A DNA stretch of 44,585 nt, from the NCBI GenBank assembly GCA_026983795.1, contig JALSTI010000198.1:1-44585 (forward strand). The letters are read 5' to 3'. The translations under genes and the position numbers were made by a program. The DNA is from Melioribacteraceae bacterium (GTDB taxonomy: Bacteria; Bacteroidota; Ignavibacteria; Ignavibacteriales; Melioribacteraceae). Shown in pieces: positions 1 to 44,585 of the stretch. Each line of letters begins with the position of its first letter. The first letter of the stretch is position 1. The notes under the pieces were generated by a model. The model saw only the letters and a list, made by a program, of their open reading frames with translations. It had not been told where the DNA came from and did no database searches.

Positions 1-2
1 TA

Positions 3-1229
3 CTTGCCCAAGTGGAAAGCTCGCAATTTATTGTTCCTAGATCGTATGCGCGTTTAATCGATTTCGATATAGCGGATTATAAGAGTAACATTACCGGAAA
101 AACCAGAGTGGATGTATTTATAGAAGTGCCGTATTCACGAATCCAATTTGTAAAGTCTGGCAACAATTATATAGCCAAGTATAACCTTACCGTTTCATTT
201 TTTGACGAAGACGGGAAAATGGTAACCGAAAGGATGTGGAAAGAAAAAGTTATAACAAACAAATTTAACTTAACATCATCACCGGCAAGTTCAAATTTAA
301 GCTATAAAACATTTAACTTATCGCCCGGCAAATATAATTTTGTTTGCGATTTGGAAGATTTGGATTCGCGTAAAACTTATAAAGTGAAAAGTAAAACTAC
401 CGTTTTAGATTTTTCTGACTCACTGGAAATTAGCGATATAGTATTAATTTCCAAGGTTCTAAAAACGGAAAAAGGGGATAAAATTATACCTAATGTTTCT
501 CAAACCGTTTCAACTATTGATTCTTCAATCGCTTTTTTCTTCGAAATTTATTCCGATAGCAACCGGACTGTTAAAATAATTTATGCAATACGCGATCAAA
601 ACGGGACTCAAAACGGATCAAAAGCAACCGAACTGAAACTGAAAAAAGGTAAAAATGTAATATATCAAAACTTAACGGGAATAAAATTTCAATTGGGTGA
701 ATATGATCTTTTAGTTCAAATAAATGATTTGAACGGTAATAACCTGAAAGCATTGGGAAAACGGTTTATCTCCAAAATTTTCGGCTTCCCTTTTAACATA
801 ACCAATCTCGATACGGCAGTAGAGCAAATGGTTTACATAGCCTCGCAATCCGATATTTCTTATATAGAAGACGCAAAATCTTATAACGAAAAATTAAAAA
901 GGTTTATCGCCTTTTGGAAAAAGAAAGACCCTTCCCCAAACACTGTGGAAAATGAAATATTAAACGAGTATTACCGTAGAGTTGCATACGCGAACGCCCA
1001 TTTCAGAAGCTATTACGATGGCTGGAAAACGGATATGGGAATGATTTATATTACATTGGGTCCGCCTAATCAAGTCGAACGTCAACCTGTTGCTATCGAT
1101 TCTAAACCTTATGAAGTTTGGCAATATTACGAAATTAATAAAACGTTTATATTCGTCGACCAAACTAATTTTGGCGATTATAGATTACTAAATCCCATTT
1201 TCGGAGATTGGTATAGATACCGACAGTAA
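3..1229 (+). CDS. GWxTD domain-containing protein, 5' end cut by window edge
   Basis: The frame is open to the left edge. The codons before the GTG at position 12 read Leu-Ala-Gln, which looks like the end of a signal peptide, so the true start lies outside the window and the GTG is not the start. The visible 408 residues have a beta-rich first half and a C-terminal domain. That domain carries the family's defining motif Gly-Trp-Lys-Thr-Asp (around residue 340), followed by MIYITLGPPNQVE and EVWQYYE, the hallmark of the GWxTD domain found mainly in Bacteroidota/Ignavibacteriota and Acidobacteriota. The biochemical role of this family is not established. The probable signal peptide suggests a periplasmic or surface protein. 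A PfkB kinase gene follows after 13 bases in the same direction. Confidence 0.85.
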   Translation, partial: LAQVESSQFIVPRSYARLIDFDIADYKSNITGKTRVDVFIEVPYSRIQFVKSGNNYIAKYNLTVSFFDEDGKMVTERMWKEKVITNKFNLTSSPASSNLSYKTFNLSPGKYNFVCDLEDLDSRKTYKVKSKTTVLDFSDSLEISDIVLISKVLKTEKGDKIIPNVSQTVSTIDSSIAFFFEIYSDSNRTVKIIYAIRDQNGTQNGSKATELKLKKGKNVIYQNLTGIKFQLGEYDLLVQINDLNGNNLKALGKRFISKIFGFPFNITNLDTAVEQMVYIASQSDISYIEDAKSYNEKLKRFIAFWKKKDPSPNTVENEILNEYYRRVAYANAHFRSYYDGWKTDMGMIYITLGPPNQVERQPVAIDSKPYEVWQYYEINKTFIFVDQTNFGDYRLLNPIFGDWYRYRQ

Positions 1230-1242
1230 ATAAAGCGAATAA

Positions 1243-2211
1243 ATGGTTGCCACAATAACAATAAATCCTCTGCTGGAATACCGGCTTTATTTCAATAAAA
1301 TTGATATTGGAACTACTAACAAAAGTTTCAAATACGAAATTACATGCGGAGGAAAAGGAATTAATGTAAGCAGACAATTAAATTTGCTTAATGTAAAAAA
1401 TGTTGCTCTTACTTTGCTGGGCGGGAATAACGGTAAAATATTAAGGCGACAATTAGAAAAAGAAAAAATTAATTTCTCCGTCGTATCTGTTAAAGACGAA
1501 ACAAGATTTGCTTCGCTTATAATTGAAGAGGATTCTCAAACTCTTACCACTCTGTTTTCCCCCAATTCCAGTTTTGAATCTATTGAAGTTGAAAATTTTA
1601 TCGAGAAATTGGAAAAAATCATTAAAAATAATTCGGTTATTGTTTTTTCCGGAAGTTCGCCAAATGCAAACGCAAATAAAATTTTTCCGGCGGGAATTGA
1701 ATTGGCTCATAAATATGATAAAATAAGTATTTTGGATACTTACGGTGATCACTTAAAAGATTGTCTTTCCAAAGGACCGACGGTTTATCACGGTAACGTA
1801 AAAGAAATATCCGGTTCGCTAAAAATAAACTTGAACGACGAGAAATCTAAGATTGATTTTCTAAACGAACTTTACGGTAAAGGAATTAAACTTGCATTTA
1901 TAACAGACGGAGCCAATGCGGCTTATGTTTCGAAATTTGACTTTCACTATAAAATTGAAAATCCTGAAATTAAAGAAATTGACGCGACCGGAAGCGGCGA
2001 TGCATTTATTGCCGGAATTGCTTACGGATTGGAAAATTCATTGGTTTACGAGGAATTTGTTAAATTGGCGTCTGCATTGGGCGTTGCTAATGCAACAAAA
2101 TGGGAAGTGTGCAACTCAACACTTAAAGAAGCAAATAAATTTATAGATAAAATAAAACTTTTTCCTATTGGCAAAAAGATGAAAATAATAGATGACTCTC
2201 CTACAATATAA
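1243..2211 (+). CDS. PfkB-family sugar kinase, probably 1-phosphofructokinase
   Basis: A 322-residue ribokinase/PfkB-family kinase that transfers phosphate from ATP to a phosphorylated sugar in the cytoplasm. The N-terminal substrate region has GGKGINVSRQL (about residues 37-47). The C-terminal anion-hole/catalytic motif is DATGSGDAF (247-255), with Asp253 as the expected catalytic base. The opening TITINPLLEY resembles the T-x-T-x-N-P-x-x-D start of FruK/LacC kinases, so 1-phosphofructokinase or tagatose-6-phosphate kinase is the best call. No PTS gene is nearby to settle the substrate. The stop overlaps the start of the downstream Omp85 gene by 20 bases, suggesting coupled translation although the products look functionally unrelated. 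Confidence 0.8.
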   Translation: MVATITINPLLEYRLYFNKIDIGTTNKSFKYEITCGGKGINVSRQLNLLNVKNVALTLLGGNNGKILRRQLEKEKINFSVVSVKDETRFASLIIEEDSQTLTTLFSPNSSFESIEVENFIEKLEKIIKNNSVIVFSGSSPNANANKIFPAGIELAHKYDKISILDTYGDHLKDCLSKGPTVYHGNVKEISGSLKINLNDEKSKIDFLNELYGKGIKLAFITDGANAAYVSKFDFHYKIENPEIKEIDATGSGDAFIAGIAYGLENSLVYEEFVKLASALGVANATKWEVCNSTLKEANKFIDKIKLFPIGKKMKIIDDSPTI

Positions 2212-3961
2212 ATATATTTCCATTACTCTATTTTTTCTTCTCTTGTCATATTCCCGCGCTCAAACAATAAAATCATTTAAGTTCACAAACAACCATATTT
2301 TCAACGGGCAAACGCTTATTGAGCAAGTCAAAGATTTTAGAAACAAACAATACAATGAAGCACTGCAAGATTCCATTTTAAACAGATTGTATAAATTTGC
2401 TTCCGGCGAAGGATATATAAAATTTAAAGTTAATCGAATTAATATTTTGCCATTTAAAGATTCTCAAAATGTAATGCTGGAAATAAATGTTGACGAAGGC
2501 AAACCGGCAATTGTAAATAAAATTTTTATTCAAAATTTGAATAAGTCCGATTCCTTAAATATTCTTCCCTTCTTCAACAATCTCGAACGAAAAGTATTTA
2601 ACAAATTTGAAATTGAAAATGCGGTGAATCAATCCTTGGATTATTACGAAAATAACGGTTATCCTTTTACGCAAGTCAATATCAAATCATTCTTTTTCTT
2701 CAACGACTCCTTAACGCATCAAACAAAAACCGATATTTTTATATCAATCGATAAGCTGAAGAAAAGTAAAATTGACAAAATTGAAGTTGTTGGAAATACT
2801 AAAACAAACATCGGAGTTATTATCCGGAATTCCCGCTTAAAAGTAGGAGAACTATATTCCGAAAAAAGAATTAACGACATTCCGCGCCAATTAAATAAAC
2901 TGCGCTTTTTTAGGGTAATTGGTAAACCGAAATATTATTTTAACTCAAAAGACGAAGGGATTTTACAAATTGACGTAAAGGAATTACAAACCAATCAATT
3001 CGACGGCATAATAGGTTATGTACCGGCAAGTCCGAACCGCAAAGGATATTTTACCGGATTTGTTAATATCAATTTAAGAAATATGTTCGGAACAGGACGC
3101 GGTGCATCTATTAAATGGCAGCAAGAAAATCAATCAACTCAAGAATTGGAACTAAAGTATTTGGAACCGTGGATTTTTAATTATCCTTTTAATATTAAAT
3201 TGGATTTATTTCAAAGAAAGCAAGATTCCACTTATGTGCAGCGTAAATTTACCGGAAACATCGAGTTTTTGGCAACCGAAAATATTTCGGCTTCGTTAAT
3301 CTTTTCAACGGAATCAACCATTCCCAACCAATCCAACTCCAATAGATTTACCGTTTTTAATTCGAATATTTTTACAACCGGCGTTGACTTAATTATAGAC
3401 ACACGAAACGATATATTGCTTCCGAAAAGCGGTATTTATTTCAATAATTCTTATAAATTCAGTTCAAAAAAAATTAACGGTCCACAAAAATATCTAACTT
3501 CGTCAACAATTTTAAAAAGCACAATGCAACGGTTGGAGTTGGGTTTTTCCTTCTACTATTCTATTTTTAAAAACAACGTAGTATCGTTTTCGGTAAATGC
3601 AAAAGAATTAAAAAGTAATTCAATTGAAACCAGCGATTTATTCAGATTCGGCGGGACAAACACCGTTCGCGGTTACAGGGAAAAACAATTTCTCGGAAAC
3701 AGAATTATTTGGTCAAATTTAGAATACCGGTTTATGCTGCCGCCTGAATCTTATGCGTTCGCTTTTTATGATTTAGGTTATTACTTAAAAAACGGTAATA
3801 AAATTCTTGGGATTAACGAAGAAGCCGGAATAATTTCCAGCTACGGCTTGGGTTTTAGCTTTACAACAGCTTTGGGCTTATTAAAAGTAAGTTATGCAAT
3901 ACCAAAAGGAGGCGCTCTTAATAAAGGATTGATTCATTTCGGCATTCAAAACGAATTTTAA
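2192..3961 (+). CDS. Omp85-family outer membrane protein (BamA/TamA-like)
   Basis: A 589-residue secreted protein. It has an N-terminal signal peptide (hydrophobic stretch about residues 9-20, likely cleaved after SRA). POTRA-like beta-alpha repeats follow to about residue 270, including KIDKIEVVGNTKTN near residue 190. The C-terminal half is the surface-antigen barrel, with FGGTNTVRGYREKQFLGNR matching the conserved Omp85 strand-12 region that carries the R-G-[YF] motif. The chain ends in Phe, as expected for a BAM substrate. At under 600 residues with two or three POTRA units it is shorter than BamA (usually five POTRAs), so a TamA-like or specialised Omp85 is more likely than the essential BamA. 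The start ATG lies inside the upstream kinase gene. Confidence 0.85.
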   Translation: MTLLQYKYISITLFFLLLSYSRAQTIKSFKFTNNHIFNGQTLIEQVKDFRNKQYNEALQDSILNRLYKFASGEGYIKFKVNRINILPFKDSQNVMLEINVDEGKPAIVNKIFIQNLNKSDSLNILPFFNNLERKVFNKFEIENAVNQSLDYYENNGYPFTQVNIKSFFFFNDSLTHQTKTDIFISIDKLKKSKIDKIEVVGNTKTNIGVIIRNSRLKVGELYSEKRINDIPRQLNKLRFFRVIGKPKYYFNSKDEGILQIDVKELQTNQFDGIIGYVPASPNRKGYFTGFVNINLRNMFGTGRGASIKWQQENQSTQELELKYLEPWIFNYPFNIKLDLFQRKQDSTYVQRKFTGNIEFLATENISASLIFSTESTIPNQSNSNRFTVFNSNIFTTGVDLIIDTRNDILLPKSGIYFNNSYKFSSKKINGPQKYLTSSTILKSTMQRLELGFSFYYSIFKNNVVSFSVNAKELKSNSIETSDLFRFGGTNTVRGYREKQFLGNRIIWSNLEYRFMLPPESYAFAFYDLGYYLKNGNKILGINEEAGIISSYGLGFSFTTALGLLKVSYAIPKGGALNKGLIHFGIQNEF

Positions 3962-3991
3962 TTTTTACTTTAATTGATTTATAAATATAAA

Positions 3992-4843
3992 ATGATTGCG
4001 AAATTTTATTCGGTTATAAAAATAAGCCGACCGGTAAATGCAGTAATAACATTTGCGACTATAATACTAGCCGGAATTATATGCTCTAATCACATTTTAA
4101 TAAGCAAAGATTTATTGCTTGCTGCCGTTTCAGGAATGTTTGTTTTGTCAGGAGGAAATATAATAAACGATTATTTCGATATTGAAACGGATAAAATAAA
4201 CAGACCCGAACGGGTATTACCGGAAGGAGGTCTTACTAAAAACCAAGCTCTAACAATTTATTTTTTGTTTTCCATATTCTCTCTAATTTCCGCCGTTCAA
4301 ATAAATTTAACGGCAACTATAATTGTAATTCTTACAATTGTTTTGCTGTTTCTCTATTCATTCACTTTAAAAAAGATTCCTTTGGTCGGAAATTTGCTTA
4401 TTTCGGCGCTCACGGGTTTAGCCTTTATTTTCGGGGGTGTAGCCGTAAATAATTGGAAAGCGGGATTGTTTCCTGCTCTATTTGCTTTGTTAATTAATTT
4501 TATAAGGGAAATTATTAAAGATACCGAGGACGTTGAAGGCGATAAATTAACAAATGTTGTTACCTTTCCGTTGAAGTATGGTTTTAACAAAACGGTTAAG
4601 TTGATTGGTTTTTTGATTTTACTTTTAATAATTGCCACTTCTTTACCGTTTTTCTTTCATATTTATAATATTGAATATTTTATTATTGTAACAATTACCG
4701 TAAATCTTATTCTGGTTTATAGTTTTAGTTTGATATTCAAAAAGGGGGAAAAAGCAAATCTTAGAAAAATCAGTAATCTTCTTAAGGTTGGTATGTTATT
4801 CGGATTATTTGCTATTTTTGCAGGATCAAATAAATTATTTTAA
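3992..4843 (+). CDS. UbiA-family prenyltransferase, geranylgeranylglycerol-phosphate geranylgeranyltransferase-like
   Basis: A 283-residue polytopic membrane prenyltransferase with about eight hydrophobic segments. Both Asp-rich metal-diphosphate motifs are present: NDYFDIETD at 59-67 and DTEDVEGD at 177-184. NDYFDIETDKINRPERVLP resembles the family annotated as digeranylgeranylglyceryl phosphate synthase (archaeal-type ether lipid enzyme), which also occurs in FCB-group bacteria. It is distinct from the MenA-type protein at 38714. I chose the ATG at 3992 over a TTG at 3974 that lies directly after an in-frame stop, because it gives the usual short N-terminus before SRPVNAV. Substrate is inferred only; other UbiA substrates such as quinone precursors or polyprenyl-glyceryl phosphates are possible. 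Confidence 0.75.
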   Translation: MIAKFYSVIKISRPVNAVITFATIILAGIICSNHILISKDLLLAAVSGMFVLSGGNIINDYFDIETDKINRPERVLPEGGLTKNQALTIYFLFSIFSLISAVQINLTATIIVILTIVLLFLYSFTLKKIPLVGNLLISALTGLAFIFGGVAVNNWKAGLFPALFALLINFIREIIKDTEDVEGDKLTNVVTFPLKYGFNKTVKLIGFLILLLIIATSLPFFFHIYNIEYFIIVTITVNLILVYSFSLIFKKGEKANLRKISNLLKVGMLFGLFAIFAGSNKLF

Positions 4844-4852
4844 GTTTGAAAA

Positions 4853-5455
4853 TTGAAAAATTTCGATAATTCATATTTGACTGCGGGAATAAGATTTTTA
4901 GCCGGAATAGACGAAGCCGGAAGAGGACCCTTGGCAGGACCCGTTGTGGCAGCCGCCGTAATTTTTTCGGAAGATACTTACAACCCCGAAATTAACGATT
5001 CAAAAAAAGTTAGTCCCAAATTACGTGAAATTCTTTTTGATTGGATAATGCAATCGGCGGTTTCGGTAGGAATTGGTATTATTGATCAAAATGAAATTGA
5101 TAAAATCAATATTTTGCAAGCTGCATTAAAAGCTATGAAAATAGCGGCCGGTAAATTAAAACCTCAACCGGATTTGTTATTAATAGACGGTAACAAAATA
5201 TTCGAAAGTAAAGTTAAAACCATTCCGGTAATTAAAGGCGATTCAAAATCCTTCTCCATTGCTGCTGCTTCCATTATTGCAAAAGTAACAAGAGACAGGA
5301 TAATGGAAAAAGCTTCGTTAAAAGAACCGCAATATTTATGGCACAAAAATAAAGGCTACGGAACCAGAGAGCATATTGAAGCAATCAAAAAGTTCGGGTA
5401 TACTTCTTTTCACAGAAAAACTTTTTTAACAAATATTTTGTTTAACAATAAATAA
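4853..5455 (+). CDS. rnhB: Ribonuclease HII
   Basis: A 200-residue cytoplasmic endonuclease that cuts the RNA strand of RNA-DNA hybrids and single ribonucleotides in DNA. The family signature GIDEAGRGPLAGPVVAAAV is present with acidic metal ligands Asp20 and Glu21. Asp112 (LLIDGNK) and Asp130 (VIKGDSKS) match the other two active-site positions. The KVTRDR stretch and the C-terminal HRKTF are also typical. The start is a TTG at 4853; an in-frame stop lies two codons upstream and no ATG is available at this end. The length is normal for the family. yraN follows after 9 bases, a common pairing. Confidence 0.95.
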   Translation: MKNFDNSYLTAGIRFLAGIDEAGRGPLAGPVVAAAVIFSEDTYNPEINDSKKVSPKLREILFDWIMQSAVSVGIGIIDQNEIDKINILQAALKAMKIAAGKLKPQPDLLLIDGNKIFESKVKTIPVIKGDSKSFSIAAASIIAKVTRDRIMEKASLKEPQYLWHKNKGYGTREHIEAIKKFGYTSFHRKTFLTNILFNNK

Positions 5456-5464
5456 TTTTCCTTA

Positions 5465-5824
5465 ATGAGTAAGTATAAAAAGGAATTCGGAAATTTCGGA
5501 GAAGATTTAGCCGAAGAATATTTAAAGAAAAAAGGGTTCAAAATATTACAAAGAAACTACCGTTACAGCCGGGGAGAAATCGATATTATAGCAAAAGATA
5601 ACGATATACTTGTATTTGTTGAAGTAAAAACAAGAGTGAATTTGGAATTCGGTCCGCCGGAATTGGCAATTACTAAAAAGCAACAACAGCAAATAAGAAA
5701 AACAGCTGAGGCTTATTTAATAGATAAAAATATAACGGATACGGGATGCAGAATTGACGTTGTTGCAATTCTGAAAATAAAAAACAAACCGCCCCGTATA
5801 AATCATATAATAAACGCATTCTAA
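5465..5824 (+). CDS. YraN family (UPF0102) endonuclease-fold protein
   Basis: A 119-residue protein of the YraN/UPF0102 family, which has the restriction-endonuclease-like fold of Holliday-junction resolvase relatives. Visible hallmarks are the opening GNFGEDLAEEYLKKKGFKIL, then RGEIDIIAKD and LVFVEVKTR, giving the E-x(n)-D-x(n)-E-x-K nuclease core. Its cellular role is not well established. It sits 9 bases downstream of rnhB, a conserved neighbourhood in many bacteria that hints at nucleic-acid processing. The length is normal and the ATG start is unambiguous. Confidence 0.9.
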   Translation: MSKYKKEFGNFGEDLAEEYLKKKGFKILQRNYRYSRGEIDIIAKDNDILVFVEVKTRVNLEFGPPELAITKKQQQQIRKTAEAYLIDKNITDTGCRIDVVAILKIKNKPPRINHIINAF

Positions 5825-5896
5825 AATTTCTGATTAATTTTTACAATATTTATTTACCATTAAGTATTATATTAGTATTTAACAATATTATGTACT

Positions 5897-6700
5897 ATGA
5901 AAATACCTCAGCACATTACAAAAAAGAACTTAACCGTATCAGAATACTTGTATAATTTTTTTGCAACATTAACAGGTATAACGGTATTTAATATCCAATT
6001 GATAAAGGAAATTTTTATTCCTCCTTATGAAATTGAAGAAATTAAAAAGCACATGAACGAGTTGGGTGTTAAAACATTCCCTATTGTCAGTCTAACAGGA
6101 TTATTAATCGGATTAGTATTGGCAATGCAAAGTTTGCCTGTTTTTAACCGTTTTGGCGCCGCCGATTATTTGCCCGGTGCAGTCGCCCTTTCGGTGGTAA
6201 GGGAACTGGGACCCGTTATAACCGCATTAATTTTTGCTGGCCGTGTAAGTTCGGGTATCGGAGCGGAGCTCGGATCGATGCGTGTGACGGAACAAATAGA
6301 TGCAATGGAAGTCTCGGGCATTGATCCTTTTAAATTCTTAGTAGTTACCCGCGTAATTGCAACAACGCTTATTTTACCGTTGTTAACCGTTTACGTTATT
6401 TTTATAGCTATCTTCGGAAGTTTTTTTGCAGTTACACTTTCTCAAGGAATTAATTTTGAGTATTATAAAAATGCCGTAACAACCGCAATATTATTCAGCG
6501 ATTTTATTCCGGGCATTGCAAAAACATTTGTATTCGGATATATAGTTGGAATTGTCGGTTCTTATAAAGGATTTACAACATCGGGAGGAACAGTCGGCGT
6601 TGGCCGCGCTTCTACTACTTCGGTTGTCATCGCATCCATGCTGATTCTTCTTTTCGATACAATTTTAGTAAAAATTTCTCTTTGGTTATGGCCGTCTTAA
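5897..6700 (+). CDS. mlaE: MlaE-family ABC transporter permease
   Basis: A 267-residue inner-membrane permease of the MlaE family, which moves phospholipids between inner and outer membranes together with MlaF ATPase and an MCE protein. The family core is easily seen: LVLAMQS, VALSVVRELGPVITALIFAGRVSSGIGAELG split over residues 75-130, then MRVTEQIDAMEVSGIDP, which is nearly diagnostic. Five or six hydrophobic segments follow an amphipathic N-terminal helix. The gene ends inside the next gene's start region (about 13-base overlap), and mlaF and mlaD follow directly, so this is an mlaEFD operon. MlaB, MlaC and MlaA homologues are not in the window. Confidence 0.93.
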   Translation: MKIPQHITKKNLTVSEYLYNFFATLTGITVFNIQLIKEIFIPPYEIEEIKKHMNELGVKTFPIVSLTGLLIGLVLAMQSLPVFNRFGAADYLPGAVALSVVRELGPVITALIFAGRVSSGIGAELGSMRVTEQIDAMEVSGIDPFKFLVVTRVIATTLILPLLTVYVIFIAIFGSFFAVTLSQGINFEYYKNAVTTAILFSDFIPGIAKTFVFGYIVGIVGSYKGFTTSGGTVGVGRASTTSVVIASMLILLFDTILVKISLWLWPS

Positions 6701-7437
6701 ATATAATTGAAATTAAAAACTTATCGAAAAAATTTGACGACCACGTCGTTTTGAATAATGTGTCGTTAGACGTTGAAGCGGGAGAAAATTTAGTCGTTTT
6801 CGGAAGAAGCGGAAGCGGGAAGAGTGTTTTGCTAAAATGTACAATCGGACTTTTATCTCCGGACGAAGGGAAAATTTTCATTAAAGGTAAAAATATTTTA
6901 AGCTTAACAAAAAAAGAATTGAATAAAATCAGAAAACATATCGGATTTTTATTTCAGAGCGCAGCATTGTACGATTCGATGTCCGTAAGGGATAATCTTG
7001 CTTTCCCCTTGATTAAACAAAAACTTATTCCCGCAGATAAAATAGAAGATAAAATACACAATACCTTGGCAATGGTATCTTTGGAAGAAGCTATCGATAA
7101 AATGCCTTCGGAACTTTCGGGAGGAATGCGAAAAAGAATCGGATTGGCAAGAGCAATTATTACAGATCCCGAAATTATGTTTTATGACGAACCTACAACC
7201 GGCTTAGACCCTATTTCATCTAAGGAAATTAGCGAATTAATTATTACTTTACAGAAAAAACTTAATATGACTTCGATAGTGGTTACCCATGATTTGATTT
7301 GCGCTAAAATTATAGCGGATAGGGCAATATTTTTACGCAATGCGAAAGTTGCATATGAAGGAACTTTGGAAGAACTTGTTAAATCCAACGACCCATTTTT
7401 GAAAAACTTTTTTAGTACTGAACTAATAAACACATAA
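6688..7437 (+). CDS. mlaF: ABC transporter ATP-binding protein, MlaF-like
   Basis: A 249-residue ATPase that would power the MlaE permease. The Walker A GRSGSGKS is at 39-46, the Q-loop is in FLFQSAALYDS, the ABC signature is ELSGGMRKRIGLARA, and Walker B with its catalytic Glu is IMFYDEPTTGLDP, followed by VVTHD. The LSGGM variant with a following Arg-Lys-Arg is typical of the Mla/Ttg2A ATPases. I chose the ATG at 6688 rather than the TTG at 6682, because it gives the normal short lead into IIEIKNLSKKF. It overlaps the mlaE end, suggesting translational coupling. Confidence 0.93.
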   Translation: MAVLNIIEIKNLSKKFDDHVVLNNVSLDVEAGENLVVFGRSGSGKSVLLKCTIGLLSPDEGKIFIKGKNILSLTKKELNKIRKHIGFLFQSAALYDSMSVRDNLAFPLIKQKLIPADKIEDKIHNTLAMVSLEEAIDKMPSELSGGMRKRIGLARAIITDPEIMFYDEPTTGLDPISSKEISELIITLQKKLNMTSIVVTHDLICAKIIADRAIFLRNAKVAYEGTLEELVKSNDPFLKNFFSTELINT

Positions 7438-7447
7438 AGGTAGTTAA

Positions 7448-8503
7448 ATGTTAAAAAATTTTGAAGGCGCCCGGTTAGGTATTTTTGTTTTTCTGGGAAC
7501 AGTATTGCTGGTTTTAGCAATTTTTTTAATCGGCGATAAAAAATCGCTATTTGTGAAAAGTTATCATGTTAAGACTTACTTCAGCGATGTTCAAGGACTT
7601 AAAACCGGTGCATCGGTCCGTTTAAGCGGTATAAATGTCGGAAGCGTGGAAAAAATTCAATTATTAGCAGATACGACCTATAAAGTTGAAGTTACATTAA
7701 GCATTGACAAAGATCTTAAAAAGTTTATCCGGCTAGATAGCAGAGCATCAATAGAAACCGAAGGTTTAATCGGAAGTAAAATAGTCTCTATAACTCCCGG
7801 CTCGCCAAACATGTCCGAAGTTGCCGACGGTGGAATAATTAAATCGAAACAACCTTTAAGCATGACCGCAATTATTGAAGAAACGCAATCCATTATGGCT
7901 TATATGAAAGGAATAACAAAAGACTTTTCGGAAATTGTAGCAAAAGTAAATACCGGAAAAGGGACAATAGGAAAAATTATTAACGATGACAAACTTTATT
8001 ACTCCAGCGTTCGCATAATGAACTCTGCCGATACAACCTTAAAGTCTCTTACAAGTCAACTCGACAAAGTATCCGATATTGTTATTAAAATGGGAGCGGG
8101 AACATATAACATTCTTGCCAATGTTGATACAACAACCGCCGAAGTTAAAAAGTTAATAGATAAAATTAAAAAGGGCGAAGGCGTTTTAGGCGCTTTAATT
8201 TCGGATAGAAGTGCTTACGATTCGATAAAAACCGTTATTAATAATTTATCAAAAACAACTATTGCCGCCAAAGAAGGAACCGAAGCATTTTTGGAAAATA
8301 TGGAAGCCTTAAAACATAATTGGCTTTTCAAAGGCTATTTTGAAGAAAGGGGTTACTGGAACGAACCTGAATATGAAATTAAATTGGAAAAGAAAATAAA
8401 AAAACTAAAAGAAGAAGAAGCTAAATTACAAGAAAAAATTAAGGAATTGAAAGAACTCAACGATCAAGTTGATAAACTCAAAAACAACGTAAATAATAAT
8501 TAG
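7448..8503 (+). CDS. mlaD: MlaD-family MCE-domain protein
   Basis: A 351-residue inner-membrane-anchored substrate-binding subunit of the Mla-type lipid transporter. It has one N-terminal transmembrane segment (about residues 10-29). An MCE domain follows (about 38-118), with GLKTGASVRLSGINVGSVEKI as the recognisable core and later IETEGLIGSKIVSITPG. After a long helical region the C-terminus is a Lys/Glu-rich coiled coil (about 310-350). That tail is longer than in E. coli MlaD (183 residues), as is usual for MCE proteins of this lineage. An AAAGG ribosome-binding site precedes the ATG by seven bases. It completes an mlaEFD unit. Confidence 0.92.
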   Translation: MLKNFEGARLGIFVFLGTVLLVLAIFLIGDKKSLFVKSYHVKTYFSDVQGLKTGASVRLSGINVGSVEKIQLLADTTYKVEVTLSIDKDLKKFIRLDSRASIETEGLIGSKIVSITPGSPNMSEVADGGIIKSKQPLSMTAIIEETQSIMAYMKGITKDFSEIVAKVNTGKGTIGKIINDDKLYYSSVRIMNSADTTLKSLTSQLDKVSDIVIKMGAGTYNILANVDTTTAEVKKLIDKIKKGEGVLGALISDRSAYDSIKTVINNLSKTTIAAKEGTEAFLENMEALKHNWLFKGYFEERGYWNEPEYEIKLEKKIKKLKEEEAKLQEKIKELKELNDQVDKLKNNVNNN

Positions 8504-8569
8504 CTGTTTTAAAATTACTTTCCCCTATGCATTAGTATTTTGAGATGAATTAGGAATTTTAATTTTCTG

Positions 8570-8599
8570 AAATATGCAAACCCAATATTTTGCATATTT
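8570..8599. promoter_or_regulatory. 11-bp inverted repeat between mlaD and uvrA
   Basis: AAATATGCAAA (8570-8580) and its perfect complement TTTGCATATTT (8589-8599) are separated by 8 bases. It lies 66 bases after the mlaD stop and 119 bases before uvrA. No U-run follows directly, so it is a weak terminator candidate; an operator for a dimeric repressor is an alternative. It is seen in the sequence; its function is not known. Confidence 0.4.
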
Positions 8600-8601
8600 A
8601 T

Positions 8602-8617
8602 TTAATAATATTATTAA
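8602..8617. promoter_or_regulatory. 16-bp perfect AT-only palindrome upstream of uvrA
   Basis: TTAATAATATTATTAA reads the same on both strands and begins 3 bases after the larger inverted repeat. AT-only palindromes are expected by chance in AT-rich DNA, so the weight given to this is low. Its placement directly beside the 11-bp repeat and upstream of a DNA-repair gene is the reason to record it. Confidence 0.25.
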
Positions 8618-8679
8618 CATTACCAACCGAATTATTCTTATAATATTTTACGGTTAATATTTCTCTCAATTAGTTTTTT

Positions 8680-8708
8680 TTGCTAAATTAAAAATTTATA
8701 CTTACAAA
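8680..8708 (+). promoter_or_regulatory. Candidate sigma-70-type promoter for uvrA
   Basis: TTGCTA at 8680-8685 and TACAAA at 8703-8708 are spaced by 17 bases. They would start transcription about 8715, only a few bases before the uvrA ATG at 8719. No Shine-Dalgarno sequence is seen before that ATG, consistent with a very short leader. The -10 match is imperfect. Confidence 0.25.
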
Positions 8709-8718
8709 TTTTTACAAA

Positions 8719-11502
8719 ATGAAATCCAAGCAAAGTTTGTACCCTAAAAATAAAATTATTATTAAAGGGGCAAGAGAACATAATTTAAAAAATATAGATT
8801 TAGAAATTCCACGGAATAATTTTATAGTTGTTACCGGTGTTAGCGGCAGTGGAAAATCTTCGCTTGTATTCGATACACTTTATGCCGAGGGTCAACGCAG
8901 ATTTGTAGAGAGTTTATCATCATACGCCCGCCAGTTTTTGGAAAGAATGAGCAAACCTGATGTTTCCTTTATTTACGGTATTTCGCCGGCTGTTGCTATC
9001 GAACAAAAGTCCGGCTCAAAAAATCCACGTTCTACGGTTGGTACAACAACCGAAATTTACGATTATTTGCGATTGCTTTTTGCCAGGATAGGCAAAACTA
9101 TTTGTTTTAATTGTGGCAAAGAGGTAAAAAAAGATTCGGTTACAACAGTTACCAAATGGCTGGAAGAACAAGACGAAGGGAAAAAACTGTTTTTAAGTTT
9201 TCCTTTACATAAACACGAAAACAGAAATATTGATGAAGAACTTTCGCTTCTTAAACAAAGGGGATTTTTCAGAATATTTTATAAAGGTAAAACTATTGAT
9301 TTAAACAATCCGGATTACATCCCCGAAACAAAAGAAGATGTTTATGTTATATTGGAACGGTTCAAAGTTAAAAAAGGCAAAATGAGACCGATGCTTGCCG
9401 AATCAATTGAAGCTTCTTTCAGAGAAGGTGAAGGCAAACTTTGCATAATTGATCCATTAAATAAAAATATTAAACAGTTCAACAATTCATTTGAATGTTG
9501 CGGAATTCATTACGAAGAACCCGAACCCCGCTTTTTTTCATTTAATAATCCTTTCGGCGCTTGCCCTGTTTGCCAAGGTTTTGGCAGAACAATAGGATAC
9601 GATATGAACTTAATCGTGCCAAATCAAAATCTTAGTCTCATGGAAGGAGCAATTGCTCCGTGGAGAACTGTAAAATTCAGCAAATATTTAAGGGATTTAA
9701 TTAGAACTGCACCAAATAAAAATATTCCGATTGACGTCCCGTTCAAAGAACTCAGCGAATCTCAAGTTAAACTTATTAAAGAAGGGTTTGACGGCTTTAT
9801 TGGCATAGACGGATATTTTAAGAAACTTGAACGGAAAAATTATAAAATGCATATCCGTATTTTGCTTAGTAAATACAGAGGTTATACAAAGTGTTCGGCT
9901 TGTAAAGGATCGAGATTACGAAGGGAAGCTCTCCAAGTAAAAATCGCGGGTAAATCAATTTTCGATATAGTAAGTATGTCAATTGGCAAAGCAAACGACT
10001 TTTTCAAAAACCTGCAGTTGACCGAGCATGAGTTGGAAATAGGGTCAAATATCTTAAAAGAAATTAAAAAGCGACTCGCTTTTCTTAACGATGTAGGACT
10101 TTCTTATTTAACTTTAGACCGGCTTAGCAATACTCTATCGGGCGGAGAAACACAAAGAATTAATTTGGCTACTTCGCTTGGTTCGGCATTAATCGGTACG
10201 CTTTATGTACTTGACGAACCGAGTATCGGGCTTCACCCGAGAGATAATAAAAAGTTAATAAAAATACTTAAATCTTTAAGAGATTTGGGAAACACCGTAA
10301 TTGTGGTGGAACACGATACCGACATGATGAAAGAAGCGGATTTGATAATAGACATGGGACCTAAAGCCGGTAAAAACGGAGGCGAAATAATTGCCTACGG
10401 TACGCTTAAACAAATACTGAATTCCGAAAAATCTCTTACCGGAAAATACTTAAGCGGTAAATTGTCTATTCCGGTTCCCAATAAAAGAAGGACAAACAAA
10501 ACGCCGTCAATTAAAATTGTCGGCGCATCAGAACATAATTTGAAAAACATAACCGTTGAAATCCCTCTAAATAAATTTGTAGCCGTTACGGGAGTTAGCG
10601 GTTCGGGAAAAAGTACTCTAATACACGATGTGCTTTATGGCGGTATTGCTAAGAATATTGGATTGGGCGCCAAGCGAATTGGGAAATTTGAATCGATTGA
10701 AGGAATTAAAAATATTTCGGGAATTGAAATTGTTGACCAATCCCCTATCGGTAAATCTCCGCGCTCAAATCCCATTAGTTATATTAAAGGTTTTGATGCA
10801 ATAAGAGACCTTTTTTCTAAAACTCCGCAAGCGAAATTAAGAGGATACAAACCGGGTTATTTTTCTTTTAACGTTCCCGGCGGAAGATGCGAAACATGCC
10901 AAGGCGAAGGTTATGTTAAAATTGACATGCAGTTTTTAGCCGATTTATATCTTGAATGCGAAGATTGTAATGGTACGCGATATAAAAAGGAAATTCGCGA
11001 AATTACTTATAGAGGGAAAAATATTGTAGATGTATTAAATTTTACCGTTGACGAAGCTTTAGATTTCTTTAAGGAAAATATACACATCTCCAAGTACCTC
11101 CAAGTTCTTGCCGATGTTGGTTTAGGTTATATCCATTTAGGACAACCGTCAAATACGCTATCCGGCGGAGAAGCACAGCGAATTAAATTGGCAAGGCATT
11201 TATCTGCCAGAAAGAAAAATAAAAATACTCTTTTTATTTTCGACGAACCGACAACAGGTCTGCATTTGGACGATATCAAAAAATTACTGGATTGTTTTAA
11301 TGCTCTTATCGAAAACGGCGACTCGGTTGTTATAATTGAACACAACTTGGATATTATAAAATGCGCAGATTACATAATCGATTTGGGACCGGATGCAGGT
11401 GAAAACGGCGGGCAAGTAATAGCTGCGGGCACACCGGAGGAGTTAATTAAATCACGCCAATCTTATACCGCTAAATTTCTTAAACCGCTATTAAAAAAAT
11501 AA
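8719..11502 (+). CDS. uvrA: Excinuclease ABC subunit A
   Basis: A 927-residue UvrA, the damage-recognition ATPase of nucleotide excision repair, near the usual 940. Two ABC modules are present: Walker A GVSGSGKS at 40-47 with signature LSGGETQRINLA and Walker B YVLDEPSIGLHP, then a second GVSGSGKS near 625 with LSGGEAQRIKLARHL and FIFDEPTTGLHL. The second zinc module is intact (CETC and CEDC about 25 residues apart), as is CSACKGSRLR. The first zinc module is altered: the ACPVCQGFG pair is kept but the preceding pair reads FECCG, so the first Cys of the usual C-x2-C is Phe. The gene abuts aroB tail-to-tail with no spacer. uvrB and uvrC are not in the window. Confidence 0.97.
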   Translation: MKSKQSLYPKNKIIIKGAREHNLKNIDLEIPRNNFIVVTGVSGSGKSSLVFDTLYAEGQRRFVESLSSYARQFLERMSKPDVSFIYGISPAVAIEQKSGSKNPRSTVGTTTEIYDYLRLLFARIGKTICFNCGKEVKKDSVTTVTKWLEEQDEGKKLFLSFPLHKHENRNIDEELSLLKQRGFFRIFYKGKTIDLNNPDYIPETKEDVYVILERFKVKKGKMRPMLAESIEASFREGEGKLCIIDPLNKNIKQFNNSFECCGIHYEEPEPRFFSFNNPFGACPVCQGFGRTIGYDMNLIVPNQNLSLMEGAIAPWRTVKFSKYLRDLIRTAPNKNIPIDVPFKELSESQVKLIKEGFDGFIGIDGYFKKLERKNYKMHIRILLSKYRGYTKCSACKGSRLRREALQVKIAGKSIFDIVSMSIGKANDFFKNLQLTEHELEIGSNILKEIKKRLAFLNDVGLSYLTLDRLSNTLSGGETQRINLATSLGSALIGTLYVLDEPSIGLHPRDNKKLIKILKSLRDLGNTVIVVEHDTDMMKEADLIIDMGPKAGKNGGEIIAYGTLKQILNSEKSLTGKYLSGKLSIPVPNKRRTNKTPSIKIVGASEHNLKNITVEIPLNKFVAVTGVSGSGKSTLIHDVLYGGIAKNIGLGAKRIGKFESIEGIKNISGIEIVDQSPIGKSPRSNPISYIKGFDAIRDLFSKTPQAKLRGYKPGYFSFNVPGGRCETCQGEGYVKIDMQFLADLYLECEDCNGTRYKKEIREITYRGKNIVDVLNFTVDEALDFFKENIHISKYLQVLADVGLGYIHLGQPSNTLSGGEAQRIKLARHLSARKKNKNTLFIFDEPTTGLHLDDIKKLLDCFNALIENGDSVVIIEHNLDIIKCADYIIDLGPDAGENGGQVIAAGTPEELIKSRQSYTAKFLKPLLKK

Positions 11503-12597
11503 TTACGTTGCAAAAAACATATATGCATCTTTCACGGATTTGTTTATGTTCTCCCTTCCGGCTTCCACATCAATCAAAATATTTCCTATGCTTTTAAGCA
11601 GAACAAATTTAATTTTTCCTTTTCTGTTTTTTTTATCGCTAAGCATTATGTCGTAAATTTTTACGGGATTTATTTTCGATAATTTAATTTCGTTTTTAAA
11701 TTTTTCCAAAAGAGATAAATATTTATGCAAATTTTCATCGCTCAATATTTGCAGACGATTTGATAAATATAAAGAACATGCTATTCCCCAAATTACCGCC
11801 ATTCCATGCTTTATTTTATATTTCTGTTCAACTTCCAAAGCATGAGCAAAAGTATGTCCTAAATTTAAAACCTTTCTCAAGCCCTTTTCCTTTTCGTCGT
11901 TCAACACAACGCCGGTTTTAAAATTTAAAGATTCATAAATTAAAAAGTTAAGATTTTTATAATCTCCCAGAATGAACTTTCCTGTATTTCTCAATAAATA
12001 TTTGAAAAAATTTTCATTCGTCAAAAAAGCATACTTTACTATTTCGCCCAATCCGCATATTCTTTCTTCCTTTGTTAATGTTGAGAGAAAAGAAAAATCA
12101 ATTATAACCGAAGCAGGTTGATAAAACGATCCGATAATATTTTTCTTCTCCAAAAAATTAATGCCGGTTTTTCCCCCTACCGAACTGTCTACCATGGCGA
12201 GCAATGTGGTAGGAATTTGAATATACGGAATTCCGCGCATATAAGTAGCAGCTGCAAATCCTGTAATATCGCCAATTATTCCTCCGCCTATTGAAATAAT
12301 TAACGAATCCCTTCCGAATTTGTTACGTAATAAAACCGAGTGGATTTTTTGAAGAGTATTGTATGACTTATTTTTTTCCGTTGCCGGAATAATTATTTTA
12401 TGTTTTTTATTTTTCCAAATATTAATTATGCTTTTAATTTTGGTATTATGAAGTTTAAACACATTGCGGTCAATAACAAACAATACCAGCTCGAAATATT
12501 TATTCTTTTCAAAATATTTCGTTAGTTGCCCGGTTACATCACAATTAACCGAAACTTGGTACGGATTATTTTTTAAACGAACTTCTATTTTTTTCAT
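11503..12597 (-). CDS. aroB: 3-dehydroquinate synthase
   Basis: A 364-residue cytoplasmic NAD- and metal-dependent enzyme for the second step of the shikimate pathway (DAHP to 3-dehydroquinate). The NAD-binding glycine loop GGGIIGD is at 104-110. The active-site stretch QIPTTLLAMVDSSVGGKTG is at 127-145. Metal ligands are expected in GLGEIVKYA (Glu), GHTFAHALE (His) and KHGMAVIWG (His). The start overlaps the end of aroK by 32 bases, so the two genes form one unit. Together they feed chorismate, which the men cluster at 33.8-42 kb consumes. Confidence 0.96.
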   Translation of the reverse strand: MKKIEVRLKNNPYQVSVNCDVTGQLTKYFEKNKYFELVLFVIDRNVFKLHNTKIKSIINIWKNKKHKIIIPATEKNKSYNTLQKIHSVLLRNKFGRDSLIISIGGGIIGDITGFAAATYMRGIPYIQIPTTLLAMVDSSVGGKTGINFLEKKNIIGSFYQPASVIIDFSFLSTLTKEERICGLGEIVKYAFLTNENFFKYLLRNTGKFILGDYKNLNFLIYESLNFKTGVVLNDEKEKGLRKVLNLGHTFAHALEVEQKYKIKHGMAVIWGIACSLYLSNRLQILSDENLHKYLSLLEKFKNEIKLSKINPVKIYDIMLSDKKNRKGKIKFVLLKSIGNILIDVEAGRENINKSVKDAYMFFAT

Positions 12598-13126
12598 GTA
12601 ATATTTTTCTTATTTCATTTGCAATTTTATCTACTGTATGTCCTATTGGACGCTCGTCGCTATCAATAATCAAATCGGCTTGATAGTAATATTTTTCACG
12701 CTCGGTTAAGAGCTTGTGAATTCTATCAATAATTTCCTTTTGAGAATTTCCCGCAAGAACCAAATCCCTGAATAACGGCCGGTCGATTTTATGCTTAATT
12801 CTTTTGTAAATAATTTCCGGAGCCGCTCGTAAATAGATTATTTTACCAAGCTTCTTCATAAACAAAACGTTTTCGTCATTTACAATTGTACCGCCGCCTA
12901 AAGAAATTACAACATTATCGTCTTTCGATAATTTTTGCAAATAATAATTTTCCAATTTTCTGAATTCAGATTCCCCGTATTCGTTGAATATTTCCACAAT
13001 TGATTTATTCAATTCTTCCGAAATTATTTTATCCAAATCATAAAAATTCCAGCCCAAAACGTTTGCAACAATAGGACCCACGGTACTTTTACCGCTTGTC
13101 ATAAATCCCGTTAAATAAATTCTCAT
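12566..13126 (-). CDS. aroK: Shikimate kinase
   Basis: A 186-residue P-loop kinase phosphorylating shikimate at the 3-hydroxyl, the fifth step of the shikimate pathway. The P-loop GFMTSGKS is at 7-14. Substrate residues appear in FYDLDKIIS (Asp) and GESEFRKLE (Arg), then VISLGGGT, and the lid region contains DRPLF. The length is normal. It precedes aroB with a 32-base overlap. The 156-base region between it and the barrel gene upstream holds an AT-rich stretch that could carry its promoter, but I see no strong consensus. Confidence 0.95.
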   Translation of the reverse strand: MRIYLTGFMTSGKSTVGPIVANVLGWNFYDLDKIISEELNKSIVEIFNEYGESEFRKLENYYLQKLSKDDNVVISLGGGTIVNDENVLFMKKLGKIIYLRAAPEIIYKRIKHKIDRPLFRDLVLAGNSQKEIIDRIHKLLTEREKYYYQADLIIDSDERPIGHTVDKIANEIRKILHEKNRSSFKK

Positions 13127-13282
13127 ACTATTTTGTAATTGTGAAATAATTTTATCAAACTTAAATATAATAGCAATTAATTGGAAATGCTAAGTTATCG
13201 AAATTCCATTTAAGAAGTTTTGCGAAGTGAATATTAATAGATAACGTTTATTCGTAAATAAACTAACTTTAATGTTTTAATT

Positions 13283-13999
13283 TTATATGTCGAATTGATA
13301 AACCAATCCTAATGTAAAAGTAATTCCGTTTATATTAACCTTCGAATCGAACGGTTCATTACTTACTTTAATTGTTCTACCTTTGTAATGAACAATCTCA
13401 TTATCATATTTACTTTTAACTTCAAACTCGGGGTCTCTGAACCGCATTTCGAATTTCGCGGAAAGAAAATTCCAAATCATATAATCCATTCCCGTTTCTA
13501 CTTGTAATCCGAATGCAAAATCCCTTTTTACGTTTGATATTTCCACATCACCGAATTTTCTGGTTTGCTCCCCTATATAAATACCAAAACCTCCGCCCAT
13601 ATAAAATTTAAAATCTCCGGTTGAAAAAGGAAGGAAATAATACACCGTAAGTTCAACGGGAATAACTTTAAATCCGTCATCAACTATATAAAACGGGTTC
13701 TGTAAATTTCTGCCGGATACGGATTTGCTTACGTACTCCACCCTTAATCCCAAAATAACCGGCTCGGAAATTCTGTATCTAAGCTGCGATGAATAACTGA
13801 GTATATCTTGAAACGGAATAAATTGATTGCGGATACCGATATCGGGAGAGTTAGGATGTAAAAATAATTTAGCGGTTGTTGTGTAACTTGCAGATAAAGA
13901 TAAACTAAAATTGTTTCCGTTATATTGAGGAAATGTTTTGCTTTGTATTAAGAATAAAGAAAATATAATTAGAAGTTTTATTTTCAACTTTTTATACAT
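13283..13999 (-). CDS. Predicted outer-membrane beta-barrel protein, function unknown
   Basis: A 238-residue protein with a clear signal peptide: basic MYKKLKIK, a hydrophobic core, and likely cleavage near residue 24. The rest alternates short amphipathic strands with turns (for example FKFYMGGGFGIYIGEQ and FGLQVETGMDYMIW). It ends with ITFTLGLVYQFDI, a typical beta-barrel closing strand. This is the OmpW/OmpA-like small-barrel pattern of Bacteroidota-type proteins, but I do not recognise a specific family. It stands alone between aroK and the SurA/PpiD-like gene on the same strand, separated from the latter by that gene's terminator, so it is probably transcribed on its own. Confidence 0.65.
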   Translation of the reverse strand: MYKKLKIKLLIIFSLFLIQSKTFPQYNGNNFSLSLSASYTTTAKLFLHPNSPDIGIRNQFIPFQDILSYSSQLRYRISEPVILGLRVEYVSKSVSGRNLQNPFYIVDDGFKVIPVELTVYYFLPFSTGDFKFYMGGGFGIYIGEQTRKFGDVEISNVKRDFAFGLQVETGMDYMIWNFLSAKFEMRFRDPEFEVKSKYDNEIVHYKGRTIKVSNEPFDSKVNINGITFTLGLVYQFDI

Positions 14000-14076
14000 T
14001 AAAAAATTTTATAATGCTTTAAAATAGGAAAGAACAATTAAACATTCTAATGCATAAAATTTTATACAAAGGGGAA

Positions 14077-14102
14077 TAAAAAAGCCGCTTTGTGAAGCGG
14101 CT
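14077..14102 (-). terminator. Rho-independent terminator of the SurA/PpiD-like gene
   Basis: AGCCGCTT (14083-14090) pairs perfectly with AAGCGGCT (14095-14102) around a 4-base loop. Read on the minus strand, the 8-bp GC-rich stem is followed by a run of six T. It lies 13 bases beyond the stop codon of the gene it serves. Confidence 0.88.
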
Positions 14103-14115
14103 GATTTAATACGGT

Positions 14116-16200
14116 TTATCTGTAAAAAAGATATCTGTTATCTACAATATCCGCTTTTTCTTTAATTGCTTTAAGCCATTCCGCAAAATATCTCGATTTC
14201 TTTTGTTGAATCAAGTTATCCCTAATAGCATTTTTTTGTAGTGAATACAAAGTGGAATCGAACTTCGTTCTACTTTTAACTTTAATTAAATAGCTGCCAA
14301 AATTACTTCTTACGGGATCGGATACTTTCCCTATTTCGCCCGTTAAAGCATATTCCGTAAATGCATAATCCCTGCCGATGCCGGGAATAATCGAATTTAC
14401 CGTAAAACTTTCAGCTTTGCCAAGTTTTGCTTTGGGATAAAAAGCTGGAGCTTTGTTTACGTCGTTTCCTATTTTACTTTTCACACCGGCGGCAATTTCA
14501 ACCGTTTTATCAATCTTTTTCTCTTTCTTAACAATATTTTCAATCGCTTTTTTAACTTTTTCGAACGGGGAATAACCGGCAGGCAATTCTTCCGCTACCA
14601 TTGCAACAACATATCCCGTAGGCAGCTTGAATACTTGACTAACATCGCCGACACTATTTTCAAAAGCAAATTTAATTAATGCTTTGTTGGAACCTAAACC
14701 GGGAATAGACGGAGCATCTTTGGCAAACGGAGGAGTTTCCAATATTTTATATTTTACCAATTTAGCTTCGGATTCAAAATCATTTTTATTTGCCAAATAC
14801 GAAAAGTCGCCTGCATCATTATATAATTTATCCATTGTGGTAGCCGAGGGTACTATTTTGTTTACAATTTTTTCAATAACATATTTGTAATTGCTTCTGC
14901 CGGTAACTTTAATTATATGATATCCGAATCTGGTTTTAACGGGAGGTAATATTTTTCCTACTCCGGAACTAAAAACAGCTTTCTCGAAGGTAGGCACCAT
15001 TTGACCTTTCGTAAACCATCCCAAATCGCCTCCCCTTTTAGCCGAACCGTCTTCGGATTTTTGTTTTGCTATTTCTTCAAAGTTAGCGCCTTTCTTTATT
15101 TCATTATAAATTTCCCAAGCTTTTTGTTTCGCTTCTTTTTCATTCGTTTTTGTAACTTTGATTAAAATATGAGAAGCTTTCATTACCGTCTCTTTTCCGC
15201 GCAATTTTTTATCGAGTTTATAAACTATGTAACCGGCATTAGTTAACACGGGACCAATAATACTGCCGGGTTTAGCATTATAAATCAAATCGGCTGCATT
15301 TTCCGGTAAAATATTCAAAGTTACAGTATCAACCGAAAACGGTTCATCCGAATAAATTTTGACGTAAGTTTTGAATGTACTTGTATCTCCCTTTAACTTT
15401 TTGACAACCGACTCCAGATCTTTCTTTATTGTAATAGAATCATCCGAAGACGGTGCTTTTTTGAAAAGGACATATTTTAACTTTCGTCTTTCCTTAAGTT
15501 TAAAATCTTCCATATGATTATCATAGTAATTTCTCAAATCATCGTCGTTAACCGAAATTAAAGAGTCGGGAATTGTATTAAATAAAAACGAAGCCCATTC
15601 GGCGCTCATTTTTGTATTTCTATCAATAAAGGTTCTTTTTATTTCTCCTTCGCTAACCAAAATGGAGCCGAATAATAAATCTTGCAACTTCTTTTGAAGT
15701 AACTGTTGCCTAACTAAATTTTCAGCTTCAATCATTGCCTGTTTGTTCTGCGGATTATAAATAGCCGCATCGTAAGCGGCACGGTTAAAATTACCCGTCG
15801 AATCGATAAAATTTTGTTTCAGGAATTGCGGCGGGTTAGGACCTTTAATTGCTTGCACAACTTCATCGTCCGATACCGTAATACCGTATTCTTTAATTTT
15901 TTGTTGAATTAATTTTTGACTTACCAGCGCATCCCAAACCTGATCTCTGAAAGCATCCATCTGTTCGGGCTCAACATCCCTACCGGTTTGTTTAAGTTGA
16001 TTTTTTCTGTATTGTTCAACCAAGTTTGAAAATTCTTGATACTCAATTTTTTCACCGTTAATAGACCCAACGTTTGTATCTCTTCTGTGCACCATCTTTT
16101 GAAGGCTCGAATCCGAGAGAACCATAAACAATACAAACAAACCGCCAACACCAAGAATAAACCAAGGAGCTAAACTCCTCATCTTTGACATCATTCCCAT
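14116..16200 (-). CDS. Membrane-anchored peptidylprolyl isomerase, PpiD/SurA type
   Basis: A 694-residue periplasmic folding factor anchored by one transmembrane helix (about residues 9-29) after a short cytoplasmic N-terminus, as in E. coli PpiD (623). A SurA-like N-terminal chaperone region follows (NGEKIEYQEFSNLVEQYR; DQVWDALVSQKLIQQK). A parvulin rotamase domain is centred near residue 390, with ASHILIKV, GGDLGWFTKGQMVPTFE and TRFGYHIIKV. A second, more diverged parvulin-like region toward the C-terminus ends with VRSNFGSYLIKVKSR. It would assist folding of exported and outer-membrane proteins. A strong AGGAGGA ribosome-binding site ten bases upstream supports the first ATG. Confidence 0.9.
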   Translation of the reverse strand: MGMMSKMRSLAPWFILGVGGLFVLFMVLSDSSLQKMVHRRDTNVGSINGEKIEYQEFSNLVEQYRKNQLKQTGRDVEPEQMDAFRDQVWDALVSQKLIQQKIKEYGITVSDDEVVQAIKGPNPPQFLKQNFIDSTGNFNRAAYDAAIYNPQNKQAMIEAENLVRQQLLQKKLQDLLFGSILVSEGEIKRTFIDRNTKMSAEWASFLFNTIPDSLISVNDDDLRNYYDNHMEDFKLKERRKLKYVLFKKAPSSDDSITIKKDLESVVKKLKGDTSTFKTYVKIYSDEPFSVDTVTLNILPENAADLIYNAKPGSIIGPVLTNAGYIVYKLDKKLRGKETVMKASHILIKVTKTNEKEAKQKAWEIYNEIKKGANFEEIAKQKSEDGSAKRGGDLGWFTKGQMVPTFEKAVFSSGVGKILPPVKTRFGYHIIKVTGRSNYKYVIEKIVNKIVPSATTMDKLYNDAGDFSYLANKNDFESEAKLVKYKILETPPFAKDAPSIPGLGSNKALIKFAFENSVGDVSQVFKLPTGYVVAMVAEELPAGYSPFEKVKKAIENIVKKEKKIDKTVEIAAGVKSKIGNDVNKAPAFYPKAKLGKAESFTVNSIIPGIGRDYAFTEYALTGEIGKVSDPVRSNFGSYLIKVKSRTKFDSTLYSLQKNAIRDNLIQQKKSRYFAEWLKAIKEKADIVDNRYLFYR

Positions 16201-16506
16201 ATCAGGAAAATCCTCCTGTTTTACTAAAAAATTCAGATTTTAAAGTTAGATAGATGAATTTTGAAAATCAATGTAAAATAATATTTTGGGAAACAAATTT
16301 TTAACGCTTTTAACTCTACTTAATACAGCTATTTTTATCTTTTCCCGGATGTTGTTATCTAAAGTAAAAAGTTAAATATTTAATATTTTGGCTATTTTTA
16401 GATGCATTTGTAGAAAAAAATAAAGTTTGCAACTGAAAATTTGGTTGCTTAATTTTTGAGTCAATTAATGTTGGAATAATGTTAAACTAAAATACAGGTT
16501 AAACAA
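16201..16506. other. Divergent intergenic region, 306 bp
   Basis: It separates the divergently transcribed chaperone gene (-) and small membrane protein gene (+), so it must carry both promoters. It is very AT-rich. The only clear element is the AGGAGGA ribosome-binding site of the chaperone at 16211-16217 (minus strand). I found no convincing gene, RNA structure or strong promoter consensus. Confidence 0.5.
16211..16217 (-). promoter_or_regulatory. Strong Shine-Dalgarno sequence of the PpiD/SurA-like gene
   Basis: On the minus strand this reads AGGAGGA, ten bases before the ATG that ends at 16200. It fixes the start of the chaperone within the Met-Gly-Met-Met opening and shows that this organism uses canonical Shine-Dalgarno initiation for at least some genes. 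Confidence 0.7.
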
Positions 16507-16719
16507 ATGGTTCCAATTACTCATACATGGATACCTCTGCTTTACTTATACGGCGTTGGCGGTATATTTTTTCTTATCGGAATGATTATTATCAGAAAAA
16601 GCGGAGCAATAAACTTAAAACTCAAACGCCATAGACATTGGTACAGGGTTTTAATTTTCGGATACTTCTACTTTTTAGTTTTTCACACTTTCTTTACACT
16701 TCTGGGACTATATTGGTAA
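16507..16719 (+). CDS. Small two-helix membrane protein next to a sodium:solute symporter
   Basis: A 70-residue hydrophobic protein. It has one membrane segment at about 9-28 (YLYGVGGIFFLIGMIII), a basic cytoplasmic loop with a His/Arg/Lys-rich stretch (about 36-46), and a second segment at about 48-67 ending in LLGLYW. I do not recognise a named family. The gene ends three bases before the symporter start, so the two are almost certainly co-transcribed and the protein may be an accessory subunit. Other solute:sodium symporters are known to pair with small membrane proteins (such as DUF485 with ActP), but this one does not look like DUF485. Confidence 0.7.
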   Translation: MVPITHTWIPLLYLYGVGGIFFLIGMIIIRKSGAINLKLKRHRHWYRVLIFGYFYFLVFHTFFTLLGLYW

Positions 16720-16722
16720 AAT

Positions 16723-18843
16723 ATGGAAACTTCAGCTCAAAACATTCAGCATACTTTTCATAATATCGGTTCGTCCATTGATATCGTTATTATTGGTGTT
16801 TACTTCATTTTCATTATGCTCTTCGGCAGCTACTTCGGTAAATACAACCGAAGCACGAAGGACTTCTTTTTCGGAGGCAGAAGATTTACATGGTGGCTAA
16901 TCGCTTTTTCCATTGTTGCTACGGGCGTTGGAAGCCACAGCTTTATTAAGTATTCTGCAAAAGGTTTTCAATACGGTTTTTCATCTACAATGACGTATAT
17001 AAACGATTGGTTTTTTCTGCCGTTCTTTTTATTCGGATGGTTACCGATAATTGTTTATACGCGCATACAATCCATCCCGGAATATTTTGAAAGAAGATTT
17101 AGCCCTTCGGCAAGATTTTTAGCGACTATACTGCTTCTGTTATATATGATCGGGTACATCGGAATAGGATTCCTTACACTCGGTAAAGCCGCAATGCCCC
17201 TTTTACCCGAATCGTTTAATATGTTGGGCTTGACCATTCATCCCACCTTAATGGGGATGATTATTATTATAGCGGTTATTACGGGAATTTATATTACTTT
17301 CGGCGGACAAACGGCAGTAATTTTCACGGATTTATTGCAAGGCTTTGTTCTCCTTTTTGCAGGCTTTTTGCTCTTCTTTTTAGGGATTGCGTATTTACAT
17401 CCTTTTGGCGGACTGTGGCATTTATTACCCACAACTTGGAAATTACCGTTAGCTGATTTTAATAAACCACCGGATTTTAATTTTGTGGGAATTTTTTGGC
17501 AAGACGGGGTCGCCGGCTCGGTCGGCTTTTTATTTATGAATATGGGTTTAATTATGCGGTTTATGGCTACCAAAAGTGTGGACGAGGGAAGGAAAGCCGC
17601 AACTTTTAATATTTTAATTATGTTGCCTCTCTCGGCAATTGTTGTTGGAAACGCCGGATGGATTGGAAAAGCAATTTCAATCGTACAACCGAATATAATT
17701 CCACCTAACACGTCACCGGATCAAATTTTTGACGTAGTCGCTCATGTGGTGTCAAGTCCGGGGGTTTTCGGTTTTATAATGGCTGCTTTAACCGCCGCCT
17801 TAATGTCAACGGTCGATACTTTAATTAATGCAACAGCCGCAATTTATATAAATGATATACACAGACCGTTGAAACAATTTTTCAAAATAAAAGAAAAGAC
17901 GAAAAAAGATACCGATAAAAAAGAATTAAGAGCAGCAAGGTATTCTTCGGCAATAATTACCGGTTTGGGTGTTTTGTCGGTTTTAGCATTCAAAAATTTT
18001 CCAACGGTTTATGAAGCCCACGGTTATTTTCATTCTACTTTAACCCCGCCGTTAGTTGTTGCTATTTTCCTTGGAATTTTTTGGAAACGTTTTACCCCGG
18101 CCGCGGTTATTACAACATTTTTAGGCGGCGTTGCGCTTATGATACTGGGCGCTCAGCATCCTGCCGTGCTAATTCATCCGTTCGATCATGGAATTGCTAT
18201 GAATCCCGAACATCCTTATACTTATATTCGCGCGCTTTATAATTTAGTTGTGCTTTCCGTGGTTGCCGTAGTCGTTACATATTTGGACGGGCAATTTACA
18301 TCTATTGTAAAATTAATTAAATCGAAATCAAACCATAAACAAATTATTTATTCCGTAACTGCATTAGCCGTTATTCTATTTATTATGATTTCATTAAATA
18401 TCGGAAGTTTATTGCTTCTTTTAATAGCTAATTTAATTCTTGTTGTTTTAGTTGCAATTGCTTCAACATATTTTATTGAATACGATCCGGTTGCACAAAC
18501 AGAAGGTTTGACGGTTTGGTCAATTAACAGGGCAAAGGAAGTGTTCAAAGGAAGAAAAGTGAACGAACGGGAAGGTGAAAAAGTTTTGGTCGATTGGAAA
18601 CTGAAAAAAGGTGAAGATGGAGTAATTAACTTCTCGAAAAAAGATATGGAAAAAATGGCGGCCGAACCGGGTGATTTGGTTTATATAAGTGATAAACGCG
18701 CTTGGTTGGGCGGATTAAAATCTATTCATTCCGTTTTTGGCGAACCCCATGATGAAGACGGAATTGTTTATATTAGCGAAGAAGATGAAAAGAACGGAAT
18801 TTTTATTAAAGGCAAAAAGTTAATAGCCGAAAAAGAAATGTAA
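16723..18843 (+). CDS. Sodium:solute symporter family protein with soluble C-terminal tail
   Basis: A 706-residue SSF-family transporter with about 13-14 membrane segments over residues 20-590. Family features include GKYNRSTKDFFFGGRRFTWW and SIVATGVGSHSF near the N-terminus, ITFGGQTAVIFTDLLQGFVL near residue 190, and MSTVDTLINATAAIYINDI near residue 365, where Na+-site residues lie in this family. Substrate cannot be read from sequence. About 115 residues after the last helix form a hydrophilic, probably cytoplasmic tail with AEPGDLVYISD and RAWLGGLKSIH, which I do not recognise. The upstream 70-residue membrane protein is three bases away, and a terminator follows. Confidence 0.88.
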   Translation: METSAQNIQHTFHNIGSSIDIVIIGVYFIFIMLFGSYFGKYNRSTKDFFFGGRRFTWWLIAFSIVATGVGSHSFIKYSAKGFQYGFSSTMTYINDWFFLPFFLFGWLPIIVYTRIQSIPEYFERRFSPSARFLATILLLLYMIGYIGIGFLTLGKAAMPLLPESFNMLGLTIHPTLMGMIIIIAVITGIYITFGGQTAVIFTDLLQGFVLLFAGFLLFFLGIAYLHPFGGLWHLLPTTWKLPLADFNKPPDFNFVGIFWQDGVAGSVGFLFMNMGLIMRFMATKSVDEGRKAATFNILIMLPLSAIVVGNAGWIGKAISIVQPNIIPPNTSPDQIFDVVAHVVSSPGVFGFIMAALTAALMSTVDTLINATAAIYINDIHRPLKQFFKIKEKTKKDTDKKELRAARYSSAIITGLGVLSVLAFKNFPTVYEAHGYFHSTLTPPLVVAIFLGIFWKRFTPAAVITTFLGGVALMILGAQHPAVLIHPFDHGIAMNPEHPYTYIRALYNLVVLSVVAVVVTYLDGQFTSIVKLIKSKSNHKQIIYSVTALAVILFIMISLNIGSLLLLLIANLILVVLVAIASTYFIEYDPVAQTEGLTVWSINRAKEVFKGRKVNEREGEKVLVDWKLKKGEDGVINFSKKDMEKMAAEPGDLVYISDKRAWLGGLKSIHSVFGEPHDEDGIVYISEEDEKNGIFIKGKKLIAEKEM

Positions 18844-18861
18844 GTATGTTAACATCAGTTT

Positions 18862-18896
18862 AAAAAAACTTCCTTTTACAAAGGAAGTTTTTTTTA
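18862..18896. terminator. Bidirectional rho-independent terminator
   Basis: AACTTCCTTT (18867-18876) pairs perfectly with AAAGGAAGTT (18880-18889) around a 3-base loop. A T-run to 18895 serves the plus-strand symporter. The A-run at 18862-18868 becomes a T-run on the minus strand and serves coaD, whose stop is at 18911. It closes two convergent transcripts. Confidence 0.9.
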
Positions 18897-18910
18897 TCTC
18901 TTTCAAAATT

Positions 18911-19420
18911 TTAATCCCTTATATCCTGAAATCTTTTAGTCACATCGGAATATTTTTCTTTTAATTTTTTCACAACAACATCGGGAACAAAATCAGCTAT
19001 GTTACCGTCGAATTGAGCAAGATTTCTGATAATAGTAGAATTTAAATAAGTGTATTTTTCATGCGGCATCAAAAAGACAGTCTTTAGTTTATTGTTTAAT
19101 CTCCGGTTCATTAATGCCATTTGAAATTCAAACTCAAAGTCGGAAATTGCTCGTAAGCCTCTAATAATACCAACTGCGCCAATATCCGCGGCATGATCAA
19201 CAACCAATCCGTCGAAGGAATCCACAAAAACGTTCTTAATATGCTTCAAGCTTACCTCAAGCATTTCAATTCTTTCTGCAACTGTAAATAACGGCGATTT
19301 GGTAGGATTTTTTGCAACGGTTACAACAACTTCGTCGAATAATTCCGTTGCACGTTTTATTACATCGATATGTCCGTTTGTAACCGGATCAAAAGTTCCA
19401 GGATAAATTACGCGTTTCAT
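18911..19420 (-). CDS. coaD: Phosphopantetheine adenylyltransferase
   Basis: A 169-residue cytoplasmic nucleotidyltransferase that makes dephospho-CoA from 4'-phosphopantetheine and ATP, the penultimate step of CoA synthesis. The nucleotide-binding TFDPVTNGH (9-17) carries the N/H-x-G-H class motif. IIRGLRAISDFEFEFQMA is the conserved central block. The usual S-S-x-x-(V/I)-(K/R) motif appears as LNSTIIRNLA, a mild variation. An AAAGGA ribosome-binding site lies upstream. It is the last gene of the minus-strand run and follows rsmD after 58 bases, a pairing common in bacteria. Confidence 0.96.
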   Translation of the reverse strand: MKRVIYPGTFDPVTNGHIDVIKRATELFDEVVVTVAKNPTKSPLFTVAERIEMLEVSLKHIKNVFVDSFDGLVVDHAADIGAVGIIRGLRAISDFEFEFQMALMNRRLNNKLKTVFLMPHEKYTYLNSTIIRNLAQFDGNIADFVPDVVVKKLKEKYSDVTKRFQDIRD

Positions 19421-19478
19421 TTATTTGGTCCTTTGTTATCAATTATAAAATAATAAAATAAACTTTATTATGCGAATT

Positions 19479-20027
19479 TCATTGCTGCTCGAAAATGTAA
19501 ATTAAACTGTCTCCCAATCTTTTTACCGGGTCCGTTTTAAAATTTATCTGATCTTCTTTTTCCGTCTGTATGGATCTTTCTATTAAAACAATTCCACCGG
19601 GCATTAAAAAGTTATTAGAAAAAAGATTTTCCAAAACCAAATAAATATCATTTTTAAAAAAGGGCGGATCCGCTAAAACCAGTTGATAAGTTTCATGCTT
19701 CTTCATCTTGGAAAATCTAACAGCAGTGGTCTTAAATATTCTTACCGAATTTTTAATTCCCAATTTTTCAACATTACCGGCTAACGTTTTATAAACGGAA
19801 TAATTTTTCTCCACAAAATCCACTTTCCCGGCTCCCCTGCTGTACGCTTCAATGCCTAACGATCCCGAGCCGGCGTAAATATCGCAAACGTTTATACCGT
19901 TAAAATCCAAAATGTTATTCAAATAATTAAAAATTGCTTCTCTGTTTTTATCGGTCGTTGGCCGTGTAAATTTTGAGACCGGTACTTTAATTCCTCTTCC
20001 TTTTAATTTTCCGGCAATTACACGCAT
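19479..20027 (-). CDS. rsmD: 16S rRNA (guanine966-N2)-methyltransferase
   Basis: A 182-residue SAM-dependent methyltransferase acting on G966 of 16S rRNA during small-subunit assembly. MRVIAGKLKGRGIKVP and TRPTTDKNREAIFNYL are the typical opening. The SAM-binding loop is CDIYAGSGSLGIEAYSRGA, and the catalytic motif IV is LADPPFF, with Phe where many homologues have Tyr, a usual variant. Its ATG overlaps the stop of the upstream PilM-like gene by one base (TAATG), which implies translational coupling. coaD follows. Confidence 0.95.
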   Translation of the reverse strand: MRVIAGKLKGRGIKVPVSKFTRPTTDKNREAIFNYLNNILDFNGINVCDIYAGSGSLGIEAYSRGAGKVDFVEKNYSVYKTLAGNVEKLGIKNSVRIFKTTAVRFSKMKKHETYQLVLADPPFFKNDIYLVLENLFSNNFLMPGGIVLIERSIQTEKEDQINFKTDPVKRLGDSLIYIFEQQ

Positions 20028-20941
20028 TAAATTATTCTCATTGCTATGGCCGTAGGCGAAGAAAACAAAACCGGCTGTCCGGTAAGTAAAGGATCGTTTT
20101 TCAGTTTTGGACTAATTTCAAAATTTATAAAAGGATTAATACTAATTACTTTTTTATCAAGTGCAACTTCCAAATCACCAATTAAATTAAAATCGTCTTC
20201 TGAAGTAAACAAAACAATCTCCGGAGTATTATAAGGTAATTTTATTTTTGATGAAAGTTTTTCAACCAAATTTTTAGCAAGATGTATAAGATCTTCTGAA
20301 CTATCGATACTAATTTTACGATATATAACGGGAATATTGTTTCTTGATAAAATTAATGAAATAGTTTGGTTGTTTAGATAAATGCTAAGAAATTCACCGG
20401 AATTTTTAATGAGCGTTTGAGCAATACGGTTTGAAGCAATATGCGCGTTGTCTACATACTTAAGTACAAGATTATTCCTTGAACAAAATTTGTGTAATTT
20501 TTTGATTATTATTTTTTTTAATGCAAAGAAAATTATTGTACGGGAATTTTCGCTTCCGCTGCCCGTCTCAAATTTATCGAAAACGAAATCTTCGGCATTC
20601 TCAAATGGAAAAAGCTTGGTAAACTCCCACTTAATAAAATTATTTATATCCTCGGAAGTTAAATTTTTATCGATGGGAATTTCTGCGGAATAAAACAGTG
20701 AATCGGGCAAAGTAAAAGATACGATATCCGACTTTAATGAAGATTTAGCTGTAATTTTTTCGAATGATTCTTGAAGTATGTTTGTAAAATCTTTTTCCGG
20801 TGCGGAAAAATCGAATACCGAAAAAAAAGGTTTCTCATCGATATTTTCGATAAGAAACCTTCCTTCGTTAAAATCTATTTCAACAAGCTGTAATTTTTTT
20901 ACTGTAAGGTTAATACCAACGTGATTAACAAACAGTGACAT
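20027..20941 (-). CDS. Diverged PilM-like (actin-fold) protein
   Basis: A 304-residue protein without signal peptide. The layout follows PilM, the cytoplasmic actin-like protein of type IV pilus machines. It opens with a VGINLTVKKLQLVEID phosphate-1-like strand pair. Near residues 75-120, SFTLPDSLFYSAEIPI is followed by IKWEFTKLFPFENAEDFVFD, matching PilM's conserved pre-loop region. A mid-protein second beta unit is present, and the end TAIAMRII resembles PilM's A-x-G-L-A-L-R. The glycines and acidic residues expected for ATP binding are largely missing, so nucleotide binding is doubtful. No pilN, pilO or pilQ is adjacent. The assignment is by pattern, not by search. Confidence 0.55.
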   Translation of the reverse strand: MSLFVNHVGINLTVKKLQLVEIDFNEGRFLIENIDEKPFFSVFDFSAPEKDFTNILQESFEKITAKSSLKSDIVSFTLPDSLFYSAEIPIDKNLTSEDINNFIKWEFTKLFPFENAEDFVFDKFETGSGSENSRTIIFFALKKIIIKKLHKFCSRNNLVLKYVDNAHIASNRIAQTLIKNSGEFLSIYLNNQTISLILSRNNIPVIYRKISIDSSEDLIHLAKNLVEKLSSKIKLPYNTPEIVLFTSEDDFNLIGDLEVALDKKVISINPFINFEISPKLKNDPLLTGQPVLFSSPTAIAMRII

Positions 20942-20949
20942 TTATTAAA

Positions 20950-21510
20950 TTATTCCCAAGAAGCCGTATTTTTTAACGCCTCGTTATGCAAATCGCCAAT
21001 AGTCCCGTAACCGTCGGGGTCTTTTAAGAAATAACGGGTTCCTATTGTAATATTAGTATCCACTTTGGTTATTTTACCTCTTCTGTTTATAAATGTATCC
21101 AGAACGGTAGAAGTATCCACTTGCAAAATATACCGTTTATGCGTTTTGGGAGAGAAAAATAAAGATTCGGGCACAAAAGCGCCGACGGATTTTAATTTTT
21201 TAAACGGATTGGTAGACTTACCCGTAATTGTATCTACTCCGTTCATTACTTGATAAACGAACGAATCGGTTTTTACAAAGTTTACTAAACTATCAAGATT
21301 ATCTGTAAAACGTTTATACTTTTTATCCCATAATATTTCGGCTTGTCTTATATTATCCATCCTTAAATGCGATTCGGTTTTGTAATAATTCTCCTGTTTC
21401 ATATAGTTACTCGGATCAATATACGCAACCTTTATTAAAATGTATGATAAAATTAAAATTACAACTAAAAGAGCGGCATGAATATACCACGGTTCAGATT
21501 TACTAGTCAT
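20950..21510 (-). CDS. Single-pass membrane protein of unknown function
   Basis: A 186-residue protein with a short cytoplasmic N-terminus, one transmembrane helix (about residues 10-27: IHAALLVVILILSYILI) and about 155 residues outside the cytoplasm. The outer part starts helical (RMDNIRQAEILWDKKYKR), then looks beta-rich (HKRYILQVDTSTV, ITIGTRYFLKDPDGYG). I do not recognise a family. A strong TGGAGGA ribosome-binding site lies just upstream of the ATG. It lies 8 bases before the PilM-like gene and 28 bases after the ComEA-like gene. A membrane partner for the PilM-like protein is an attractive but unproven idea; it does not resemble PilN closely. Confidence 0.7.
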   Translation of the reverse strand: MTSKSEPWYIHAALLVVILILSYILIKVAYIDPSNYMKQENYYKTESHLRMDNIRQAEILWDKKYKRFTDNLDSLVNFVKTDSFVYQVMNGVDTITGKSTNPFKKLKSVGAFVPESLFFSPKTHKRYILQVDTSTVLDTFINRRGKITKVDTNITIGTRYFLKDPDGYGTIGDLHNEALKNTASWE

Positions 21511-21538
21511 TTTTCCTCCAGAGGTTGACAGTCTAAAT

Positions 21539-22006
21539 TTAATCTAAATTAATATACTTTTTAATTTTGTTTAATTTAATCTTTCCAATACCTTTAACTT
21601 TAATAAGATCATCTATAGTTTTAAATTTACCATTTAAGTTACGAAATTCAATAATTTTTTGTGCGGTTTTTACACCGATTCCAGGAATTTTAGTTAATTC
21701 TTTTATTCCCGCGGAGTTAATATTAACAATCTTTAACTTATTTTTCTTTAATTTCGTAGTTCGAAAATTCCAATTACTAAAATCATAAAGTTTATCTTCA
21801 GAAGCAATAAAATTTTCACTAATTTCAGATTGTTTTTTTTCGACGCTTAACACCGTATTTTTGTATACACTATCGTCTTGCGAATAATCGTAAAATTCGT
21901 TTAACGGTTTTATTCTTTTATATTTAGTATTATAAACAAAAAGACCCGTCAAGAAAGAAACGGCAAGAAAAGAGAGTACGCCAAACTCTACTTTGGTCAA
22001 ACCCAA
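21539..22006 (-). CDS. ComEA-like membrane-anchored helix-hairpin-helix protein
   Basis: A 155-residue protein with one N-terminal transmembrane segment (about residues 7-25), a linker, and a C-terminal pair of helix-hairpin-helix motifs: NINSAGIKELTKIPGIGVKTAQKIIEFR followed by FKTIDDLIKVKGIGKIKLNKI (within residues 95-150). This is the ComEA arrangement, in which the exposed domain binds double-stranded DNA during uptake by competent cells. DNA binding is well supported by the motif; a role in transformation is inferred. It sits 46 bases downstream of dnaJ and heads a trio with the unknown membrane protein and the PilM-like protein. Confidence 0.85.
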   Translation of the reverse strand: MGLTKVEFGVLSFLAVSFLTGLFVYNTKYKRIKPLNEFYDYSQDDSVYKNTVLSVEKKQSEISENFIASEDKLYDFSNWNFRTTKLKKNKLKIVNINSAGIKELTKIPGIGVKTAQKIIEFRNLNGKFKTIDDLIKVKGIGKIKLNKIKKYINLD

Positions 22007-22052
22007 CGTACGCGCTATTTTCTCAATCTTTTTGATAAAAATACAAAGTTTA

Positions 22053-23195
22053 TTAACTATATATTTTCGGAGCTTGAATATGCGGCATTTTTTTCAGCTC
22101 TTTCAATAATTCTTTTTCCTGGGAATTAAGTTTTTTGGGCACATAAACATTCACTCTAACCAATTGATCTCCTGAGCCGTGGCTATGTAAATGTTGAATT
22201 CCCTTACCCCGCATTTTTAAATATTTACCAGGTTGAAGTCCGGGTTCTATTTTTAATTTTGCCCTGCCGTTAAGCGTTGGCACTTCCACTTCCGTACCCA
22301 AAACCAAATCGGGGTAACTTACATACAAATTATAAATTATGTTATCACCGTCGCGCACAAAATACTCGTGAGGCAATTCGTTAAAAATAACAATTAAATC
22401 ACCTGCAGGTCCGCCGTTTCTACCGGCATTTCCCTCGCCTCTTAAAGTCATATAACTGTTATCGGTAACCCCGGCGGGAATTTCCACTTTAATTGTAGCT
22501 TCTCCGTATACTCTGCCTTCGCCTTTACATTTTTTACAAGGATCGGTAATAACTTGTCCGGTACCGTTACAATTATGACAAGTTTGAATATTTACAAACT
22601 GTCCGAAAATGGATTTGGAGACTTGTCTTATTTCACCCGAACCGTTACAAACGGGACAAGTTTTATAAGCCGAAGGAGAGCTTGCGCCTGTTCCGTGGCA
22701 GACGTCGCAGACTTGATATCTTTTCAATTTAATTTTTTTAGTAGTTCCGGAAGCAATTTCTTCCAATGTAAGTTTAATATGTACTTTCAAATCCGAGCCA
22801 GGAGAGCCGGTGGTTTGGCGTTGACCTCGACCCCGTGCAGAAGCTCTTCCGCCGCCGAAGAAGTCGTCGAAAATTGATCCGCCGCCGCCGCCGAAAGAAC
22901 CGCCAAATATATCCGAAAAATGACTGAAGATATCATTAATATCATGAAATCCTTCAAATCCGCCGCTTCCACCCAGTCCGCTATGCCCAAAACGGTCGTA
23001 TTTTGCTTTTTTATCGGGATCGCTTAAAACCTCGTAGGCTTCGGCTGCTTCTTTAAATTTTTCTTCGGCTTCTTTATCTCCCGGATTTCTATCCGGATGA
23101 TATTTCATTGCCAATTTTCTATAAGCTTTTTTAATTTCTTCGGGCGATGCATTTTTCGAAACGCCTAATACTTCGTAATAATCTCTCTTAGTCAT
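22053..23195 (-). CDS. dnaJ: Chaperone protein DnaJ
   Basis: A 380-residue type I Hsp40 co-chaperone that stimulates DnaK ATPase. It has a J-domain with the HPD triad (YHPDRNPGD, about residue 33). A Gly/Phe-rich region follows, with runs of glycine encoded by GCC-like repeats around 22860-22900. The zinc domain has four C-x2-C-x-G-x-G units ([36 protein letters not shown]). The C-terminal substrate-binding domain contains [16 protein letters not shown] take the ATG at 23195; one codon earlier is a TTG. It lies directly after grpE, giving hrcA-grpE-dnaJ; dnaK is not in the window. Confidence 0.97.
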
Positions 23196-23205
23196 CAATT
23201 ACCCT

Positions 23206-23862
23206 TTATTCTTCGCTTGAATTATTTGATTGATTTTGATTTTCCTCATCGGCTCCGGATTCTTCGCTATCCGGGCCGTCCGGGCTAACAATAACTTTTG
23301 CATGTCTAATAACTTTATCCTTATACTTATACCCCGGCTCAATTTCTTCCAAAACCGTATGAGGAGGAACGCCTTTGGCAGGTTGTTGCATTAGGGCTTC
23401 GTGGTAATTAAAATCAAACTTTTGATTTTTTGCTTCAATTTTTTCAATCCCTTGTTCTTCCAAGGTTTTCTTGAATTTTTCCAATACCATTTTCAAACCT
23501 TCTTTGATGGAATCGATGTTTTTAGCATCATCCATATGACTAATGGAACGGTTTAAATCGTCATAAACCGGAAGAATTTTTAGGATGAATGATTCCGCCG
23601 CATATTCCAATAAATTCAATTGATCTTTTTCGGTACGTCTTTTATAATTTTCAAACTCCGCTATTTTTCTAAGCAAAGTATCTTTTAATTCATTGTTAGA
23701 TTGTTCCAATTCTTCAATTTTTTTATTAGCCTTATCCAATTCTTTTTTCAAATGCTTTACCTCGCTCTTGGTTTCTTTATTTGTTTTATGTTTAGTGCCG
23801 GTTTGTTCTTCTTTTTCATGAGTTTCTTTTTCTTCATGAACATCTTTTTTTCTGCTCTTCAT
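23206..23862 (-). CDS. grpE: Nucleotide exchange factor GrpE
   Basis: A 218-residue GrpE that releases ADP from DnaK. About 45 N-terminal residues are highly charged and probably disordered. A long coiled coil follows (about 45-95: KKELDKANKKIEELEQSNNEL). The conserved core has AEFENYKRRTEKD, PVYDDLNRSI and LEEQGIEKIEAK, and the beta-wing domain has FDFNYHEALMQ and VIRHAKVIVS. A GAGAGGG ribosome-binding site sits eight bases before the ATG. The acidic Ser/Glu/Asn-rich C-terminal tail is normal for the family. It lies between hrcA and dnaJ. Confidence 0.96.
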   Translation of the reverse strand: MKSRKKDVHEEKETHEKEEQTGTKHKTNKETKSEVKHLKKELDKANKKIEELEQSNNELKDTLLRKIAEFENYKRRTEKDQLNLLEYAAESFILKILPVYDDLNRSISHMDDAKNIDSIKEGLKMVLEKFKKTLEEQGIEKIEAKNQKFDFNYHEALMQQPAKGVPPHTVLEEIEPGYKYKDKVIRHAKVIVSPDGPDSEESGADEENQNQSNNSSEE

Positions 23863-23879
23863 TAGTTTTTCCCTCTCTA

Positions 23880-24914
23880 TTAATTTTTTTGAATAGCTTG
23901 TGATAATAATTCGGCCACATAAATAACAGCCGCAACCGATTTTGAATATTCCATTCTTTTCGGACCTACAATACCAACGCTTCCTGTAACTTGACCAAGT
24001 TTATATTCTTTTACCACCAAACTATATTCGCTTAATTTTTCTTCTTTATTTTCGCTTCCTATTGTTATTGTTACGTTTCCTTTATGTAATTTTAACTGAT
24101 CATCCATAATATGAATTATTACATCTTTATCTTCAATTAATTCAATAATGCTTTTAAAATGTTCTTGATCGCCAAATTCAGGTTGATGAATTATATTTTT
24201 AGCTCCGGTTATTATCGATTTATCGTAAACTTTATCGTCTTTAAAAATATCATCAACGGAATCCAGAAACACTCTTATAATCGGTTTATATTCTTTTTTA
24301 TAATTACTGATTCTTTTTCTAAACGATTTGCGGATTTCCGAAAAAGTAAGCCCCGATAGTCTTTCGTTTAACAAATGTTGAATGGAATTAAGATTCTTTT
24401 GATTAATTACCGAATCTATTTCCAAAGTAATAGTTTTAACCATACCTGACCGGATTGTAAGAACAACAAGGATTCTATTTTTCGCTATAGATATTAATTG
24501 AATTTTATCCAGAATAGCTTTATCAAACTTCGGATACGTAATACAAGCCAATTGTTTTGTTATATCACTTAAAATGCTAGATGTAACTTTAAGAATTTCG
24601 TCGGTTTCTATGGATAAAGTATTTAAAGTGTTTTTAATAAAATACTTTTCCTCGGGTCTCAATCTGGGCGGTTCCATCAGAGAGTCAACATAAAATCTGT
24701 AACCTTTGTCCGTAGGAATTCTACCCGCGGATGTATGCGGATGATTTAAATAACCCGAATCTTCCAAATCCGCCATAATATTTCTGATAGTAGCCGGTGA
24801 AAAGCCCACATTATATTTTTTTGCAATATTGCGCGAACCTACCGGACTGGCAGTAAGTATATATTGATGAATTACATATCTTAAAATCGATTTTTCCCTT
24901 TCGCTCAGTGACAT
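23880..24914 (-). CDS. hrcA: Heat-inducible transcription repressor HrcA
   Basis: A 344-residue repressor of class I heat-shock genes. It has an N-terminal winged helix (about 1-75; SPVGSRNIAKKYNVGFSPAT, then SAGRIPTDKGYRFYVD), a central dimerisation/GAF-like region, and the C-terminal GSVGIVGPKRMEYSKSVAAV block that is highly typical of HrcA. The family normally binds the CIRCE element and autoregulates its own operon. No sequence like the CIRCE consensus is visible in the 310-base upstream region, although two other inverted repeats are. It heads the minus-strand run hrcA-grpE-dnaJ and beyond. Confidence 0.96.
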   Translation of the reverse strand: MSLSEREKSILRYVIHQYILTASPVGSRNIAKKYNVGFSPATIRNIMADLEDSGYLNHPHTSAGRIPTDKGYRFYVDSLMEPPRLRPEEKYFIKNTLNTLSIETDEILKVTSSILSDITKQLACITYPKFDKAILDKIQLISIAKNRILVVLTIRSGMVKTITLEIDSVINQKNLNSIQHLLNERLSGLTFSEIRKSFRKRISNYKKEYKPIIRVFLDSVDDIFKDDKVYDKSIITGAKNIIHQPEFGDQEHFKSIIELIEDKDVIIHIMDDQLKLHKGNVTITIGSENKEEKLSEYSLVVKEYKLGQVTGSVGIVGPKRMEYSKSVAAVIYVAELLSQAIQKN

Positions 24915-25002
24915 TTTTATATCTGTACCTACTTTTTACATTTAATCTATTTTAAATTAAAAATTTACCAAAAAATTGCATATTTTACATAATATTCGAT
25001 GC

Positions 25003-25024
25003 ATGTAACTTTTCTTGGTTACAT
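25003..25024. promoter_or_regulatory. Inverted repeat upstream of hrcA, candidate operator
   Basis: ATGTAAC (25003-25009) and GTTACAT (25018-25024) are perfect complements separated by 8 bases. The left edge is about 90 bases upstream of the hrcA start. The size and spacing (7-8-7) resemble a dimeric repressor site and are close in geometry to CIRCE (9-9-9), but the sequence differs. It could be the HrcA operator in this lineage; that is inference. Confidence 0.45.
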
Positions 25025-25054
25025 TTAACTTGACTGACCGTAATACAAACAAAA

Positions 25055-25071
25055 GTTGAAATTGTTTCAAC
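25055..25071. promoter_or_regulatory. Second inverted repeat between hrcA and purM
   Basis: GTTGAAA (25055-25061) and TTTCAAC (25065-25071) are perfect complements with a 3-base centre. It lies about 154 bases upstream of purM and 140 upstream of hrcA, so it could serve either gene. There is no T-run on either side, so a terminator is unlikely. Confidence 0.4.
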
Positions 25072-25224
25072 ACAGTTGGCATAAGAAACTTACAAAAAAA
25101 AATATCTTTCACTCCAACATCTTTCAAAATATTCTTATCTTTGTTTTACATAAGAATACATTTTTAAACTTTTGAATATCCGTAAAAAACCGGAATCGAT
25201 TTTTAACATAATTGGGAATAAATA

Positions 25225-26220
25225 TTGAACTCAACTTATAAAAGTGCAGGTGTAAATTTAGAAGCGGGAAACGAAACTGTAAACCGCGTTAAATTATTGG
25301 TTAAATCCACATTCACCAAAAACGTTTTAACCGGTATTGGTCATTTCGGCGCATTTTACCAATTGGATTTGAAAGATTATAAAAATCCGGTTTTAGTCAG
25401 CAGCGTAGACGGTGTGGGAACAAAATTAAAAATTGCAATAGAAATGAACCGGCATAAAACAGTAGGACAAGATTTGGTTAATCACTGCGTAAATGACATT
25501 TCCGTTTGCGGCGCAAAACCTTTATACTTTATGGATTATTTAGCCTTCGGAAAATTAAATCCCGACTTGGCGGAAGAAATTGTAGAAGGTTTTGCTATAT
25601 CTTGCAAAGAAAATAATGTATCGCTTATTGGCGGTGAAACAGCCGAAATGCCCGGAATGTATTTGGAAAAAGATTATGACATGTCAGGTACAATTGTTGG
25701 TATTGTTGAAAAAGATAAAATTTTAGACGGCGGAAAAGTAAAAAAAGAAAATTTATTGATCGGTTTTAAATCCAACGGTTTACATACAAACGGTTATTCG
25801 CTTGCAAGAAAAGTCTTGCTGAAAAAATATAATTTAGATGACCGGCTTAATGAAATTGGGAATTCTCTCGGAGACGAATTACTTAAAATACACAAATCTT
25901 ATTTAAATATAATACAAACCCTTTTAAGTAAAAACCTAGTAAACGCATTTTCGCACATTACCGGCGGCGGAATTTTGGGGAACACAAAACGCGTTGTTCC
26001 GCAACCGCTTAAAATAGAAATAAATTGGGATGCATGGAAAAGACCGGTGATTTTTGATATAATTCAAAAAACAGGAAATATTGAAGAACCGGAAATGCAA
26101 AACGTTTTTAATTTGGGAATTGGACTTGTTGCAATTATAGATAAGAAAAATTTGAACGAAGTGATAAGTTTGAGTGAAAGCGTTGGCGAAAAAGCCATTC
26201 CAATTGTAAAAATTTTATAA
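25225..26220 (+). CDS. purM: Phosphoribosylformylglycinamidine cyclo-ligase (AIR synthetase)
   Basis: A 331-residue cytoplasmic enzyme of de novo purine synthesis converting FGAM and ATP to AIR. YKSAGVNLEAGNETVNRVK is the standard opening. The ATP/metal region is VSSVDGVGTKLKIAIE, followed by VNHCVNDISVCGAKPLYFMDYLA and LIGGETAEMPGMY, and then FSHITGGGILGNTKRVVP. The length is normal. The start is a TTG at 25225: no ATG occurs between it and the in-frame stop at 25204, and a later start would remove conserved residues. It begins the plus-strand run that ends with prmA. Confidence 0.95.
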   Translation: MNSTYKSAGVNLEAGNETVNRVKLLVKSTFTKNVLTGIGHFGAFYQLDLKDYKNPVLVSSVDGVGTKLKIAIEMNRHKTVGQDLVNHCVNDISVCGAKPLYFMDYLAFGKLNPDLAEEIVEGFAISCKENNVSLIGGETAEMPGMYLEKDYDMSGTIVGIVEKDKILDGGKVKKENLLIGFKSNGLHTNGYSLARKVLLKKYNLDDRLNEIGNSLGDELLKIHKSYLNIIQTLLSKNLVNAFSHITGGGILGNTKRVVPQPLKIEINWDAWKRPVIFDIIQKTGNIEEPEMQNVFNLGIGLVAIIDKKNLNEVISLSESVGEKAIPIVKIL

Positions 26221-26240
26221 ACTAACTTAAGTTTATAAAA

Positions 26241-26735
26241 ATGAAAAAGTTGCTGTTTTTTATTCTTGCATTTATTCTGGTAAATTGCAACGGAGGAATT
26301 GAACCGGGTCTTCAACAACCGGGGTTTTCCGGAACAATTTATTTTAAAGGCGAATGGCCCGACAGTGTAAACTTAACTATATTAGTCCTATTCAAAAATG
26401 AATTGAAAGATAGTTCCGATTTTAGCGCAGAGAACCTTAGTTATGTAAGCGAATTAATTCCCAAAGGCGTTAAAAAATACCAATACAATACATTAAAAAA
26501 TTCTTTATTCGGCAAAGTTGACGCCGGCACTTATGATTATTTAGCCGTGGCCCAATCGCCTAAAAAAACTATTTCGCTCTCAAGAGCAGATTGGACTATA
26601 GCCGGAATTTATTATTCCCCAACCGATTCAACACATCCCGGTAAAGTAATAATTCCCGAAAATACTTTTGTTGAGCATTTGGATATTACATGCGATTTTA
26701 ATAATCCTCCACCCCAACCACCCGGAGGCAATTAA
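26241..26735 (+). CDS. Predicted lipoprotein of unknown function
   Basis: A 164-residue protein with a lipoprotein signal: basic MKK, a hydrophobic core, and a lipobox Leu-Val-Asn-Cys placing the lipidated Cys at residue 16. The mature part looks beta-rich (FSGTIYFKGEWPDSVNLTILVLF) and ends in a proline/glycine-rich tail (PPPQPPGG). I do not recognise a family. The stop codon is one base before the start of the TonB-dependent receptor, whose ribosome-binding site lies within this gene's last codons. Translation of the two is therefore tightly linked, and the lipoprotein may be a surface partner of that receptor. Confidence 0.75.
   Translation: MKKLLFFILAFILVNCNGGIEPGLQQPGFSGTIYFKGEWPDSVNLTILVLFKNELKDSSDFSAENLSYVSELIPKGVKKYQYNTLKNSLFGKVDAGTYDYLAVAQSPKKTISLSRADWTIAGIYYSPTDSTHPGKVIIPENTFVEHLDITCDFNNPPPQPPGGN
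26724..26728 (+). promoter_or_regulatory. Shine-Dalgarno sequence of the TonB-dependent receptor
   Basis: GGAGG lies eight bases before the ATG at 26737, inside the final Gly codons of the lipoprotein gene. It decides the receptor start over the open-frame extension back to 26668. Confidence 0.75.
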
Positions 26736-26736
26736 A

Positions 26737-28908
26737 ATGGTAAAGTTTTTTAAATTATTAAGTCTTGCTACAATAATTTTATATTCCCAAATTTTTGCTC
26801 AAAAAGGAACAATTAGCGGTAGAGTTACAGACAATAAAAATGTGCCTTTGGTTGGAGTTAATGTTTTTTTAAAAGACCTGTCTGCCGGAACCGCGACAAA
26901 TATGAAAGGTAATTTTAGTTTGAAAGATATTCCTTTCGGTAAACACTCACTTAAAATTTCCATGGTTGGTTACCGTACAATCACAAAAAATATATTTCTT
27001 AATAAGAAAATACTAAATCTAAATTTACGCTTAACTCCAACTTCAATTACTTTTGAAGATGTAATAGTAACGGCAAGTAAACATGAACAAAAATTACTCG
27101 AATCACCGGTAAGCGCCGAAGTAATTAATCCCGAAATAATTTCAAAAAAGAATTTTACCAAATTTGACGACCTATTAAGATATGCACCCGGAGTAAATGT
27201 TACGTTAGACCAAGTAAGTATACGCGGCTCCAGCGGATACAGCAGGGGAGCCGGAACGCGTGTATTAATCGCTATAGACGGTGTTCCGATTTTTACCGGA
27301 GATACGGGTGAAATTATTTGGGAACTTGTTCCTATTACGGATATTGAAAGGGTAGAAATAATTAAAGGCGCGGCCAGTTCTTTGTACGGATCAACAGCCA
27401 TTGGCGGTGTGATTAATATAATAACTAAAAAAATTTCGCGGAAAATGCTGACTTTTATAAAATCTTATGTTGGAGCGTACGATAAACCGAGATATTCTGA
27501 GTGGGTATGGTCGCACAAAACCAGAACATTTAACGGATTTACAATTGCAAATTCGAATAAAATCGGGAAATTCGGATATGCCGTTTCACTTTCTAAAATT
27601 CATGATATGAGTTACAGACAAAACGAAGGCAAATCCAGATTTTCCGGATACTTAAAAGCTAGATATAATTTTAACAATAATTTGAATCTTACTTTTCTGG
27701 CAAACGGTTTTATAGGTAACCGGGAAACATTTAATTTTTGGAAAAATTCCCGCGAAGCATTAAAGCCTCCGGAAAGCGACATCGGACAAAAAGTACGTTC
27801 CGAGAGATCGCTTTATGCATTAATTTTTAACGACAAGTTATCCGGAAATATTTCGCTAAATTCAAAACTAAGTTTTTACAGGTCGTTTTGGAAAGACGAA
27901 TCGGAAAGCGCGAACAGGTCCAGCTCAAATTTATATAGAGGAGAAGTTCAATCTAATTTTAAATTAAACGAAAATTGGTTTTTAGTTACAGGCGCCGAGT
28001 TTACTTCGGGAATCGTAAAATCAAATATTTTCGGTAAACATACATCTTTCGGATTTGCCGCTTACTCGCAAATGGAGTATAAACTTAACTTTCCGTTAAA
28101 ACTTACTTTAGGAGCGAGATACGATTATAATAAAATTTCCACAATAAAAGGCGAGGGTTCCATTTCACCTAAATTCGGTTTGAATTATAAACTGAACGAA
28201 AGCACTTATTTACGGGCTAATTTTTTAAACGGTTTCAGAGCTCCTTCATTAGCCGAAGCTTTTACATCCACAGTTACAAGCGGAATTAAGGTTAAACCTA
28301 ACCCGAAGTTAAAATCGGAATCGAATTACGGATTTGAATTAGGAATTAACCACTCTTTCAATTCAAATTTTAATATTGATTTTGCTTTGTTCCAAAATGA
28401 ATATTTTGATATGATTGAACCTTCCATTGATTTAACAGACGGAGAAATTACATTCCAAAATGTAACAAGGGCAAGAATTCAAGGCGCCGAAGCCATTGTA
28501 AAATATCAAATTCCCCGCTTTAATATTAAAACCCGCTTAGGTTATACATATTTGTGGACGAGAGATTTGAACAAACAAAAAGCATTAAAATACCGCCCGC
28601 GTCATTTAGCATATTTACAACTCGAATATACACCTTCAATCTTTACTTTCGGTTTGGATTTCAGATATTGGAGTAAGGTAGAGGAAATTGATTTTGAATT
28701 GGTTGAACTGGGACTGGTTCCTAACGGCGATACAAGAGTTGAAGTTTTTGTTCTGGATTTAAGAGCCGGAGTTAATTTATATTCTTTATCCGTTCCCGCT
28801 AACATATATCTCAATCTTAATAACGTTTTAAATTATAACTATGTAGAAATGATCGGGAATATTTCCCCCATAAGAAATATTTCATTAAATTTGGAATTCT
28901 TGTTCTAA
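26737..28908 (+). CDS. TonB-dependent outer-membrane receptor
   Basis: A 723-residue receptor taking up a ligand across the outer membrane with TonB energy. It has a signal peptide (cleavage after IFAQ, about residue 22). A carboxypeptidase-regulatory-like beta-sandwich follows (GTISGRVTDNKNVPLVGVNVFL to MVGYRTITKN, about 23-100), typical of Bacteroidota receptors. The plug domain contains EDVIVTASKHEQ, then LLRYAPGVNV, DGVPIF and IEIIKG-like RVEIIKGAASSLYGS, then GGVINIITK. A 22-strand barrel ends in a terminal Phe. The ligand is unknown; its plug is of the BtuB/CirA/FepA type rather than SusC, so a metal-chelate or cobamide is more likely than glycan. It is coupled to the upstream lipoprotein. 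Confidence 0.93.
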   Translation: MVKFFKLLSLATIILYSQIFAQKGTISGRVTDNKNVPLVGVNVFLKDLSAGTATNMKGNFSLKDIPFGKHSLKISMVGYRTITKNIFLNKKILNLNLRLTPTSITFEDVIVTASKHEQKLLESPVSAEVINPEIISKKNFTKFDDLLRYAPGVNVTLDQVSIRGSSGYSRGAGTRVLIAIDGVPIFTGDTGEIIWELVPITDIERVEIIKGAASSLYGSTAIGGVINIITKKISRKMLTFIKSYVGAYDKPRYSEWVWSHKTRTFNGFTIANSNKIGKFGYAVSLSKIHDMSYRQNEGKSRFSGYLKARYNFNNNLNLTFLANGFIGNRETFNFWKNSREALKPPESDIGQKVRSERSLYALIFNDKLSGNISLNSKLSFYRSFWKDESESANRSSSNLYRGEVQSNFKLNENWFLVTGAEFTSGIVKSNIFGKHTSFGFAAYSQMEYKLNFPLKLTLGARYDYNKISTIKGEGSISPKFGLNYKLNESTYLRANFLNGFRAPSLAEAFTSTVTSGIKVKPNPKLKSESNYGFELGINHSFNSNFNIDFALFQNEYFDMIEPSIDLTDGEITFQNVTRARIQGAEAIVKYQIPRFNIKTRLGYTYLWTRDLNKQKALKYRPRHLAYLQLEYTPSIFTFGLDFRYWSKVEEIDFELVELGLVPNGDTRVEVFVLDLRAGVNLYSLSVPANIYLNLNNVLNYNYVEMIGNISPIRNISLNLEFLF

Positions 28909-28937
28909 ATTATATTTTCTTAAGGAGAAATTATTAT

Positions 28938-30296
28938 ATGTTTATAGATTCCCACGCTCATCTGTTCTACCCTAATTTTAACGGCGATTTGGATGAAGTT
29001 ATTTACAGAGCAAAAAAATCAAACGTCAATTATATAATTGTTCCCGGCACAAACTTGGCAACTTCTGCCGAAGCGGTAGCACTGGCAAACAAATATGATA
29101 TGATTTATGCCGCAGTAGGAATTCACCCGCACGATACCAACGAATGGGAAGATGATTTAATACCAAAACTTGAAGAGTTAATCCAAAATCCTAAAGTTGT
29201 TGGAATTGGCGAAATTGGATTGGATTATTATTACGATTTTTCACCCAAAGAAATACAAATTGACGCTTTCAAAAAGCAAATCGATTTAGCTCTTAAACAC
29301 AACCTGCCAATAATTGTGCATAACCGCGAGGCAAGTAAAGATATAATGAGTATAATTAAAGAATATAAAAACACTCCTTTGCGAGGTCAGTTTCATTGCT
29401 TTGCGGGTTCTTTACAAGATGCGCGGGAATTAATTGAAATGCGGCACATCATTTCTTTTACAGGAAATATTACTTTTAAAAATGCAGATAATTTACGCAA
29501 AGTTCTTGCAGCCGTTAGCGTTGAAGATTTATTGCTGGAAACCGACTCGCCTTTTCTTACACCGGTACCGCACCGGGGTAAAAGAAACGAACCGGCTTAT
29601 GTAGAACTTGTAGCGAAAAAAATTGCCGACGAAAAACAATTAAGGATTGAAGACGTGGCCAGAACAACAACTTATAACGTATTTAAAATTTTCGGAATAG
29701 GTAAAAAACCGCCGCTGAGTTTTACCTATCAAATAGGACAAAATCTTTATATCAACGTTACAAACAGATGTAATGCAGATTGTATTTTTTGCGACAGAAA
29801 AGGCGATGCGGTAATTAGCGGATACAACCTTAAAATGGATAAATCCCAAGAACCGCCGGCGGAAGTTTATATTAAGGAAATCGGAGACCCTACTAAATAT
29901 AAAGAAATTGTATTTTGCGGTTACGGCGAACCTACTATAAGATGGGACGTGGTTAAAACCGTTGCTAAATTTGTTAAGGAACACGGCGGCAAAACACGTT
30001 TGGATACCGATGGACACGGAAACTTTATTAATAAACGTGACATTACACCGGAATTTGAAAATTTAATCGATACGGTTTCAATAAGTCTTAATTCTGCCGA
30101 ACCGCAGCAATATGCAAAAATTATGAGAGTTGATCCCAAGTTACACAACGAAATGATTTCATTCGCTAAGAAAGCTAAAAAATATTCCAACGTGGTAATG
30201 TCCGTTGTAGGTCTGAGCGAAGTTGATACTGAAAAAGCCAAAAATTTGGTTACAAACGAAATTGGCGTTAAATTCAGAGAAAGAACATATTTTTAA
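28938..30296 (+). CDS. TatD-family hydrolase fused to a TatD-associated radical SAM domain
   Basis: A 452-residue two-domain protein. Residues 1-255 are a TatD metal-dependent hydrolase/DNase with all metal ligands in place: His6 and His8 (DSHAH), Glu92 (GEIGLDY), His128 (IVHNRE), His153 (QFHCF) and Asp203 (ETDSPFL). Residues 262-452 form a compact radical SAM domain with the cluster motif Cys278-x3-Cys282-x2-Cys285 (CNADCIFC), a GYGEPT motif and DTDGHGN. It matches the known family of radical SAM proteins found beside or fused to TatD, whose reaction is not known. An AAGGAGA ribosome-binding site nine bases upstream supports the start. Confidence 0.93.
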   Translation: MFIDSHAHLFYPNFNGDLDEVIYRAKKSNVNYIIVPGTNLATSAEAVALANKYDMIYAAVGIHPHDTNEWEDDLIPKLEELIQNPKVVGIGEIGLDYYYDFSPKEIQIDAFKKQIDLALKHNLPIIVHNREASKDIMSIIKEYKNTPLRGQFHCFAGSLQDARELIEMRHIISFTGNITFKNADNLRKVLAAVSVEDLLLETDSPFLTPVPHRGKRNEPAYVELVAKKIADEKQLRIEDVARTTTYNVFKIFGIGKKPPLSFTYQIGQNLYINVTNRCNADCIFCDRKGDAVISGYNLKMDKSQEPPAEVYIKEIGDPTKYKEIVFCGYGEPTIRWDVVKTVAKFVKEHGGKTRLDTDGHGNFINKRDITPEFENLIDTVSISLNSAEPQQYAKIMRVDPKLHNEMISFAKKAKKYSNVVMSVVGLSEVDTEKAKNLVTNEIGVKFRERTYF

Positions 30297-30331
30297 TTAA
30301 CAAACATTCATCGCATCCATCTTCAATTGAT

Positions 30332-31756
30332 ATGTATAAAAAAATTGCTTACTTACTCGTTATACTAACAGTTAAAATGGTATCCGCTCAAAATACTCAA
30401 AAGGCGGTTGCCGTACAAATTGACAGTTTACTAAAAAATGATTTTTTCAAATCCACACAAATATCCGTGGAGGTATTGGATTTATCCGCTAATGATACCG
30501 TGTATCAAAAAGACGAAAAATTACTACTTCATCCCGCTTCAAACATGAAAATTTTAACCACAACGGCCGGATTAATTTGGCTCGATACTTCATACACCTT
30601 TAACACTTCTTTTTATTATTCGGGTTTGTTAATGGATTCTGTAGTTTATGGAGATATGTACATTGTAGGCGGCGGAGACCCGGATTTTACTACTTCCGAT
30701 TTGGACTCGGTAATTCTTGAGATTAAAAAAGCGGGAATAACCGAAATACGAGGGAATTTATACGGAGATGTGTCACTTTTCGATTCCCTGTTTTGGGGAA
30801 ACGGTTGGATGTGGGACGATGATCCGAGCACGGATTTTCCTTATATGACTCCCTTACTAATCAACGATGCCGCTATCCAAATTGCTTATCAACCCGGATT
30901 GATCGGCGAGCCGGTAAAGTATCAATTAATTCCCGATACAAAGTATTTTAACGTAACAAATTCTTCCATTACAATTGAAGAAGATACATCGGATTTCGAA
31001 ATTACGCGCGATTGGATAAACCGGAGTAACGATATTTTTATTAAAGGAACCCTTTCATCTAAGGCGCCGTTGGATACGGTTGCAATTAATATTGTACATC
31101 CGGAAAAATATTTTCTCAATCTGGCTGAAGAGCATTTAAGAAAAAACGGGATAATTTTTGAAGGGTTGGTAGATACAGCTAAATTACCGGAATTTGCTCA
31201 TCCCCTCTTTACATTTCAACGAAAATTCGGGGATATTATTACAAATTTAAATAAAAAAAGTGATAACTTAAGTGCGGAAATGACATTGCGCGCTTTAGCC
31301 GGTAAGTATTTCGGAAAACCGGCAACTGCGGAAAACGGATTAAAAATGTTAGATAGTCTTACAATTTTAACCGGATTAGATCCTTCCAACTATAATTTTT
31401 CCGATGGTTCGGGGGTTTCGCGTTATAATTTAATTTCAGCCGATCTGCTTGCTCATGTATTAAAATATTTATACCAATCGGATACAACGCATTATCAAAT
31501 TCTTTATAACTCTTTTCCTGTAGCCGGCGTTGACGGAACCTTGGAAAACAGAATGAAAAACACTCCCGCATATAAAAACGTTCATGCTAAAACCGGTACA
31601 TTAAGCGGCGTCAGCTCGTTATCGGGTTTTGTTAAAAGTAAAAACAATCACAATCTGGCATTTTCTATTATTATTCAAAATTTTGTTTCCAATTCAAAAA
31701 TTGCAAGATATTTTCAAGATAAAATATGCGAAATACTTGCCGGATCGGATTTATAA
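30332..31756 (+). CDS. dacB: D-alanyl-D-alanine carboxypeptidase/endopeptidase, PBP4 family
   Basis: A 474-residue periplasmic serine peptidase (family S13) that trims or cuts peptidoglycan cross-links. The signal peptide ends with VSAQ at about residue 20. The catalytic SxxK is Ser70-Asn-Met-Lys73 (HPASNMK). The SxN motif is in KKSDNLSAEM near residue 310, and the KTG motif is in HAKTGTLSGVSS near 418. The insert between SxxK and SxN is large, as in E. coli DacB (477 residues). It is followed after 34 bases by prmA, with a functionally unrelated product. Confidence 0.94.
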   Translation: MYKKIAYLLVILTVKMVSAQNTQKAVAVQIDSLLKNDFFKSTQISVEVLDLSANDTVYQKDEKLLLHPASNMKILTTTAGLIWLDTSYTFNTSFYYSGLLMDSVVYGDMYIVGGGDPDFTTSDLDSVILEIKKAGITEIRGNLYGDVSLFDSLFWGNGWMWDDDPSTDFPYMTPLLINDAAIQIAYQPGLIGEPVKYQLIPDTKYFNVTNSSITIEEDTSDFEITRDWINRSNDIFIKGTLSSKAPLDTVAINIVHPEKYFLNLAEEHLRKNGIIFEGLVDTAKLPEFAHPLFTFQRKFGDIITNLNKKSDNLSAEMTLRALAGKYFGKPATAENGLKMLDSLTILTGLDPSNYNFSDGSGVSRYNLISADLLAHVLKYLYQSDTTHYQILYNSFPVAGVDGTLENRMKNTPAYKNVHAKTGTLSGVSSLSGFVKSKNNHNLAFSIIIQNFVSNSKIARYFQDKICEILAGSDL

Positions 31757-31790
31757 ATTTGAATCTATTTCTAAATCAATAAATTTTAAT

Positions 31791-32642
31791 ATGGAAACAG
31801 AATTCAAAAAATTTACAGTTCACGCCTCCCCGTTTAATCCGGATTTGATATCAAGTTTAATGTGGGAATTAAATATTTCCGGCATTGAAGAGTTGGAAAA
31901 TACTTTAATTATTTATTCTGAACCGGATTCGGTTTCTAAATCCGATTTAGAAAACATGTTAGCAAAACTTGTAAAAGAAAATATTTTAGATACTTTTTCA
32001 GTAGCCGAAGATAAAGTGGAAAATAAAAATTGGAATGAAGAATGGGAAAAGAATTTAGAAATTATTGAAGTTACGGAAAAAATTGTAATTAAACCTACAA
32101 ACAAAAAGTACAAACCAAAAGAAAATCAAATTATTATAACAATCGATCCAAAAATGTCGTTTGGCACCGGAAGGCATCAAACAACAAAACTAATGTTAAT
32201 CCTTTTGGAAAAATATTTTAATAATCCGGAAAAAGTTTTGGATGTGGGAACCGGTACGGCAATTTTATCAATTGCGGCAGCAAAATTAGGCGCTAAAAAA
32301 GTAACAGGAATTGATATTGACGAATGGTGCTTTATAAACGGAACAGAAAACGTTCGGAAAAATAACGTTGCCGGGACAGTAAGAATAGAGAAATTGGAAA
32401 TTAATAAATTAAATGATAATGATTTTGATTTGATTCTTGCCAATATTAATAAAAATGTACTGTTAAGTATAAAAGAAGAAATTAAAAACAAACTTAAAAA
32501 AAATGGACTATTGATTCTTTCCGGTATTTTAAATACCGACGAAAGTTCAATAGTCCAAAATTTTACTGATCAACAAATCCTCGATATTGAAATATACCGA
32601 ATGGATGAATGGTCAGCAATTGTTTTCAGGAAAGCAAATTAA
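31791..32642 (+). CDS. prmA: Ribosomal protein L11 methyltransferase
   Basis: A 283-residue SAM-dependent methyltransferase that methylates ribosomal protein L11. An N-terminal substrate-recognition domain is followed by NWNEEWEKNLEIIEV. The catalytic domain has the signature DPKMSFGTGRHQTTKL, SAM loop VLDVGTGTAILSIAAAKLGA and LANINKNVL. I chose the ATG at 31791 because the open frame continues back inside dacB for 54 more codons with no homology-like sequence, and the chosen start matches the family's normal length. Its stop codon shares bases with that of the convergent marR gene. Confidence 0.95.
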   Translation: METEFKKFTVHASPFNPDLISSLMWELNISGIEELENTLIIYSEPDSVSKSDLENMLAKLVKENILDTFSVAEDKVENKNWNEEWEKNLEIIEVTEKIVIKPTNKKYKPKENQIIITIDPKMSFGTGRHQTTKLMLILLEKYFNNPEKVLDVGTGTAILSIAAAKLGAKKVTGIDIDEWCFINGTENVRKNNVAGTVRIEKLEINKLNDNDFDLILANINKNVLLSIKEEIKNKLKKNGLLILSGILNTDESSIVQNFTDQQILDIEIYRMDEWSAIVFRKAN

Positions 32643-33067
32643 GACGCTAATTTTTTTAATAATTTAGCTAATGTCTTTTGTTCGTTTTCACTCAATTTAG
32701 TTGCAAATGACTGAATGTTTTTTACATGTTCCGGGAAAATTTTATCTAATTTTTGTTTTCCCTTAGCTGTAATTTCGGCGTTAATTACTCTACGGTCTTG
32801 TTTTGAAGGAACTCTTTTTACCAAGTCTTCTTTTTCCAAGTTGTCGATAACACAAGTAATATTCGCGCCGGTAACATTCATTTGCTCGCTGATTCTTTTC
32901 AAAGGAATGCTGCCTTTGGCAGTTAAAACTTCCAACACTCCAAATTGGGGTCCGGTAAGTTTATGACTGTAAAGATGTTTTGTGTGAGATCTGCGAACAG
33001 CTTCGTATGCTTTTGCTAAGCTTTCCCACAATTCCAGTGCACTTTGTGCTTTTGTTGATTTTGCCAT
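32639..33067 (-). CDS. MarR-family transcriptional regulator
   Basis: A 142-residue winged-helix regulator. The core reads LTGPQFGVLEVLTAKGSIPLKRISEQMNVTGANITCVIDNLEKEDLVKRVPSKQDRR (in segments from about 40 to 95), matching the MarR recognition helix and the conserved D-R-R wing. The ligand and targets cannot be inferred. A strong AAGGGAG ribosome-binding site lies six bases upstream. It sits 17 bases after the YgjP-like gene on the same strand, so the two probably share a transcript. Confidence 0.93.
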   Translation of the reverse strand: MAKSTKAQSALELWESLAKAYEAVRRSHTKHLYSHKLTGPQFGVLEVLTAKGSIPLKRISEQMNVTGANITCVIDNLEKEDLVKRVPSKQDRRVINAEITAKGKQKLDKIFPEHVKNIQSFATKLSENEQKTLAKLLKKLAS

Positions 33068-33084
33068 ATTATTCTCCCTTCCGA

Positions 33085-33756
33085 TTAGTTAAAAAATGAT
33101 TTAAGTTGTTGTTTATATATTTTATAATCGGGCATAATCTCTTCAACCAAATTCCAAAATTTTTTAGAATGATTCATTTCTTTTAAGTGACATAATTCGT
33201 GAATAATTATATAATCAATAACTTTACTATTAAAATACATAATTCTATAATTAAATGAAAGATTCCTTTTACTAGAACAACTTCCCCATCTTGTTCTTTG
33301 ATTTTTTATAGTAATCCTATTGTAACTAAAACCATATTTTCCGGAAAAAAATTCAACCCTTTTAGGAATATATTTATTGGCTTCTTCTTTTAACCAATTA
33401 TTATAATGTTCTTTAATGCTTAACCTGTTATTACCTAACGGTAAAAATAACTTATTATTAAATAAAGTTGGTTTTAAATTGTTCGAGAACAAATTATTTT
33501 CGGGAATAACGCTTAAAATATTTCCTAAATAATAATAGCGATTTTGTTTATTATTTACAAATCTAAAATATTTATACAACCAATCTTTTTTTTCAAATAA
33601 AAATTTTTCAGCAGTTAAATAATTAACCAATTTCGGAATAACAAGTTCAATTTCACCGTCTAAATTTATTCTTAACTGAACATATTTAGCTCTTTTACTT
33701 CTTTTTACGAAATATGTGAATTCTTGATTGTTTATATTTATTGATTTATTATTCAA
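33085..33756 (-). CDS. YgjP-like (M48-type) metallopeptidase domain protein
   Basis: A 223-residue protein of the YgjP/DUF45 family, related to SprT/WLM zinc peptidases. The zinc motif is HELCHLKEMNHSKKFW (about 187-202), giving H-E-x-x-H with a third His. The preceding RWGSCSSKRNLSFNYR is highly conserved in this family. The N-terminal half is the usual beta-rich region (RSKRAKYVQLRI, GEIELVIPK). No signal peptide is present, so it is cytoplasmic. The substrate is unknown. It leads a two-gene unit with the MarR regulator and is divergent from menF. Confidence 0.9.
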   Translation of the reverse strand: MNNKSININNQEFTYFVKRSKRAKYVQLRINLDGEIELVIPKLVNYLTAEKFLFEKKDWLYKYFRFVNNKQNRYYYLGNILSVIPENNLFSNNLKPTLFNNKLFLPLGNNRLSIKEHYNNWLKEEANKYIPKRVEFFSGKYGFSYNRITIKNQRTRWGSCSSKRNLSFNYRIMYFNSKVIDYIIIHELCHLKEMNHSKKFWNLVEEIMPDYKIYKQQLKSFFN

Positions 33757-33807
33757 TAATACGGTATAGTAATATAAAAATTTGAACCTAAATTTAATTC
33801 ATTTTAT

Positions 33808-33835
33808 TTGAAAGTTCAAGTGTAAACGTTATATT
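33808..33835 (+). promoter_or_regulatory. Candidate sigma-70-type promoter of the men cluster
   Basis: TTGAAA (33808-33813) and TATATT (33830-33835) with a 16-base spacer lie in the 86-base gap between the divergent YgjP-like gene and menF. The predicted start point would fall at or one base before the menF ATG (33843), so the mRNA would be leaderless or nearly so. No Shine-Dalgarno sequence is visible there. Confidence 0.4.
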
Positions 33836-33842
33836 TAAGTCT

Positions 33843-35258
33843 ATGTTTACTGAAAATAAGCTAAAAATAACCCCAAATCTACTACGGGCTTTTGAAGAAT
33901 CTCGTCCACAAAATAGTATTAGTGGCAACGGTATTTTTTTACTTAATAGCTTTGCTATTCGTGTGAATGATATAAGTTTTTTCTCCCTTATTGAAATATA
34001 TAAAAATAATTCCGATTTTTTTTACTGGAGTATTAAAGATAATCACATAAGTTACCTTGCTTTACAAGCTCTGTTTAATCTGAGAGAAAACGGTACTGCG
34101 CGAATTCAAAACACCGACAAGCAAATTAACACGCTTAACATTAAATTACACAACAATTGGGATGATTTTGGATTAAACAATATTCCTCTCTTTTTCGGGG
34201 GAATGAAATTTTCACCTAACGAAAACGGAAAAGTCTGGATTGATTATTACGATTCCGATTGGATGATTCCTGAATTTTTACTGATGAGAGAGGGTTCAGA
34301 TTATTTTCTTGTGGTAAATTTTCTTCATCAAAAAACCGATTTAGTTGACTTAAGCAATCAAGTTAATAAAATATTAAATGATATTTCGGTTACAAAAAAA
34401 TTACAAGTTGTAGACCACTCGAATATTATTTTAGAATCCAGCGAATATAACGGTTGGACCGGAAAAGTGTTAGAAGCTCTTAAAAATATTAAATCGGGAA
34501 TAATTCAAAAAGTTGTACTTTCACGCGAAGTGGTGTGGGAATTATCTCATAGGCCCAGCATCGGCGAATTATTAAATATTTTAAGTGAACGGTATCCTAA
34601 ATGTTATGTTTTTGCTTTCCAAAGAGGAAACTCCGTTTTTTTCGGAGCCTCGCCGGAAAAGTTAGCTAAAATTTCGGGAGGGTGGATTGAAACCGATGCT
34701 TTAGCCGGATCTATTCCAAGAGGCAAATCGGATACCGACGATAAAAAGCTTGCCGGTGAGCTGCTTGCCAGCGCTAAAAATTTAAATGAGCAGAAAGCAG
34801 TTGTTGACTTTATTACTACCGCTCTTTCTACAATTAGCGATAAAATTATTTTTAACAAACAGCCTGTTATCAGAAAGCTGCCGAATATTCAGCATTTATG
34901 GACTCCCATTAAAGCAAAATTGAAAACCGGGTTAAACCTTTTTGCAATTTTACAGCAACTTCATCCAACACCGGCTATTTGCGGGGCTCCTTGGCATAGT
35001 GCCTTAAAATCTATAACGGAAATGGAAACACACGACAGAGGTCTCTATGCCGGTATTATAGGTTGGTTCGGATTGGAAAACGAAGCGGAATTTGCGGTTT
35101 CAATAAGATCGGCTTTGCTTAAAAACAAAACTATTTACGCTTATGCCGGCTGTGGAATAGTTAACGGTTCGGATCCGGATTTGGAATACGAAGAAACCGA
35201 ATTAAAATTGAAGCCTATTAAAAATCTTTTCGTTCATGAAAAAACTTATCAACCGTAA
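33843..35258 (+). CDS. menF: Isochorismate synthase
   Basis: A 471-residue chorismate-utilising enzyme converting chorismate to isochorismate, the committed step of classical menaquinone synthesis. The C-terminal chorismate-binding domain has IIQKVVLSREVVW, FGASPEKLAKISGGWIETDALAG, then HPTPAICGAPWHSAL and YAGIIGWFG, ending with YAGCGIVNGSDPDLEYEET. All are typical of isochorismate synthases. It starts the men cluster and overlaps menD by 23 bases. A siderophore-type EntC assignment is less likely given the context. Confidence 0.95.
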   Translation: MFTENKLKITPNLLRAFEESRPQNSISGNGIFLLNSFAIRVNDISFFSLIEIYKNNSDFFYWSIKDNHISYLALQALFNLRENGTARIQNTDKQINTLNIKLHNNWDDFGLNNIPLFFGGMKFSPNENGKVWIDYYDSDWMIPEFLLMREGSDYFLVVNFLHQKTDLVDLSNQVNKILNDISVTKKLQVVDHSNIILESSEYNGWTGKVLEALKNIKSGIIQKVVLSREVVWELSHRPSIGELLNILSERYPKCYVFAFQRGNSVFFGASPEKLAKISGGWIETDALAGSIPRGKSDTDDKKLAGELLASAKNLNEQKAVVDFITTALSTISDKIIFNKQPVIRKLPNIQHLWTPIKAKLKTGLNLFAILQQLHPTPAICGAPWHSALKSITEMETHDRGLYAGIIGWFGLENEAEFAVSIRSALLKNKTIYAYAGCGIVNGSDPDLEYEETELKLKPIKNLFVHEKTYQP

Positions 35259-37011
35259 TTATTTTTGGGCTGAGGTTTTTGTAGAACATCTAACCGCCGG
35301 AGGCGTTAAGCATGTATGTATTTCTCCGGGTTCCCGCAATACTTCTTTAACATTAGCATTTGCAGCAAATAAAAAATTCAAAAAATTTGTAAATGTTGAC
35401 GAACGGACAAACGGCTTTTTTGCTCTGGGACTCGCAAATAAACTTAACAAACCCGTTGTTTTGGTTACAACGTCGGGAACAGCAACAGCGGAATTATATC
35501 CCGCAATTATAGAAGCTTATCAAAGACGGATACCGTTGATTGTTTGCACGGCCGATAGACCGGAAGAATTACAAAATTGTGGGGCTAATCAAACTATAAA
35601 TCAAAAAAATATTTATAAAAATCACATCCGCAAATATTTTGAAATCGGATTGCCATCCGTAAAAAAGATTGATTTATTAAAATTAAAATCCATTACCCGC
35701 AGCGCTGTTCAAATAAGCTCTGTTTTGGATAGAGGTCCTGTTCACTTGAATTTTCCGTTAAGAAAACCGTTTGAACCCGGAAATTTTACCGATGAAATAG
35801 ACATAAATCTTTATAAATATGTTTTTAATACCGTAACCAACCGTAACTTAACGACTAATATTAAACAAGGTAAATTGCCGGAAGAAATTATTAATATTTC
35901 GAAAAAATCTTCCGAGGGTTTGATTTTGTGCGGACAAGATAATTTCGATAATAACTTTTTTAGGTCATGTATAAAAATGTCTAAAATTTTAAATTATCCG
36001 ATTGCCGCCGATGGAGTTTCGGGATTACGGTTTAAGAAATTCACAAACAAATTAATTTTAAGCAATACATCATTAGCGTTAAAAACAAACGCTAAAAAAT
36101 TATTTTCTGAAGCAAAGGTAATTATACAATTCGGCGGTTCCTTTACTTCCAACGAATTTTTTGAATTTATGAAAGAATCGAAAGCAATTAAGTTTTTGGT
36201 CAATGAATACGGCGATTACAGAGACCCGACAAGAACCGTAAAAAAAGTAATCAAAATGAATCCGGGAAAGTTTTGCGAAAATATTATTGAATTAAATAAA
36301 GCTTTCCGCAACAGCAAAACAAAAGGCGGTTGGGTAAAAAAAATATTTTGGATGGAAGATTTTATTGAAAATAAAAAGCTGGAATTTTTAAGTAAACAAA
36401 ATTTAAAATTTGAAGGGAAAATTATAAGCGAGGTTTTAAATTTATTACCATCCAACTCAAATTTAATGATATCCAATAGTATGCCCGTTAGGGATTTGGA
36501 ATTTTTTACTTCCAGAGCTTCAAAAAATATAAATATTTTTTCTAACAGAGGAGCAAGCGGTATAGACGGAATAATTTCAACCGCAGCAGGAATTGCCGTT
36601 AATTCGAACCGACCGACCGTATTAATTACCGGCGATTTGGCATTTTATCATGATATGAACGGCTTACTGCTGCTCAAAAACCATAAAATTCCGTTAATAA
36701 TAATTTTAATCGATAATAACGGCGGCGGTATTTTTAATATGCTGCCAATTTCAAAATATGAAAAGTTTTTTACCAATTTTTTCCGCACCCCTTTAGAAAT
36801 CGATTTATTAAAATTTGCAGGCGCTTACGGCGGTAATACTTATAAAATAAATACACCGGAAGAATTTAAAAAATACCTTTCTCTTTCCATCAAAAGGAAA
36901 TCTTTTTCGGTTCTCCAAATTAAAACCAATTCTAATAAATCGGCGGAATCCAGAAAGCGCTTTTGGAATAGTATTTCCACTCAAATTTCCGGATTAACAA
37001 ATGTTTCTTAA
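35236..37011 (+). CDS. menD: 2-succinyl-5-enolpyruvyl-6-hydroxy-3-cyclohexene-1-carboxylate synthase
   Basis: A 591-residue thiamine-diphosphate enzyme joining isochorismate and 2-oxoglutarate to give SEPHCHC. ThDP-family features are CISPGSRNTSLTLAF and NVDERTNGFFALGLA (activating Glu) at the N-terminus, LVTTSGTATAELYPA, and the cofactor-binding GDLAFYHDMNGLLLL with IDNNGGGIFNMLP near the C-terminus. The length is normal. It starts within menF and ends within menH (11-base overlap), consistent with coupled translation. Confidence 0.96.
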   Translation: MKKLINRNYFWAEVFVEHLTAGGVKHVCISPGSRNTSLTLAFAANKKFKKFVNVDERTNGFFALGLANKLNKPVVLVTTSGTATAELYPAIIEAYQRRIPLIVCTADRPEELQNCGANQTINQKNIYKNHIRKYFEIGLPSVKKIDLLKLKSITRSAVQISSVLDRGPVHLNFPLRKPFEPGNFTDEIDINLYKYVFNTVTNRNLTTNIKQGKLPEEIINISKKSSEGLILCGQDNFDNNFFRSCIKMSKILNYPIAADGVSGLRFKKFTNKLILSNTSLALKTNAKKLFSEAKVIIQFGGSFTSNEFFEFMKESKAIKFLVNEYGDYRDPTRTVKKVIKMNPGKFCENIIELNKAFRNSKTKGGWVKKIFWMEDFIENKKLEFLSKQNLKFEGKIISEVLNLLPSNSNLMISNSMPVRDLEFFTSRASKNINIFSNRGASGIDGIISTAAGIAVNSNRPTVLITGDLAFYHDMNGLLLLKNHKIPLIIILIDNNGGGIFNMLPISKYEKFFTNFFRTPLEIDLLKFAGAYGGNTYKINTPEEFKKYLSLSIKRKSFSVLQIKTNSNKSAESRKRFWNSISTQISGLTNVS

Positions 37012-37822
37012 ATACAATAACCTTAATTTTCATATTCATATAAGTAATGAAAATTTGTTAAATGTAAAGAAACCATTGATTTTATTACACGGATTTACGG
37101 GCTCTTCCGACGATTGGAATTTTCTGTTTAATAAAATTAATTCCGATTATGTTGTTATTGCAATCGATCTTCCGGGACACGGCAAAAGCAGTTCGCCGGA
37201 AAAAATTAAATATTATTCGTTTGAGTTTATATCCAACCTTCTGAATTTCATTTTAATTAAAATGAATTTAACAAATGTTTCAATCGCCGGATATTCAATG
37301 GGAGGCAGAATTGCTTTATCTTTTGCAATTAATAACTCCCACAAAATAAAAAAATTAATTCTCGAAAGTTCCACGGCAGGAATCGAAAACCGTAATGACC
37401 GTTTAATAAGAATTAATAATGATAATTACTTGGCAAAAACTATAGAAGGTAAAGGAATAGAAAACTTTGTCGATTATTGGTTAAATCAACCTCTATTTAA
37501 TACGTTAAAAAATATACCACCGGAAATTTATAATGCCTTACGGGAAAAAAAATTAAAGAATAATCCGGTGGGATTGGCTAATACGTTAAGAGGATTGGGA
37601 ACCGGTGTAATGCCTAATTATTGGAATAGATTACAATCTTTACAAATTGAAACCCTTTTAATTTCAGGAGAACTTGATAAAAAATTCACTGAAATTAACT
37701 CCAGATTAAATTCCCTCCTTCCAAATTCCAATCATAAAATAATACAAAATTGCGGACATAATGTTCACTTAGAAAAACCGGAAGAATTTGTTATTTTACT
37801 GAATGAATTTTTAACACATTAA
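37001..37822 (+). CDS. menH: 2-succinyl-6-hydroxy-2,4-cyclohexadiene-1-carboxylate synthase
   Basis: A 273-residue alpha/beta hydrolase that removes pyruvate from SEPHCHC to give SHCHC. Catalytic triad candidates are Ser in GYSMGGRIALSF (about 105), Asp in LISGELDKKF and His in CGHNVHLEKPEEF. The oxyanion region is LLHGFTGSSDDW. The family is broad, so the assignment leans on context: it overlaps menD by 11 bases and is followed by menB. Confidence 0.9.
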   Translation: MFLKYNNLNFHIHISNENLLNVKKPLILLHGFTGSSDDWNFLFNKINSDYVVIAIDLPGHGKSSSPEKIKYYSFEFISNLLNFILIKMNLTNVSIAGYSMGGRIALSFAINNSHKIKKLILESSTAGIENRNDRLIRINNDNYLAKTIEGKGIENFVDYWLNQPLFNTLKNIPPEIYNALREKKLKNNPVGLANTLRGLGTGVMPNYWNRLQSLQIETLLISGELDKKFTEINSRLNSLLPNSNHKIIQNCGHNVHLEKPEEFVILLNEFLTH

Positions 37823-37878
37823 TCGTAATTATAAAATTCTGCTAATCTTTTTTACAATTAATTAAAATAGTGTGAGTT

Positions 37879-38712
37879 ATGGAATATAAATGGATTAAAG
37901 CTAAGGATTATACCGATATTATTTATGAAAAAATGGAAGGTATAGCCAAGATTACAATAAACAGACCGGAAGTTCGCAACGCTTTCCGCCCCGAAACGAT
38001 TAACGAAATGTACAATGCATTTACAGATGCGCGGGAAGACCCGGAAATTGGAGTGATTTTACTCACCGGAAAAGGTCCCGCAAAAGACGGTAAATATGCG
38101 TTTTGTTCCGGCGGCGATCAACGTATAAGAGGCGACAAAGGTTATGTTGGAAGCGACGGAGTGCCAAGACTTAACGTTCTCGATTTACAAAAATTAATAA
38201 GAAGTATTCCCAAACCGGTAATTGCGCTTGTTGCAGGATATGCAATTGGAGGCGGACATGTTCTACATGTTGTATGCGATTTAACGATTGCCGCCGAAAA
38301 TGCAATTTTTGGGCAAACCGGTCCGAAAGTAGGCAGTTTCGACGGCGGATTCGGCGCCAGTTATTTGGCAAGAATGGTTGGGCAAAAAAGAGCAAGGGAA
38401 ATTTGGTATTTATGCAAACAATACAGCGCCGAAGAAGCATACGAAATGGGAATGGTTAATAAAGTTGTCCCTCTCGAAAAATTAGAACAGGAAGGCGTGG
38501 AATGGGCACGTGAAATTTTAGAAAAAAGTCCACTCGCCATTCGATTGTTAAAATCCGCTTTTAATGCCGAGTTAGACGGTCAGGCCGGAATACAAGAATT
38601 AGCCGGAAATGCGACTCTACTTTATTATATGAGCGATGAAGCACAGGAAGGCAAAAAAGCTTACAATGAAAAAAGAAAACCCGATTTTAAGAAGTTTCCG
38701 AGAGTTCCGTAA
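37879..38712 (+). CDS. menB: 1,4-dihydroxy-2-naphthoyl-CoA synthase
   Basis: A 277-residue crotonase-family enzyme closing the second ring of naphthoquinone from o-succinylbenzoyl-CoA. MenB-specific features are [75 protein letters not shown] (seen in segments from 120 to 160) and [15 protein letters not shown]. The SFDGGFG stretch separates MenB from general enoyl-CoA hydratases. menA follows with a one-base gap. Confidence 0.96.
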
Positions 38713-38713
38713 A

Positions 38714-39610
38714 ATGGAGACCAGAGTTGAAAATATTTCGAAAATAGAAAGGTGGATTATTGCCAGCCGCCCTAAAACCTTACCCGCAGCTTTCGTTCCG
38801 GTTGTTATTGGATCATCCATAGCCGTTTATGATAGTAAATTCAATTTGCTCGCTTCCGTTATTGCACTGATTTGCGCGGTGTTAATTCAGGTCGGGACAA
38901 ATTTTGTAAACGATTTATACGATTACATCTCCGGCAAGGATACAAAAGAAAGAGTTGGCCCGGTAAGAGTTTTAGCATCCGGGTTAATTACTCCTTCGGA
39001 AATGAAAATGGGAATTATTATCATTTTCTCTTTAACATTTATTTTGGGATTGTATCTCGTTTACATTTCCACATGGATTACATTACTGATAGGAATTTTG
39101 TCAATTCTGGCTGGAATTGCATACACCGCCGGACCTTATCCATTGGCTTATAACGGATTAGGAGATATTTTTGTGTTTCTATTTTTCGGATTTGTCGGAA
39201 CTATCGGTACATATTACGTTCAAGCTGTTTCCGTAAATCCATTGGTAGTTTGGGCTTCCATTCCCGTAGGAGCTTTAATTACAAATATTTTAGTCGTAAA
39301 TAATTACCGCGATATTGATGAGGATTACGAATCCGGCAAAATTACATTAGCCGTTAAATTAGGGAAAAAATATACCCGCTTGCAATACTTGGCGTTTACT
39401 GTCATTTCTTATTTAATTTTATTTGTTGTTTTCTTTACCTACAAAAAAAGTCTTTTTGTATTTTTACCGTTTTTAACTTTACCAATAGCAGTTAAATTGA
39501 TTAGAATGATTTACAAATACAAAGGTGAAGAACTGAATAAAACATTGGAATTAACTGCAAAGCTTTCTGCAATTTACGGAGTGTTATTTGCAGTCGGTAT
39601 TTTAATATGA
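38714..39610 (+). CDS. menA: 1,4-dihydroxy-2-naphthoate polyprenyltransferase
   Basis: A 298-residue UbiA-family inner-membrane enzyme attaching the polyprenyl tail to DHNA with loss of CO2. The motifs are NFVNDLYDYISGKDTKERVG (first Asp-rich motif) and NNYRDIDEDYESGKITLAV (second), with about eight hydrophobic segments and the family opening IIASRPKTLPAAFVPV. I chose the ATG at 38714, one base after the menB stop; the open frame back to 38636 lies wholly inside menB and adds a basic stretch unlike MenA. Confidence 0.94.
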   Translation: METRVENISKIERWIIASRPKTLPAAFVPVVIGSSIAVYDSKFNLLASVIALICAVLIQVGTNFVNDLYDYISGKDTKERVGPVRVLASGLITPSEMKMGIIIIFSLTFILGLYLVYISTWITLLIGILSILAGIAYTAGPYPLAYNGLGDIFVFLFFGFVGTIGTYYVQAVSVNPLVVWASIPVGALITNILVVNNYRDIDEDYESGKITLAVKLGKKYTRLQYLAFTVISYLILFVVFFTYKKSLFVFLPFLTLPIAVKLIRMIYKYKGEELNKTLELTAKLSAIYGVLFAVGILI

Positions 39611-39620
39611 ATGTACCGGA

Positions 39621-40691
39621 ATGAATATTTCAGAATTAAAATATTTCAGATATAAACTAAATTTCAATTCAAATTTTACTAACTCAAAATTCTCATTCGA
39701 AAGTAAGAATATAATAGTAATACAACTCACCGATAAATTGGGTAATAAATTTTACGGCGAATGCACAACTTTACCGGGATTGTATGAAAATGAAATTCCG
39801 GCAATGGAAAACCTATTAGAAAAAATCAAGCGTCATTTTACAAATACCGGCATACATAATATTAATCTTGCGGAGCTTTATAACGATTTGGAAAAATTCC
39901 CGCCTTTGTTGTTTGGTTTGGATCAAGCGGTTTTTAACTTCAAAATTAATTATAATCTTCCGTTGGAAATACTTTCCGGTTTCCCCGACGGTCCGGTTAG
40001 CGTTAATGCCGTTACCGGAATAAATAATTTGGAAATGGTTCTAAGAGAAATTGCAGAATTTTACAATAAAGGATACCGCTCCTTTAAAATAAAATTAGGA
40101 AGAGAAAATTTCGATGACGATTATAAACTATTAAAAAAAATTCAAAAAATTTACGGTAATGACATAAGAATAAGAGTGGATATAAACGGGAAATGGAATT
40201 TTGAAAACGCAAAAAACAATATTGAGCAATTATCCGAATTTAAAATTGAATTTGTGGAACAACCGGTTTCTAATAAAAACGACTTAATAGCTCTTACAAA
40301 AAATAGTAATTTAAACATTGCAGCCGATGAATCTATTAGAAATCTTCATGAAGCGGAAAATTTTATAGAAGAAGGAAAAATAAAATTTCTCGTTTTAAAA
40401 CCAGCATTATTAGGAAAAATTTCCGGCATATTTTCAATTATAAAAACAGCGAAAGAAAAAAATATTAATATAATTATTTCATCATCGTTCGAATCTTCCG
40501 TCGGGAGAAGCATTCTTCCGCTGTTTGCGTTACCGGCACAAAAAAATTATGCTCACGGTCTTGCAACCGGTAATATTTTCAGCAACGATTTTCCAATTCC
40601 TTCGTATAAAGTTACAAACGGCGTTATAAATTTTAATATTACTAAATATAAAAATTTAATTTCCGGACAATCGAAAATTGATATTTTATAA
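39621..40691 (+). CDS. menC: o-Succinylbenzoate synthase
   Basis: A 356-residue enolase-superfamily enzyme dehydrating SHCHC to o-succinylbenzoate. Superfamily residues are visible in order: the catalytic Lys pair in FKIKLGR (about 155), metal ligands in RVDINGKWN (Asp), FVEQP (Glu) and AADES (Asp), and the second-side Lys in LVLKPALLG. The muconate-lactonizing family is wide and promiscuous, but the position between menA and menE settles the role. It begins 10 bases after menA. Confidence 0.92.
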   Translation: MNISELKYFRYKLNFNSNFTNSKFSFESKNIIVIQLTDKLGNKFYGECTTLPGLYENEIPAMENLLEKIKRHFTNTGIHNINLAELYNDLEKFPPLLFGLDQAVFNFKINYNLPLEILSGFPDGPVSVNAVTGINNLEMVLREIAEFYNKGYRSFKIKLGRENFDDDYKLLKKIQKIYGNDIRIRVDINGKWNFENAKNNIEQLSEFKIEFVEQPVSNKNDLIALTKNSNLNIAADESIRNLHEAENFIEEGKIKFLVLKPALLGKISGIFSIIKTAKEKNINIIISSSFESSVGRSILPLFALPAQKNYAHGLATGNIFSNDFPIPSYKVTNGVINFNITKYKNLISGQSKIDIL

Positions 40692-40697
40692 AATAAA

Positions 40698-42140
40698 ATG
40701 CTATTAAGAAACTACACAAATAACGAAGAAATTATTTTTTATAACAACAACCGTATTAAATTTGAAAGCTTGCTAAATGAAATTGGGAATTATACCGCAC
40801 ATCTAAAAAATTTGGGAATAACAAGCGGTGATAAAATTACAGTTCTATCCGGTAACAACCCGGAATTTATTTTTCTTCTGCTAAGTATCTGGAATTTAAA
40901 TGCAATACCGGTTCCTATAAATTTCAAGCTGCCTTTTAACGATATTTACGGATTACATAATTCCGTAAAAGCTAAAACGATTTTTCTCCATCGAGACACC
41001 AAAATCAATTGTAATAATTTAAACGGAAATATTGTTTCATTTCCGTTCGCTAATAAAACCCCGGAAAAGTACAAATATGAATTTGAACCCGGTCTAAAAA
41101 ATCCCGCACTTATTTTGTTTACATCAGGAACAGTTTCCAAACCGCGGGGAGTTACGCTGACTTTTAAGAATTTGATTACAAGCGCTAAAAACATTTCACA
41201 ACAATTTAACTTCACAAAAAACGATAAATTTTTAGCAAGTTTACCGTTTTTTCATATCGGCGGATTTTCTATAATAATAAGAGCTTTACTTAACGGCGGA
41301 AAAATTATTATCCCTTCTTCTCTAAATACAAAGGAAATTTTAACATCAGTTAATAAATTTAATCCTACCGTAATTTCCGTTGTCCCAACAGTGTTAAAAA
41401 GAATGCTCGATAACAAAACAGAGCCTAATCCGGAATTAAAAATTGTGTTTGTTGGCGGCGGTCCTTCACACACCGGATTAATTAAAACTGCGTTCGAACA
41501 AAATATTCCGGTTGTTAAAGTTTACGGCTCTACCGAAACCGCATCAATGATTGCTTATAGAAGTATTGAGAAAAAAGAGGATATTTATGCAGGAGCAATA
41601 CCGGTCGGGAATACGGTTTTTTTTATTGAAAATGATAAAAAGGAAAAACTGGGCAAAAATGAAGTCGGTGAAATAGTTATAAAAGGAGACACTATTGCAG
41701 ATGGTTATTTTAACAAGGAAAATACTAATGCGGAAAAGTTTAGAGCCGGCAAATATTACACAAGCGACCTTGGATATATAGACGATAAAAATGAATTACA
41801 CATTGTAGGCAGAAAAGATGATATTATAATCAGCGGCGGAGAAAATATAAATCCGTACAAAATTGAAAATGCTCTTTTAACTCATCCGGGAATTACCGAA
41901 GCCGCTGTTATTGGCATTGATGATAATGAATGGGGACAAAAAGCAATAGCCGTAATTGTTAAAGCCGGATCATTCGAATTAAATAAATCCGGTCTGAAAA
42001 AATATTTAAAAACCAGAGTTGCAAATTTTGAAATTCCGAAAGAGTTTGTTTTTATAAATTCGTTGCCAAAAAATGAGTTGGGAAAAGTAAAAAAATCGGA
42101 ATTAAAAACTTTCATTCTTTCAAAAAGGCGTTTAACTTAA
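40698..42140 (+). CDS. menE: o-Succinylbenzoate-CoA ligase
   Basis: A 480-residue ANL-superfamily acyl-CoA ligase activating o-succinylbenzoate through an acyl-adenylate. The P-loop-like A3 motif is LILFTSGTVSKPRGVTLT. KVYGSTETASM (A5), DLGYIDDKNELHIVGRKDDIIISGGENINP (A7-A8) and the catalytic Lys in LPKNELGKVKKSEL (A10) are all present. The last 29 bases overlap the convergent hotdog thioesterase gene on the other strand. Confidence 0.94.
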   Translation: MLLRNYTNNEEIIFYNNNRIKFESLLNEIGNYTAHLKNLGITSGDKITVLSGNNPEFIFLLLSIWNLNAIPVPINFKLPFNDIYGLHNSVKAKTIFLHRDTKINCNNLNGNIVSFPFANKTPEKYKYEFEPGLKNPALILFTSGTVSKPRGVTLTFKNLITSAKNISQQFNFTKNDKFLASLPFFHIGGFSIIIRALLNGGKIIIPSSLNTKEILTSVNKFNPTVISVVPTVLKRMLDNKTEPNPELKIVFVGGGPSHTGLIKTAFEQNIPVVKVYGSTETASMIAYRSIEKKEDIYAGAIPVGNTVFFIENDKKEKLGKNEVGEIVIKGDTIADGYFNKENTNAEKFRAGKYYTSDLGYIDDKNELHIVGRKDDIIISGGENINPYKIENALLTHPGITEAAVIGIDDNEWGQKAIAVIVKAGSFELNKSGLKKYLKTRVANFEIPKEFVFINSLPKNELGKVKKSELKTFILSKRRLT

Positions 42141-42516
42141 CGCGCAATTCTTCCGGTATTTCAATTTTGTTAAAATTATTTTTATCAACAAGAACATGAG
42201 CGGTTTTAGCTTTTACGCGTAACCTTCCGGTTTCTCCTTCAACGGAATAGCTTAACTCGAATGATGATTTTTCCAAACGGCTTACCCTCACTTTTACCAA
42301 AATTTTTTCGTGTAACCTAATTGGGGTTAAATAATCTGCTTCCGCGTGAATAATAGGAGCAATATATTCATTATTATCAAAATGATTGACGCTCAATTTA
42401 AAATTGTTGAATAATTCCTCATAAGTTTTGTGAATTAACGGGAATATTTCCGCGAAATATAAAATCCCGGCGGCATCAACCTGATTAAAGTAAATTTTAA
42501 ATTCTTTCGAAAACAT
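42112..42516 (-). CDS. Hotdog-fold acyl-CoA thioesterase, likely 1,4-dihydroxy-2-naphthoyl-CoA hydrolase
   Basis: A 134-residue thioesterase of the 4-hydroxybenzoyl-CoA thioesterase type. It opens with FKIYFNQVDAAGILYFAEIF, where Asp14 is the expected catalytic acid, followed by RLHEKILVKVRVSRL and ELSYSVEG. Slr0204-type DHNA-CoA hydrolases share this D-x-A-G-x-x-Y-F opening. The men cluster makes DHNA-CoA (MenB) and uses free DHNA (MenA) but lacks a hydrolase on the plus strand, so this gene is the natural candidate. It is transcribed toward menE and overlaps its end, so it is regulated separately from the main operon. Confidence 0.8.
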   Translation of the reverse strand: MFSKEFKIYFNQVDAAGILYFAEIFPLIHKTYEELFNNFKLSVNHFDNNEYIAPIIHAEADYLTPIRLHEKILVKVRVSRLEKSSFELSYSVEGETGRLRVKAKTAHVLVDKNNFNKIEIPEELRVKLNAFLKE

Positions 42517-42620
42517 AATTTTTTCTTAACAGTTCTTTTGTTTGGAATTGCTATTATAAGCAAATTAATATATTATTTCTATTCGAAAATAAATAAGTTA
42601 TTAAAAAACTACCGGGAACT

Positions 42621-43016
42621 ATGGAAATAGCAATTGTAATAGGCGTACTAATCATTTTATTTTTTGGATTTCAAACGTATTATTATATTAAATCCAAAAA
42701 AACAGTTGGTCAAGAAATACCTTTCAACCAGCTTAGCAACGAACTTAAAAATAAAATTAAGGATAAAAAATCCATCATATATTTCTTTTCTCCCAATTGT
42801 CATGCTTGTAAACAACAAAGCCCTGTAATGGAAGAACTAAAATCCGAGTTTAAAAACATTTTTATGATAGATGCCTCCAGAAACATCAACGATGCCAGAG
42901 CATTTAACGTAATGGGAACTCCGTCCACTGTTTTTGTTAAAGAAAACCGTATTGCAGATGTAATGATCGGTTTCCGGGGTGAAAATGTTTTACGGAAAAA
43001 ACTTGCCAACTTTTAA
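42621..43016 (+). CDS. Membrane-anchored thioredoxin-like protein
   Basis: A 131-residue protein with one N-terminal transmembrane segment (about residues 3-22) and a compact thioredoxin domain. The redox motif is Cys60-His-Ala-Cys63 (FFSPNCHACKQ), and the cis-proline is Pro101 (MGTPSTVFV). The CHAC dipeptide differs from the CGPC of cytoplasmic thioredoxins. The orientation of the anchor is not certain; the basic residues after the segment (KSKK) favour the thioredoxin domain being cytoplasmic by the positive-inside rule, although a periplasmic domain is more usual for this type. It is followed by a YwqK-repeat protein after five bases. Confidence 0.85.
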   Translation: MEIAIVIGVLIILFFGFQTYYYIKSKKTVGQEIPFNQLSNELKNKIKDKKSIIYFFSPNCHACKQQSPVMEELKSEFKNIFMIDASRNINDARAFNVMGTPSTVFVKENRIADVMIGFRGENVLRKKLANF

Positions 43017-43021
43017 CTTAA

Positions 43022-44413
43022 ATGATATACTTCAAAAATTATCTTGAAAATCAATCTTTAACACGGATAAAACACAGACCAATGTTTATCGCACGGTTTT
43101 TTATTTTGCCTGTTATTTTATTTCTTGTTTTCAATTCAGCTGCGCATGCCCAAACAAATAAGTCCGTTGTAAAAAAAACATATTACAAAAACGGACAAAT
43201 AAAAACCGAAGGAACTTACATAAACGGATTAAAGGACGGAGTTTATAAGGAATATTATAAAAACGGAAATCTATGGAAAGAATGGAATTTTAAAAACGGT
43301 TTGGAAGAAGGTCCTTCATATTGGTATTTCGAAGACGGTACGTTAAGTATGATTTGGAATTATAAACACGGTAAGTTGGAAGGTAAATCCAAATGGTATT
43401 ATGAAACCGGCGAATTGTGGGCAACACCTAATTTTGTTAACGGAAAAAGAGAAGGTTATACCGAAACTTATTATAAAGACGGTAAATTGCAAGGTGTGTG
43501 GAAATACAAAAACGGAAAATTAAACGGTATATCAAAAATATTTTTTAAAAACGGTAAAGTGGAAGTCGAAAGAAATTACGTAAATGGGAAATTAGAAGGA
43601 ATTAGTAAAGTTTATAACGATTACGGCGGCGTTGCTTTGGAAGCTAATTACAAAAACGGTAAATTGGACGGCACATCTTATATATACTATCCTGACGGTT
43701 CAATTAAAGTCGTAGATACTTACATTCGCGGTCAAATTGTTAAAAGAAAACGATACGATATTGTAGGAAACTTCGACAAAATTGAAGAAAGTTTCGCAGA
43801 TTATTACGGTAACGGAATCGTAAAATCGGAACAGCATTTTAAAGAAGGCAAGCTCGACGGAATTAATAAATATTATTATGAAAGCGGTTTTAGAAAATCA
43901 ATCTTAAATTTTGATAACGGTTCGCTTAACGGTATTTGTAAATATTACATCGACGGCGGTATATTAAATAAGATTGTAAACTTTAACGGAAATATTAAAA
44001 ACGGACTTGAAACAAATTACGACAGCTTGGGAAGAAAACTTAGCGAACTGAATTTTGTAAACGGTATATTACAAGATACTTGTAAATATTTTTATCCGCC
44101 GGGGAAATTAAGTAAAATTGAAATTTACGTAAACGGCAAATTAAATGGCATAGCTGTGGAGTTTTATCCAAACGGTAAAAAGAAAACCGAAATAAAATTT
44201 TATAACGGTAAAAAAGAAGGTATGGCAACTTGGTATTTTGAATCGGGCGAAATATCCAAATACGGTTATTATAAAAATGATTTACTCGACGGAAAATTTT
44301 ACGAGTACTATTCTTCAGGCTTGTTAAAACGCGAAGCCGAATATTCCAACGGAAAATTATTGAGTGAAATACTTTACAATGAGAACGGCTCTTTAAAAAC
44401 TACTTCCAAATAA
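43022..44413 (+). CDS. Secreted YwqK/MORN_2-type repeat protein
   Basis: A 463-residue protein built almost wholly from about 17 tandem units of roughly 24 residues with the pattern Y-Y-x-N/D-G-x-x-x-x-x-x-x-Y/F-x-N-G-x-x-x-G. This is the YwqK/MORN_2 repeat often labelled as an antitoxin family in automatic annotation, a label with little functional support here. Unit 8 (about residues 225-250) is degenerate and splits the array. A signal peptide is evident (FILPVILFLVFNSAAHA, then QTNKS). The ATG at 43082 would place it exactly at the N-terminus, so that later start is quite possible; neither start has a clear ribosome-binding site. No toxin gene is adjacent. Confidence 0.85.
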   Translation: MIYFKNYLENQSLTRIKHRPMFIARFFILPVILFLVFNSAAHAQTNKSVVKKTYYKNGQIKTEGTYINGLKDGVYKEYYKNGNLWKEWNFKNGLEEGPSYWYFEDGTLSMIWNYKHGKLEGKSKWYYETGELWATPNFVNGKREGYTETYYKDGKLQGVWKYKNGKLNGISKIFFKNGKVEVERNYVNGKLEGISKVYNDYGGVALEANYKNGKLDGTSYIYYPDGSIKVVDTYIRGQIVKRKRYDIVGNFDKIEESFADYYGNGIVKSEQHFKEGKLDGINKYYYESGFRKSILNFDNGSLNGICKYYIDGGILNKIVNFNGNIKNGLETNYDSLGRKLSELNFVNGILQDTCKYFYPPGKLSKIEIYVNGKLNGIAVEFYPNGKKKTEIKFYNGKKEGMATWYFESGEISKYGYYKNDLLDGKFYEYYSSGLLKREAEYSNGKLLSEILYNENGSLKTTSK

Positions 44414-44431
44414 TTAGTTCAAGATTATTTT

Positions 44432-44585
44432 TTATTTTCCTAAACTATTAACCGGAATCTTAACTTCCGAACTTCCGGTTTTGATATAAAGCGCAGATTT
44501 TCTTTTTATAATTTTAAGTGTTGTAAAAGGTTTTAATTTTACCGGAATTCCGGTTTGCTTACCTGTTACAAGATTAATTGTTTCC
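44432..44585 (-). CDS. 3' end of an unidentified reverse-strand gene, cut by window edge
   Basis: On the minus strand an open frame enters from the right edge (first full codon ending at 44584) and runs 50 codons to a stop at 44432-44434. It has no internal start, so it must be the C-terminus of a larger gene. The residues (NLVTGKQTGIPVKLKPFTTLKI and KTGSSEVKIPV) look like strands of a C-terminal beta-sandwich, such as those that close some glycoside hydrolases, but 50 residues do not allow a family call. It converges on the YwqK-repeat gene with an 18-base gap. Confidence 0.55.
   Translation of the reverse strand, partial: ETINLVTGKQTGIPVKLKPFTTLKIIKRKSALYIKTGSSEVKIPVNSLGK

Follow-up and report, generated by a model that had tools for sequence, protein, structure and literature searches.

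The window analysed here is a stretch of 44,585 nucleotides from a Melioribacteraceae bacterium of the class Ignavibacteria. On its forward strand it carries a gene (28938–30296) that begins with ATG and runs without an internal stop for 452 amino acids, encoding a TatD nuclease domain fused to a radical SAM domain. Residues 1–253 (28938–29696) form a Group II (HxH) TatD metal-dependent nuclease domain (PF01026, TIGR00010). The last helix of this domain in the predicted model (residues 237–252), together with a short linker of some 8 residues (about 254–261), is encoded at 29646–29720 and contains D239 and R242, a signature of fused forms. A minimal radical SAM domain (TIGR04038) follows at residues 262–451 (29721–30290, as spanned by the HMM), with a six-strand core in the model. 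Within it lie a CxxxCxxC [4Fe-4S] motif, composed of C278, C282 and C285 (29769–29792), and a CGYGE motif (29916–29930), in which C327 (codon 29916–29918) directly precedes GxGE.

The identity of both domains is clear from curated profiles. With Pfam, TatD_DNase matches residues 3–253 (E 2.7e-87) and Radical_SAM residues 272–429 (E 2.2e-16), whilst with NCBIfam the fusion protein scores 287.8 bits against a cut-off of 206 for TIGR00010, and 205.4 bits (207.4 for the radical SAM domain alone) against a cut-off of 129.7 for TIGR04038, where the match extends over positions 2–191 of the 192 in the model. An earlier, sequence-only reading of the locus had proposed that TatD and radical SAM domains share one polypeptide, and this was confirmed. 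The AlphaFold2 model of the whole fusion is a confident two-domain structure (mean pLDDT 94.9, pTM 0.88), and the pTM suggests that the two halves are placed in a defined mutual position. The fusion is present as a single copy and is the only TatD found in its own genome, where the one other match to the protein is a radical SAM stretch, named by eye as MoaA-like.

The gene sits in an ordinary core-gene setting, with genes for a purM-like AIR synthase, a TonB-dependent receptor, an S13 D-Ala-D-Ala carboxypeptidase and PrmA on the same strand. Past prmA we observed a YgjP-like metallopeptidase and a MarR-type regulator (33085–33756 and 32639–33067 (−), respectively), and nothing unusual.

The fusion is genuine, and neither chance nor an assembly error, because full-length relatives cross the junction both in other Ignavibacteria (57–76% identity) and in other phyla (40–47% identity). 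A local assembly or frameshift artefact, which the sequence-only reading had named as one finding that would refute it, could draw on a near relative in which the two halves lie in separate ORFs; however, the identical junction in dozens of independent genomes from several phyla refutes it and we regard it as hardly credible. The protein was also compared with plasmid records, 117 of which match it, with none covering 80% of the query and with residue 282 being the furthest reach among the ten matches listed.

The TatD half was placed in Group II because it has the HxH motif, which, according to passages of PMC10085689, defines a group that includes E. coli YcfH and YjjV and human TATDN2 and TATDN3. 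The same passages attribute 3'-exonuclease and AP endonuclease activity to YcfH and TATDN3, and very little to YjjV (PMC10085689). All six metal ligands of the group (H6, H8, E92, H128, H153 and D203) are present and are invariant in 46/46 aligned fusions, the alignment comprising 46 of 58 open full-length fusions from several phyla. A fold search with the whole model returned S. aureus TatD (6l25; Z 41.0, rmsd 1.1, 254 residues aligned, 44% identity). Compared with YcfH, YjjV, TATDN3 and S. aureus TatD (6l25/2gzx), the half therefore has the same HxH motif, ligands and fold, whereas the fusion alone adds a C-terminal radical SAM domain and the last-helix D239 and R242. By analogy with these enzymes, it is a predicted phosphodiesterase that would act as a 3'-5' exonuclease and AP endonuclease. 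PF01026 was found in 14/14 named control genomes, and with TatD nearly universal its co-occurrence with radical SAM proteins is uninformative. To our knowledge, the physiological role of TatD is still poorly defined.

Radical SAM domains with a CxxxCxxC motif make a 5'-deoxyadenosyl radical, and the usual SAM-binding GGE motif of these enzymes lies where GxGE sits in the fusion protein. C278, C282 and C285 are invariant in 46/46 fusions and in 218/218 radical SAM domains aligned from fused, adjacent and unlinked forms, which lends no support to the concern that the cluster motif might be missing. Directly before GxGE is a fourth, near-invariant cysteine, C327 (217/218 rows), followed by G328 and G330 (both 218/218) and E331 (213/218), and the residues Y271, N273, T275, R354, G359, D378, S383, F409 and R449 are each kept in 217 or 218 of the 218 rows. 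The MoaA-like protein of the same genome has FTGGEP at the place of CGYGE, with a threonine where the fusion has C327. The sequence-only reading had noted the intact TatD ligands and CxxxCxxC motif and from these expected both halves to be active, and the residues that each half would need do appear to be present; its inventory of motifs stands, but it missed both C327 and the existing curated model TIGR04038. One set of invariant residues is common to fused, adjacent and unlinked radical SAM forms, and because this set is kept with or without an attached TatD, the three arrangements probably carry out the same reaction.

As the whole-model fold search probes the TatD half only, the radical SAM half was folded and searched separately. 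Modelled alone with AlphaFold2 (pLDDT 95.0, pTM 0.90), it has a six-strand core with nothing beyond the sixth strand, which in the model of the whole fusion spans residues 445–449. The fusion thus has no C-terminal auxiliary-cluster (SPASM-type) domain, the chain stopping right past the sixth core strand, and C327 is the last cysteine of the window protein, in agreement with the earlier description of a half of about 190 residues that lacks an extra-cluster domain. The closest solved fold is the pyruvate formate-lyase (PFL) activating enzyme 3c8f (Z 16.6, rmsd 2.5, 176 residues aligned), with 8fo0, 3cb8 and NifB (7jma; Z 16.0, rmsd 2.1, 159 residues aligned) tied within 1 of it, and these are followed by viperin (5vsm, Z 15.0), BlsE, TYW1, RlmN, MoaA (2fb2, 14.1) and QueE (5tgs, 12.8). 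The PFL activating enzyme, viperin, MoaA and QueE have the radical SAM core fold in common with the fusion, at 16–18% identity in the fold alignments, but the fusion family differs from them in its invariant C327, R354 and R449 and in having no C-terminal extension. Amongst profiles, the second-best radical SAM match after TIGR04038 is TIGR04100 (rSAM_pair_X), which matches over almost its full length but, at 156.2 bits, stays below its cut-off of 262, and the radical SAM half falls short of the NCBIfam cut-offs for GTP 3',8-cyclase MoaA (NF001199, 45.5 bits against 231) and for PFLA. We considered whether the nearest folds and profiles point to a class of substrate, and set this aside, as they are a mix of protein activases, cofactor makers, nucleotide enzymes and peptide maturases in which none stands out.

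Profile matches also bear on whether the protein could be a phage-defence enzyme akin to QatD, which is a TatD, and to prokaryotic viperin, which is a radical SAM enzyme, since the PADLOC model of QatD matches one half (E 4.3e-23) and that of pVip the other (E 8.8e-11). However, the corresponding NCBIfam scores are far under their cut-offs, at 85.3 of 230 bits for QatD of the Qat anti-phage system and 37.9 of 180 bits for prokaryotic viperin (NF038283), and the gene is surrounded by core genes. Moreover, PF01026 is found in 59/59 sampled genomes of the window's order and lies in a fusion-length frame of 452–492 amino acids in 56 of them (the matches in the remaining three are incomplete and lie in some cases at contig ends), which is not the pattern of a patchily distributed defence gene. 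A role in defence is thus very improbable.

The pairing of TatD with this radical SAM domain is already on record and is not new, because the NCBIfam model TIGR04038 (TatD family nuclease-associated radical SAM protein) bears the TatD link in its name. The window protein exceeds the cut-off of that model, has both CxxxCxxC and GxGE and is linked to a TatD (a criterion that we took from the family name), and nothing tested sets it apart from the family, in which it represents the fused form and other members are adjacent or unlinked. No paper on the pairing was found in PMC full texts, where most subscription papers are absent, and in passages of PMC3478167 the TatD and radical SAM terms label distinct genes within a table of proteomics data. 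What is new here are the survey counts, the changing outer neighbours, C327, the D239/R242 signature and a caution that comes from sister families.

The sequence-only reading had also raised the spread and frequency of the fusion as a question, and the survey finds it to be widespread, recurring in Ignavibacteria, Nitrospirota, Nitrospinota, Omnitrophota, Deltaproteobacteria and Zixibacteria. In the window's own phylum, TIGR04038 exceeds its cut-off in 65/296 genomes. Outside one family, f24, there are 43 positive genomes, 42 with the match in frames of 452–605 amino acids and one with it at a contig start; TatD was directly seen in-frame in 8 genomes of the phylum besides that of the window, the rest being judged by frame length and, within the window's order, also by the presence of PF01026 in a frame of fusion length. 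In f24 the radical SAM domain is found as a short separate frame only (198–336 amino acids) in 22/22 positive genomes, and no TatD was found in 16 stretches from 15 of the genomes, inspected up to about 8 kb per side and less at contig or cut ends. In two f24 genomes, G141 (L181, contig 26) and G201 (L182 and L183), TIGR04038 occurs twice as a stand-alone gene, in each case with one copy next to genes that by eye resemble those of ABC transporters and with a second copy elsewhere.

Beyond this phylum, TIGR04038 is found in 41/100 genomes of Nitrospirota (the phylum of G298, a Thermodesulfovibrio MAG), with TatD in-frame in 40/41 and the remaining match beginning at a contig end, and in 19/97 genomes of Omnitrophota (the phylum of G299), all 19 of which are fused. 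The phylum of a Deltaproteobacteria MAG (G300) gives matches in 27/148 genomes at the search threshold, 26 of them over the cut-off, of which 26 are fused and 1 is a contig-edge fragment. The phylum of a Clostridia MAG (G296) is positive in 61/249 genomes, and here linkage was examined in 41 of the 61, a set that includes the 30 best-scoring genomes, over flanks of 1.5–8 kb that in some cases were ended by the contig. None is fused; in 15, TatD immediately precedes the radical SAM gene on the same strand, less than 300 nt away, in 2 it lies within 3 kb, and 24/41 have no TatD in the inspected flank. By our estimate, which assumes one or two TatD among some 2,500 genes, chance would give about 0.02 such adjacencies in 41. 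TatD and radical SAM genes are likewise adjacent without fusion in Endomicrobia. The linkage of the two is therefore far above chance. Methanosarcina acetivorans is the single one of the 14 named control genomes to match TIGR04038 at the strict threshold.

Some apparent variants were considered and rejected. Selenocysteine at TGA in L020, L022 and L024 was discounted, as the stop-free match terminates in the final one or two codons of the stretch and the codons look like ordinary stops. An apparent metG-TatD-radical SAM triple fusion, in frames of 851 and 968 amino acids (G869 and G907), has letters 5' of TatD that appear by eye to be out-of-frame high-GC sequence, and for a 493-amino acid frame in G354 (L146) no TatD was found in flanks of 1.5 kb or about 8 kb.

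The genes around the linked pair vary by lineage whilst the pair persists. Amongst 36 loci of Ignavibacteria, purM lies upstream in 24, and the S13 peptidase and prmA downstream in 28 and 25, respectively, whereas phosphoglycerate mutase is upstream in 7/13 loci of Nitrospirota, and metG is upstream in 3/3 loci of Deltaproteobacteria, 5/5 of Endomicrobia and 3/7 of Omnitrophota, mostly with PSP1, holB and tmk; these are counts to which several contigs too short for neighbours to appear contribute. TatD is the sole partner common to all linked lineages. Around unlinked homologues the recurrent neighbours are lineage-bound, with ksgA in 7/24 Clostridia stretches and a protein that looks small and membrane-like in 8, and with ABC-type and other proteins in 7 stretches of f24 (all named by eye), and none is common to all groups.

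The history of the fusion was followed in a quick tree of the radical SAM domain (119 rows, 40 open forks), from which about two thirds of the Ignavibacteria loci L033–L066, the duplicates L112–L117 and identical sequences had been left out. On this tree the label 'fused' changes at least 4 times, compared with 39.3 in shuffles, and the fusion has thus repeatedly arisen or come apart whilst the pair itself was retained. One clade of 49 fused rows, together with the split L043, covers Nitrospirota, Nitrospinota, Omnitrophota and Ignavibacteriota. The fusions of Deltaproteobacteria group with the unlinked f24 copies, and that of Zixibacteria, on a long branch, sits with Clostridia. L043 (10001–11359) is a close, Melioribacter-like relative within the fused clade that has TatD and radical SAM domains in two ORFs, their HMM ends 13 nt apart, and this state would reflect either a later split of the fused gene or an error in the sequence.

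Fused forms of several phyla are also marked by the last TatD helix (29652–29663 codes for residues 239–242). D239 is present in 69/76 fused forms, 0/22 adjacent unfused forms and 2/37 other TatDs, and R242 in 68/76, 3/22 and 1/37, respectively, where 21 of the 37 TatDs without a link come from one class. The Zixibacteria fusion does not have this signature, which may represent a docking face or the shared ancestry of the fusion.

The same comparison bears on whether the radical SAM half modifies or activates TatD itself, as the PFL activating enzyme does its partner. This would be consistent with the presence of that enzyme amongst the closest, tied folds and with TatD being the one partner common to the linked lineages. 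However, outside the last helix and linker zone of the fused forms, no TatD residue was specific to the radical SAM-linked TatDs, and no modification site emerged when linked and unlinked TatDs were compared; S102 (92% of linked against 32% of unlinked TatDs) is also found in 5/6 unlinked TatDs of Clostridia. In addition, the metal site is unchanged in TatDs without a radical SAM half (37/37). On balance we consider that modification of TatD is improbable.

A caution on reading function from the fusion comes from sister families. In 13/15 chosen genomes of the same class without TIGR04038 over the cut-off, the main TatD lies in a frame of 484–640 amino acids with a different tail, in which, as judged by eye, the last TatD helix is followed by a hydrophobic, signal-sequence-like stretch, an Ala-Gln-like site and an exported, possibly beta-barrel, domain. 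A search with one such tail gave matches in 16/119 genomes of the class, with TatD in-frame in 16/16, and its only Pfam match is to OmpA_membrane, which is sub-threshold (E 0.049). These TatD-tail frames (L208, L211, L213, L215, L217–L219 and L221–L226; L234–L250) have neither a stop nor a conserved internal start codon. A nuclease of the cytosol placed ahead of a signal sequence is an odd arrangement, in which the last, basic helix of TatD would act as the n-region of the signal and cleavage by signal peptidase could give two proteins out of one gene. As the same TatD is in frame with an exported-looking domain, its C-terminus accepts different partners, and a fusion such as that described here can arise without shared chemistry.

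The sequence-only reading had taken the fusion as a sign that the two halves act on the same substrate, for example a damaged nucleotide or DNA end. Such a step would be conjecture. The f24 copies and 24/41 Clostridia copies are unlinked in the stretches inspected and the sister TatDs are differently fused, such that fusion alone makes a weak case for a shared substrate. The two halves could instead be independent housekeeping enzymes with unrelated reactions, neighbours in an operon that were merged by loss of a stop codon. The sister TatDs are consistent with this, as are the retention of the same invariant residues in a radical SAM protein that is often unlinked and the generic housekeeping nature of the locus in several lineages (tmk, holB, metG, ksgA). 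Against this, the pair persists though the outer genes vary, unfused adjacency recurs in Clostridia and Endomicrobia, and the fused label has changed repeatedly around a kept pair. We regard two independent enzymes as possible, but doubtful.

We tentatively favour, at somewhat short of an even chance, the proposal that both coupled activities serve one housekeeping route of nucleic-acid maintenance, in which C327 is a candidate for an active-site thiol. The C-terminal half would be a minimal radical SAM enzyme, using a bound [4Fe-4S] cluster and SAM to generate the 5'-deoxyadenosyl radical, and it may act on a nucleotide or nucleic-acid end exposed by the TatD nuclease, or prepare an end that TatD then removes. 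Covalent joining of the halves would not be required, because the fused, adjacent and unlinked versions have one set of invariant residues. A more specific version, in which an undescribed radical reaction, using the thiol of C327 near SAM, has as its target an abasic site or a 3' end that is damaged or modified, which TatD then excises, would make the protein an oxygen-independent counterpart of end-cleaning repair enzymes; this we consider unlikely.

For the family, the survey supplies fusion frequencies together with the caution that fusion alone is no proof of a shared substrate, and the fusion is a compact, one-chain radical SAM enzyme whose invariant residues form a clear set of targets for mutation. 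A radical SAM partner of predictable chemistry, kept beside TatD in several phyla and here fused to the sole TatD found in the genome, provides a direct handle on the purpose of TatD.
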